Source of the DNA: Phytoseiulus persimilis | Lineage: Eukaryota > Arthropoda > Arachnida > Mesostigmata > Phytoseiidae | Length of the DNA: 64,000 nt | NCBI GenBank assembly: GCA_037576195.1 | Contig: CM075102.1 | Location: 33,352,745 to 33,416,744 of the forward strand | Direction of reading: 5' to 3' | Shown here: positions 1 to 64,000 of the stretch, piece after piece | How positions within the stretch are numbered: position 1 is the first letter of the stretch | Layout of the letters: each line of letters opens with the position of its first letter | Translations under genes and position numbers: made by a program | Notes under the pieces: model-generated | The model's database searches: none | The model's input: the letters and a program-made list of their open reading frames with translations, nothing else | Told to the model about the DNA's origin: nothing

Positions 1-3000
1 CCGTTTCTTCACTGAATGGAAGCCACTCATGCAGGACATGCTTGAAGTCCAGAAGAAAATATGCGACGAATGGGTTCAGCTCCTACAAGAGAGCTCACAA
101 GACGGAGTCGTTGCCGACATCCAGGAATCGCTCTATATGCTGGCTCTGGAATGTAAGTACTTAATTCCGAGAACCTCCCATCCCTTGCCGGAAACTTCAT
201 TCGGAATCGACCTCTCGAATCCATATTTCTGGTCGGCGATGTGCACTCCGAGACCCGATCGAATCTCATTCGCTCACCGCATCAGAAAACATCGACGCAC
301 CGAGGCTACTTCGTTGGCGTATTTCTGTGGTTCTCTGGATTATTATCTGACGTGCGCCATCGGGCTCTTCTGGGAGAAATTCGGACGAATAACTCGGAGC
401 GGCGACCATGGAGGAAAAACTTGGAGAAATCCGGTCGTCTCTGAAGCGACTCCTGCTTCTCATTCTCTCCTGCTCGTTCAAGTGAACGAGAAGCTTCAAA
501 CGGAGTGGAGAATCATCCAGAAGGGTTGTTTCCGAAGGCGTCTTCGTGCGTCCCGTCGCTGTTCTGGATGCCGAAAGACGGCCTGTGAGAGAATCCATGA
601 ATGAGCGAAAACGAGTTTCAAACTTCAGAAATAACTTGTTGAGCACCATGGAGTCCCGTCCCTCTCCGGATGGATCTTCTTCTGCCGGTTTTCTCTCTTG
701 GTCCGCTCCAAGGCCATGTCAGAAAAACTTGCTCGAGAAGTAGCGACATCCGGACTCGTTTCTCACGAAAACTCCATACAACCTTAACGTCACTCTCCCC
801 TGGGACAGCCACGAACTTGCGCGAGATTTGTATTTCGAAGGCTGATGACATCATGACCACCACAACGCCTCGATCCCACCAAGCCTCTAATCGGGATTTC
901 TTAGCCACCTACCAATCGAATTGGGTCGCGTCTCGAAGCCGATTGTGCTTACTGCTCTCTGAGGGTGCTCGAATTTCCATACTGCCTCTATTTCATAGGC
1001 TTCCTCTGGTTTCATGACCCGACATTTCCGCGGAGTGATGTTTCACAGACGCCATCCGGCTTTTTTTCGCGTTGTTTTCCCTGAGTGCCTTGCTGTCGAG
1101 CGATTCATTACATGTTTCGCGGAACCCAAGTCTCATAAGCTGAGAAAATATCTGATTTCAAAGATGGACCTTCGCTGCCGAAATATCGGTATGAAGTTTT
1201 AACTGATGATCTCTGATGCTCTGATCACCATGATTTTTTTGGGCCCATAAATTACTGCGTTCTCCGGGAGCAGCGTGCACTTCTTGTGAATAATCTATCC
1301 TGATAAAATTGACAAGTTTCTCTCTCTCACGCCTCATATGGAGAATCCTACCCAACGGAAATTTCGAAAATTATCTCCGCTCAAACTTCAAGACGACCAA
1401 GAATTGATTGACGGAAGCTCAAGTCGTAGAAGGATCTTTCTCCGAAAATCTATCGACCCGTCGCAGCTTCTGGGGAATGGCCATCAGCCCTGGAGCAGAG
1501 ATCTGCCGGTGCCTCTCGGTCAACATTGAATCCATTTCACAAGGTCACTCTCTCCGTCCACCCCTGGCCGGATCCTATCTGTTTATTTACAACATCCGGA
1601 GGAGGAAGAAAGATCCTCCGCAAGAAGAGCTGCAAAAAATAAGGCTTCGTGAGTCTGATAATGTGGCGCCCAATCGAGCCTGTCGTGTACGACCAAATTG
1701 ACAAGAAAGCAAGCGTTCGAAACGGTAACTCGGAGGAAAGTTCAGAGTATGGCCAGCTATCCCGGACCGCACGTGTCGCACGGCGGGATTTCTCCCGAGT
1801 GCCTCGAGAGGGATGCACGATTCGATCAACCTCCACCTTCACAATGTTAACACGAAACCCTGAATATCATAAAGATTGGAAGATCCTCCTAACAACGTAT
1901 CCGTTGTCTCCTCCAGCGATTTTCGCACTTTGTTTGGAGAGGCGCTTGGGATGCTTCGAGGGTGATCCACGAGCCAGGGAAATGGTACAAGCCACGAAAG
2001 ACCTCTTCGAATCATATCAGAAACTGTACTACGGAAGCCCATTGTGGAAGAAGGTCCCCACGAAACCATACCTTGAGTTTTGCAAAGCAGAAGACACCGT
2101 TTACAGGTGAGTGTACGGTAGGGATGATGAGATAAAGTCGGACAAAACTTTCATTCACCAGTTTCGTAAAGGCATCCGCAATCATTGAAATCGAAACTGA
2201 AATTTGTGCTCGAACCCATCATAGAATGCCGAAGTCCCTTCCATCAGTGGCTCTGTGGGAGCACATGTTGTCCTCCTCCGTTTTCTCGCGACGATATGAT
2301 CATTTAGGGGTGACTCCGGCCCGTTCTTATTCAGTGCCTCTGAACTCGTGCGGGAGAACCTTGCCGGACATGTTCCCGTGCCCCTCCTCCATCTCATACT
2401 ATCTTTGGCAATTCATAATTGCAATACAGTACAGGCTCGATTATTTCAACTCATCGATGGAGGAAACGGTCTAAATAATCGAAAGTTGGAGTAATTGAGG
2501 TTGAAATGATCGGGGCCGCACTGTAATTAAAACTGAAATGATCGAGGTCGGAGTCCAACCGGTCGGAATAATCGCGCTTGGAATCCGAATGGTGAGGAAT
2601 AACTGAGGCTGTACTGAAGTTATTTCCGCTGAAGCTCCATCTCGTTCGGGTCGCCACCTGGGATTCAACTCCCGAGTAGGAATGCTTGGAAAATATCACG
2701 ATCGTCTCGGAGCGATCCAGGGTGTCTCGGAATATTGTTGAGCAGTGAACATAAGATTTCAATGGATTCGATGATCCACAGTCTATGAAACGTGGTTTCT
2801 CTCCAAAGATCAGGGTAATCATGCTTCGAGTCATCACCGAGAGCGGCTAGAGTAGCTGAACCTTGGCACAGGGACTGAGAAAGTGGCGATTAGGCGATAC
2901 CTGGGTATTTCTCGGCTCTCGGAGAGGTCTTCAAGAGACGGAGAATGCATGAAACGCTTTCCGAATCAATTCTAAGTGACAACTGACAAGGGCTTCAACT

Positions 3001-6000
3001 TGCAATTACAGAATAACCGAGGAATTCTTGAGGGACAATTCAGCGTCCGGAGGACAAAGCCGTTTCCTGAAGGCTCTGACCTCTGCGCCGAATTTCGATC
3101 CGAAAGATGTTCAACTCACCGTGATGGATTTCATCGCTGGGGGCGTTTTTACGATAACTCAGTCCATGGCTTTCTTCATACACCAGATTGCAATCAATCG
3201 AAGAGTTCAAGACAAGCTGGTTCAAAATCTCAGAGCTGCACCCATCCCCGCGGTGGACCCGTACCTCAAGGTAAGCGATCGAGACTAACCACTTCATTGG
3301 CACCCATCCGTCAACAAGGGGCGCTCCCGGGATTGGTTCACGCTGGCCAATCCCAGATCTCATGTAGGCAAGCTCATACAGTAAGCGACGCTTCGCGGTT
3401 TCATCATAGGAAATGAGCCATGAGAGCTACTCTGTCGAGTGAAACTATAGAGACCCGTTTCTCGACACCTTTTAGGAAGGGGTCCCAACCAACAATTGGA
3501 AGGCTTCATGTTTTCTCATAGACTTCACGATAGCGTCGGAATATTCCGATTGCCTCTGTACCGCCCGTGGTGGACGTGCGAAGTATCGGAATTCTGCTGT
3601 ATTCTGTACTCTTAACTGTGGTTCGCGGTCATATTCTTGCAAACTGAACCACAGAAGAGAAACGAGGCCATTCCCCATCTGAGCTTGCCCCTACCACCCT
3701 CTGAAAACTGACTCCCCCTTTCGGAATTATTGCAGGCTTGCATGAAAGAAACGTTCCGTGTTTCACCAACCGTACCCGGTGTGATGAGAGTCTTGCCTGA
3801 AGACACCGTGCTCTGTGATTACCAGGTTCCCGCAGGAACGGCTGTGTTCGCGAATTCTTTGATCGCATGCAGAAATGAGGTAAGCCGAGGGGTGGCCTGC
3901 GTTTTATTTGAGCCTGAAAATACACACGACATAGACTCCAGATTTCGGATTCACGGTAACATTGAGCGTCGAAATGAAAACGAATGCGAGATGTGACTCT
4001 GGATGGCGCAGTTGCCGAAAGAGCGAATCAAACAGTGTAACTTGAATTCGCCAAAAGTGATCTCTTGAGGTGAAATGAGCCAGCTGGACGATCTGGAAAA
4101 ATCCATTCTCGAACCTCGTTGGTTGCGACTCAGCTCTCGGTGTGGGTCAGCCCGACGCGACGTTCCAGATTGTCGCGACACGTATTTTCAAGTACTTGAG
4201 AACTGCGGAACACCAAGAGGAAGCGTGGTCTCGATGTAATCATCAAGACTCCAATGAAAAGTTCGCAGATTTCCCATCAGACTTCATTGTTGTGTTGATA
4301 GCTCTTCGAAGGAGATTGCCTAACGTCGTGAGAAGTATGGATTTGTTCGGTACAAAGGTTCCTTGATCTAAAGTTCGTTATTCTGGCGGTGAGTGTGTTA
4401 CTGATGCGCACTCGATTGCGTCGCGTGTTACGGAGACCGCAGGCCGGATGCTTTTCTCGCCGGACTTTCGACGTCTGCCCCAGACGTGAGCTGTTTGAGA
4501 TGAGGCTTTTCTTCTCGTCTCCAAACACGTTCTCCTTGTTCGCCCCACGAACTCACGTAGCATACCGTCTATACGCGTTGACGTTGTCAGGCTCAGTGAA
4601 CAGTTCTCGCAAGAAGGGATTTGTTGCGATGGCGATTGGATTTTATTCGACGGACATCGAAATGACGTATCATTGCCTGTATCATTATCGAATGGAGCCA
4701 ATCACGAGTCCGCAGCTCCGAATAACTCGAGTTGTGAACGTCAGAGCTCAGGCGCGCTTCAAGAGCGTTCCCGTAGACGGGCTCGCAGTCTCATGGTGAT
4801 TTTCAAGGCCTATTGTTACCGCTCTTTCCATATCGTCCAGACAAGCGCATGATTCACAGTTACAGCCGTCGTTTCCGAGACACCGGAAAAACGAGACGTC
4901 ACTGGACGTCTTGGAGGCGGTGACGCATTTTGTAGCTGTAGCAGAGACAATGGCGATATCGGTCCACCCTGACTGAATATCTTTGTGCACTTGACGAAAT
5001 CCCTCTCGTGTTGGGCTCGTCGCTCGCTCTATAAATGCCGACTGTTTGGGAGTCACCTTGTTTCTGTCGTTGCGCCAAGCGCGTTCGCTGACAGTTGGAA
5101 AGCTCAGTCATGAGTTTCGCGTTCCCCATTCTCAAGGAGGGATACGATCTATTCGGAGTGCGGCCCCAGAGACGTTCGAAGGAGCCGAAGAGTCAAACTC
5201 CTCAATCGCCCCCGAGTTACGTGAGGCTGTTGAAGAAGCTCACGGAGATCACTTCGCGAGTGAGCCGAGCTCTCCACTGAAGATCGGCAGTTCACAGGCT
5301 TTTCCTCCAGCTGTGAGCTTCTTAGATATTTTGTACATTTATTGTATATGCGCGGAATCGTATGTATACGTTGATTCCTCCTGTGCCAGTGCGCGGGCAA
5401 ACGGGGGCCTCCACAGCCCCAACGCGACTACAGACAACTTTTCGTAGGCGACGTAGTGACCCATTTCCTCGAGAGTCATGGCCTTCGACCCTCACGAGGG
5501 ACTCGGCAGGCTCATTTGCAGGCGCCGCCCAGGCGCCAGTCTGGCGCCGGCGTTGCATCCACAACAGAGGCGACCTTAAGGGTGACAGGTCTGCATCGCC
5601 TCCTCTCCGACTTCACGCTCGGGCCTATATCAGAGCAGCAGGCCCAGCGAACTCAACACACTGTCAAACACTGATCTGAACAACCAACAGCGCTCTGAGC
5701 CGAGAAACTCTGAGCAGTGAAATGGCTTTCGCTATACCGATCGTGAAGCAGAACTACGCGCTCTACGGGAGTGGCTCCGGAAGTAGCTGCAACAGTTCCG
5801 GATCTTCAGCGGCCTCGAGTCCAGTGGGGACCCCACCGAAATCGGGCGTCGGTAACCAGCAGCAACAACTGCACCATCACTTGCATCACAACCACCCTCC
5901 GGTAGCTCGAAGTGCTCTCAGACGGTCGGCTTCAGACAAGCATAACACGAATCCCGAGACCAAGGGCAAAAAGAACTTGACCAGGAATTCTGTCAGCCTA

Positions 6001-8744
6001 TCATCATTCCATGAAGCCTTGGTAGAGAAGCTCACGAAAGCTGTGCGGAAGATAAGTCGATGATCAGCTCGACTCCAGCTTCAAGTTCCCTCCACAACAT
6101 CGTTCATGGGTTCACCTGGTGCAATGATGTCCCGACACTGAAAACAGGACGAGACCACTCCATACAGATGAAGGAACACCTGGCTGTGGACTTGCGCCGG
6201 GCGAGCCCGAATGGATGACACAACGGCCGGACTCATCGCCTCCAAAAGCGTTCCGTGCGGCGGATCCTCGGAGCGGCGACTTGAGCTCCAGATGGGAATG
6301 AACTTCACCTCCGAAGAGTATGAAGCTCTAAGAGGCTGTTCTACTCGCAATGGCCATAATCGTGGAAGACCCTGCAAACGTGATGACCATCGGACGGTGG
6401 AACACGAAAGAAACCGAATGCAGATAGTGGATGCAAACGTCGATCACTGGAACTTCTACTAGAGAACTCACGAGCTCGAAATCGCGAGTGGGACTTCTCA
6501 GGGCTGGGTTGGGTTGGAGTAGTTACGTCTCCATTGTAATAAAATTGTTTCGGACTCGAGAAGGAGAACATCGAGCATATTTGCTATTCTGGCATTGATT
6601 CTACATTTCACAGTATCAGGCTCACCCGCTCTGACCAACATGACATACTCCCACTAGTTTTAACATATTCTTCCAACCTCTCATTCTGAGTTCATGCATT
6701 CCTCGAGCTTCGACGGCTCTAGTTACCTCAAGGGCCTTAACCTCGTGCCACCGTTTGAGGAAGGCTTTTTACAAAAAAGGCTCTCGGCGGGACCCGGAAT
6801 CATCGCTGAACGCTCCAATTGTTTTCAAACTAATGTCTATTCGGTAACCCAAGTGTTCCGTAAAGGTCTAAAAATACACCAAGGTGTGGTGTTTAGACGA
6901 CGCTTCGTGAAGCCTTTGATCGCAAACGACTGCGTGGTTTGTGAACGAGCTAGTAGTTCGCAAGACAGCTCTCGATGGTGGAACCCGAGAAACGCCAAGG
7001 CTGAAAGAAACTCCCATACATTTACGGTTTTTCCATGATCTGCAATCTCGATGGGCGCATTCAGATGGTCTCTATTCATTGTGAGCGATACGCCAGATCA
7101 AACCTTCCCGATGGCGGAAACGAATGGTCTACGCCAAATAATCCGAGCTCAGCATGCATTATTCTCGCCTCAGTTCTTCCTAGGTTTCTCAGAATGAAAG
7201 AAAAACGTTTCCGAGAACATGGATCGTAGAGTGCCAGCGTGAAATCGGGACAGATTCTTGTAAATCCCCCAACGACCCAACTGGCGGGTCCGAAACGTGG
7301 ACACATGCTCCATGGGAACCGCAGCTTTCGAGAAGGATCTCCATAGGAGTGCTTCCCATAGTTTGCATGCGGAATCACGACGGCGAGCACGGCCATCTGA
7401 TTTATATCGATTGAATCGAGTTTGTGGAGATCACAGAGAGAAAATTGGATTGGGATACGGACGCATTCCCTTTGGCCAGCAGCGGGCGGGAGTGCTTGGT
7501 GGAAGTCCATCTCATCCAAGGTAGGACCAGCTAGTTCGCTAGGATACCAGCGTTCTACAAGCCTGAATAATGATCCGGTCTTGCTTCATGCCTCCGTGGA
7601 GAGGGTTTGAGAACCTATCTACAATCTTTGATTCATGGTCATGTGAATCCTGATCCAGAGAGGAGCCCGTGTCTGACGCTGTCTGATGCGCGTACCATAT
7701 TGTTTCTGGTTGCCTGTATCGCTGCAGATTCTGTTTAGGCGATTCGGCTGCTTTACCGCAGATGGAGCTTGTTCTGTGAATGCGACCTTGCTCAATTCAA
7801 ACGGAGACTTGTTTCTTCACACGAACGATAAATATTCTCCCCAAAACTTGAAGAAAGTGCAGTGTTTGACCTCTCTCCCGTACTACATTCACTGTCATGG
7901 ATATTCTGACGCCGGAATAGGTGCCTGTTTGTTATCTCCAGCATGCGCTCTGTATTCCATGTTCCACCCACCTGAATTCTAGCTGCTGCAAGAAGAAAAA
8001 ACATAGTCCAGGATCAGAGGTACAAAAGTTATTTATCGTCATCTCGGCCCAGCATTCCAAGCAGAGTGAATCGGCTACTCTCTTCGCTTTGAGCTGATAT
8101 TCAACTATCAGATGAATAAAAGGAGTTCGTACCGCTCCTCTTCTGTCAGCGTGATTTTCGGGTGAAGAAGAGTTCTCGGATCGATTCGGCATCAATTCGA
8201 GAACTTTTTGCCATCTGAAAAAATTGAATGCGGCTTCCGTGATGGGAGACGGGAAGGAACGCATTCCGGCACAGCCTCTCGATTTGCTTAAAGATTTCTG
8301 AGCCAGGATTCAGACTTGACGATGTCCGGTAGCTCCTCCTCCGTGGATTATTCTTCTGAATAAAATTCAGACTCAACACACTGAAGATAGCATGTGTCAG
8401 ATGGTCCGCGTTGAATTGAAAGCTCGTCGAGTAGACTACACTTATATCGTATTTTTCTGTTCTAGGAGACATTCCACCGAGCTCTGGAGTTTATCCCGGA
8501 GCGTTGGCTCAACGGCAGACCCCAACATCCCTTCGCATTGCTGCCATTCGGTTTCGGTGCCCGGATGTGTCCAGGGCGGCATTTCGCAGAGCTCGAAATG
8601 TGTTCAGCGGTCGCATCGCTCCTTGACAAATTCGAGATTTCCAGTCCACTACAACAAATCCCACTGAAATGCATTTTTGTAATCGCTCCCGAAGGCAAAG
8701 TCCCGATCGAGATCAAGCTCCGCAGCAAGGACATGAGCGGCTGA
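1..8744 (+). CDS. Mitochondrial-clan cytochrome P450, 3' five exons (5' end outside window)
   Basis: Exons: 1-152 (partial), 1917-2106, 3012-3270, 3736-3879 and 8466-8744 (stop TGA). All junctions are GT...AG and the phases join exactly, giving about 340 residues of a family usually near 500. Visible landmarks, in order: the C-helix-to-G region with LALESIFALCLERRLG; an I helix IAGGVFTITQ; the K-helix ExxR in ACMKETFR; the PERW motif; and the haem loop PFGFGARMCPGRHFAE with its cysteine ligand. The R-x-C-x-G pattern and the ERRLG stretch fit mitochondrial-clan animal P450s, which take electrons from adrenodoxin and often act on ecdysteroids or xenobiotics. A CYP314A1 (shade)-like identity is possible, not proven. 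The I-helix acid is missing (phenylalanine or valine in its place). The last intron is 4.6 kb and contains two other genes on the same strand. Confidence 0.93.
5030..5036 (+). promoter_or_regulatory. TATA box of first nested small gene
   Basis: A TATAAAT sequence lies 74-80 bp upstream of the ATG at 5110, inside the P450 intron. A TATA box at this distance suggests the nested gene has its own promoter and is not a P450 splice product. Seen in sequence; function inferred. Confidence 0.4.
5110..5280 (+). CDS. Small basic protein, first of a nested tandem pair (56 aa)
   Basis: A single-exon frame of 56 residues with its own upstream TATAAAT. It starts MSFAFPILKEGYDLFG, has a basic, proline/serine-rich middle, and ends with a predicted amphipathic basic helix (VRLLKKLTEITSRVSR). 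The gene 440 bp downstream has the same plan: N-terminal MxFAxPIxKxxYxLxG and a C-terminal LxKLTxxxxxxSR helix with a variable middle. Conservation of both ends in two neighbouring frames is strong evidence that both are translated. There is no signal peptide or transmembrane segment. I do not recognise the family. It lies wholly within the last P450 intron, same strand, and must be transcribed independently or spliced out with the intron. Confidence 0.6.
   Translation: MSFAFPILKEGYDLFGVRPQRRSKEPKSQTPQSPPSYVRLLKKLTEITSRVSRALH
5626..5630 (+). promoter_or_regulatory. Weak TATA-like box of second nested small gene
   Basis: CCTATATCAG about 92 bp upstream of the ATG at 5722, about as far as the TATA box of the first paralogue is from its own start. 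It is a weak match; called because of the parallel spacing. Confidence 0.25.
5722..6063 (+). CDS. Small low-complexity protein, second of the nested pair (113 aa)
   Basis: A single-exon frame of 113 residues. N-terminus MAFAIPIVKQNYALYG matches the neighbour at 5110. The middle is Ser/Gly/Asn-rich, then Gln/His-rich (QQQQLHHHLHHNHPP), then a basic stretch. The C-terminal helix ALVEKLTKAVRKISR matches the neighbour's end. An AATAAA lies at 6538-6543. The pair looks like a tandem duplication in which only the ends are constrained, suggesting short interaction motifs at both termini. No known domain is recognised and localisation is unclear; there is no signal peptide. It is nested in the P450 intron on the same strand. 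Confidence 0.65.
   Translation: MAFAIPIVKQNYALYGSGSGSSCNSSGSSAASSPVGTPPKSGVGNQQQQLHHHLHHNHPPVARSALRRSASDKHNTNPETKGKKNLTRNSVSLSSFHEALVEKLTKAVRKISR
6538..6543 (+). promoter_or_regulatory. Polyadenylation signal AATAAA
   Basis: Canonical AATAAA 475 bp after the stop of the second nested gene and still inside the P450 intron. It would let the nested transcript end before the last P450 exon. Confidence 0.4.
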
Positions 8745-9732
8745 CAGGAAGTTCGTAGTCTGGTCCATGTTCAAGGGACCAGTGCTAAGGAGCGGAAAAC
8801 ACGAGTAATAAGCGATCACACGGAGATGGAGTATTTTATAAGGAGGGCCACAGTTTTTTAGATCGCCCCAGAGCGGCTGACACAATGAATGAGCTTCGAA
8901 CAACTGAATCAGTGGAGCCTCTTTGCACGGAGAGCAATCGTATCCTTGCAAAACAACGAGATAGTTTTCTGAAAATGAGCTCAGTGCGTAAATGTACAGA
9001 AAGTTTTTGGCGAGCCAAGCATTTGGATTCGATGCAACCAGATTTTCGGAGATCGTTCGTCAAATGTCCCCGATGTTTGCTCAATTTTTCAGATGAACTT
9101 TTCCTTCCCGACGTGTATAAAAGTTTTCTAATAAGCTGTATATTTTCTGGATATCCTCAATTGAAGAAGGAGTTCCGACTCCCGACTGGCGCTTTCGCTG
9201 CATTTAATATATACTCGGGCATGAAAATGCGTCTGAGGCATGAATGGTGACCGACTATCTCTCTTCTCGATGAAGCACCCGTTTTGGCAGTTGGGCCGGA
9301 GTTTCTTCAAATACGCCAACTGCTACAAATGCAAATATGGAACGTGTACTTGGGGAAGGAACCTGGATGATCGTTTTCGGGGGGTTCACGAGAGAAGCGC
9401 AACTGCCGGTTTCGCGAATCGGAACCGTTGTGAGCTCAGAACAGAAATTCCGGAAGGTAAAAAAGCCCCATCTCCTTCAACCATCGATGATAACATATTT
9501 TTCCCATATCTTCCTCAAATTTCAAGGAAGACATGTTCTCGGAACGGCAGACAGTACACGAAGATTTGTTTGCTGCTTGAATTAGTGAGTCCGTATGCTC
9601 CAATAAAGCATCACTTTGATCAAGGGTTGAGTCTTTACTTCTGTCAAAGACATGTGAATTCAACGATCTAGGCTCACCGAGAAGTCGATTGTAGCCTGAC
9701 ATGAAGTTCACGTTCGAGCACACCTCCATGTC

Positions 9733-10156
9733 CTAGAATTTTTTATTTTCCGTCGGACTCGGAGAGAACACAGATGTGACACGATAACCTCGATATTGTG
9801 ATCGAAGGATGCCTCCTAGGTCTCCCAAGCCTCCTTCCGATCCACTAGGAAGAGTCGGCTGCAACATGTTGGTACTTGTTCCCGCAGAATGAGTGATATT
9901 CGAGATGGGAGAAGCTCTTGCTGCCTTCCAGACGCCGAACGAACGACTCAGCCGCAGCGAATGCGTGCCGTTGAGAAACTGAGGAAATTCAGTGAGGGGA
10001 GGATACTTGATTTTCCTCGTTGCGAAGAGCGTGGCCGTCTCTTCGGCATGCCTGTTTGGTGTCCGCGCTGATTGACGTAACAGCAACCTCTGCTCCGAAT
10101 CGAGATGTCGGGGCTTCCCATTCGGAGAGTTCGCCTTGCGGGTTGATCAAGTTGTG
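9733..10156 (-). CDS. C-terminal exons of an unidentified minus-strand protein
   Basis: Two blocks read in phase: 10156-10007 (50 codons, after a CTACAG acceptor) and 9978-9733 (81 residues plus stop). They would be joined by a 28-nt intron with GTATCC at its start and TTTCCTCAG at its end. The protein ends TSVFSPSPTENKKF and is Ser/Gly-rich with no recognised domain. Reading through without splicing hits a stop within seven codons, and the two frames differ, so either the tiny intron is real or the frame is shifted. The 5' exons are not resolved; a same-strand block at 10966-11321 may belong to it. Function unknown. Confidence 0.35.
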
Positions 10157-10338
10157 CTGTAGGTCTCATGGAGGATGACCAGAATCTGCTCAGTGTGCCA
10201 TTCAATTGTCATCGGTGGGAGAATACGATGTCGATCTCCGTACATTAGAGTTGAGTTGTCACTACATGTGCCGAAGGACCACGACTACGACGAAGTTACA
10301 ATTGATTTTAGGTTGTGTTAGTTTGTGAAGGGTCGACA

Positions 10339-10428
10339 ATGTCGTTGGAGAGTCTTCGTGGATCGACTCGGAAACCGTCGAGGTTCCGCTCAAGGAAGGC
10401 CGAAGATGACAGGTTTTCACGCAGCGAG
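10339..10428 (+). CDS. Possible first coding exon (30 codons) with GTGAGT donor
   Basis: ATG at 10339 opens a basic, Ser-rich stretch (MSLESLRGSTRKPSRFRSRK) that ends exactly in phase at GAG|GTGAGT. An open plus-strand stretch about 10493-10792 could contain a following exon, but I could not fix the junction. The opposite strand is also open here, so this is tentative. No homology is recognised. Confidence 0.2.
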
Positions 10429-10965
10429 GTGAGTGCAGAATCATGGGAATTCTCTCGAGGACCTCTGAGAAACACACAGGAACGCGGCGCTGTGTTATCT
10501 GCGGCAAGATGAGCCATCTAGCGAGCTTTTCTCGTTTGCCACCCTGTGGGGAAACTATGAATCCAGCAGACTGGCGGAGAGTCTCGCGGAGTCGGGCATC
10601 TTACAAGATGAAACACGGAAACAGTATCGTGGGTCTCGATTCTGCCCTCGGCAACACGACCCAGGTAATATCGCCGATTCATTAGGGCCGTCGAGTGAGG
10701 CCTCAATGTTATGGTCGATGCTCAAACTATGCATTCAAAATCACTCGCATAAGCCGGAATATTTTGAGATTTTCGCAATATTACGATGGTGATGCTGTCG
10801 CCGCATAGTTCAGATGCGGTATTCGGATACATATCCGGAGATGACGGAGAATGGTTCCCCGAAGGAAAAAGTTCATTTGATGAAAGACGTCATCTTGGTA
10901 GGATGGCCACCGAGCGCGTTCCGCATTCACGACGGAGTCATATCCTGCCGACGTCCTCCCCTCAC

Positions 10966-11321
10966 TCTCGGCTGAACATTCCGAAAATTTTACGCAGTCG
11001 AGTGGCAATCGTTTTCCGCTCGATATTGCCGTTGCGTTCACTCTTCTCGGCCTGGAGAGTTGTTATGTTGCCAAATGAGACCTTACGTTTTGACATGTTG
11101 TCCGCCGAGTCCAGGGTGTCTCGACGACTCCTGAGGATTCCACGGGTCACTCGAACATCCTCTGAAGAATGAGTTGGCGAACTCGATTCGGAAAAATTCC
11201 GGAGATCATCCGAATCGTAAAAGTTGGCACTTAGAAACGCGAGAGCCATGAAATGCAATCCGTTATTCAATGCGAGAGTGGAGTACAACTGAAACAACTG
11301 AGCCGTGAAGAGCCTCGACAT
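10966..11321 (-). CDS. Candidate exon with PP1-docking-like KVSF motif
   Basis: Open frame on the minus strand that ends at a GTGAGG donor. It begins with a hydrophobic stretch (LALNNGLHFMALAFLSA, possibly membrane-associated), followed by a Ser/Asp-rich segment. The sequence RKVSFG after that resembles the RVxF docking motif for protein phosphatase 1. The tail is basic. It lies on the same strand as the exons at 9733-10156 and may be an upstream part of that gene. No family is recognised, and the complementary strand is partly open as well. Confidence 0.25.
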
Positions 11322-12349
11322 CGTTCGGCATATGGGTGAGAGTGCAGCCCACTGTAAATACTCGGGAAATCATTCGTCATTCTCAACGTGGCGGAAAACC
11401 AGATACGGTCGGGAACGGGCACGGGAAGCTGGTATACGTCACCGATTTATGGAGGCTTTCCTGCTAGGCCGTAGTCTGCGGCGCTTGAAACAGCTCACGC
11501 GAATTCCGATCAGTTAAATCCGCTCTACTGCTCAGAGTTACCCGAACTGTGTATTTTCTCAGACCTCTGCTAACGTAACACTATCGCCCACGTGCTGTTT
11601 TCTATTCCAAGGATCGATTGAGATTCGGTGCGATTCTGGGCAGTATGCGTCACTTAAATGCAACATTCCTGATCGTTTCAACGACCATCACAGCAATTTC
11701 TCTGCGTTCTTCCCGGTCCAGGATTCTATTCCCTAGCCCACACTCCTGGTTGAAAATAACGATGAAATGAGCTAGGAGGAGAATCGGGCTCACGGAGGGG
11801 TCATATCATATCAAGTGACATTCTCGCCAGGCTGACGAAGTCCGTCCTTGTGCGCAGGAGAAACATTTTATGTAAGATCAGGCAAGGGTCACATGAATTC
11901 TCGAGGCTGATTGCGCTGTGATTGTGGACGGGCTCCGCCGCTCAGTCAGAATGAAGGTGCGCAGTTTTTCGACGAGGCGTCGAAAAGATCAGTAAATATC
12001 TTCCAGCAAAGCCCCTACTCCTCAAGATCGGCCTATTCCCATTCAGCTCTGAAGCCAATCCATCCTTCAAATCAAGGGCCATCAGCGTTCTGACGCGCCC
12101 ACGCTGAATTATCCAGGGCCTCAGAACGCAACTTCGCTGGCGAAGTATGCCCCGCTGGGCAGCTTCTCGACACCCGTCGAATGTTTAATTTTGAGTCAAA
12201 GTCGGGTCAAATTTAAAGATTGTGTTGGACTCATGACCAGACTTTCGGAATATCCGTGAATTTCGACGAGAGCCGAGAAACATGCATCATAAAAACATGT
12301 ATCGCTCGTTGATGGTCTCATACGCTATTTCTTTCGGCGATTCGAACAG

Positions 12350-12561
12350 GCATAATACGTGCCGGATCTCTGGGTTCGTGTCCAATGGGAGGCTTGGACA
12401 TTACTGGAGTTTACCGTCTCTGTGAGCAGATGGAGGAATGCCTTCCAATGCCTGAAGCTCTGAGTTCCCGCTCAACGGACAATATTCATGGACTCTATCA
12501 TTTATCCATCCACCTTCAAGCTCATGGATTGATGGATATCGATTGGTGTCTGATGGCTTAG
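12350..12561 (+). CDS. Candidate terminal exon of an unidentified plus-strand gene
   Basis: After the acceptor TTCGAACAG a 70-codon frame runs to TAG. Its composition is protein-like: PMGGLDITGVYRLCEQMEEC, then STDNIHGLYHLSIHLQAHG, then a short hydrophobic end. Entry is in phase 1, so at least one upstream exon is required; I could not identify it securely. Family unknown. Confidence 0.3.
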
Positions 12562-15500
12562 CTTCCAGACGCTACTTGTGATCACCTACGAGCGGGCTAG
12601 CCAAAGAGAACTGAACCTGCAGTGAAATAGTTTGGTACCGAAAGCTAATCTACTGCGAGTGGAGCTTGCGATCGGACAATGGGAATCGTGGAGGCCTCGA
12701 AAAAAGGGGTACTCGCTCGTATTTTGAAAAAGGAAAACTTTGACAGATAAACTGTTCAAGTTATTGATGGTATTATCGGAGATTCCATTGTGGCATCCTC
12801 TCGGAGTTCATGACTGATAGCCGGGAGTTCATTAAACCCGCACTCACAGACATACTTGAGCGATAATTCTTCTCTTTTGGCTGGGCTTCCGAGTTTCGCT
12901 TCGTTGCGAAAGCGTTAGCGACGGTCCAACCACGCGAAACTCCCTCGAGATCACTTGATCGGAGAGTAACCGTTGGAGAGTCCGGTGGCTTCCAGAAGTG
13001 AAGAGGAGCAATTCCGATTCGAGGCATGCAATTCATTGTCCGACGCAACAGCGATTCGGACGACCGAGCAGAATACTGCGGGAACTTCCTATCGATGCCG
13101 CGTCATGGAGAGACGTTTGCGCATCCGGCGGATCGTCAATCGAAGTTGGGACCTTGTGCACATCCAGACGCGTATAAGTTCGTTTCCTTCCTTCTCCCAC
13201 ACATTCACACAAGGACTGTTAACCAGCGACTAGCTTGAAGCTAAGACGTATCTGGTGTACACTCTCAACGCTTCTCGGGTTCAAGGTTGAAGCCCGACAA
13301 ACAGGTTCAGCGCTGATGTCGCCACGATGGCGTCTGCTTGCTTCCTCCAGAGTTGCGTAGAGAAGCTAATAGGGACCACATTCTTGGTTCCGACGAGAAT
13401 CGGTGGTTGTAAGACAGAGAGACAGGCTGGAGAGATAGATAGGAGACACAACATCAGCCGACAGCTGACTCGCTTCTCGTACGCCTACCGTGCCCGGGCT
13501 GGAAATCCTCTGTCGAGCAGCTACAGACTACAAGCGTATCAGATCACGGTGACTGCGAAGCTGAGTACCATCACATCAACAGTAGCAATAATCAGTCAAA
13601 TGATTCGATGCTGATGAAGGTTATCGTACATCCGACATTTTCCCGCGGCGTGACTTTTTTCGAGAAGCCACGACTTCCTCTGCAGGGCGGTTTCCCTGGT
13701 AGATTTCGTTGCTAAGTTCGCTCCTGTTCGCGAACAGTGAATCTATTCTCTGATGATGACGAGAGATCTCAGGGGAGGTCTGATCTTTCCGAGTCGCGAC
13801 TCTAATCTGATGAAAGCAGGCGATCGGTGATTTGACGGGACACAGAGCGAAGCGACTCTGTGGCTGTACACGATGATTGATTGTTGTAGGCATCCATGGG
13901 CCTTCGAACTTCGTCCTGAAGAATGCGAAGATTCGCACTTCGTTCTGCAACAGTTTCCCCCTAACGCAAATGAATCCACTCATGAAATGCGTACACTACA
14001 CGTACGTGACTGAACTTGATGATTCCCGGGGAACGTCGCTCCCTGAGTCCCCGTAAAAGTTTGATCCTCGGGATAACTGATGACTCCGTTATATCTTTGC
14101 ATCACTGACGGTTGTTCCCTCCGCCGTAACGTAACCGGTCATGAGTCCGGAGCGTGTGTCACGAGCTCCGAGAGATTCGCGAAGCTTGGCAGGGGACCGT
14201 GGCGAAGCTGACTTGCTAACTATCAAACTGCACACCCAAATCTTTCGCGGTCGGGGACGCCATCTCCCAAGAGGTCCGATGCTCTCCCGACGCGCGCTCT
14301 TTCTCCAGGATACAGTTATAATCAGAATAACGACCCCCCGAAGGGCTCGACGACAAGCGAGACACGCAGCTCTTTGGCGGATGATTCACTCCGCTTCTTC
14401 TCGACGATCGTTTCCGAGAGCTGCCACAATAGCTTTGATGCACAACACAACGCTCCATGCGGACTTCTGAGGTTTTGAGCACTTGAACAACTGGGGACGT
14501 CCCCGACGGAGCTCTTTAGGCTCGAAATCCGATATTTCGATACCTCAACACTGCTATCGCCCCGGAAATCGAGTGAATGCCTAACATGGATACGTTGGAC
14601 TGGTGCTTTCTTCACAAGTGGAGAACGAGACTCGGAAACTCGCGAATCGACTACCAAATGGCCTCACAGCGCTCGAACGTTCCCATTCGCTGTTTCATGC
14701 GAGAACTCCCGTGAGTTTTCGGAGGCGGAGTGACACCCCACGTTGTTTTAAATGATCTTGAGAGCTGAGGCAACCACGATTTCAGGCTCGAACTTGAACT
14801 CTGAAAGAGATGGCCCTCGCAATGGTTGGAATGCGAATTCCCGAAACCGATGAAGTCATGAGAAGATACCTCGAAGTCTCGAGCAGAAAGAAGTCATCAT
14901 AGGCAGGAGTTTAGCATCGAAGGAGATGAGGCCGAAGTTATGCTTCATGACAGAACTCAAGGAGAGAGGAAGACTCATCCCTCAACGAGACTCAAGGGTC
15001 TATCGTGTTCGATGTATGTAGACTCGGATCAGGGTCCTTGGATTGAGCGAGTTTGGGAGCATAACTCATATTCCAAAATATCCCTCTGTACTTTTGATTG
15101 ACCCGGATAGAGAGAAGAATGGATGCCTCGCTGATGATGCAATCCACGATGAGGTTGAGATTTGACAGCCTCTGTGTTTGAACCAAACAAATGAATTGAA
15201 GATCTCCATGAGCGCTCTCATGAACTCACGAATCACAATGCGCTGCACAGATGATCCAAACCGTTCCTCTTCAAGCTGTTGTCGTCTCGAGCGCTGTTGC
15301 AGTCGCTCTGTCTGACGCGCACGAAACCGTTGCGATTTTCTGTTTCCTCGTTCTGCAATTGGAACATCTTCAGAGCGTGACTCCCATGCCGTGAGTCATG
15401 GGGGATCCCTGGAACTGTGGCATGAACCGAAATTCCCATTCCTGTCAATATGAACTGGAGGCTCATCGCGGTCGTCAATATGCGCTTGCTGCTCTCATTA

Positions 15501-16363
15501 TCCAGTGACGTTCGTTGACGGAGCACGTGAGAGTTCTGACCCGATGGGAAGTTTCGAAGCGATAATTACTCTACGGAACATTGAAAACATCAATGCTAGG
15601 AGCTACGTGAGCATCCCGTGAGGAGGCGGAGAGAATCGGCTGAGTGGAAGTTGCCGCCTCAGCAAATCATGGCCGGTCTAGAACCTCATCCAAAAGACGC
15701 ATTCGAAGCTCCATGGATGACCGAGCGGCGAACGCGCGGACGTCACAGGTTTTTCTGCTCATGTTTCGACGTCTTTCTGCTATCGTTTCTGCTGAACGAA
15801 CGGGCAGAGAGTACCAAACACGTTGCAGATGCGAGCCGTGGAGCCGCGTATCCGGGGGAGAGTCCATCGACCACATCGAAATTCGTCCAGCCACTGACGT
15901 AAGCAACGCGAAAGTAACCGGATCGATGATCCGATGAATTTAGGACAAAACCAGCATACATTTGACGCGCGCTCCGCGGGTAACAAATGAGTCTTCAGGT
16001 TCAATGATTGAACATCGCCGCTTGGAACGCACAGAGCTGATTGAGCATAACAGACCGAACAACGCTAGGAAAGTTGATTGCAGATGCCGATGTTCAGATC
16101 ATAGCATAGGATTGAGACGAGCACTCTCAACCGAATGATCGCCGATCATTGATTGGATTCGTCAGCTCTGTATCTCAGTTGGCACTGTGCATCTCCAAAC
16201 TATACGGAGACTTCGCACATTATGTATATGGTTTTGTTCGTTTCGGTATCCGATGATCGAACAATGAACCGCAGCAAGTCTCTGCTTGTCGAGGCCACTT
16301 ACAGATCATCTTCGTTTTTCTTCATTGTCGAAATGCACCTCGTTGGCTTCCCATGACTGAGGA

Positions 16364-16564
16364 ATGAATACCTCGGACACGGCGACGGTGCTCAACGGGG
16401 ATCCAAATGGAGGCGTGAAACGTCGTGTTCCTGAGATCACGTCGCGTGAAATCTGGCTCTCTCTGCAGACTGTGATTGGATATGGGGCCCGAGACTGCGT
16501 GCAGGAGCGTATGCTGCGAAATCTTCAAAATTCTGACCCCGCATTTCAGGTCATTCACAACTGC
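16364..16564 (+). CDS. Possible exon, unidentified
   Basis: Starts with an ATG and has a protein-like composition (EITSREIWLSLQTVIGYGAR, then MLRNLQNSDPAF). It may end at CAG|GTCATT, a weak donor. A second short frame, 16738-16884, reads MLSKDIRNQPYDASTAKRLQ and ends FITLLIEDLSRNFRL. The two may be exons of one gene or remnants of a mobile-element gag. There is no homology I can name. Confidence 0.18.
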
Positions 16565-19500
16565 TCGACATACTCCTCGGGGTTTTCCTCGAATCGTTCT
16601 CCGGGGTGATTCCTACACAGCTTCTGGCAGTCCCTGATTGCATTTCTAACCACATATTGTTTCTCTAGTCGATTTCTCTTTGCGTCTGACTTAACATCGA
16701 CACGCGCCCTACACTTGGTTCGGGAGGATCGAGGAACATGTTATCCAAGGATATTCGCAATCAGCCCTATGATGCTTCGACTGCCAAGCGGCTTCAGCTT
16801 TTGACGTTTCCTCAGGACTTTCCCGCGTCGACTCGGTTTATCACATTGCTCATCGAAGATCTCTCTCGAAACTTCCGACTATGAGTTAGAACTTTTTTAA
16901 GCGCACGGAGTGACAGTCAGCCAACTGAATATTACGAGACTGGCTATGAAGCCGCGTTCCAATACATTGAGGGCGGAGTAAGCCTAGCAACTCTAGAAAA
17001 CAATTCCTATATTCCTCTCTAGCTCATTGGAAGAATTTGAGAAACGGGCTGCTGTCTTCTAGCTAGCAAAAAGGGATGACTGACTGGCGGCTGGCACTAG
17101 TTTGCAACAAACGCTTCTCGGCCTTAAGCCTGACATCAAGGTCCCGTTGCACAATGAAGGCGATCTGCGCTAATCTCAACCGCTCGAATAGCCTCCGCGA
17201 GGTTCTGACTCTGGAGTCCGGACTACGAACTTCAGTCAATGGTTCTCTAGGTATACCAGGAACTTTCTCAGTTTCAGTTCTCGTTGGGAGCGCAAACGCG
17301 TCCGTAGACGAACCGCGTCCGAATAAGGCAATAGAGACACTGAGCGCCCTATGTTCTCAGTCGTAGCGGCTAGTCAACAGTTCAAACGTGGCTCTATATT
17401 TGGACGAGATCCAAAAATAGAAGCTGGCCTCTGAAGCTATCGAGAAATACCGGCGGACGCCGTACTGTGTAAACCTGGTTCTCGACGACAAGCAGGTCAC
17501 GTAAGCTCACAATATGNCGGGGTTTGTTACGCTGGTCTCAAAATCGAAGCTGCTGACCATCTCGGATCCGTACTGCTGGATCGATAGCAGTAAGAAGACA
17601 TTATTCCTCTTACGCAGGTGTTCACTTACGGTCTCGCGCCGGTCGCGCTTCTTGTCGTGGTCGCCCTAGGAGTTTTCGTCGTAGAAATAATCTCATCGCG
17701 CGTAAACTTCGTGGGTCGAAGCGTCTGAGCATATTTTTCATTTAATAATTGAGATATAAAACTTTCGCTGATAATCTTCCGCTGACAAGGGTGAATAATG
17801 TCTACCGGGAACCGCACGCGAGAGTAGACCACGAGCCGCAAGTGAACCTGAGTTCCATAGGGGCTGAATTTTTCGATGACATCGGTTTAGGTGTGGCGCG
17901 AGTCCGCTGGATTGTTTCGAATTGCACGCGGCAGCCACGCGGTTTCCTCGAGCACTGTGAAGTTGGAAGAAGCTGGATAGAATGTTCGCAAATTTCAAGT
18001 CGAGGGAAACGTTCGACGCAATCGCACCCCACGCCTAGAAGGAGTCAATGCGCATCTTGTTTTTTTGCTTTCTCGAAAAGAACTCTACCTGCGCCACCCT
18101 TCCACCATCACCGGGTGATGAATGCGTCGGTGTCAGCAAACTTTCAATTTAGCTCGGGGGTTTTTCGGCAAGATCGGAAGATAACATAGATTCACACCTT
18201 AGTCTGTTTGGTCATAAAGAACCTGCGGCGTCTCATCCGCGGTCGTTGAGGTCGTCATGTTCAACGCGTGCACCAAACGTTTGCTACCGGTGCGAGGCAG
18301 CCACCATCCGCTTAGGAGTTTGATGAAGGTGTACGACATACCAATACTTAGCCTCCGTCCCCCTTCCCACTCGAACCCTTGCAGGAACTCGTTCCGCTTC
18401 TTAGAGAGCTGAATCGGGGAACGACAGTAGATTTCCCAAGATGTGAGGCCGTAGAATTTCCGACTTCGATTCCAGAAGAAAATAGGAACAAGTCTTTCAA
18501 AGTTGGTTCGGAGCCATAATCAGGGGTGCTCGCGGGCGGTCGACGGAACAAGAATCCCAGCACGTTACCGCGAGAGGACCTGAAACTATTCGTCAGAAGG
18601 TGGAGTCGATTTGTCTGTAGAATATACCTGTTTTCGCCGTAACAAGATCGTATTTACCAATCCAACCAGGAATTACGGCAGCGAGAACCGATCTGTCCGA
18701 ATATCAGTAACAGAGACTCGATCACAATTATCTCATCCGATGGACATTCTTTCGAGAAATGTATATTGTTTGTTCTTTTTCTTCGTTTGTTCGTTAAGGG
18801 GAGTGCTCTCGTCGGACGTTGTCGTTAACCGCCTCCATCATCGCCGGCGTCATCTTCTGCTCCTCATCTTCTGTCGCCATCTCAATCGAACACAACCAGA
18901 GTTGCCTGCGTGCTCCCGCGCGGGTAAAGTTACAACCCTTGCATGAACAGAATGACCACGGTTTTTCGCTCGCAGCTCCGACCTCGAGAACCCGTCACGT
19001 GGACGTAAACGAGCTTTCTTGGGCAACAGCGTTGTCGACTTTACTATGTGAGACGTGATTGATTGACGCTGAAGTCAGAAGATACTGGACTTTCTGAGCT
19101 TCAAACCCGGGCTCTAGAGTTGACGTTTCTCGAAACGAACAGTCACAGGTTGCCCGTTTACTCGTTTGATCGCCTCCCAACTTCGGTCGGAGGACGCCAT
19201 AAAACAAAAACGAATGAACTTGAGGACATAAGACGAGGTTACAAATTGTCTTGATGGTTCCGTTCCCAGCAACCGAAAGTCGGAGCCGACGTACCCTAGA
19301 CGAGAGTCTCGAGCGGTAACCACAATCCGCATATTTATCAGGCATCGATTCTCACGGAACGGAGCGCTGGAGAAGACGACAGGAAACAGAAGAAGGAAGA
19401 CGCCAGTAACGAACTTAAGTCGGATATATGTCGGCCACGGGTGGCCAGCGGTCGGACATAAGCGCCGAAACTTCGGTTTATGTAAGCTTGCGCGTCAGCT

Positions 19501-22500
19501 AGCTATTGCACCGAGTTAACAAAGAGAGAGCCGACGGAAGATTACGAGATAGAAATGTTGTCAGATCCGTATCGTCGTGTCTCGCTGGCGATCAGAAAGC
19601 TTCACCCTGGGCTCCAGCATTCTACGATGTTCGCCACTCGTTCAAAGGTCTGCTGTCCTCGAATCTTTCAGAGCGACGCCGATCGGAGGGAAAAAAAACC
19701 TCGATTCGATTCCTAGCGGCTCCCAGCTCTCGATAAACAGTCCGCAGCCAGCACCTATGTGAAGTTTTATATTCGAGGACTTCGGGCGCTCCGTGGGAGC
19801 TCGGGGGCTGCGTTCTCGGACACAATAGAACGGATGAAGTCAGCGCTTCCCCCAGCGGTCATTTCCGACCTCGGTTCAAGCTCTAAATCAACACTCGTTT
19901 GTATATAAACAAAGGTGTGGTGCTTTACGCGGCTAGAACAAGTCATTCTGTCTTATATACTTCGCTCCCTTCTGTATCATCTGCTGCCTTACGAACCGTG
20001 ACGATCATGTTTACGAGCTCGGTGTTTTACGACTCCTCCGCTCTTGAAACGACTCATCTGAACTCTTTGAGCTTCAACGTCCGCTCCGTTACGAATCCGT
20101 TCCTCCTCTCCCTCGAACTTCTCTTCATCAGACACGCGAGACTTCTGGAATGGAAGCTGTTCTGCGACCTTTAGCAGTTACGATACCTCTGTGGACAACC
20201 TCCGTAGGGTGAACGATGTTCTTCGCGACAATCCTGGAGGGGATGGTGATCCCAAGAATCGCTCTGCTGGCGAGCACACCAGACGAAATACGTGTTCACG
20301 AGTTCTTATCGAAACAGTAGCCGCAGTCGGCACCCAGACCTCAGACTGTGTCTGCCGCCTATGTCGACCCTATGTTTAGCAGTATGCGTTCGAGACGAAT
20401 TCGCAACGAACGAGCAGGAAACCGAAACGCCTAGGGCAAGTCTGGTTTATTTACATTCCTCTTAATGTTTAGCTGATTACCAGTGATTTTGAGGGTTGGG
20501 CGCCCCAAATTGTTGTTCGGCCTGTGGTGACATCTGGGTCGACGTTCAGTTTGGCGTTTTTTCTAGTTCATTTCTGTCGTCCCGACGTGGGCGCGTGTTC
20601 CAATGATTGTATCACAGTTTTTTTTTTAATGACGACTGGCAATTGAGTTTTCGTCGGAGGCAATGTGGGCTGCTATGCCCGCTCGGCTCGTTGGCTCCAA
20701 TGGCTGAAGCGTCTATAGGAAATAATTGGCGCTATGTGAGTGCGTTTTCTTTGGTCTTGTTCCCCTGTCGTCTGTCGGTCTGTGTCTGCGGCCTGTAATG
20801 ACTCAATCTCGATTTTAGATGAGCTTGGTCACGAATGGACATAAATGGAATCAGTGAGCTGATCGTCCTCGTATTGACAATCGGAACCGAATCAGATGAA
20901 ATCTCTATATAACCGAATACGGACTACGGAAGGCTCACTTCTTTCCGACTCTTTTCAGAGGCAAGCTCCATGCACACGGACAAGCTCGCTGACGAGCACT
21001 ATGATTAACGTCGACGGTATCGTTCGAGCGCTCTGAAAGTCTTAGTTTAGGCGTCCTTGAAAGCAACCCCAATTTGGAGACACCAGTGAGGATATGACAT
21101 GCATTTGTCCGAACAAACACAGGACTCTGATTGCTTTATCGGGCGGAGCCCTGAAAAGACAGAATGACGCCGCCGTCCCTCGAGCTGGCAACAGCTTGGG
21201 CGGGAAGTCAGGAAGAGATGCGCGTCCTGACTACGAAAAAACTCAAAGTTCACCAAAACGCTGATTGAAGCTCAGCGTTCCGGTCGGCATTCCGTTCGAG
21301 CCACCTCAAGCGCCGGAGAGATCGCTCTTATAAATGAGATGTAGGACTCCTCTCAAGGTTGGCCTCATTGTGAAATAGTATCGATTAGAGGTGAGTTCCC
21401 ACGTTCTGTGTCAGGGGGCATCTCTTTCCTTCCTCGGCATTCCGTCTTGTATGAAGTAGTACACACTGCTGATCGTTTCAAAATGAGGAAAAGGGGGTGC
21501 TCGCTATCACGCAGTGGATGAGCCATCGTGAGAAACGGGGGCATATCGAAAGCTCTCGACGCTCGTCATGGGAACGTTCATGAAGAGAGGGGCCCATTGG
21601 ACAAATTAGCTATTGCGCAGACGTCAGCTAAGACGTCCGCGGCAGACCTCGTGGATTCAATAATTGTCAGCATTATTCGTACGCTTTGTTTCACAAACAC
21701 TGCGCCCAACGAGCGAAATTTCTGTGATTTTTCAGAGATTCGGATCCTGCCTCCTACCAGCGCGCCATCCATTCATTGTCCTAATCACTAATTCCATCGT
21801 CAATCATCTCAGCGCTAACCATGTTAACATCCAGCTTCGGGCGACAGCGTGGGCCTCGTTCGGTGCGAAGAGCTGAACGTGTTCTCGGAAGTGATATTGG
21901 GGGACGCCGTCGGCTCAGGAAACTCGGTTTCAGGTCAGTCTCTAGCCTGAAAGAGGACAGAAGACGAACGAAAAGCTTCGGAGCTTTCTCTGATTCGGGT
22001 CCGTCGCGAGCAGGCAACTCTCATCCCCGAACACCAACGGTTCATACTGAACGTAAAACTTCACGTTGCCGTTCTCCAAACATCGGCGTCTTTGGTCTCT
22101 GCGGGATTCGGCAGATTTCAGCACGTCTTCGATCCGCTGCAGGGGAGTTAGAAACTACATCTTTGAATCAGCTCCTGCCGCGGCGAGAAACGCCGGTAGC
22201 ACAATTAGCTGAGACTTCGGCCAGATGTCCTTGATGCCTGCTTAGACGTCGGCCGAACTCCGGAACGGGCTCATCCCAACTTTGTCTCCACATTACGCCG
22301 TTGGTGCTCGAGTGGTACTCCCGAGAGTAGTCAGACAGCAAACACCTCGGATAGGCGCTTGCTACGCGGAGGAGCAGGGTCCTAGAACAATGAGTCTTCA
22401 CGGTGCGGAAACCTTCCAAAAGCTGTCTCGAGCTGGGATCTGGTGGTGAGCCGCACCACATGGATGAAAGAGCAGCAGCAGCAATATGCCACAGCGAAAA

Positions 22501-25456
22501 ATTTCCCTGAAACCGTCGAAGTATCTAGCGCCCATGAGGAACACGAGTCTGAAGTGCTCGGCGTGCTGAATACCGCTAGGACCCCTCGAAGCTAAGATTA
22601 AATTACAGTCTATGGTGCGGTATGACCGACCTGGAGGGAGGAGGAAGGGAACGCTGCAAGCTGGTCGTGTGCCAGAATCACCTGCTGAAAGCTAGTCTTT
22701 CTGGCAAACTATGAACAGCGCCGCCTAAGTAGGCAGGCCTGTAGAAGCAAGTTGTTTTCACGGACCCTTCAGTGACGAAACCGTGGGTGATGATACGGGC
22801 TTGATTTATTAGTGGCGGAGAGCCGATGTGCCGCTCGCCGCTCCGAGCCTAGTTCGAGCACATCGTCTTCTTCTACTCATCTGGCTCCTCTGGCGGATTT
22901 CGGAATTCGTGTTCCATTCGGCCGGATCTCGCTTCGCTCGCCGTGTTTTTGGAAGATCCCCACTTTCCGGCGTGGGGACGGCGACGTCGAACGGCACCGA
23001 ACTCGAGGCCCGAGCATCCGACATTGACGGAACACTCTAATTAGCGGTTGACACGTGCTGGTAAAAACAAGCGGCGCGGTCCCCACTGTTCCTTCTGTGA
23101 TTCTTCTCCGTTCTTCTTGCTCTCCCACAAGTAGCTCGTCGGATAGCAACGTATAGCGGGATACAGCCGCTTTGAGCTGGTTGTCGGCGACTAAGAAACC
23201 ACTCCGAAATCATGGAGGATGACGGCCACATGGGCCGAACCAACGGAAGACAGAAAGAACACCTTTGTCTTTTGACCACGGGAATCGATTGAAGAAAAAT
23301 TGTATCTTGTGTTCTTCTCTCCGCATTTGGGCTCTTCGTTGCCACTGAAGAGTGTTACTGAAAGCGACAAAGTGTATGAGCGCGCTAGGGACGTAGCTAG
23401 ACATTTCCTATGAAGAGAGTGACAGCTTCATTTTGCGTGTCGATCCAATGATGCCACTTGAAAATACGACGACTTTTATTTTTCGCCGCTAACGGTTCCC
23501 GAGCTCTCCTTCACTGAGATCGTGAATGATGACGTGGCTAACATTCCGAGCTGAACTCCGCCTTCAAACCTTTCCTCGCCGTTCTTTCTCGTTAACCGTT
23601 CTCCTTCAATCGACTTCGAGTTTCCTCAAGCGACCCGAGGAAATATTGGGGTCTTGGGGTGCGCTAGAACTGTCCCATAAAGAAGCGCGGATTTATCGGC
23701 TGACCCCTAAGTAGCTTCGTGGTGTTTAGTGCTGTCTCGCGAGTCGACTAACTAGCTGCCTAAACGGTTGGCACTGGGGTTCTCGACCAGCTTTGCTACG
23801 AGCCGACCACCGCAAACACAAACACACGCGGAGCGTCACAGCTAATACCGAATGATAGGTGATACCTAGGGCTTAAGTGGAATCAATGCTAGATAGCAAT
23901 CTGGCAACATTGGACTGAAGGAACCCCGCACTGTACCAAACCGAGAATCGAAAGCTGAGGGGGCCGCCCCAGTAGCGCCGAAGAGCGTGCCGGTCCACTT
24001 CAATGAGGAGCCTTCGTTTCATGCATGATGGAGTGGGAGGACACGAAGCCGATGCGTTTTGTGCTTTGATGTCGCGAGCGTTCTCTCCTCCTCACAGTGA
24101 GGTCGTCTCAAAAGTTCATATGCAAATGAACAATTTCGCTCCAGAAAAGAAGACCCCATGCATCTACCAGAATCCTTCCAGATCGTCAGCGGATCCGAAG
24201 TAGAAGACTCCCTCGGCATCCTACACCGGGAAACATCACCACTGCGATTGGAAGCTATCTTCGATGATGGTGAATCTCAACACAAACCGTCTTCCGAACT
24301 TCTTGCGAATCAACACAAAGCCGACGGGCCGCCTCCTTCATGAACATCAGGGCCGGCGCACGCGCCATCCAATTCACCTTCTATTCGTGTTGGCAGCGCG
24401 TCTCCAACAAGCGGCAGAGAGGAAGAAACGATGAAGGAAGAGGAATATCTTTCTAGAAAAACGTCGAATTTGTCTCTTTGACGCTCGCAGTTGAGCGGAT
24501 GGCCCCGTGGATAGGTACGCGTGGCGAACAGCTGCGGGTCCCCAGCTGCTCAGTCATTGGATCTTGGTGCCGGCCTGATACACTTTTTTTTCTTGTAACG
24601 GTGAATCTGAAGCGTAAGGCGAGGATACCCATCGTAATAACACCGTAACATATAAACAATAAAAGTAACGCTCAATGAAGGAACCGGTCGATGGAAACTT
24701 GGGGAGAGCTCCTTCCGAAATTGAGCATGCATCAGGTTTCGAAATACTTCTCGTCGGTTCCAACCCGTATTACGGGAGAGTCACCGCGATGGCTCTTCGA
24801 AGGCCGCCGGAGCTCGAATCGAACTGACATTTCAATCAGGTGTCTGAACAAACGAGGCTGTTGACGAGCGTTTGTTTTTAGAGGAGAAATCAGAGAAAAG
24901 GGGCGCAACGAGACGGATCGTAAGACCGGGGTACCGTGAATGTGGAATTCGGTAGCGGAATAAACGGATGGACGAGAAAACGAACGAGCTATTGAACGAG
25001 CCGATGGCTACGGCTGCCGAGGAGAGCGAAGCCGACCACCCAGACAGATTTCTGTATTTCATCAGATTATCCAACGCTCGGCGGAGAAACTTTGACTTGT
25101 TTTGACTGTTGATGACGGCCTGCTCGTCATCATTACCATAATGCCAAATAATAACCATCCAGTAGCAACCAGTAGAACAACTAGAGCTACTCCACCTCTT
25201 CACTGAGCAACGAAATCCGTCCTACCGCTCTCCCCGCCGCGTGCTTGGCCGGTAGCCGCTTGCTCTTTCATCACACAAGAGAAAAACAACAGCAATTGGC
25301 TCAACTAGATACACATACAGAACGGAATGATGACCCACTTGCCGATTGGGAAACCGATATAGCTTGGTGGTCTCGAGGAGATTGAGATATTGTTTGCCGA
25401 AGAGCCTCTTCTGAATGCTAATAGAAAACTCTGTGGTGTTGGATAAACTCTCTTCG

Positions 25457-25462
25457 TTTATT
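25457..25462 (-). promoter_or_regulatory. Candidate polyadenylation signal for the gene at 25758-27812
   Basis: Minus-strand AATAAA about 300 bp beyond the stop of the low-complexity protein gene. Confidence 0.25.
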
Positions 25463-25757
25463 GTAGTCATCACAAGGTCATCTTTATACGTCATGTTCAC
25501 CTAGGAGGCGATCTCAGCGGTTTGAGTGAGTTGTGCGTCTCAGGGAATCCCCTCGACCGAACATTTAACGAACTGAGATTCTCTCAACCGATTCTCAGGA
25601 AAGAACAAATGTAGGCTTCGACTGCCATAGGTCTCTTATTTCTCAAGTGAATTGCGGAAAACTCTGACCGCTCTACTTGAACCGGTTTGGGAGTTTGATA
25701 CGCAGGAGTATAAATTCTGGAAACGCCAGGCTGGATGATTGCGAGGTCGTCTACATT

Positions 25758-27812
25758 TCACTGCGGTTCACCGTGCTCGGAAGCTTCTCGAGATCGTAAC
25801 CTCTTGGGGACTGGGTCTCTGTGCGGTCGGGGGATACTGCACGAAGCCAGCCAAGTTTCAATGTCGATCGGATGAGGATGTTCTTCCACCCCAAAAGCCC
25901 GTTCGATTCCGACATTCGGTACGTGTGGGAGGCGGTCGTATTCCTCTATGACGCGCTTCTTCGGGGCAGACGGGACAATGAATAGCGGTGCTCTGAGCTC
26001 GACGGGGCACCCGAGTCCCGCCGTAGGAGGAGGTGGTAGAGCCGCCGCATTGAGAGGTGGTAGATATTGCGTGGCGTTCGAAGTTCCGGTCACTTGGTGA
26101 CGCTTCGTTGCCCTCGGTGCACGAGAATGAGTCAGATCGATCTGATGTTGGGATGATGATCCCGCCCCTTGATTCGTTTGTCCACTCTGTTCGGGTTGGT
26201 TGTAGCTGCCCGTGGCTGCGGGATTGGCATGGGCTTGATTTCGAGAGGTGCCTGGGATGTCTGATCCTTGGTGTCGCTGCACTCCGCTCGACGAGCCCTG
26301 TCCAAGCTGACCCCCCATGTGCCCATTCATCGATTGGTTAAGGTACATTGTCGGTGCCGCGGAGAGACGCGCCGTATCGGAGGCATTTCTGGCAAGAGGC
26401 CAATTCTGGGCGAAATTCGGCGTGCTCGTTTCGAGAACCTGGGCCCTTGACGCCGTGTCTGCCGATTGTCCTCTTTGCTCGCCCCACAAATCGTTCCTGA
26501 GAGCTGCCTGTACTGCTGGAGAAACGACTGAACCAGGCACATTGTAACCTTGTCCGGCCGCGGAGGTCGGAGCGTTAGCTTCTTGACGACTAGCGACTCC
26601 CCTGGACGCAGGAGGTGCACTTTCTCCATGGGTATGATTCAGTCGATTCGGTGGAAGTCCACTGATTGCTTGCGTCAACTGATCGAGTTCCAAGAGTTGT
26701 TGATGTACCCTTTCATCCTCTTGATCCCCAGCCCCATTGAATGGCGGCAAAATCATCATGAAATCTTCAACGTTGAAAGCGTCGTCGTGCGTTTCAAAAG
26801 CCTGTGTTGGCAGGGAGCCTCCCACGGTTGGATCTGGAGATGGTGTTGAAGTCTTAGATCATGGAGTAGATGAAACAAATGTGCGAGGAATTTTCAGACC
26901 CCAGGCGAAGAGGTAGGCGCCGGGCTGGACGAGCACTTCCCCACGAGAAACTACGGTTGGAGGATTCTGGTGCGCACACTAAACATCTGGTCAGCTCGAC
27001 CGACCCATTATGCAACGCAATGAGGGAACCTACCATTCGACGTAGGTTGAGACCATTGCTCCTGCTGAAAAGAAGGGAGAATTTTCATCTGATCAGTCCG
27101 AGCACGTCGGGCGGGGACCGGTGGGAGGGGAGCACCAAATGTCCATCTCCATTCGAGAAATATTCTATGAGCAACTATCGCGCTCGTTCTGGCATATCAC
27201 TGATGCTGTAGACACTCACATTGCCTGGGCCGTCAAACCTGAAAAGAAGTCAACCAAGGGTCACCGACCTTCATTCATGGATCCGTAATTTGCAACCGAT
27301 TTGTTGCTGCTTCAGGTTGATCACAGAAAAGGTGTAAAGTTGAGGAAGCCATTGCTCTCTATGCCCCAAACAACGAACTAGTACAAGATCAGCGATCACT
27401 CTCAAAGAGCGATTCTTTCCCATCGATTGATGTCGGTGGTCACTCACGGTTCGTTTGGGTTGCCCATATTCGTTGAGATTGAGGAATCCTGCGTTGCTTG
27501 AAGAAACAGCTCCGAGATCCCGAATAGAGGAATAGAGATTTCGCTGCAAAGACGGCGACACGCGTCCGGTTGCAAGAGTGCTGGTTGTGTATGCGAGGTG
27601 ACGTGGAATCGAATGGTTGCAAATGTATCATGTAAACAATTGGCTCGCACTGACGCAATTGGAAATAGAGAACTCCCCTTCGTTTGAATCATTTGCAGCA
27701 TTGTGTCGTTTCCAGGGGCGCTCAAGTTGGGCTCCATCGTCAATTGTGCTCCAGGATCTACAGGACTTCGCCGCCAACTACGGATGTTCACACACATAAG
27801 ATCCTTTCGCAT
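25758..27812 (-). CDS. Low-complexity S/T/Q/N-rich protein, spliced, with two micro-exons
   Basis: Four exons join in perfect phase on the minus strand: 27812 or 27737 to 27448; 27238-27220 (19 nt); 27064-27034 (31 nt); 26833-25758 with stop. Donors are GTGAGT, GTGAGT and GTAGGT; acceptors are TTTTCAG, TTTTCAG and CTCCAG. The protein is 471 or 496 aa depending on the start. The last exon begins with an acidic/hydrophobic patch (DDAFNVEDFMMILPPFNG) that looks like an activation or docking motif. A long Ser/Gln/Asn/Gly-rich disordered stretch follows, then a polyproline patch and a basic end with PVPKRLRSRE, a possible nuclear signal. Probably nuclear/regulatory by composition only; no DNA-binding domain is seen. 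The 5' limit is uncertain. Confidence 0.6.
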
Positions 27813-27960
27813 GAGTTACTAGCCAGTAGTTGAGGGACAATGTTATCTTCGAATCCGTTTACATCGTGATAGACGGATTTCCCTGGTAGAAGCCGGTCCT
27901 CAGTCTGTCAATAGTTACGACACCGTGGATGTGCTCTTGGAGGGTCGGTGATATGTCTTG

Positions 27961-28626
27961 TCATGCTGTGATAAGTATTGACTTCTGTAACTCATCTACG
28001 ATAACAATTTCAAGTTCCGTCAACAGTTTCATGTCCGAAAGGCGGTTAAACGACGTTGGGCCGTCCGGTTTGATTAGAACGCCTGTCATGGTCATGAGAC
28101 TAGATGCGCCCAACACGTCTTGAATTATGGTGATTCCTTGCTGCTTTGGTCTTGGTGTCATTGCAAGGAATCTCTTGCGAATCGACATCGTTGATAATAT
28201 GACTTCGAGGCGGTTATTGACTGCGTCCCACTTGTGGTTTACTTGCGTACAGTGAAATCTGGTAACGACGTATGGTGCCTGTACGTTGATTGTGTGCCAG
28301 AATCTATCACAGGCAGCGTTGTACGCCGTGCATCGTGTTTCGCCAGATTCATCTGCGATGATGAAGGAGAACACTCTGCCTTTCGCTCGCTGCGTTTCGA
28401 AGTGAGAGATTGCGGTTTGGGAAACGACCGTCCCTGAAATTGTTGGTCGGATATTGTGAAGGGGGTCCTTGTCGTTTTCAATCGTGGAGAATCTTCGTCT
28501 GGTGCTGCTGTATTGCCCATTATGTGTATTATTGCTAACATGTGATAAGAGCCGCTGGAATATTCTCATATTGATTGTTGCAGTTGGTGAACCTACTCCT
28601 TTCATTCTGTCTGGTCTCCGGGTCAA
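27961..28626 (-). CDS. RPA1-like OB-fold single-stranded DNA-binding protein (partial or retrocopy)
   Basis: A single open frame of up to 221 residues. Residues about 60-160 read like the first DNA-binding OB fold of replication protein A 70-kDa subunit. It opens IRPTISGTVVSQTAISHFET and then has GRVFSFIIADESGETRCTAY; the span DESGE-R-TAYN-ACDRF is the diagnostic part. A second OB fold seems to begin near the end (LLTELEIVIVDELQKSI) and is cut off by the stop, whereas RPA1 has four OB folds in about 600 residues. It is either a truncated retrocopy, an exon of a larger gene, or a gene carried by a mobile element or virus. No introns are visible. It lies 148 bp upstream of, and on the same strand as, the low-complexity gene. 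Confidence 0.55.
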   Translation of the reverse strand: MTRRPDRMKGVGSPTATINMRIFQRLLSHVSNNTHNGQYSSTRRRFSTIENDKDPLHNIRPTISGTVVSQTAISHFETQRAKGRVFSFIIADESGETRCTAYNAACDRFWHTINVQAPYVVTRFHCTQVNHKWDAVNNRLEVILSTMSIRKRFLAMTPRPKQQGITIIQDVLGASSLMTMTGVLIKPDGPTSFNRLSDMKLLTELEIVIVDELQKSILITA

Positions 28627-29213
28627 ATGTGGTGACGAGTTGTTCTATCGTGGAGCATCCCGGTTTTGGCTCTGAACTCTCCGTATTCGATTGATATGGG
28701 TCCGTTGTCGATGAAATTTACTGACTGGACGAGAGATTTCTGATGTTGTATAAATGAAACTGTGTATCCCTTGTCATCTTTTATTCCAATCCAATGATTG
28801 ATCTGATGAATTGATGGTGGAGTCAACTAGATGAATGAACAATGCATGAAAATGTGATCCAACTGTAAGTTGGTGATGATTGTCAGTGTAGTCGTCGTTG
28901 ATATCGGGGTAAGACATGTTGTACAATGATTGAATGGCGTTGTGGGATCAATTGTGTATCACGTTCTCAACAGCTTGGTAACTTGTTGTTGATGGAATCA
29001 GTATATAAGTGGTGTGGATGGAGTGTCGAGCGGTCGTATCCGGCTCGTCGGTCTCACATGAACTCAGGCAGATTAGAATCGAAAGTTAGTATGCTCTGTC
29101 ATTTTGGCTTTTGTCGATTCCACTGTAGATCTTCATTGAATTTTGCGGTTTCTGATTGTTGTATGCATAAACAGATGGCTGTGTCTGCTCGAGTCTGGGT
29201 GTGTTGATATCAC

Positions 29214-29589
29214 GTGAGAGAACATTATCAGCAAGAAAGACCAGGCTATCATCCCATCTGCACTCTCGAACGAGGACCGAATCCAGGAATTCGAGCTGGT
29301 TCATGACGACATACCACTATTCGCGGAAGTTTCCATATGTCGCACTGAATATGAACCCTCCCACGTGTTGGCAAGAGGTGTGGCCCCATTGAGGGATGGC
29401 ACTTTGTCCCCGGAGTTGTTCCCAGGTCGCAAAATCGAAGCCCGAGGTGTTCGGTTGGAAAAAAAATGGGCGTACCACTTCACGGCGATCCGAAATTGTG
29501 CGGAGGGTCCTGAAGTAGATGGACGAGATACCGCCACGCAACTGGTGGCTGATGCGGAGGCTCTTCATAATTTTATTCAGAGTCTCTAA
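29214..29589 (+). pseudogene. Open frame without start codon, unidentified
   Basis: About 124 codons are open up to a stop at 29589, with balanced acidic/basic composition (IPSALSNEDRIQEFELVHDD, then LARGVAPLRDGTLSPELFPG). No ATG sits near its beginning and no clear acceptor was fixed, so it is either an exon or a decayed gene. It falls in a stretch (27.9-33.7 kb) of isolated or broken frames. Family not recognised. Confidence 0.25.
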
Positions 29590-30329
29590 TTTCCAGGAAC
29601 ATGCATCAATCAGCCCCAAAAAAAAAGCCCTCAGTGTACGTCGGGGATCTTAGGTCCCCCGCCAACCGCCAACTTGGCTCTAGAGTGCGGCTCATGGTGC
29701 CCAGCACCGACCCACAGTGGCCAAATAGGTGGACAAAAGTCATACCGGGAGTTCGGTATTCTGAGAATTGGATCATATACCTGAGATGCTGAGGAGCCAG
29801 GGACGACTCTTATTCTGAGTCCCAGGTCGTTTTTCCGCTCCCCCTGCGCCCTGCGGAATGAGCAAAATTGGTACCCCAAGCACCCACTTTTTTCGTCGTT
29901 TGACTGTTCAGCGGAAATGAAAATGGGAAACGAAAACATGCCGATGGTGTATCGATTTTATACTTCTCTTGAGATCTGAGACAAGACACCGAGTAACTCA
30001 GCCGGCCGGTTTCTGAACTCTTGCGCTCATATCAGACTTATGAAAATCAGTGAAATTTCACCGAAAATCGCCTATTTCGAGGAACGGGGGAAACGTGTTT
30101 GCGGGCTACGGGGTTGGTACCGTGTTCTAGCCCAACCTTTCAAGCTGCCAACCGCACCGGAACTTCATTGCGGAAATATGGGTTTTTCCCTTTCCAAAGT
30201 TGGTATCTTGAGCCCTTCGAACGCTCCGCTGAGACCACCGGCTCCCTCCGCATAATTCTCTGGCATCCACCACCGCCCCCTCACGGAGACCGTGAACGAA
30301 TGCATCCATCTGCCTGGAAACATCGTAAC

Positions 30330-31049
30330 ACCGTGCCAGGATTCAAGAGGAGTTCCGACGCGAGCTCGGTATCCTTGTCGATCTACGGCTAGCAAAGTTC
30401 GAGAATACCAATGACGGCAATACCGCAAGGAAATTCTTCGGACCCGGAGAAGAGCGCGGCAATCACCAAATTCGATGCTGAGCTCATCTATCGGTTCAGA
30501 AACATTCTAGCGGTACTGTCCTCGGAATCCGACATAGATGCGAATAAATTCCATACATATGCCCAAGAGACGAAGCAGCGCTTGCTCGCCTGTTATCCAC
30601 ATCCGCAACTTCGCATGACTCCTACAATCCATAAAATTCTTGATCCGAGTCCCAAGTCATCCGGTTCCACGAGGTTCCCATTGGTTTCCTGACGGAGGAG
30701 GCTCGACCAAGGAGTGTCGTCGGCTCCGATTGCTCAACACGAGAAAAACGACGAGAGTTAAATCACTATTCGACCTTCTGTGATGCTGTTCGTGACGTCT
30801 GATCCTCTTGTAGGTGTTTATCGAGAGCATGAGAGACCGCGTCACAAGGAAATCCTTGATCCTGTGATAGACCATCTGCTGAAACCTCAAGATGCCCAGA
30901 ATTCAATGGAAACTATACAGTTGGATAGCGATAGCGAATCGGATGCATCAGTTGCATCAGATGAAACTGACTCCGAAGTCTCAGATGATGAAGGCCTGTA
31001 CGTGTCAAGTTCAGAAGGAGAAGAAGAAACTGATCCGGAGGCAGAATAG
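30330..31049 (+). pseudogene. Decayed copy of a multi-copy uncharacterised arthropod gene family
   Basis: Successive frames carry pieces of a family I know as highly repeated and uncharacterised in arthropod and other animal genomes. The pieces are, in order: NTNDGNTARKFF; then PEKSAAITKFDAELIYRFRN; a YP..RMTPTIHKIL motif; LTEEARPRSVVGSDCS; and TSDPLVGVYREHE. A frameshift separates the first two blocks near 30435, and a further shift follows the HKIL motif near 30690. The tail after 30892 is Ser/Asp/Glu-rich. The breaks argue for a pseudogene. Such families probably spread with transposons, but that is inference. Confidence 0.4.
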
Positions 31050-31438
31050 TTCTACAGCTGTTCCAACTTCAACCGTTGAAAACTCGTTGTGCTGCTGCGC
31101 TGGTTAAAACAGATGAAGAAAACCTAGTATACCGTTTCCCGTGTTTCCTGTCCTCGCATCCATTCCTCAGCAAAATCAGGCTTCCTCGGTCGGAAAAAAC
31201 CAAAATGGTCCCGAAATCGCGAAAAGACCACTTGAACTCGAATTTGATGGTCGGAAATGAGCTAAAAATAGCCGGACATGGGTCTCAAATATTTTTGTCC
31301 ACCCAGATCCCATTTTTTGGCCCCTGTGCGACGTCGCGTTGCCCCCCTGAACATCCAACTGGTGGTTGATGACGCACGGAGAACTCCAAAGCAGACCAGA
31401 GGTAAGTCGAGATCGAAGGCGATTGCTGTGATGCACTC

Positions 31439-32020
31439 GTGGGTTGCCATGCCTCTGAAGAACTCCAAGAGCAGGACGAAAAAAATGAAGAGCAATCTTC
31501 CGGTCCTCACCTCGGAGCTCCATCGTGGTTAATCCTCGATGCCCTCGCGAAAAGCGAAACTAGCAGACCCGCCTTGAAGTGCATTCGTGAAAACGACGTC
31601 TTCTTGGCGGCGAGATTCCATAGCTCGTTCAAGAAGTTTTTCGACGGTTTGTATGAAGACGGCGTCGAGTCTATCCGCGACGTCTTGAGGTCCCATGGGT
31701 ATAATAGGCTCGGCGTTCATTGTGTGACCGCTGATGAAATTTCCAGCGAAGATGAAGCTTTGGGTGGAATCTCCAGAGCCGATGACGTTGCTCCGGAAGG
31801 GTCGCAGCGTGACGTCGATTTGACCGATGCTTGCGGTGATGTGTTGGTCGATGTGGAAGGGTGTGACGAAAGCATAGATGTTATGCAAAGATGTAGCCCG
31901 CCTGAGACGACGAACGGCGAGTGTACAAATGAAATATTCGCTGATTTCGACACTCCCGGCTATTCGAAGTCGCGATTCTTTCATCACACTCCAGTTTTAA
32001 TAATTCCAATTTCAAAATAA
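31439..32020 (+). CDS. Unidentified acidic open frame (up to 193 aa)
   Basis: A single frame with ATG and stop. The middle is protein-like (ALKCIRENDVFLAARFHSSF, then KKFFDGLYEDGVESIRDVLR), followed by a strongly acidic Asp/Glu/Ser region. There is no signal peptide or recognised domain. It is the longest intact plus-strand frame in the 28-34 kb stretch. The first 30 or so residues are low in information and the true start may be downstream. Confidence 0.3.
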   Translation: MGCHASEELQEQDEKNEEQSSGPHLGAPSWLILDALAKSETSRPALKCIRENDVFLAARFHSSFKKFFDGLYEDGVESIRDVLRSHGYNRLGVHCVTADEISSEDEALGGISRADDVAPEGSQRDVDLTDACGDVLVDVEGCDESIDVMQRCSPPETTNGECTNEIFADFDTPGYSKSRFFHHTPVLIIPISK

Positions 32021-32393
32021 ATGTTACTTCAGAGTTTCATTGACGATCAGTGCACGAGTTCTGTATGTGGGGTCGAGGATTGTCGTTCGCTGACGTTAAC
32101 TACTTGGTGCGTGTGTGGAGGTTACAATAGGGACTTCTATATGGTGGGTTCGTGGTGGATTATGTTCATTGAGCCGAGATGTATTCGTAAGATGGATAGG
32201 TCGTGGATAGTTGAGTTCGGCTGTTTTCGATACTGTCTAGGGTTCGTTATTGATTCGTACGTCCTTCCGCGATAAGCTGTCTTAGCTATCGGGTAAAGAC
32301 TGACACGATTGTGCTGGGCGAGCAGTTGCGTCTTCGATTTATTGGTTCGTGATTATAATGTCTCTGTCCGTTTGTGAAAGACTATATATGAAC

Positions 32394-32597
32394 TCAATCA
32401 TGAACCGTATCTTTTTCGCAATTCTCGTAGGCCCAATGAAATGACTTCCTCAATATGTACAGGAGGGCGTCGTCGAAAGACTTACACGACGCGATTGCCT
32501 CGCGCATTATGTTTGTCCGGTCTTCCTCGAACATATTTAGATTTTCCTGTCTTGTTCTGACCTCCGATACAGGAATTGTAGAATATACTGGTCTCAT
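32394..32597 (-). CDS. Short unidentified frame (67 aa), possibly end of a decayed gene
   Basis: A minus-strand frame with charged, helix-like composition (VRTRQENLNMFEEDRTNIMR, then SFDDALLYILRKSFHWAYEN). Just upstream on the same strand (32856-32600) another frame is interrupted by a stop (PQLADLSTEFIIPAADME, stop, DQTDFSNPLMYKF). Together they suggest a longer coding region that has lost its frame. No homology is recognised. Confidence 0.25.
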   Translation of the reverse strand: MRPVYSTIPVSEVRTRQENLNMFEEDRTNIMREAIASCKSFDDALLYILRKSFHWAYENCEKDTVHD

Positions 32598-33204
32598 CTC
32601 AATTGCTGAATCCCCATTCTAGATTTTTCCGGAATTTATACATGAGGGGATTGCTGAAGTCTGTTTGGTCCTACTCCATGTCCGCTGCTGGAATGATGAA
32701 TTCAGTGGACAGGTCTGCAAGTTGTGGTCGTCCAAACTCGTTGACTCGTGGTTGGAGCCGGACTATTGTTGCGAGTGTGATTTTCATAGGGAAAGTCGTG
32801 GGTTTCGACCACTGGCAGATTCCTGTGCCGTTGGGACTATTCTTTCCAGGCTTCAAAAAAATTATTTAATGACATGCATTCTTGATACATCGTGATTGAG
32901 TTGTTGGAGACATTCTGAATCATGAATGATGATGTAGCACTTCGGAATGACCACTCTGATTTGATTGACTCTCTGTAACATTGAATGTTTGTTGAGACCG
33001 TCGGAAAATGTCCGAGCTCCGATGAGAAACTACACCGACACCTCAACTGAGAATAGTGAGTCGTTGAAGAGGGGTGATTTGTTCACTTTCCAAAATCTCG
33101 TGTACACCTGCACACCTCCACACGGTGGTAGGGGCGGGGTAGGGTATCCCATGAGCTAGAGGAGAGGTCAAGGAGTATAGCTGGCTACATATCGGGGCGG
33201 TGCA

Positions 33205-33525
33205 CCTTATCGTCAGGATTCGCATTGCGGTGATAGTATGGAGGGGGTCACACTTGGGGTATATGGCCAGGGGGGAGGAGGGGAGGGGGGGAGTGGTGGG
33301 TGGCCTATGTCCTTCTTGTGAGCCGCCCTACATCACGCAGTTCATCTCATGTCGGTCCGATCAATACCGGAGGAGTATATTGAGGACGAACAAACAAACA
33401 GACCCTTGACTTTTATATATATATAGATGTATAGAAGAGGGGGTGAGAAGGGGTAGGGCTCATCGTCAGAATTCGCATCCAGGTGATAGTATGGAGGGGG
33501 TCACAGTTGGGGTAAATAGCATTTT
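33205..33525. repeat. G-rich direct repeat pair
   Basis: A block of about 55-60 bp at 33210-33270 recurs at 33463-33520: CGTCAG(G/A)ATTCGCAT, then GATAGTATGGAGGGGGTCAC, then TTGGGGTA. Between them lie runs of G (33270-33300) and a short TA repeat near 33415-33425. It is probably a small decayed repeat element. Confidence 0.5.
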
Positions 33526-33699
33526 TGCCAAAGCTCTTGACGAAGTCATCGGAAGTCCCGTATTGCTCGAGTGCAAACTGATGACGCGTCGCGCCGGGAG
33601 CAGCTCCAACCGCCTTAGGAGCGCTCACAACCGGCGCCTGTTCCACGCTTGCCCCCGAACCAGTCGCTGACTTATCCTGGCACCCAATCGCCGCGGCGA

Positions 33700-35120
33700 A
33701 TCTGAATCATGCAAAATGCAGAGAACGTCAGGTTTGCTCCAAGAGTTCGTCCGCCCCCTGGCGAAAGTCCCTTATCGGGTCTACTCCACATGAGAAATGT
33801 GGTTAACTCCAACTCGTTCCCGCACCACGGATGAACGGAAGCGATGAGACTTGCTGAACGCTTCTCGCAGACCCCTGAGGTCGAATACATGCATGTAGGG
33901 AAGTTCCGGTGATCCAGGCCGGTTCGGATTGGGTTCTCAACGAATCGTATGACAGGTTTCTGAGGTCGATTGCGGCGCTTGATAGATAATGAACCCTCCA
34001 TTCACTAGCGGCTAGCGACGAGCTGAGGAGAATGAAACTACACAGCTTTCACAATTAGTGATCTTGGCACCCAGGAATCCGTCTTCGACTATGATGCTAG
34101 CTGAATCAAGATCCACTTCCCCAATTCCAGCCTGAGCTCATCGCAGATTGAGGGGGTACTCGAGAGTCCAAGGCGGCCTGGCATACTCACGAAGAACAGA
34201 TCCCGTCCCGAAGATGCCAGAGTTTGACGCACGCTCCACCTTCCCTCGGAAATGCGCCCCCTTGTTTCAAGCGAGAGTCTCGGTCGAAGTTTCACACCGA
34301 TATAGCTCTCAACGCGTCCAATGGAGGCCGAGCTGCACATTGGATGAAGATGATTCAGTCTTGAAACCCAGCTTCATATTCCGGGTCAACAGCATCGAAT
34401 GTGGCAGCTATAGTATGTGGTGTAGGCTGAACATCCGAAATCGAACTCCCACTGACATTCTGAGCATGATGAAAACTATTGCCCAACGTCCCCAAACCGG
34501 AAAATCACAACGAAGCGAACCCATGATCGAAAGAGCGAGAAAATAAAACTCGGCTCCCTGCGAAGTAAAATTGTGCGGTTCCGCTATTTTTTTCCGAATA
34601 AGCCCAGCTTTGAGAATGACTTTGAGCTCTCCGGAAGCCATATATTCTCTACGTTATCTCCATCAGGAGCGAGCACGATCTGACCTATCAGACCGCAGAA
34701 ACATTCAACCGAGCCCCAAACTTTGGGAAGAAAAACTTAGTTAATGACGCCAGGAAGGGGATATCATGAGCAAAAAACAGCAAAGGCCGACAGCCTGCTT
34801 CCTGCAATGCTACCGGGCCTTCAATAGAATCGACCGCAGAGAATTGCGGATGATTCCGCGCGGGCTCGGGATGGAATCTAGAGATCTAGGATCTGAGTCG
34901 ACCCCAGTTAGGCGCAAATACGAGATTAGCAAAATCAAAGTTGGTTGTGGTGAGGCCAGCTAGAGTGGTGCTGCTCGAGCAGAAGTGTAAAACAGTCTGA
35001 GCAGCATACTGCTCATCGTAAACATTACAGAGCTCGAGAAACGACTGATCGGAAGATAGCGGATTCATGTAAAAGGCGCAGTAACCTAGAGCATACTATG
35101 GAGTACTGAAGGAATCGGAT
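33700..35120. other. No supported gene
   Basis: Only short overlapping frames. This stretch directly precedes the gypsy pol remnant and could hold its decayed 5' part, but I could not recognise gag, protease or an LTR. Confidence 0.3.
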
Positions 35121-35129
35121 GAAGGGGAT

Positions 35130-36130
35130 CCAGCGAAGACCGATGCCATCCGATCCTTCCCGACCCCGAGCAACCCAAAGTCGGTGAGGAGCTTCTGGGG
35201 CCTCTGCCAGTACTGTGGAAAATTCAGGGGGAACTTCTCCAAGATCGCAGCACCGCTAAACAACCTGCACAAAGACGGCGCGAAGTTACAATGGAGTCAG
35301 GAACACCCGTCGGCGTTCGAGAACTTGAGGGAAAAGCTCATGGAACCACCGCTGTCGGGCCATATCGACTTTTCTAGGCCCGGCGATGCTGAGAACGGAT
35401 GCTTGTAAATACGGAATCGGAGCCATCCTAGCGCAAACAGATACAACCGGGCTGGCCGATTTATCGCCTGTGCCTGTCACACGTCGTCGAGCCGGAATCC
35501 CGATACTCGACAACGGATCAAGTGGGACTCGCTGTCGTCTGGGCGACACAGACGTTCCGACCGTGCGTGCATACCCGCCCTAAGACCGTCATTACGGATA
35601 ACCAAGCGTTTCGCCGGCTCATGACGTCCAGAAACATAACGGCCGCCTGGCGAGATGGGCTCTCGAACTCCAGGAAAACGACATAGCCGTGGTTAGCACG
35701 CCACAAAACCATTTGGACGCGGACTGTTTCTCACGGTATCCGGTGACAACGACGAACGGTGATGTTGAACGAAAGCAAATTGACCCTCAGTTCCAGCATT
35801 CCCGATCCAGCAGTGAACTCGCTAACCGCGAGTCAGCACGTTCCAGCATCAAGACACCTGAAAATAAATTCGATCCCGCTGGGATCTGAAGGTCGAGACC
35901 AAGAAGGCGATAAATCGCTAGACAGAATAATAAACCTAGCCAAACGATCCAGCACGTTCGGAATCGTCACGGGGATTCTCCACAAGAGGAACTCCTCAAG
36001 GACCGGAGACGAATCATTCCTTATTTTTCCCAAGTCCATGGGATCGGAGGCCCAGGGAGCACCACATACCGCGAAAGGAGCGGGACACTTACGCATCGCC
36101 AGAACCTATTGGAAACTCGTCCAGAAGGAC
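35130..36130 (+). mobile_element. Ty3/gypsy retrotransposon pol fragment (RT end, RNase H, integrase start), broken
   Basis: In order: the end of reverse transcriptase (TDAIRSFPTPSNPKSVRSFW, GLCQYCGKF, FSKIAAPLNNL); RNase H (LRTDACKYGIGAILAQTDTT, GLAVVWATQTFRP, then RLARWALELQENDIAVV and DADCFSRYP); and the integrase zinc-binding part (GILHKRNSS, GHLRIARTYWKLVQKDY). The frame changes at least near 35390, 35480 and 35650, so the copy is inactive. It stops at 36131, where a Tc1-like element begins. Beyond that element (37649) the frame resumes with TGG, giving a KDY|W join as integrases often show. LTRs were not found. Confidence 0.75.
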
Positions 36131-37648
36131 TACACTGAAGGGAATGCTTTTAGAATCGGGTAGAAATTTCCACGAATCTATACACCACATGGGAAACCCT
36201 CGGATTAAACCTCTTGTGGGAATCAAGTCGAGAGGAGAAAGATGTCTTGAGGCTTTGGAGCGACCCCCAGATCCTTCTCATCGAGGAAGAAGCATGAACA
36301 GCGAAAATCGGCCGGAAATGCTTTCAGAATCAAATCGATTTTGGATAATTCCATGTGATCGGAAGACACATCAAAGGCTTCTCGATAGTTTATCTGTTTT
36401 CCCTTTCTTCCCAATATGACCTGGAACACGCGATCTGGCATGGAATTAATGAGATAATCAATCGTTTCTTGCCCGATACTGCTCCAAGCATTCACTGTGC
36501 CTCTTTTCACTCACACATTTTCGGCACACACATTTTCGAATGGCCTGTTTTCCGTGTATAACCGCCGGGCGACGATGCCCCGGGGCTTCTCCATGGGATT
36601 CTGGTCAGGGCTGCACGCTGGCCTGTTGAGAACCTTGATCTTCTCGGACCTCAACCATCGATTCGTACTCAAGCTGGCACGCACAGATGCGTTATCATGT
36701 TGAAATATCAGTTTGAGGGGGGGGAACCTCCTCAAAAAAGGTAAGAGACGACAATATAGTACCCCTTGATATCTTATGGAATCCATTCTTGACGGGGGAA
36801 ACGTTAGTTCCACTTTCCCCACGGACCTGAAGCAACCCCAACACATGACCGATCCTTCCCCGGAATTGCTCCGTGAAAAGATCATTGGTTGCTTCCTTAA
36901 ATCTCTCCAGTAGTGATTGAAGGCGTCCGGCCCGTCGAGGGAGAACTTTTTTCATCGCTGAATGGAACCTATGGAAGTAGAGTGTCTCAAATGCAAGCAA
37001 AGAAGCTCCATATGATTCGACAGGATTCTCTCACAACGATCCGCACCTCATTCTCGCCGATTGGAGGTGTTCTTGCTCATTGATCACCTGACGAATGCGC
37101 CTCGGGGTCACACAAAGTTCAAGATATCGTCTGATTTGCGTACTCGAACGTGTTGGGTTTGACGCAGCGCGGCAAATGCGCCCTTTACCGGCCGGCGAAA
37201 TCTTGGACTTCACTCCGCGCTCCTTTTTACGGTTATGGAGATCTGTGTTCTTGAGATAACTTGACACAACTTTTTGCGAATGCTCGATTTTAGCTCCGAT
37301 AGCTCTATGTGTCAGGCCACATTCGAAGAATGCATCGATCTTCGCTTTTCCTTCACCGGTCAAACTGTTCGCCCTCGGCATCGCTCACACCCAACGATTG
37401 ACCCAACCTCGTTTTCTCCAAAGCCACAGAACTGCCGATTCAATCAGTGATTCTGAAAGCATTTCCAGGCAGAAACCGGGAATCGCACCTCTTCTTTCTC
37501 ATGGGCTCTCAGAATCCCGTCTGCCATCCTCGAAATTTCTCCTCTATTTCATAGTCTCTGCCATGAGAAATATCAGACGAGAGCTCCCAACGATTGTTGA
37601 AAAAATACAGAAAAGTCGAGTGATTCTAAAAGCGTTTCCTCGAGTGTA
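36131..37648 (-). mobile_element. Tc1-like DNA transposon inserted in the gypsy integrase region
   Basis: The ends are TA + CACTGAAGGGAATGCTTTTA at 36131 and the inverted match ending CGCTTTCC...CGAGTG-type at 37647-37648 (on the opposite strand CACTCGAGGAAACGCTTTTA), flanked by TA as expected for Tc1/mariner. A second inner inverted pair shares GGAAATGCTTTCAGAATCA exactly (36314-36332 and 37447-37465). It lies about 180 bp inside each end, an IR/DR layout known from Tc1-family elements. The transposase remnant is on the minus strand. The right end keeps the short imperfect repeat, so the element entered by TA-targeted transposition. Confidence 0.8.
36511..37381 (-). pseudogene. Tc1-like transposase, inactivated
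   Basis: The start (37381-37031) is an N-terminal helix-turn-helix DNA-binding domain (LTGEGKAKIDAFFECGLTHR, then IGAKIEHSQKVVSSYLK). Frames then shift. The C-terminal DDE part (36885-36511) has GSVMCWGCF, IFQHDNASVRAS and SPDQNPMEK, i.e. the second Asp and the Glu of the catalytic triad. The first acidic motif (normally FSDE) reads FSRS and the segment around it seems shortened, so the enzyme should be dead. It lies between the element's inverted repeats. Confidence 0.75.
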
Positions 37649-39350
37649 TTGGCGTATCCGCATTCCGGGACGTGGAGGAAAAGCGATCTGGCGAAGTTTC
37701 GGAACCCTATTATGGTCGGGAGCGGATACGCCTCCCGCCATCCGGGTTGTTCCTTGCGGATGACACGGTACCACTTTCCCACAACCGCAATCATTAACAG
37801 GATCTTCTTATCATATCCTCGGCTTTCGGGAGCCTTCGGGAAGTGCAGTGGTGGTTTTCTCTGGAAAAATTCTGGAGAGGCGTCGCTGTCCCGTTCACCC
37901 CAAATCACTCGCCCATGTGATCTAATCATGCCACCAATTTCTAATAACCCAATGAAAACCTTGCTGTTCGCCTAGGCCTCAGCAGTGAGCTGAATCATAC
38001 ACTCGTGAACACAACGAAGCGACTTCTCGAAGCATAGAAACGCAACAAAAAAATGATACGCGTATCATGCTCGCGCCGGGATTGAAAAGTTGATTCATAA
38101 ATACACGAGTCAAATCCAGTGAGCCATAGACGAATGGACGAACGCTGCATACTGCTCCTTTCGGATATGTTTCCCCGAACGGGATAGATCCAAAACCGCG
38201 AGAAGTGTTCGGTCCGAACGGTTAGGAAGCGGAGTAACAAGAGCCAGCGGTACAACGGTAGGAGCTCGTCTCAAGGAAGCAGGCTCACTCGGCTTGATTT
38301 CTTGTCGGAAGCAGCTCTCTTCCTCAGGGCGGAGCGGTTGGCGTTACTCAGAGGTGACACGGATGCAAGAATCACTATCATATGATCGCACTTGGACAAG
38401 GCGTGCCGTAGGTTCTCGTTCAATCAATCGTCATTCCAGGTTCAAGCAGGAAAACTCTCCGCAACATTCGTCTCGTTTCTGCAGGAATCATCTTGGTCTG
38501 GCCGCCACAAGACCCGCTTTGTAACTCGTTAGAGCTTCTGGGCGATCACTTTGATCGAGAAGTCCGCTCGGGAAACGCCTCAAATCTGATTATGCTCTGG
38601 AATCCCTTGAGGAGTGAAAGGAGCAAAAAGTTTGGAGCTCGCCGCTCGATAGTCGCTCCGAGCAGGTTCCTCGATGAAACTAAGATTTTAGAAATGTGGC
38701 AGTTTTTGAGTGAGCGCTCGGGAGCGTCCAGATTGAACACTGCGATTTCCTCGAATAGCCTCTCTCGATCTTTTATAGGGGATGAAATACGGCCACTCTC
38801 TCTCTCTCTCTCTCTCTTGCTGAAGGATTTCCGGACGGAATGTGATGCACAAACGCCTTTCCGCTTCGAGATTCATTAGCCCATCCTCATCATAAGAAGC
38901 GGGAACAAATATGGTAATGATGGCCGTGGGCCTCAGCATGCTCTATCACAGGGGACCGAGGTGTCAAGAGATGCGGTATTTTGGAAAGGGGAGGCTCAGA
39001 GTATTCCGCGAGCAGTGCATTCTTGATTCCGGAGGTAATTCGAGGCAATAGATACGTTTTCATCTAAATCCGGGGTCGCGACATTCCGCGGGTAGTGTAT
39101 CAGGGATTCTTCCTGGATGTTCGGCGGGCTCAGCATACGAGCTTGGATGGCTTTTCTGCTGAATAGGTTGCCTTTCCGAAACGGCAGGTTTTGCGCTCAC
39201 TCGAGGATGGTGGGGGTCGTCTGTGACTGCGTTCGAACCTTCGCGGTTTTTTGCTTTGAGCGCTCCCTGGCGGCGCGGTAATTTCCGCTTCATCGATGTA
39301 CAACTACACCAAGTGAAACTAGCTGTTTCGCCCAAATCAGTCATCGAGTC
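37649..39350. other. No supported gene; possible remainder of the gypsy integrase
   Basis: Immediately after the Tc1 element a frame of about 38 codons may be leftover integrase. The rest shows only short overlapping frames and a CT microsatellite. The ERCC6L-like gene begins at 39354. Confidence 0.3.
38796..38817. repeat. (CT)11 microsatellite
   Basis: Uninterrupted CT dinucleotides directly visible. Confidence 0.9.
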
Positions 39351-39353
39351 CTA

Positions 39354-42300
39354 ATGGAGTATGGTGATTTGAAAAAACGGGGGCGGAATCTCCTCGCAGA
39401 AGGGAAGATTCAAGAGTGCTTGACACTCTTCGAGGACGCTCTCAAGTAAGTGCGAATTTGCAACGGCTGACTCTGATCTGACGGAACATCATCTGATTCA
39501 TACGTCGCGAACCGTGTTCTGCATTCGTTTTGGGGATCTCTTGTCTCGATTCGTCCACCTGTGACTGACTTGCTCTGAACGGCTACTCTCATAATACTCT
39601 CAGGCTTCCCATTCTCATGTGCGATGGGGCATACTGCAACTGTTTCATTGATGAGCCGGCCAATCACTGAAGTTGTGAAAACACTGTCATAAATCTCTCG
39701 AGGACCTGATTACGGAGTTTTGACGCTAGGCGACCGACGACCGGAGCGCTCGACCGAATTCAGAACATTCGTGTGAGCTGTTGTTGGCGGTCCGCCAGCT
39801 GGTAGTTAGCGCAGAGTACGATCAGCCAGTTGGGGTGACGATCTCGTACAACATAATCGATCCACTCATCATCTTAGGATTTCATTTATGCCATATATTT
39901 GTGTATCTATTCTCTCTGTCGAAAACGAGCTACTGAATGACAACGCTCACAGCGACCGCAGCATTCATGCACAGGAATTGAATCTGGAAAGCAGGCTTGT
40001 CTGATTGCACTAATATCATTCTTAGTTATCACATCGGAGACAAATGAAGTGTTGACTCTTCAGAGCAGCCCATGCGTCTTATTCCCGGCCGATGCTTCCG
40101 AAATGATTTATCAAAACTCAGTTTGTCGATTTCGAATTGTCATGATACAACAACCTGGTATCGAACGCGCTAAAAATTACAGAATCACCCCAGATGACGA
40201 GCGGATCAGATCCAAAGTTCAAACTCTTCGAGACGCCCTCGAGGAGCAGCAGGAGGGAGATTCAGATTCCGAGGCGGTATCCAATGATGTTCCTGAGCAG
40301 GTAATCCTCATTGAAAACGGTATTGAGAGTTCCATACGGTGATCAGCGAATGAGCATTCTCGAATCCGCCAATTTGGTTCTGACAGGAGATCGGCTACTT
40401 CAAGCTCTTCAAATTCAAGCCCATGGATGATTCGGTCATAAAACTCGTTCCGTTCTATCTCAGATGGTGGAAATCACACCCGGCTACTTCCTACACAAAA
40501 ATATTCACTCGAAGCTGTTTCAATATCAAGTCGACTGCCTCATATGGATGTATAAACTGCACGAACGGAGGAAAGGTGGCGTCCTCGGTGACGACATGGG
40601 TTTGGGCAAAACCATTCAAATCATCGCATATCTCGCAGGTTAGTGAAACACTGCTCCAGCCCTGTCTATCTTACGGATCCTCGAACGGATCTCAAACCCC
40701 CTGGGAAGATGTTGGCTCTAAACTCTTCCTCTACTCAACATGGTTTTACCTATTCTCGGAAACAGGGCTGTTCGATATGGGAAAAGTGAAATCAGTTCTA
40801 ATCATCATGCCCGTTTCGCTAATCGGGAACTGGATGACGGAGTTCGAAAAATGGGCGCCGGGTATCACTGTTTTCGATTATCATTCAGCCACCAAACGTG
40901 AGAAGGAACTCTCACTCAAGAAGGTCAGAATCTGAAATATCCAGCCACCTGTTCTCTCTCGGTTCCGGAGATTGTAACTGAGGTCCCCAGTCCGTCTGTC
41001 TTTAATGCGCTATCTTTTTTTTTCATTTGGCCTCTGGACTGTCTAGGTCATGAACCGCGGAGGCGTGATTCTGACCACCTACGGCATGGTCACAACGAGG
41101 CACGAAGATCTTTGTAAGAACGGGAGCCGGAAATTCGTTTGGGATTACGTGATTCTTGACGAAGGTCATAAAATTAAAAATCCCACTAAAACACAGTCAG
41201 CGGTTTTCGGTCTCTTGGCTCATCATCGTTTGGTAATGAACTCTCTTTCTCACCTCTCGGCATGGGCTCCCTTGGTGGAATTCATGACGGTGGACCTTTA
41301 AAACAGCTGTCGGTAAGTATAGAACTTGACATATTGCTCTTCCAGGTTCTCACTGGAACAGCGGTGCAGAACAATCTCAGCGAGCTTTGGAGCTTGTATC
41401 ACTTCACACATCAGGGAACACTATTCGGGAATCTTGCCGGATTCAAGCAGGATTTCGAAACCCCCATCAACAGGTAATCGAGCACTCGTTTTCTCAGTCG
41501 TGGTCCTGTGCAAGTAAATGCTTCCAGGGAAGGATCCATTCAACCGGCTTCTCTGCAGGGGACGCGAACGGGACGCGAAACCTGGAGAGCGTGTAATGGG
41601 AGTTCAACTGGCCGAGCAATTAAAGCAGATGATCGCTCCATATTTTCTGCGCAGAACGAAATCTGAGGTCTTTCGCGGCGGAACCGGTCCAAGAATTGAG
41701 GTTGGAAGCTCGACATCAATCATACGAACCGTATTTTACAAATGAAAACGAGCGATGGAACATGTGTAGGATGGACAGGGAGGGAAGTGAGAAACAATTA
41801 TTAGCTCCCGTTTCTTGCAGGCGGAGAAGGAAGATCTCGTTCTATGGACGTATTTATCGAAAACGCAACAAGATCTTTACCGAGATTTCCTACAGTCGGA
41901 TGATGTCAAAGATATATTATTGACATCCAAATCTCCCCTGGTTCAGCTGAATATATTGAAAAAAATTTGTGACCACCCTCGCCTGCTCCCGAAGAGAGCT
42001 TGTGTCGAGCTGGGTAGGTGTGCCTTTGCGCGACAGAATATATCAGGTCGCCGGAAACTGCGGAGGAAAACTGAGGGGGTCGCTTCAGCTGAGCTGGATG
42101 TTCATTTTCCCAGGTCTTTGTGACGACATGACAGAAGCGGAAGTACAAGCATTTCTCGAAGATGACAAACATTGTCCGTTTTCGATCGATGACGTAAGAG
42201 ACGAGGATCTACTGAACGAGAGTGGGAAGATGCGTCTAATGCTTGAGCTCACCAAGAATTTGAAGGAGAAAGGTCAGAATACTCTCTCTCACGTTTGTCC

Positions 42301-42927
42301 CGTCGCGACGCTCGGTCCTCGAGGAAGACGGATTCGGAATACAGGAGTTTTGTTCTCTAGATAGTGATTCGTGACCCCTTGGTTTCCAGGTCATCGGACG
42401 CTAATATTTTCGACTTCGCGGAGGATTTTAGACATGATTCAACGTATTTTAAGGTCGCACGATTTTACGATTTCACGTTTGGATGGTACCATCACCAAGA
42501 ATGTTGAAAGAAAACGCATTGTGGACGTTTTCCAAAGAGAGGGAAGTGACGTATTCCTGCTCACAACGCAAGTACGAGACTTGAACGTTTCCCTTCTCGT
42601 CTGTGTATATATACGAGACAAGGATCTGAAATTCCGACGTGAAACGGAGGCTCTTAAAGCATCGAAATCTCATTCTCGCTGTAGGTCGGTGGCGTCGGTT
42701 TGACGTTAACGAATGCTGACCGCGTCATCATCTACGATCCGAACTGGAACCCTGCAACTGACGCACAAGCCGTGGACCGAGCCTTTCGGATCGGTCAAAC
42801 TCGGAATGTCCTCGTGTACAGGCTCATCACTTGTGGCACTGTGGAGGAGAAGATTTACGCACGACAGATTTTTAAAGACTCCATCATAAAACAAACAACT
42901 GGAAACGTAGCTGACCCAACGAGGTGA
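39354..42927 (+). CDS. ERCC6L: SNF2-family DNA translocase, ERCC6L (PICH)-like
   Basis: Exons: 39354-39445, 40183-40300, 40387-40638 (with a frame problem, below), 40766-40923, 41047-41232, 41346-41473, 41559-41700, 41821-42013, 42114-42272, 42390-42571, 42685-42927. All other phases join exactly. ERCC6L is a centromere/ultrafine-bridge ATPase acting in mitosis. Visible: an N-terminal TPR-like helix pair; Walker A DDMGLGKT; Walker B DEGH; motif [12 protein letters not shown] (usually TGTPIQNN); [32 protein letters not shown]; and helicase C with [20 protein letters not shown]. In exon 3 the frame must change between 40434 and 40464: either a 29-nt GT...AG intron or a missing A in the run at 40440. 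The protein is about 607 aa and ends just after the helicase core, whereas vertebrate ERCC6L has a long C-terminal part. AGG|GTGAAT at the stop could be a donor to an unseen exon. Confidence 0.92.
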
Positions 42928-42989
42928 ATCTTATAAGAGCTCGGTTCTTTGAGCATTCTGGAAAGCCATAGTACACAGAAGCTCGGATT

Positions 42990-43880
42990 TTCTTTCCTGA
43001 GCTTGGTCAAGGAGTCANCTCGCTAGATCTCTCTTATGCTATGGAGGGCGCTAGGCCTGTCGGCGAAATCGGTGTCGAGTCCCAGTCGCTGCAATCTCAA
43101 CTTGATGAGATGGTCTTTCTTTCTGGGGATGCATTCCACCTTCCTTGAGATTCTGTTCCATGCACTTCATGATGTCAGCATATCGCATACGAGCGCTGGG
43201 ACCGAAGTTGGTCCGAGGCTCCTCCTACTCGGCTCGAGCGCTCTGCATGAAAATACAGTATGCCCGACGTCATCTTCTTTGCCCGAGTTGCATAGGATGC
43301 AGATTGGGCTGGGGGCTTTCTTGATGAATGCTAAGCACGTCTTACCGTGGCCGGTGAGGACTTGAGATGTCTAGTATTTGAGATCTCCAAGATCGCGACT
43401 GAGCCACGGTCTAATGTCCGGAACGCATCTATAGGTCCATCTGCCTGAAGTTCCTTTCTGCCAGTCCTCATTCCACCTGTCGATGGTTTTGATCTCTTCA
43501 TCAGAGCGGCCCTGATCTTCTTCCGAAGAGTCATACGGGTGGTCTCGTCTTTCATTTTCTGTATACAGCTTTGTGCTTTCTTCGATCAGTAACGGCCACG
43601 AAGGTGTTCGCGCCAAGACCAGCAGGGCCTGTATCAAGACTGTTCGATAGCATCTCGTTATTCGTATCGCTGAGATTCTCTGGGCTCTCTCGAGGGCTGT
43701 TCTGGTTTTTTTTTCTCGAGTGCAGCTGATCCCCAGGTTGGCGAAGCATAGAGTGCAATAGACTCAGCTACCACTACTAGGGCTCGCATCTGTGCCTCTG
43801 ACGCCCCGTAGGTTCGTGTAAGCATTCTAGCAATATCTGTCGCCGCTTTTGCTGCTTTCTTCGTTACACGAGTAGAACAC
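42990..43880 (-). mobile_element. Non-LTR (R1/Jockey-type) retrotransposon 3' fragment
   Basis: On the minus strand: ARMLTRTYGASEAQMRALVV and ESIALYASPTWGS (end of reverse transcriptase thumb), then ERAQRISAIRITRCYRTV, TSGRWTYRCVPDI and the terminal Cys/His knuckle CILCNSGKEDDVGHTVFSC. The frame breaks at the T run near 43708, and again beyond the knuckle. The 5' end is truncated near a perfect hairpin at 43872-43901. It starts about 60 bp after the last ERCC6L-like exon. An ambiguous base lies at 43018. Confidence 0.75.
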
Positions 43881-43901
43881 GCCCATTCGGGCGTGTTCTA
43901 C
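43872..43901. repeat. Perfect hairpin, 13-bp stem with 4-nt loop
   Basis: GTAGAACACGCCC, loop ATTC, then the exact reverse complement. It sits at the upstream edge of the recognisable retrotransposon fragment. Confidence 0.85.
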
Positions 43902-44049
43902 TTCTGCAGCTGAATCCCATGTCCCTGGAGCCAAATGCTCGGTGCTCTGTCAGTTCTCCTCTTGATAAGCATGATCGCCTCTGTCTTTTCGAATGCTCCA
44001 GGCTAATGAGGTGCATCCACCGGGTAGTCCACTCTCAAAAAAAAAATTC

Positions 44050-45430
44050 GATGACACAAGTTGTACCACAAGCAAGCTGGGTCTGAAAACGAGCAATAGA
44101 TTGTGGCCAATCAATATAGAGTTTGAAACATAGAGTAGATAATTCACCGATTCACCCTTCTGTGTCTTGACTTCATTTGGATTCAAGAAGCCATTTGGAA
44201 CTCGTTGGAATCGCCCAGCAGAATAGTTTGGTCGAATCCGCTTACAGACCACTCAACAAGCAACGAGCCGCAAGCGCTTCATGCATCGTGAAAACTCACA
44301 GACGACCGACAGAATATTGTAGAAAGTGCTCATTCTCGGCGGGTTCCTCAATGCCAAGGTAGCTCTCCCCCAACTTTCGACCTGTGGGAACTTTTCGGAG
44401 AATTCCCGTCATACGTTATAGGCTGGCGATATCCTGCTTTGCTCGTATTTTTCCCGGCGTTTTTTGATTTTCATTCTCCAGATTTCTCTGCCCGTTCCAA
44501 CTAAACTCGCCGCAGGTTCGTTGACAGGGAATAATTCCCGTACCCCCTTCAAATGGTTCACATGGCCCCACAGGATTTCTTGCGTATTGTTGGCCCATGA
44601 CCATCGGGAGCCACAGGAGCCATCAGCCTCCAATGGTCAGCCACTCGTCCGGCACCACACTTCCAGCTCTTGGAAGGAAATCGACTGGAGTGGACGTATC
44701 GTGGATTGCGGTCGATTTCTCCACATTGGCTGCGATACGTTTGATGTCTTCGGTGAAACGCGTGTAATTCGCTCACCAAGCAATGGCTAGTCCGCTTATC
44801 GTTATCTCTGGGGATCCGATCTGGGAAAAATGCGTTTTTTTTCTCAATCCATCCAACCATGGAGATGACGATGGAATACCCCAGAGCGAACATCCTCGTC
44901 CGAGATAGTTTTGCCGTGAGAATGACCGCGGGAACGCCAACTCGGAACATGATTTCCCTCGTTTTCGAGATGCTCTTTCCCGGCATCACACATGATTCTC
45001 CAGTCTGGAATGTCGGCGAGCGGTGGAAGTGACTGAACGGTGACCCGGTCCCATGTCTGGCACGTGAGCAGCACGACGCGCTATTCTGAACATGCACGCT
45101 GAAATCCGCATGAGATGTGAGATGATCCAAGCAGGCAGATCGTCTCCGACCAAGGTGGCAGACGCAACGCGAGAACATCGGCTGTCAACGTGAAACAGCC
45201 GTATCGTCACAGCCCTTCAACCAACGCGTACGTTACTCGTGTGGATTTGCTCGAGGCCCTCACCAGCCCCCTTGGCCAAAGTTCGGTACTATGTGGAAGG
45301 CCATTGCTCTCACACTGTTCCTTATGTACGTGACAAGCTCGATGGATTCAGGTGAGTCTACAGAACATCACAAACTTGGCATGGACGTGTTGATTTGGTA
45401 TGCGCTTGTCAGGTTGAAGAAAAATCTCGC
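44050..45430. repeat. Segmental duplication, copy A (upstream of the first FN3 gene)
   Basis: Long stretches match 55580-56960, e.g. TTTCTCTGCCCGTTCCAACT at 44484 and 56003, and the signal-peptide exons themselves. The last few hundred bases also resemble 61750-62062 upstream of the third gene. The duplicated unit therefore includes promoter and first exon. Copy A is slightly longer in places. Confidence 0.8.
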
Positions 45431-46110
45431 GTTCCTTCCATTTCCGGAGCGCCGTGTTTCCTCTCCGTTCACCCCAAGAATTCATCTGCTTTCTGACGAA
45501 TGTTCCAATCATTTTGCGACCTTGCAGTACCCTCTGGAGTGCTTCATGCGGAAATGTCCCCACTGGACGGCAAGCTTGCGGTAAAGTGGCAACAGCCGGA
45601 GGACCCTCGTTGTCCGATCGACGGCTATATGCTGAGAGTAAAGCAAGAAGGAGAAGGTGTGACGGGAACCGAAGAAGCGATAGTGAAACCCTCCAAAGAA
45701 CCCTCCAAGACGCTGTCTCATACGGTGGACCATTTCTCGCCCACTAAAAAGTGAGCTGCTTACTGTTCCCTTGAGAGATTTGCGGGCAAATCCCGTCAAT
45801 TTGCCGAGTGATTACTGATCCGTTTTGTTGCTCCCATGATAGGTACAACATTGGAATAGCTGCGTTCAACGTCGACCCGGAAGACAGCACCAAGTTGCAC
45901 TTCGGAAAATGGATTTACCTGACAAATTACGAGGAGGATGATTCTCTTTTCAGTCGAGCAAATGTTATGCTCGTCTTCTCTGGCACAGTAGTTACCATCG
46001 TCCTTATACTCATTGTGTGTTGCTTGAGGAAGAAGCACCGTGAACAACAGGATGTAGACATGCCTATGGAAGCCTGGGGAGGTCCAAGTGATGACGAAGC
46101 AGATGAATAG
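45291..46110 (+). CDS. FN3 membrane protein, short paralogue (183 aa)
   Basis: Exons 45291-45351, 45528-45750 and 45843-46110; phases 1 and 2 join exactly. A 20-residue signal peptide (MWKAIALTLFLMYVTSSMDS) is followed by one fibronectin type III module (PSGVLHAEMSPLDGKLAVKW, CPIDGYMLRV, YNIGIAAFN), a transmembrane helix (VMLVFSGTVVTIVLILIVCC), a basic stop-transfer KKHREQQ and an acidic tail ending SDDEADE. The exons correspond to exons 1, 6 and 7 of the paralogue at 56725, so the internal FN3 exons are missing. Probably a type I surface protein; ligand unknown. Two AATAAA signals lie at 46408-46418. Confidence 0.8.
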
Positions 46111-46407
46111 AAGTTCGATGGGGAATTCGACGCCCAGTAGAGAAAGCGTGTAAGGAAATCATGATTTGTGAGTTCACTAATTTAAACGACGGCGTTCAAC
46201 TGAACGGCGCATTCCACGGAGTTAGAGCTCCGCTCTTGTATCTTAACCATCCAAGCCAGAACGAGTGCATCGACTCGATTCTAATTAACTATTGAATCTT
46301 CTGATTGCTGTGCTAGCGGCACGAACCAAAATCGGAATTTGACAGATTGCAAGACAATCGAAATGTTCCTGAAGAATTGTTTTTTCTTCTGAACTGAATT
46401 GACTTCG

Positions 46408-46418
46408 AATAAAATAAA
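46408..46418 (+). promoter_or_regulatory. Overlapping AATAAA polyadenylation signals
   Basis: Two AATAAA hexamers about 300 bp after the stop of the first FN3 gene. Confidence 0.5.
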
Positions 46419-46696
46419 TTGTTGTTCTCAAGATCTGCTCGTGATCATGATCCGATGATATTGGGGAGTATTCATAATGACTCATCGGGGAGACGCATCG
46501 GGCAATATGTATTCGCCAGATTTGGTCGGCAATTCCCAAGCCCAAATTCGTTTGAGCCATGACTTTGCCATTCCGAAATATTTGAGACCAGCCGGCCCTT
46601 GGCCGACTGGAGTCGGCCGCGCTGCGCGCGGTTGTACGGCGCTCCCTGCCATCGAGGCACTCTTCTCTCCCTTCACTGGGTCAGCATTCTGATTTT

Positions 46697-48110
46697 GAAA
46701 AATATGGTCAGATTGGTCTCGGAATCACCCCTCCAGAGTTGGAAAGAAATGCTCAGATTGGTCTCGGAATCACCCCTCCAAAGTTGCAAAGTAATGCTCA
46801 GATTGACCCCGGAATAACCCCTCCACAGTTGGAAAGTAATGCTCAGATTGACCCCGGAATCACCCCTCCAGAGTTGGAAAGTAATGCTCAGACTGACCCC
46901 GGAATCACCCCTCCAGAGTTGGGAAGTGATGCTCAGATTTGTCTCGGAATCACCCCTCCAGAGTTGGAGAGTAATGCTCAAATTGACCCCGGAATCACCC
47001 CTCCAGAGTTGGAAAGTAATGCTCAGATTGGTCTCGGAATCACCCCTCCTGATTTGGAAAGTAATGCTCAGATTGGTCTCGGAATCACCCCTCCAGCGTT
47101 GGAAAGTGAAGCTCAGATTGACCCCGGAATCACCCCTCCTGATTTAGAAAGTAATGCTCAGATTGGTCTCGGAATCACCCCTCCAGAGTTGGGAAGTAAT
47201 GCTCAGATTGACCCCGGAATCACCCCTTCAGAGTTGGAAAGAAATAGCCAGATTGGTCCCGGAGTCACCCCTCCAGAGTTGGGAAGTAATGCTCAGATTG
47301 GTCTTGGAATCACCCCTCCAGAGTTGGGAAGCAATGCTCAGATTGGTCTTGGAATCACCCCTCCAGAGTTGGGAAGTAATGCTCAGATTGGTCTCGGAAT
47401 CACCCCTCCTGATTTGGAAAGAAATAGCCAGATTGGTCCCGGAATCACCCCTCCAGAGTTGGAAAGAAATGCTCAGATTGGTCTCGGAATCACCCCTCCT
47501 GATTTGGAAAGTAATGCTCAGATTTGTCTCGGAATCACCCCTCCAGAGTTGGAAAGTAATGCTCAGATTTACCCCGGAATCACCCCTCCAGAGTTGGAAA
47601 GAAATAGCCAGATTGGTCCCGGAAACACCCCTCCAGAGTTGGAAAGTAATGCTAAGATTGGTCTCGGAGTTATCCCTCCAGTGTTGGAAAGTAATGCTCA
47701 GATTGACCCCGGAATCACCCCTCCAGAGTTGGAAAGAAATGCTCAGATTGGTCTCGGAATCACCCCTCCAGAGTTGGAAAGTAATGCTCAGATTGGTCTC
47801 GGAATCACCCCTCCAGAGTTGAAAGTAATGCTCAGATTGACCCCGGAATCACCCCTCCAGAGTTGGAAAGAAATGGCCAGATTGGTCCCGGAAACACCCC
47901 TCCAGAGTTGGAAAGTAATGCTCAGATTGGTCTCGGAATTATCCCTCCAGTGTTGGAAAGTAATGCTCAGATTGATCTCGGAATCACCCCTCCAGAGTTG
48001 GAAAGTAATGGTCAGATCGACCTCGGAGTCACCTCCATAGACCCCCAGAAATATGGTCAGATCGACCCCGGAATCACCTCTTCGGGGCCCCAAAAGTATT
48101 GTCAGATCGA
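46697..48110 (+). repeat. Minisatellite array, 45-bp period, left arm
   Basis: About 30 tandem units with point changes (GTCTC/GACCCC, GAGTTG/GATTTG) and a 1-bp deletion near 47820. One forward frame is open for 433 codons, encoding a 15-residue repeat like SNAQIGLGITPPELE. Other frames are also open for long stretches, and the frame change at 47820 does not close it, which argues against coding. Confidence 0.9.
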
Positions 48111-48296
48111 CACTATCTGCCCCACTGGCACCCAGCGACACACCGCGACACCCCGCGACACACCGCGACACCCCGCGACACACTCGGCACCCTCGACACC
48201 CCGCGACACCCTTGGCACCCTCGGCACCCTGGTGTGTCGCGACACACAGTTTGACGACCTCTGGCTTAGTCTGTCAGTTTGTCCGCACTTTTCCTG
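48110..48296. repeat. Loop spacer with GC-rich CGCGACAC repeats
   Basis: Short degenerate units CGCGACACCCC/CGCGACACACC and GGCACCCTCGGCACCCT. Then comes a segment with TCTGTCAGTTTGTCCG that also marks the inner end of the array at 52.3 kb. Confidence 0.7.
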
Positions 48297-49108
48297 AAAG
48301 ACATGAGGGTGATTCCGGTACGAGTCTGACTATAATCTTCAAAAGCTGGAGGGGTGATTCCGGAACCAATCTGACCATACTTTTCAAAACGTGAAGGCGT
48401 GATTCCGGAACCGATCTGACCATTACTTCCCAATTCTGGAGGGGTGATTCCGGGGTCAATCTGAGCATAACTTCCCAACTCTGGAGGGATGATTCCGAGA
48501 CCAATCTGAGCATTACTTTCCAACTCTGGAGGAGTGGTTCCGGGGTCAATCTGAGCATTACTTTCCAACTCTGGAGGGATGATTCCGAGACCAATCTGAG
48601 CACTACTTTCCAACTCTGGAGGGATGATTCCGAACCCAATCTGAGCATTACTTTCCAACTCTGGAGGGGTGATTGCGAGACCAATCTGAGCATTACTTTC
48701 GAACTCTGGGGGGGGGTAATTCCGAGACCAATCTGAGCATTACTTCCCAACTGTGGAGGGGTGATTCCGAGACCAATCCGAGCATTACTTTCCAACTCTG
48801 AAGGGGTGATTCCGAGACCAATCTGAGCATTACTTTCCAACTCTGGAGGGGTAATTCCGAGACCAATCTGAGCATTACTTCCCAACTCTGGAGGGGTGAT
48901 TCCGAGACCAATCTGAGCATCACTTTCCAACTCTGGAGGGGTGATTCCGAGACCAGTCTGAGCATTACTTTCTAACTCTGGAGGGGTGATTCTGAGACCA
49001 ATCTGAGCACTACTTTCCAACTCTGGAGGGATGATTCCGAAACCAATCTGAGTATTACTTTCCATTTCTGGAGGGGTGATTCCGAGACCAATCTGACCAT
49101 ACTTTTCG
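48297..49108 (-). repeat. Minisatellite array, 45-bp period, right arm (inverted)
   Basis: About 18 units, the reverse complement of the left-arm unit, directly visible as repeats of CCGAGACCAATCTGAGCATT. Confidence 0.9.
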
Positions 49109-49219
49109 AAATCAGAATGCTGACCCAGTGAAGGGAGAGAAAAGTGCCTCGATGGCAGGGAGCGCCGTCCAACCGCGCGCAGCGCGGCCGACTCCAGTCG
49201 GCCAAAGGACGGCTGGTCT

Positions 49220-52200
49220 TTTCATATAGCCCGTGATTAGATCGCGTGATTTCAAAGGCATCAAGAATCGGGAGTTCCTCAATTTAGATGGTTTATACCC
49301 TTCCCGTGGCCGGCGAAGAATCGGCAAAAACCAGAATGTAGCCCCGAGTTCCCTCTTCCTACTCAAAAAGTTTCATCGAAATCGAAGCCCAGCTTTCGGA
49401 GTTATCGGTCCGAGTAGGTAACCGACCAGACCCCTCGTTGACTTCCGAGTCCGTGAATTCGTCCCAAACGGGCTCAAAACGTTCGAAAGATTGCAAAGTC
49501 GCTGAGCCACATCCGGGAGGTCTTTTCCTCCTTCATTCCCTCTCCTGAGGGATTCTCAACCCTCGAGATCGTTTTTTCCGATTTTTCTCGGGATCGGCAA
49601 ACGATGCGACGATCATGAGGGCTGTCGTGAAGAACCGCGCACTCTTGTCCCACCTGAGACCGAACGACACCCTGGTCGTCGACCGTTGAACTTTCCAAAA
49701 AGTTGTCGTTTGAAATATAAAGATGAAGTTTCGCGCCACTCAATTCTGGTGCGCCTCCACAGAGGGCGCACTGGAAGCTTGGAGAGACGTCTGCTCTCAA
49801 CGTCAATACGCGCTTGCGTGGCGGTCGATAGAGACCGGGAAATTGTGAACTCTAAAAATCGATTCTTCAATTCAAGGTATTTGGTGTTCCACTATCCCTT
49901 CTATCCTCCGGCTCTACTCCGTGCCCACTCCCACTGGGAACCGTGAATAAATTCTGATAAGACAACTTCAATTCAAGTGAGAATCGATCGAGTCCTTTCT
50001 GGTCACCGAACCTGTAGGAGAGCAACTTATAAAGATTTCAAGTTTGCTCCTGACCATGCGGATTTGAATGAACTCTTTTCAATGAATGTTAATAGATTTG
50101 GATCTACGCAACGGAAAAGGCTGGAAACTTCAGAAATATGTTCTTTCGCATAGGGAAATATATCCTATTGTTTTCAGGAAAATCCGTCGAGGTGAGGCAC
50201 CTAAACGGCTATACCCTTTTCTCGGTATTCTCTTGGAAGGGATCGAGGAAGCATTGGTCTCGACTCAGAAGCAAGCTAGCCCAGCGGCTAATTTCTGGGG
50301 CCTTTGCACTCGATCTATCTGGTCCTTCTCGCATCCGCTTCCGTTACTCCTCGCTGTTTCGCCGGTACGGAAAGCTCCGTACGCACTATATTTGACACGC
50401 TCGGGAATAGGGTTGCATTCCTTGACCACCATTGCAGAAGCTTGTCTTTCTCGTCAGCGTTGCACATTTCACCTACTTTCACTGGCAGCGCCGGATAACA
50501 GTCGACTCCGCTAAAGACGGTGTCGGTGTCATTGGAAGCGAGTGATCGTTAAGGGGGTACCTCACTCAAATCGCAGAATTCACAGCTTCTGCACTTAGAG
50601 GGGTGGGACTATGGCTATCAGCAAGGGCACCCGCGATTATCCCACAGGGAAAAAGAAACCCCGCAAACTTCGTTGTCTTCGAATCAATGGCGAAAAATCA
50701 TGGGTTCGGGCGAAATCGGTTCCAGAGAAAACCACGCGTATGAGTTCCGCGGGACAGGTGGCAATGTGCAAAGGAGGGGTGGGGGCGAGTGCGTATGTAT
50801 CTGGGATTTGGATATAATTTTCCAGGAATTTTTCACGACGTTGAGATCCCGAATCGCGGAAAAAATCTCGGTTTATCCTAAGAGGCCCGATTTCGAGGCC
50901 GGCGATCTGATAACCTGAGCGAAATAATCCGAAGTCCGATACTTACGCATCAACCCCCAACCATTCTCTTACTATCGTGAAAAATTGGTGGCAATCAGTC
51001 GCGTACTTTTCCCAGGAACCGGTTCTGGAGATAAGCCGGAATGCAATTTCCACGGACTGAGAAAAAAACATTCAAAGTTTTTGAACCCTTAAACTTCCGA
51101 ACGAGAGCATTGATATCGATCAAATAAGTTGCAATAGACTTGTAATCCAAGTGACCAAAAAATTCTTGTCGATATCGGAACTTTCGAAGAAGACGAAGTT
51201 TTTTTTTCGAACGCGACAATCATCATTACGAGATGACTGAACTTGGTACATGTCAGTTTGGCGGCCTCCACGCGAGCAGCCAGTTTTCCAAGGCTTGAAA
51301 ACCAACTCCCTGCAAGCCACCAACAGGGCCACGAGAACAGGATACTCGCGCGCTCCGAACGGTTGGCTCGGCCGTGGCCAAATGTAAATAGTGACTTGAA
51401 GGTGAAAGGCTCTGAAACTAGGAAAGATTTCCGTCTCCCGAGGTTTTATTTGGTTGTGGTGGGCCACGTTTCTTCCAGAGTGGACTGTGGCACGCTTCCG
51501 AGTCGCTGAATTCGTACTCGTACGGAGTCCGATGCAAGCCTCAGGAATTTACAGCGTTTAGAAGCCTGGAGTTCGGAAGTGACCATAGCGCCATCTTCAA
51601 AAATGCGTCCATGCGCTGCTCGCTCGATTCCAAATTTCCGCGTGTGGATTCTCAAAGGTCCTCCCTACCGAAATATGCACAGAACAAAAATCGGTGGGGT
51701 TGACGAAAATATCGATTTTTCGAGTAAGGTACCCTCTTAAAGACCCTCGATGGTTCGGTTCGATTCCGACTCACTGAGACAAGGGGAGTCTTTGGATGCA
51801 TCTTGCTCGCGGCAAGTACGACGCACCATGCACACAGACGAGGTCGGCTCGTTGCCGCATACCTCTGATCGAATGTTCATCCGCACGCCTCACTGCGCTC
51901 CGTAACTAAGATTGCGTTTCGCGTCCTGTGTGCCGCCGTGCGCCTCAGAGGAGGGCGGCGGCTGGCGGGGCCGTTTGGACCTCGGCGGCGCCTCTCTGAG
52001 TGCGGGAACTTGGGCGCGAATCTCGCTTCATTCTCGCACCGCCTCGTCAAACCAAGAGCAGAGACTCTCTCCTTCATGTTTCGACCTAGGTGAAATGACT
52101 GTCAAGCAAATGCGTTATCTCTATTTAAGTTGTTCCAGAGCAGGAGTGAACAGGGTGCGGCCCCTAAGCGGGCAACTGTGTCCGCGGTCCGAAATTCCGC

Positions 52201-52300
52201 AGCCGTCTCCGGAAGCTTGACTATCCATGATACTGAGTGAAGTTCGAGTTAGGTCGAGACTGGTCATTTCAGGGATCCTCATCCTTACCATATATATAAT
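49220..52300. other. No supported gene between minisatellite elements
   Basis: Short overlapping frames only; the longest (50086-50514, plus) has an unconvincing composition and no homology I recognise. No tRNA or transposase seen. Confidence 0.35.
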
Positions 52301-52309
52301 CGGCTTCGC

Positions 52310-54485
52310 CTGTGAGTTTGTCAGTTTCTCAGTCAGTTTGTCCGTTCTTTTCTGGAAGATATGGGGTTGATTCCGAGACCAATCTGAAAATAGTCTTCCG
52401 AGTCTGGAGAGGTGATTCCGGCACCAATCTGACTATTACTCCCCAAGTCCGGAGGGGTGATTCCAGGACCAATCTGACCATTACTTTCCAACTATGTAGG
52501 GGTGATTTCGAGACCGATCTGACTATTAGTCCCCAAGTCTGGAGAGGTGATTCCGAGACCAATCTGACCATACTTTTCCAAGTCTGGAGGGGTGATTCCG
52601 GGAGCAATCTGACCAAATTTTTCGAAACCTGGAGGGGTGATTCTGGGACCAATCTGACCATACTTTTCCAAGTTCGGAGGGAGGGGGGGGATGATTCCGG
52701 GACCAATCTCACCATACTTTTAAAAACCTGGAGGGGTGATTCCGAGACCAATCTGACCATACTTTTCCAAGTCTGGAGGGGTGATTCCGGGACCAATCTG
52801 ACCATTACTTCTCCAAGTCTGGAGGGGTGATTCCGGGACCAATCTCACCATACTTTTCAAAACCTGGAGGGGTGATTCCGAGACCAATCTGACAATACTT
52901 TTCCAAGTCTGGAGGGGTGATTCCGGGACCAATCTGACCATTCTTTTCCAAGTTCGGAGGGGGTGATTCCGGGACCAATCTCACCATACTTTTCAAAACC
53001 TGGAGGGGTGATTCCGAGACCAATCTGACCATACTTTTCCAAGTCTGGAGGGGCGATTCCGGGACCAATCTGACCATATTTTTCAAAACCTGGAGGAGTG
53101 ATTCCGGGACCAATCTGACCATTCTTTTCCAAGTTCGGAAGAGTGATTCCGGGACCAATCTGACCATTCTTTCCCAAGTTCGGAGGGGTGATTCCGGGAC
53201 CAATCTGACCATTCTTTCCCAAGTTCGGAGGGGTGATTCCGGGACCAATCTGACCATTACTTCTCCAAGTCTGTAGGGGTGATTCCGGGACCAATCTGAC
53301 CATTACTTCTCCAAGTCTGTAGGGGTGATTCCGAGACCAATCTGACAATACTTTTCCAAGTCTGGAGGGGTGATTCCGGGACCAATCTGACCATACTTTT
53401 CCAAGTTCGGGGGGGGGGGGGGGGGGGGTGATTCCGGGACCAATCTCAACATACTTTTCAAAACCTGGAGGGGTGATTCCGAGACCAATCTGACCATACT
53501 TTTCCAAGTCTGGAGGGGTGATTCCGGGACCAATCTGACCATTACTTCTCCAAGTCTGGAGGGGTGATTCCGGGACCAATTTCAACATACTTTTCAAAAC
53601 CTGGAGGGGTGATTCCGAGACCAATCTGACCATATTTTTCGAAACCTGGAGGGGGGATTCCGGGACCAATCTGACCATTCTTTTCCAAGTTCGGAGGGGT
53701 CATTCCGGGACCAATCTGACCATTCTTTTCCAAGTTCGGAGGGGTGATTCCGGGACCAATCTGACCATTACTTCCCAACTCTGGGGGGTGAGTCCGGGAC
53801 CGATCTGACCATCACTTCCCGAGTCTGGAGGGGTGATTCCGAGACCAATCTGACCATGCTTTTACAAGTCTGGAGGGGTGCTTTCGGGACCAACCTGACA
53901 ATACTTTTCAAAACCTGGATGGGTGATTCCGGGACCAATATTACCATACTTTTTCAAGTTTGGGGGGAGGGGTGATTCCGGGACCAATCTGACCATTACT
54001 TTCGAAGTCTGGGGAAATGATTCCGGGACCAATCTGATTATTACTTCCCAGGTCTGTAAGGGCGATTCCGGGACCAATCTGACTATTACTTCTCAAGTCT
54101 GGAATGGTGATTCCGAGACCAATCTGACCAACTTTTCCAAGTCTGGAGGGATGGTTCTGGGACCAATCTGATCATACTTCTCCAAGTTCGGGGGGGGGGG
54201 GGATGCCGGGACCAATCTGACCATTACTTTCCAAGTCTGGGGGGTGATTCCGGGACCAATCTGACTATTCTTTCCCAAGTCTGGAGGGGTGATTCCGGGA
54301 CCAATCTGACCATCACTTTCCAACTCTGGACGGGTGCTTTCGAGACCAATCTGACCATTACTTCCCAAGTCTGGGGGTGATTCCGGGGCCGATCTGTCCA
54401 TACTTTTCAAAACCATGATGCTGAACAAGTGAAGAGAGAGAAAAAAGCCTCGCGGCCGACTCCAGAAGGCCGAAGGCCGGCTGGT
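52310..54485 (-). mobile_element. Second minisatellite element: a single arm of the foldback family
   Basis: Begins with the inner-end marker (GTCAGTTTGTCCGTTCTTTTCTGGAAGATAT) also present in the loop of the element at 46586. It then has about 45 copies of a related 45-bp unit (on the minus strand GACTTGGAAAAGTATGGTCA and CCCGGAATCACCCCTCC) and ends with the same terminal sequence (CGCGGCCGACTCCAG, then GGCCGGCTGGT). No inverted partner arm is present. It contains a 20-G run at 53409-53428 and a shorter one near 54190. Open frames in it are repeat-derived. Confidence 0.8.
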
Positions 54486-54725
54486 AGTTAATATGGGGCT
54501 TATTGCGGTCATGAGTATTCGTGCGTAAGCAAACTCTTATCAAGAGCAACAGCCCCGAAAAGCTCATCTGCGGTAGCTGAGTGAGAGCGCATGCCCATCG
54601 AGAATTCATCTCCAGACTAGGACTTCATTCATGATCCGCCGTCTTGTCTCTTGCTGCTTGAGGAATACATATACACGCACTCTTTCTACTCATTAAAGTC
54701 TCGCTAGTTTGAGAGTCCTTATACC

Positions 54726-54808
54726 GGCTCGTTGGCCGTGTGGCATAAACCAACGCCTTGGGTGCCACGCTAAGCTAGCAATCGCGGGTTCGATCCCCGG
54801 CCGGGACA
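54726..54808 (+). ncRNA. tRNA-like sequence (tRNA-Pro-like 5' half), probably pseudogene or SINE head
   Basis: GGCTCGTTGGCC plus a TTGGGTG anticodon-loop-like piece resembles tRNA-Pro, and GGGTTCGATCCCC is a good B box. The acceptor arms do not pair (GGCTCG against CCGGGAC) and the anticodon stem is poor, so this is not a functional tRNA as read. It is more likely a tRNA-derived short interspersed element or a decayed gene. Confidence 0.35.
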
Positions 54809-54829
54809 ACAAATTTCTTATGTGCTAAA

Positions 54830-55575
54830 AAGAGGATTTAATTCATATCAGAATTAAATCTGAACCATCTTAAGACCCAAGCCCACCGCCCGCAATGGGA
54901 TTTGCGAGGCGATAGGCAGTGTTACTGAAGCAATACCGAAAGGTGATTCCGGGACACTTCTGAGGGCTGGCTGAGAGGTTCAGCCGGAAAACAAAAGTTT
55001 GAGAGTCCTTGAAAAGTCGAGTACTCGCCAGCTCGAGATCTGAAACGGTGGCAGCCTTCCCTTTGGCAGTTTGAAAAAACTACAGTGACACTTGACGGGT
55101 TGATTTTGCCTGTTGCCCAGGATGGGGCGCGGGTTTTTCGTAGAAGCCAGCTCGTCGGGCTCTCTGTATTGGGCCGAAAATTACTCTCAAACATGTACGC
55201 TACAACACACGTTCGGTCCGGAGGGCTGTTGGAATTCGACTTCCGTACGCAATGGGAAGAGTTACCGACAGGTTCATCGCACAAACCAGAATCTGTAGGC
55301 GCTTGGTCAGCAAAGCTCAACATTTAGCTGGGCATGCACAACAATCTCTCCATTTCTCGATATATCTCTACCGTTCATTGTTGTCTTTGATCCATATGCA
55401 ATCCCTGTACACAGTACAACAGCACAATGCTATTTGATACAGAGGGCGGGAGCCTCTCAAAACCTCCACTTTCGAAGATGGATTATGTTCCTGTCACGGG
55501 AAATACGAGTCGGTTTCCAGCTATTCCTGCCAAGATATAGGCTCCTCCAAGGAAGGAACGAGCTCAATGCTCTCG
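54830..55575. other. No supported gene
   Basis: Spacer between the tRNA-like sequence and duplicated copy B. It carries the near-repeat GAGAGTCCTT, found at 54712 and 55001. Frames here are short and overlap on both strands. Confidence 0.3.
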
Positions 55576-55579
55576 AATA

Positions 55580-56960
55580 CTTTAGCGACACAAGTTTTAC
55601 CAAGCAAGCTGTTTCCGATAACGAGCAATATATTGTGGCGAATCAATAGTTGAGACATCGAGGAGACAATTCACCTATTCACCCTTCTGAGTCTTTTTGG
55701 ATTCAGGGAACCATGTGGTAATCGTTGGAAACACCCAACAGGGCAGTTTGGCCGAATCCGCTCCAAAACCACTCCACGAGCACTGGGCCGCAATCGCTCC
55801 ATGTATCGTGAGAACTCACGGCCTGTCGACGAAATATGGTGGAAAGTGCTCATTTTCTGCTGGTCCCTCGATGCCAAGGTGGCACTCCCCTAACTTTCGA
55901 CTTGCGGAAGGTTTTCGGGGAATTCCTCTTACATGTGATGGGCTGGCGATATCCTGTTTTGGTCATATTTTTCCCGGTGTTTCTTGATTTCCATACTCTC
56001 GATTTCTCTGCCCGTTCCAACTGAACTCGCCGCAGGTTCGTTGACAGGGAATAGTTTCCATATCCATCAGCCTCCAAGGGTCAGCCAGGCACCACACTTC
56101 CAGCTCTTGGAAGTGAATCGACTGGAGTGGGCGTATCGTGGATTGCTCCACATTGGCTGCGATACGTTTGATGTCTTCGGTGAGACGCGTGTAATTCGCT
56201 CACCAAGCAATGGCTAGTCTGCTTATCGTTATCTCTGGGGATCCGATCTGGAGAAAATGCATTTTTCTCAATCCATCCAGCCATGGGGATGACGATATAA
56301 TACCTCAGAGGGAACATCCTCGTCCGAGATAGTTTTCCGCTTGGGGATGACCCCGGTAACGCCAATTCGGAACCTGAATTCCCTCGTTTTCGATATGCTC
56401 CCTGGACACTCTCCAGGAATCAGACATGATTCTTCAGTCTGGAATGTCGGCGAGCGCCGGAAGTGACTCAACGGTGACCCGGTCCCATGCCTGGAACTCG
56501 AGCAGCACGACGCGCTATTCTGAACATGCACGCTGAGTTCCGCTTGAGATGTGAGACTATCCAAGCAGCCGGATTGTCTACAACCAAGGTGGCGGACGCA
56601 ACGCGAGAACATCGGCTGTCAATGAGAGTCAGCCGTATCGTCACAGCCCTTCGACCAACGCGTGCATAACTCGTGTGGATTCGCTCGAGTCCCTCAACGG
56701 CCCACCCGGCCAAAGTTCGGTACAATGTGGAATTCCGTTGTTCTCACACTGTTCCTCATCGACGCGACAAACTCGATAGATTCAGGTGAGTCTAAAGAAA
56801 AATCAAAAACTTGGCATGGTCGTGTTGATTTGGTATGCGTTTATCAGGTTGAGGAAAAATCTCGCATTCCTTTCATTTTCGGAACGCCGAGTTTCCTCTC
56901 TGTTCTCTTCCGGAATTTATCTGCTTTCTGACGAATGTTTTAATCATTTTGAGATTTTTC
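55580..56960. repeat. Segmental duplication, copy B (upstream of the second FN3 gene)
   Basis: Matches 44050-45430 through small indels, including the region immediately before the ATG and the signal-peptide exon. A 206-codon minus-strand frame in copy A is broken here, showing that the sequence is not conserved as protein. Confidence 0.8.
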
Positions 56961-59130
56961 CCCATCTTCTTGAGGTTCCCGAGCTCTGGAGAGACCGTCC
57001 AACTTGAGAGTTGGGGAGAGAAATCACAACAACGTGACACTGCTATGGGATTTCCTGGAGCCAGAGAATGTCACCCTCCGATCTGTGGAGTTCTCTCTGT
57101 ATCTCCAGTCTGTGGGAAATCCCGAACGGAAATTCCATCCTCGTTTCGAATCCGGGCCCTTCATATATAGGATAACCGATCTCTTTCCAAAGACGGAGTA
57201 CATAGTGAAGCTCTTCGCGACGACTCCTGACTGGCAGGACAGTGAAACTGTGTCAACATCATTCTTAACCCTTCCGGCAGGTTCGTTGAGAGCTTCGGTA
57301 CCAAAGAAAAACTCGTGCGCCACCGCTAAGTTCACGCAAGCGTCCTCTTCACAGAGTTGTCGATTCCGGTCATCATGAGTGCCGTAGGCAAGCCGCACGG
57401 CAACTTCGTTGAATATCTCGTGACTTACGTCCTGCAGCCGCCTTCGTCGCCAGTGCTCCGTTTCGAGATCCACGTCTGTGACAGCCATTGCTTCGAGTAC
57501 TCGCGGAACGGGACAGAGCTTACTGCAAGAGTCGCGGTCGAGTTCCAGTCTAATTTCAGCATAACGGTGACAGCATGCTACGGCGAAGGCGAAGGTGGGC
57601 TAGTCAGGCTGGAGAGCAAACCATTCCTCGGAACTACTGGGATATCGCCATTCGCCGATGCTCTGAGCTTCGTCGCCGAAAAGCAGGGCAACAAGATCAT
57701 GCTCGGGTGGCATCCTCCGTACCATCCAAAGGGACCAACCAGCTACTACGAGATTTTCGTCTGCGACCCGACCAAAGAGGACTTCACCGTCTGGTGCGTT
57801 GAATTCCGACAATGGCGAATCCCTTGCGGACTAGAACTAGAGTTTCTCTCCAAGCGTAATCGATCTGAAAAATTACTGAAGGGACGAAGAACCACCGAGG
57901 AGTGCAGAGGATCCTCCTCTTGTGACCGACGACGCCTACGATTTGACGTTTGAAACGGACGAGGTTGAAGCAGATCTCTCCCATTCTCCGATACTGGGAC
58001 AATGCGCGACTCGTGAGTTCGGCCATGGCTTCTTTTCTACAAATTATCGATGGACGTCGAGAGAATTACTCCTGAAGCGATTGATCGCATTTCATGCAAT
58101 TTTTCTAATCGACCAATTTTCCCCTCACCGACTGCAGATGAACCCTTGCTCCTGGTGATGGTCAACACATCGCAAAGCTCGTTCCGTTTCAGGATCGTTT
58201 TCACAAAACCTCCCATGGACAGATTTTACCAGCTCGACACGTTCGCCGACAGGAGGCGCCTGTTTGTCCGACCTTTCATCGCCGAGAGTCTCAGTTTACC
58301 TCCTTTCTCACGCATCCATATCAAAATACGCAGCTGTGCTGTCCACGATGAGAGCCCTAACGATTCTTGTGGGAAGTTCGTCGATTTTGAACTGAGGACC
58401 AGTGTTGCAGGTAGCTGTTCTCGGGCGTACGATGCCGATGTCAGAGAACGCGTCAAGATGATCCGAGAAAGCCTCTCTCTCGCGAAGGAGCCCATGAGAT
58501 GGATTACCTGACCATTGAATTCTGCAGGACCGTCGGAAGTACTCTCCGCAGAAATTACTCCGAGGGCCGATTCGCTGTTGATAAGCTGGCAGGAGCCAGA
58601 AGAGCCTAACGGTCCCATCGACGGCTACAAGCTGACGATAGAGGGATACGGCGGGTCCCCGAAGAAGATCGAGAAATATATATTCGAACCCTATGAGGAG
58701 TTGAACAAGATGTTTTACACGATGGAGGGCTATTCGAATCGAGAAGGGTGAGTTTTTCACCAACGAACTTCCGAGGTCCAGTATTCCTTACGGAAAACCG
58801 CGGGGGCTTTCATCTAATTTCCGAGGTGACATTTCTTCAAGCTTCCGCTCACGTCCTAGGTATAACGTTGGGATCGCTGCCTTCAACTGGGACTTGGACA
58901 ACAGCAGCGAGATTCACATCGGAAAATGGATTCACATGACAACGCACGCCTCGTGGATATCCCACTTCGGTCCCGTAATCCTAGGACTCGTCGTTTTCTC
59001 TCTGGGATTGTTCACCCTGATGTCGTGCTTGTTTCGCGCAGCATCGAGAGAGAACATCGTTTCCCCAGAGAGAGTCGAGACCCCGGAGCGAGGCTGGGCG
59101 CAGCCTGGGGTTGGAGCGGGTGTCGAGTAG
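56725..59130 (+). CDS. FN3 membrane protein, full-length paralogue (about 560 aa)
   Basis: Seven exons join in phase: 56725-56785, 56975-57280, 57355-57793, 57900-58012, 58138-58410, 58528-58747, 58860-59130. They encode a signal peptide (MWNSVVLTLFLIDATNSIDS); about four FN3-type modules (NVTLLWDF, ITDLFPKTEYIV; FEIHVCDSHCFEY, NFSITVTACY; KIMLGWHPP, YYEIFVCD; LLISWQEPEEPNGPIDGYKL, YNVGIAAFNWD); a transmembrane helix (VILGLVVFSLGLFTLMSCLF); and a short cytoplasmic tail. Several N-x-S/T sites and paired cysteines fit an extracellular, glycosylated chain. Probably a type I receptor or adhesion protein; its ligand is unknown and it has no kinase or phosphatase domain. The GAG acceptors of exons 2 and 4 are weak. 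Confidence 0.8.
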
Positions 59131-59219
59131 AAACTTGGGGAGGACTCCACGAAGCGAGCTCCATCGCTACCGTGTCAACAGATTCCGACGTTCAGTAGGG
59201 AAAGCTTTCTAACGAATTG

Positions 59220-60030
59220 TGATTTTCGAACACCCTAATTTAAACAAACTGCGTTCAACTGAGCGCCGACTCACATGGAAGCTGAGCTCCGCCCTCGTGT
59301 CTCCTTTTGAACTCGAATCTGCGAGGAGACTAGGAAGTCGACTCGACGCCTATCCATGATTGATTCTACTGATGACTGTACTTGTGGAACGAACTCGGAT
59401 TTGAATTCGTCTGAAAGTTTGAACGACAAAACGAATGTTTTTGAATTGAGTGAATTGAAGTCAAACATTAATGAATGTGCGGTGCACCATGGTTTGTTAT
59501 CTTTCATGTTAGTTCTTGTCCAGGTACCCTTGGTGGGTTCACCGCGTGACGATTGGTTCCGCATCTTCTCTAGGAGTACATATGTGAAGCCCGATTGTGT
59601 GTCGGGGTCGAATGATTTTGTCAGTGGTTCCGATCATGAATTCTGCTAGTGTTGTGTGAATTTGCGCACATGCCCTGGTCTGCAGTCAGGTTTTTGTTAC
59701 AATGCTGTGTGCCAAATCGGGTGCCCATAGCAGATCATGGACCATGCTACTGCTTATCGAGATCGCTTCGGACTAGGAGAGGGCAAGTACAAGAATCTTC
59801 TCGATGGGCCAGTCGTCGATCAGGCTCACCGCTTCATTTGCTCTCCATTCTATGATTGTCTCATCTTCACATTCGATGCACACGGCGTGAAATTCCGGGC
59901 TTGTATTCGGAAGACAGTTTGTATATGGCGGACTACAGTACCATAGCGGTTGAGGATGGAGGAGTCGATGAAGATTTTGTTCGCTCGGGGCGGGGGAAGA
60001 CCTATATCTGAGACCTGAGGTCTCAGGACT
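59220..60030. other. Intergenic; start matches 3' flank of the first FN3 gene
   Basis: 59220-59340 resembles 46160-46280 after the first FN3 gene (CTAATTTAAAC, GCGTTCAACTGA), so the duplicated unit extends past the gene. No gene recognised in the rest. Confidence 0.5.
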
Positions 60031-60039
60031 CAGGATAGT

Positions 60040-60785
60040 TGTTGGATGAGGGGTGATTTCGGGACCAATCTGACCACTACTTCCCAAGTCTGGAGGGGTG
60101 ATTCCGGGACCAATCTCACCATTACTTTCCAAGTCTGGAGGGGTGATTCCGGGACCAATCTGAGCATTACTTTCCAAACCTGGAGAGGTGATTCCGGGAT
60201 CAATCTAAGCTTATGCTCCGAGTCGGGGAGGGTGATTCCGGGAACAAACTGACCATACTTTCCTGAGCCTGGTGGCTGATTCCGAGACCAATCTGATCAT
60301 ACTTTTCTGGGTACAAAAAAGTGATTCCGATGTCAATCTGACCATTCTTTCCAAGCTCTACGGGGGTGATTCCAGGATCGACCTGACCATACTCCTGCCA
60401 TCGAGGCTCTTTCTCCACTGGCTTAGCATCTTTCCTGAGACCATCTCCTCATTCGGTTGATTGGTACATGTAGTTATGGTCAGATCGACTCCGCGATCAC
60501 GTCCTCAAAATCCGGAAAGTTTGGTCATGTCGATGCTCAGATCACGCCTCCAGACTTGGAAAGTAATGGTCAGATTGGTCTCGGAATCACCCTTTCAGAG
60601 TTGGAAAGAAATGGCCAGATTGGTCCCGGGAACACCTCTCCAGGATTGGAAAGTATGGTCAGATCTGTTCCGGAATCACCTCTCCAGACTCGGAAGAATA
60701 TGTTCAGATTGGTCCCGGAATCAACCCGATATATTCTCGACGGAGTTCGAACAAACTGAATTCGAACTGAAAGACTGAGCCGATT
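60040..60785. mobile_element. Third minisatellite element: two arms back to back
   Basis: 60046-60395 carries about 7-8 minus-type units; a partial terminal sequence (CTGCCATCGAGGCTCTTTCT, then GCTTAGCAT) follows at 60398-60445. Next come about 6 plus-type units (60476-60735), ending with the inner-end marker near 60740-60785. The outer-end sequence is thus in the middle, opposite to the arrangement at 46586. It lies between the second and third FN3 genes. Confidence 0.7.
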
Positions 60786-60789
60786 ATTT

Positions 60790-61740
60790 ATAGTGAGGAT
60801 ACTGGTGCAGATTATCAGCACAAAATCTTCTCAACTGCTCGTGCAGTTCGCACAGACCTTAACGGATCATAACTCCAATGACTTCGCCCACACCCGGTCC
60901 AGCACCCATATCGCTGTGGGCTCCAACTTTCTGTCTAAAAATACGTTGTTGATTTGGTCGAATCGGAGAGTTATCGAAGTCCAAAATGAGGAATCCTCAT
61001 CAAAGAATATCAGTGACCATCATCGGGAAAACAGCCCCCATCGTGATCTTTTCCAATGATGATGCTCGGTACCTTAAGTTCTCTTTTGTGGGAGGGCGAC
61101 ATGTTTCCATTCTGCATTTCGTCGAATAGGTTTAGCATGGTGTCCATCTCTGTTCCGCACTTGGACAAGAGTTTTGCCATGAGGGGCATCAGATTGAGGT
61201 TCCGCCCCAGGCACCATCGAGAGTTTGAGATGAATCTTAGGCCGCTCAGGTCGCGATCCCTGGTGGGTTGCCGGGCGATCCTGCGTTGCTTGAAAACATG
61301 ATTCTAGATCAATCCAAGGGGCTATTCTGGATTACTGTGTCTCTGAGCTGACGCGGAGATCAAGCTCGGAGTGTTCTGGCACGAGTGAATGGCCCTGGCA
61401 CGGGTTCGGAATCAATCCATAATTCTCGCGGGAATCATTGTGGGCTGGTGGGCCGATGACTTCTAGCTGAGACTCCAGACTTGAATGGATCGCGAAATTT
61501 TCTGAGGATTAATCCGGGTCGGTTCAGTTAGGGTCCTGGAATATCTCCAAGATGTATTCGGAACTCGCTCCCAGTTCAGATACGAAGACGCGAAGGATGG
61601 GTTCTGGTCTCTAGCAGGAATTCTCATCAGCTGAGGCGCTTCCCCGGACTCGAGCTGGATCTTCTGAAAGAAACTGCATCTTAATCGAGCTCCTTCGCGA
61701 CTCGATGCCAAGGAGAAACGGTTCTACGTTCTCGGGGGTA
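60790..61740. other. No supported gene
   Basis: Only short overlapping frames; sequence similar to the other FN3 upstream regions begins at about 61750. Confidence 0.3.
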
Positions 61741-62001
61741 GAGGAGCAAGGGGATCAAATGACCTCGTGCCGCAAATGTGAGCAGCGCGACGTTCCTTCT
61801 CGAACTTGCACGACAAGCTCCGCATGAGGTGTGGGATGCTTCAAGAAGTCACATCAGCTCCACACGAGGAGGTGGTGAATACGTGAGGTCTTTCGCCGCT
61901 AATTAAAATTGGTCAGATCGTCACAGCCCCTCCATCATGCATTCGCTGTGAGAATTCGCTCAAGCCCCTCATCGTATCAAAGACACGAGATATTTTCTAT
62001 A

Positions 62002-64000
62002 ATGTGGAAGTCCGCTGTTCTCATACTGTCCCTCGTCACCGCCACAAGTGCGATAGATCGAGGTGAGTCATGCACTAGATTTTTTTTGGCTCAGATGTGC
62101 GTAGTTCACCAGGATGCACTGAGTGATTGTTCGATTCAGAAGCTGTTATGAATTTCGATTCCGAAGAACCCTCTTAGTTATGGTCGTGTTGATCCGGTCC
62201 GGGTTCGATCGATCCAGTTCGGGCTCGTCAGATCGAGTCTTCCTCATTCTCAGAAACGCATCGATCCCTCTAACTTCAGGATTGTTCCCTAAAGGTGCCC
62301 CCGTTCTTCCTGGACCCAGAAACTTGAGAGTAGCGGAGAGAGGTGACAGCAACGTGACCTTAGTATGGGACTTTAAGACGCCGGCGGATATCAACCTCCG
62401 AAATGTGGAATTTCGCCTCCGTGTTCAGTCCGAGGGAGCTCCCAGCCAGATTTTCTATCCTCGTTTCGCTTCCGAGCCCTTCAAGTATAGTATAAGAGAT
62501 CTCTTCCCGAAGAAGAACTACTATGTGGACCTTCTCGCGACGAGTCCTGATTGGCGCGACAGCCCACCAGCGTGGTTATCGTTCGTCACCCTCCCAGCAG
62601 GTTCGTATAAAGCTTCGGTGCTATAGACGGACTCTCGCGCGACCGCTTTACTCACGCGAGCTTCTCCTTCACAGACTTGCCGGCTCCTGTTATCAGACGC
62701 GTCGAAAGCACGACAGTCGATAACTTCGTCAAGTATTCTTTGAGGTACAGTTTGCCGATCCCGCCGTTGCCGGTGCGCCGTTTCGAGATTCGCGTTTGTG
62801 ACAGCCATTGCTACGAGTACTTTCGGAACGGAACAGAGCTCACTGCCAAGGTCGCCGTCGAGTTCGAGGCGAATTTCAGCATTACGGTCGTCGCGTGCTA
62901 TGACGCAGGCGAAGCTGAGCTCGTCAGACGAGAGAGCAAGCCGCTCCGTGGGAAGAGTGTGGAGGCTCTGCCTTGGAATCCTTTGGAAACATCAGCTTCG
63001 AAGGTCGGTAACAAGATTAAGCTCGCATGGAAACCTCCGCAACACCCGATGGGACCTACCAGCTATTACGAGATTTTCGTCTGCGATCTGACCCTAGGAG
63101 GGTTCGAGCAACGGTGTGTTGAGTTTCCCTAAAGAATGCTTTCATGAGGATATTCTCATTCCTTGCGAATGCGATTCTTCTCCACAATCCAACCTATCAG
63201 GAGGATAATTGAAGGTCGAAGGATGAAGACCGGCGAGATCTTGAGTCCGAAGAGGCCCCTCATGCCCTGACTGTCGGCGTCCATGTATTAGAATTTGGAA
63301 AGGCGAATGAGGACGGAGCCGATTCCGGTTCTCTCATATCCGCACAGTCCGCGGCTCGTGAGTTCGAACACCTTCAGTTCCCGAATCATCGATGAACTTC
63401 GCAGAATGTATCACTAGATACAAGCATTATATCAAGTGTGAATAACTCAGATACCTTCCGATCGCAGCCGAGCCTTTGCTACTTGTGGTACTCTGCAGAA
63501 CCTCGACCACGATTCGATTTAGGATCGTGTTCAGGAAGCCCCCGATTAACAGCTTCAACGAACTTGATGAGTTCTCCCACACGAGGAGTCTGTTTTTGCG
63601 AACTGGGATCGCCGATGATTTGGAGGTGCCTCCTTTCTCAACCGTCAGGGTCAGAATACGCAGCTGTACAATTAACGATGGGACTACGATCGCAGCTTGC
63701 GGGAGTTTCACCGATTTGGATCTGAAGTCCAACGTAGCAGGTGATTTCTCAAAGAGTTGCGATGCCGATATTGAAGTCGGTTCGGAAACCTGCATGATCG
63801 CTTCGCTCTCGCGTGGAAGCTCAAAATATGAGGAACCTGAGTATTCAACCCAACAGGACCTTCTCGAGTGCTCGATCCGCAACTCGACGTGAAGGCGCAT
63901 TCGCTTGTTATTACCTGGAAACCGCCGAAGGAGCCTCGCGGTCCCATGGACGGCTACAAGGTGCTTATAGAAGAAAGACTACGTTGGAAGCGGCGAACCT
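62002..64000 (+). CDS. FN3 membrane protein, third paralogue (3' end outside window)
   Basis: Exons 62002-62062, 62280-62600, 62675-63116, 63246-63357, 63468-63740 and 63857-64000 (continues). Exon 5 is the same length (273 nt) as in the paralogue at 56725 and exon 3 nearly so. Visible: signal peptide (MWKSAVLILSLVTATSAID); FN3 pieces NVTLVWDF, IRDLFPKKNYYV; FEIRVCDSHCYEYF, NFSITVVACYD; KIKLAWKPP, YYEIFVCD; RFRIVFRKPP; LVITWKPPKEPRGPMDGYKV. The exon 3/4 junction needs donor GTTGAG three bases downstream of the homologous GTGCGT used by the second gene, because its exon 4 begins one base later. If that donor is not used the frame is lost. The transmembrane exon should lie just beyond 64000. 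Confidence 0.75.

Follow-up and report, generated by a model that had tools for sequence, protein, structure and literature searches.

The window, a 64,000-nucleotide stretch of the Phytoseiulus persimilis genome, contains a palindrome whose inverted arms (46585–47094 and 48710–49219; 510 nt) are 91% complementary. Two 45-bp arrays occupy it in mutually opposite orientation (87% matches each), and the outer ends of the arms match at 95% over 120 bp. The features of the locus and its neighborhood are given below in window positions; the 3′ terminal segment and the hairpin of the left copy were placed from the sequence.

46588–46699, minus strand: 3′ terminal segment of the left copy (element end 46588, host A 46587)
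46601–46618, minus strand: 3′ hairpin of the left copy, GGCCGACT-GG-AGTCGGCC, 13 nt from the terminus
46704–48033, minus strand: left copy's 45-bp minisatellite array (29.6 units)
48008–48145, minus strand: diverged last units of the left array, together with the beginning of a short tandem stretch of GACACACC type
48146–48263, no strand assigned: part of a third dispersed repeat, last bases ...GACGACCTCTG
48264–48307, plus strand: right copy's 5′ subterminal segment (GCTTAGTCTGTCAGTTTGTCCG...), without the terminal TCCTTACTATATATAATCG
48346–49105, plus strand: right copy's 45-bp minisatellite array (16.9 units)
49106–49216, plus strand: 3′ terminal segment of the right copy (CTGG 49213–49216, host T 49217)
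49186–49203, plus strand: 3′ hairpin of the right copy
52282–54484, plus strand: complete related non-autonomous Helitron (host A 52281, T 54485)
60048–60304, plus strand: truncated 45-bp array of the palindrome's Helitron family
60541–60799, minus strand: truncated copy, 45-bp array with a Helitron 5′ end near 60799

The preliminary description read the palindrome as a foldback-like transposon, with unique and mutually inverted terminal sequences, arms of 45-bp minisatellites in opposite orientation, a short loop, and no coding capacity. The inverted arms and the opposed arrays are as described; the terminal sequences are indeed inverted copies but are not unique, the terminal 30-mer having 146 exact genomic occurrences (reversed control, 0). 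The proposed inner marker, GTCAGTTTGTCCG, proved to belong to the opposite end, as the reverse complement of its subterminal part. The two arms face each other with their 5′ sides; the 5′ end of each is lost, and a third repeat stands between them. The left copy is on the minus strand and the right copy on the plus strand, each consisting of a shell of Helitron ends around a 45-bp minisatellite. Neither arm is a complete Helitron, because both lack the 5′ TC end: The TCCTTACTATATATAATC terminus, missing from the left copy as from the right, is present in the 52.3–54.5 kb copy. Both outer junctions of the palindrome are ordinary Helitron 3′ junctions; the flanks (...AAATATTTGAGA on the left and TCTTTTCATATAG... 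on the right) are unlike each other and unrelated, and their comparison revealed no target duplication.

Nor is the loop private to this element. A query with the third repeat and loop matched 39 other genomic places (best 40 of 140 candidates, itself included). The second best match stops at base 166 of 171, short of the right arm, and only one of the 39, at C4:4993153, reaches base 171 and carries both the loop and the start of the right arm. The third repeat is characterized by GACACACC-type tandems and a sharp end at GACGACCTCTG, with a perfect 16-nt palindrome, GTGTGTCGCGACACAC, close to that end; its boundary recurs at 83% identity in another sampled stretch (L037, 4759–4866). Four consecutive loop matches (C3:29169371, 29182471, 29195570, and 29208671) are spaced 13.1 kb apart, which probably reflects tandemly arrayed 13.1-kb units.

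The 3′ segments of the two arms differ by 4.5%, and among 48 other ends compared, 25 were closer to the left arm and 31 closer to the right. The arms diverged independently and are not each other's closest relatives. An inverted chimera produced by assembly is scarcely credible: The arms are 91% rather than 100% alike, their arrays differ in length, and unrelated loci also contain inverted copies, with joints that differ. Another account would have double-3′-ended composites, such as this locus and the sampled stretch L033, copied and inserted as one unit. Both loci have outer junctions with A on one side and T on the other, ordinary flanks, and no internal 5′ end, and C4:4993153 carries the loop together with the right-arm start; yet Helitron activity requires the 5′ end, as passages of PMC6544945 state for Helraiser, and the arms diverged independently. 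We consider this account very improbable.

The relatives in the window had been said to share the palindrome's ends and inner marker. The copy at 52282–54484, three kb past the palindrome, is a complete asymmetric element: It begins 5′ TCCTTACC..., continues through an array at 52364–54408, and closes on ...GGCCGGCTGG, with the hairpin end on one side and the TATA end on the other. For the relative at 60.0–60.8 kb, an end search of the window returned no match to the hairpin end.

The genome (181 Mb, 127 contigs), whose size, LINEs, and Helitrons identify it as that of a eukaryote, was searched with the left end, and we compared 34 stretches around the best 40 of 597 left-end candidates, which with the window make 35. 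Complete copies comprise a ~115-bp hairpin end and a TATA-rich end, with a 45-bp array of ~0.3 to >3.4 kb between them; where the TATA-rich end is present opposite a hairpin end in the 35 stretches, it reads approximately TTCATGTCTTTCAGAAAAAGTGCGGACAAACTGACAGACTAAGCCGATTATATATAGTAAGGAT. A relaxed terminal 18-mer occurs at 562 places (control, 0), and the TATA-end 19-mer containing TCCTTACTATATATAATC has 233 exact copies (reversed control, 0). A script that looked specifically for the hairpin-then-TATA order listed 19 pairs of 497–2773 bp. Twelve further stretches were chosen by the TATA end alone (from the 233, on contig 1, with some sites skipped): Three contained a hairpin end (one partial), six had an array running off the stretch, and the remaining three lacked a hairpin end, although one kept a short remnant of it. 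Facing hairpin ends were found in 4 of the 35 stretches (the window, L009, L010, and L033). What had been called a transposon family rather than a chance palindrome is indeed a family with minisatellite arrays, but it is not symmetrical.

Read on the opposite strand, the two ends take on a familiar form. The TATA end becomes a 5′ Helitron terminus with TC (host A, then TCCTTACTATATATAATCGG), and the hairpin end becomes GGCCGACTCCAGTCGGCC-AAAGGCCGGCTGG followed by T, with an 18-nt hairpin 13 nt before the end and a terminal CTGG. All 50 hairpin ends have an A immediately ahead of CCAGCC (T on the opposite strand). At the TATA end, T follows AAGGA in 31 of 33 cases (A on the opposite strand), with L013, which has a doubled tail, and L040 as the exceptions. 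The terminal tetramer is CTGG in 45 of 47 ends and CTAG in 2; the CTAG form makes up ~60 of the 100 listed among the 562 relaxed 18-mer places. The usual CTGG fits CTRR and differs from the common CTAG. Passages of PMC2267711, PMC6544945, and PMC4778049 describe Helitrons as having a 5′ TC, a 3′ CTAG or CTRR, host A and T at the junctions, and no target duplication, and PMC2267711 places a 16–20 bp hairpin 10–15 nt before the 3′ end. The family displays these canonical marks: 5′ TC, 3′ CTRR, a 3′ hairpin, and insertion between A and T. At 9 of the 50 hairpin ends, the end is joined directly to the same-direction array of another copy; such joins form head-to-tail Helitron series in L010, L011, L012, L038, and L039.

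Insertion sites were informative in two nested copies. Removing the copy nested in L039 closes the host array in phase (..GTTCAGA^TTGGTCC..), as does removal of the one in L009 (..CCGGGA^TCAATCTG..); a third nested pair, in L028, leaves no clean site. The longest words shared between flanks averaged 5.28, against 4.58 after shuffling (18 pairs; 0.5% of 5000 shuffles reach this value), an excess that could hint at target duplications. After filtering, which removed three pairs situated within arrays or within further copies (L009-, L039-, and L028-) as well as one false 14-kb window pair, the means were 4.93 and 4.60 (14 pairs; 12% of shuffles reach it). On these comparisons the family appears to insert without convincing target-site duplication. 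The target is biased on one side: Past the 3′ end, AT content is 0.77 at ~4–11 nt, compared with 0.48 at greater distance (41 flanks, after 9 array-joined flanks were dropped; p 5e-8); past the 5′ end, the corresponding values are 0.52 and 0.53 (34 flanks; p 0.81). Passages of PMC4778049 report for Helraiser an AT-rich preference that is likewise one-sided and strongest beyond the 3′ end.

A retroelement of SINE- or SVA-like type with a LINE-derived 3′ part would also have a variable tail, and the (AAGGAT)n tail does vary in length among copies. In L049, a reverse-transcriptase frame with an RVT_1 match stops ~30 bp short of an array with its tail; one LINE end (C4:1865023) has array units 117 bp beyond it and another (C1:48250655) a TATA-end 14-mer ~0.5 kb beyond. 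Queried across the genome, however, the LINE junction gave 39 other copies whose matches all stop at the array boundary, base 143–154 of 221 (best 40 of 1432), and convincing target duplications are missing. The L049 neighborhood is on this search accidental, and the LINE/SVA-like origin was rejected; the SINE/non-LTR class was likewise set aside, the 3′ end not being common to the LINE. We give this derivation hardly any credence. L049 1036–2590 is itself a broken LINE copy, with close relatives whose open frames reach 933 codons.

Profile searches of the genome returned 101 matches to Helitron_like_N and 19 to Pif1_2B. On contig 3, a frame open for 1951 codons contains Helitron_like_N (214.6 bits) and Pif1_2B together. 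The 601 bases examined downstream of it contain AACCGCGCGAAGCGCGGCCGACTCCAGTCGGCCGAAGGCCGGCTGG followed by T, with hairpin and CTGG: This RepHel terminus, 551 bp after the Pif1_2B match, is the terminus of the window copies, and the last ~49 bp are common to RepHel elements and non-autonomous copies. When the downstream DNA was used as a query, 7 long matches were found among the best 40 scored (itself included), each situated 3′ to a Pif1_2B match and sharing its strand, and 6 of the 7 extend to the terminus; the other 33 matches were to the short terminus alone. Exact and relaxed pattern coordinates had placed no hairpin end near the contig 1 RepHel genes; the pattern searches missed these ends because the copies differ beyond pattern tolerance, and the similarity search found them. 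For the 5′ end, a TATA-end 14-mer at C1:21115504 lies in fitting orientation 5.3 kb upstream of one RepHel, which is weak but suggestive, and none lies near the C1:1979445 RepHel copy among the matches listed. At C2:6.23–6.76 Mb, reverse-transcriptase matches cluster, as do Helitron_like_N fragments whose stop counts are the same, which suggests an amplified segment. For the transposase that the preliminary description proposed to look for, RepHel, whose genes carry the same 3′ terminus, is the likely candidate.

We assign the family to Helitrons because its ends are asymmetric, it lacks convincing target duplications, and its hairpin end is common to RepHel genes. With a probability of roughly 0.9, the palindrome is two non-autonomous Helitrons of one family, inverted with their 3′ ends outward, and not a single foldback element. 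As an arrangement the palindrome is secondary, and this locus is best explained by two separate copies having come together, whether or not through self-nesting. A true foldback, in which end, array, loop, array, and inverted end form one unit moved by a cut-and-paste transposase, would account directly for the 510-nt inverted arms and for the four stretches with facing hairpin ends, and inverted repeats holding similar tandem repeats are described for Tetris of Drosophila virilis in passages of PMC4079207. It is nevertheless strongly disfavored, and we think it very unlikely. Copies with both ends are asymmetric (19 pairs with unlike ends); L009 is a copy nested in a copy and L010 lies within its partner's severed end; the window locus has no target duplication; the loop recurs elsewhere mostly without the right arm (1 of 39 through to base 171); the arms are not sisters; and the hairpin end belongs to RepHel genes. 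The foldback class was accordingly rejected, neither terminal inverted repeats on each mobile unit nor target duplication being found.

For the Helitron pair, the RepHel of autonomous Helitrons most likely moves the arrayed copies in trans. RepHel would nick at the 5′ TC and peel off one strand, would stop at the 3′ hairpin and CTRR, and would insert the copy between host A and T; rolling-circle copying may operate in the P. persimilis genome.

The arrays themselves appear to be noncoding, as had been proposed. The longest array ORF contains no Pfam family. Since the 45-bp unit is open in three frames, so is the array, and in those frames synonymous changes are fewer than expected (2107 units). 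Judged by these comparisons it bears no sign of coding selection, and a protein-coding minisatellite was rejected for lack of a Pfam match and of a synonymous excess in the open frames. A known RNA at the ends was also considered and rejected: Rfam models searched over the window gave 0 matches at gathering thresholds and 3 sub-threshold matches with permissive settings.

Several loci other than the window point to how such palindromes may form. In L010, L022, and L030, the DNA just outside the 3′ end is a severed TTATATATAGTAAGGAT-like partner end in opposite orientation, and the open RepHel copy likewise has a severed partner end outside its 3′ terminus. By coordinates alone, 2 of 42 exact ends on contig 1 (18128930 and 53911034) have such severed-partner neighbors, for which the chance expectation among 42 ends is ~4e-5. 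Five places, L028 and L045 among them, retain CTAAGCCGAT...ATCGGCTTAG as an intact joint (10 strand matches; control, 0). A newcomer inserts into the AT of GA^TTATATATAG, within the 5′ end of a sister copy; its 3′ end points toward the partner's TATA, and it comes to lie inverted because the AT-rich side goes beside its 3′ end. In L010, L030, L032, and L033, two arrays now adjoin directly; where arrays meet and nesting is evident, the central joint has since been lost. These joints indicate self-nesting palindromes at several loci apart from the window. In L009 the inverted copy sits inside another copy's array and not in its 5′ end, and no severed partner end was found in the outer flanks of the window palindrome or of L033. 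That the family prefers its own TATA-rich 5′ end as a target, so that oriented self-nesting builds long minisatellite palindromes that, after a frequent loss of the central joint, look like foldbacks, is in our judgment an even proposition. Within the joint of the L022 palindrome lies a 2.2-kb transposon (3817–6040) that is bounded by CACTGCCCGACA inverted ends and has an open frame of 320 codons; considered as a Helitron partner, it was rejected as a different transposon.

The Helitron family is new, whereas non-autonomous Helitrons carrying tandem arrays are already known. DINE-TR1 of Drosophila is a non-autonomous element that carries a satellite-like array. Helentron/HINE elements insert between T and T; the P. 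persimilis family has A^T junctions with CTRR, and a Helentron/HINE assignment by T/T insertion was rejected. Passages of PMC7492417 describe subterminal inverted repeats in Helentron/HINE. Satellite-like arrays occur in the oyster non-autonomous Helitron Cg_HINE, which, as described in passages of PMC7492417 and PMC8268682, resembles the present family in having two short conserved end modules around a variable tandem array dispersed genome-wide; its unit is mostly 140–180 bp, unlike the 45-bp unit of P. persimilis, where arrays reach >3.4 kb.

In its ends the family resembles the bat Helraiser/Helibat elements (TC...CTRR, 3′ hairpin, A^T target, AT-rich 3′ side); the passages of PMC4778049 consulted describe for Helraiser neither a minisatellite nor self-nesting at the 5′ end. 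Adjacent maize Helitrons offer a precedent for nesting next to an older copy (passages of PMC2267711), but the maize pair is head-to-tail and dissimilar, whereas the P. persimilis copies belong to one family, are inverted, and lie in the partner's TATA stretch. Orientation-specific Helitron self-nesting was not named in the literature searched, which was covered mostly by listings and partial passages. Tetris likewise carries tandem repeats in inverted arms and feeds satellite arrays, according to passages of PMC4079207; it has terminal inverted repeats, target duplications, ~220-bp repeats, and no known transposase, whereas the P. persimilis family has asymmetric ends and RepHel genes that carry its 3′ end.

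An apparent foldback is thus recast as Helitrons that spread a minisatellite, with a likely source of the enzyme in the same genome. An AT-rich side beyond the 3′ end, combined with a TATA-rich 5′ end, would constitute a rule that yields palindromes without terminal inverted repeats, and such palindromes may be carrying foldback mislabels in repeat libraries.
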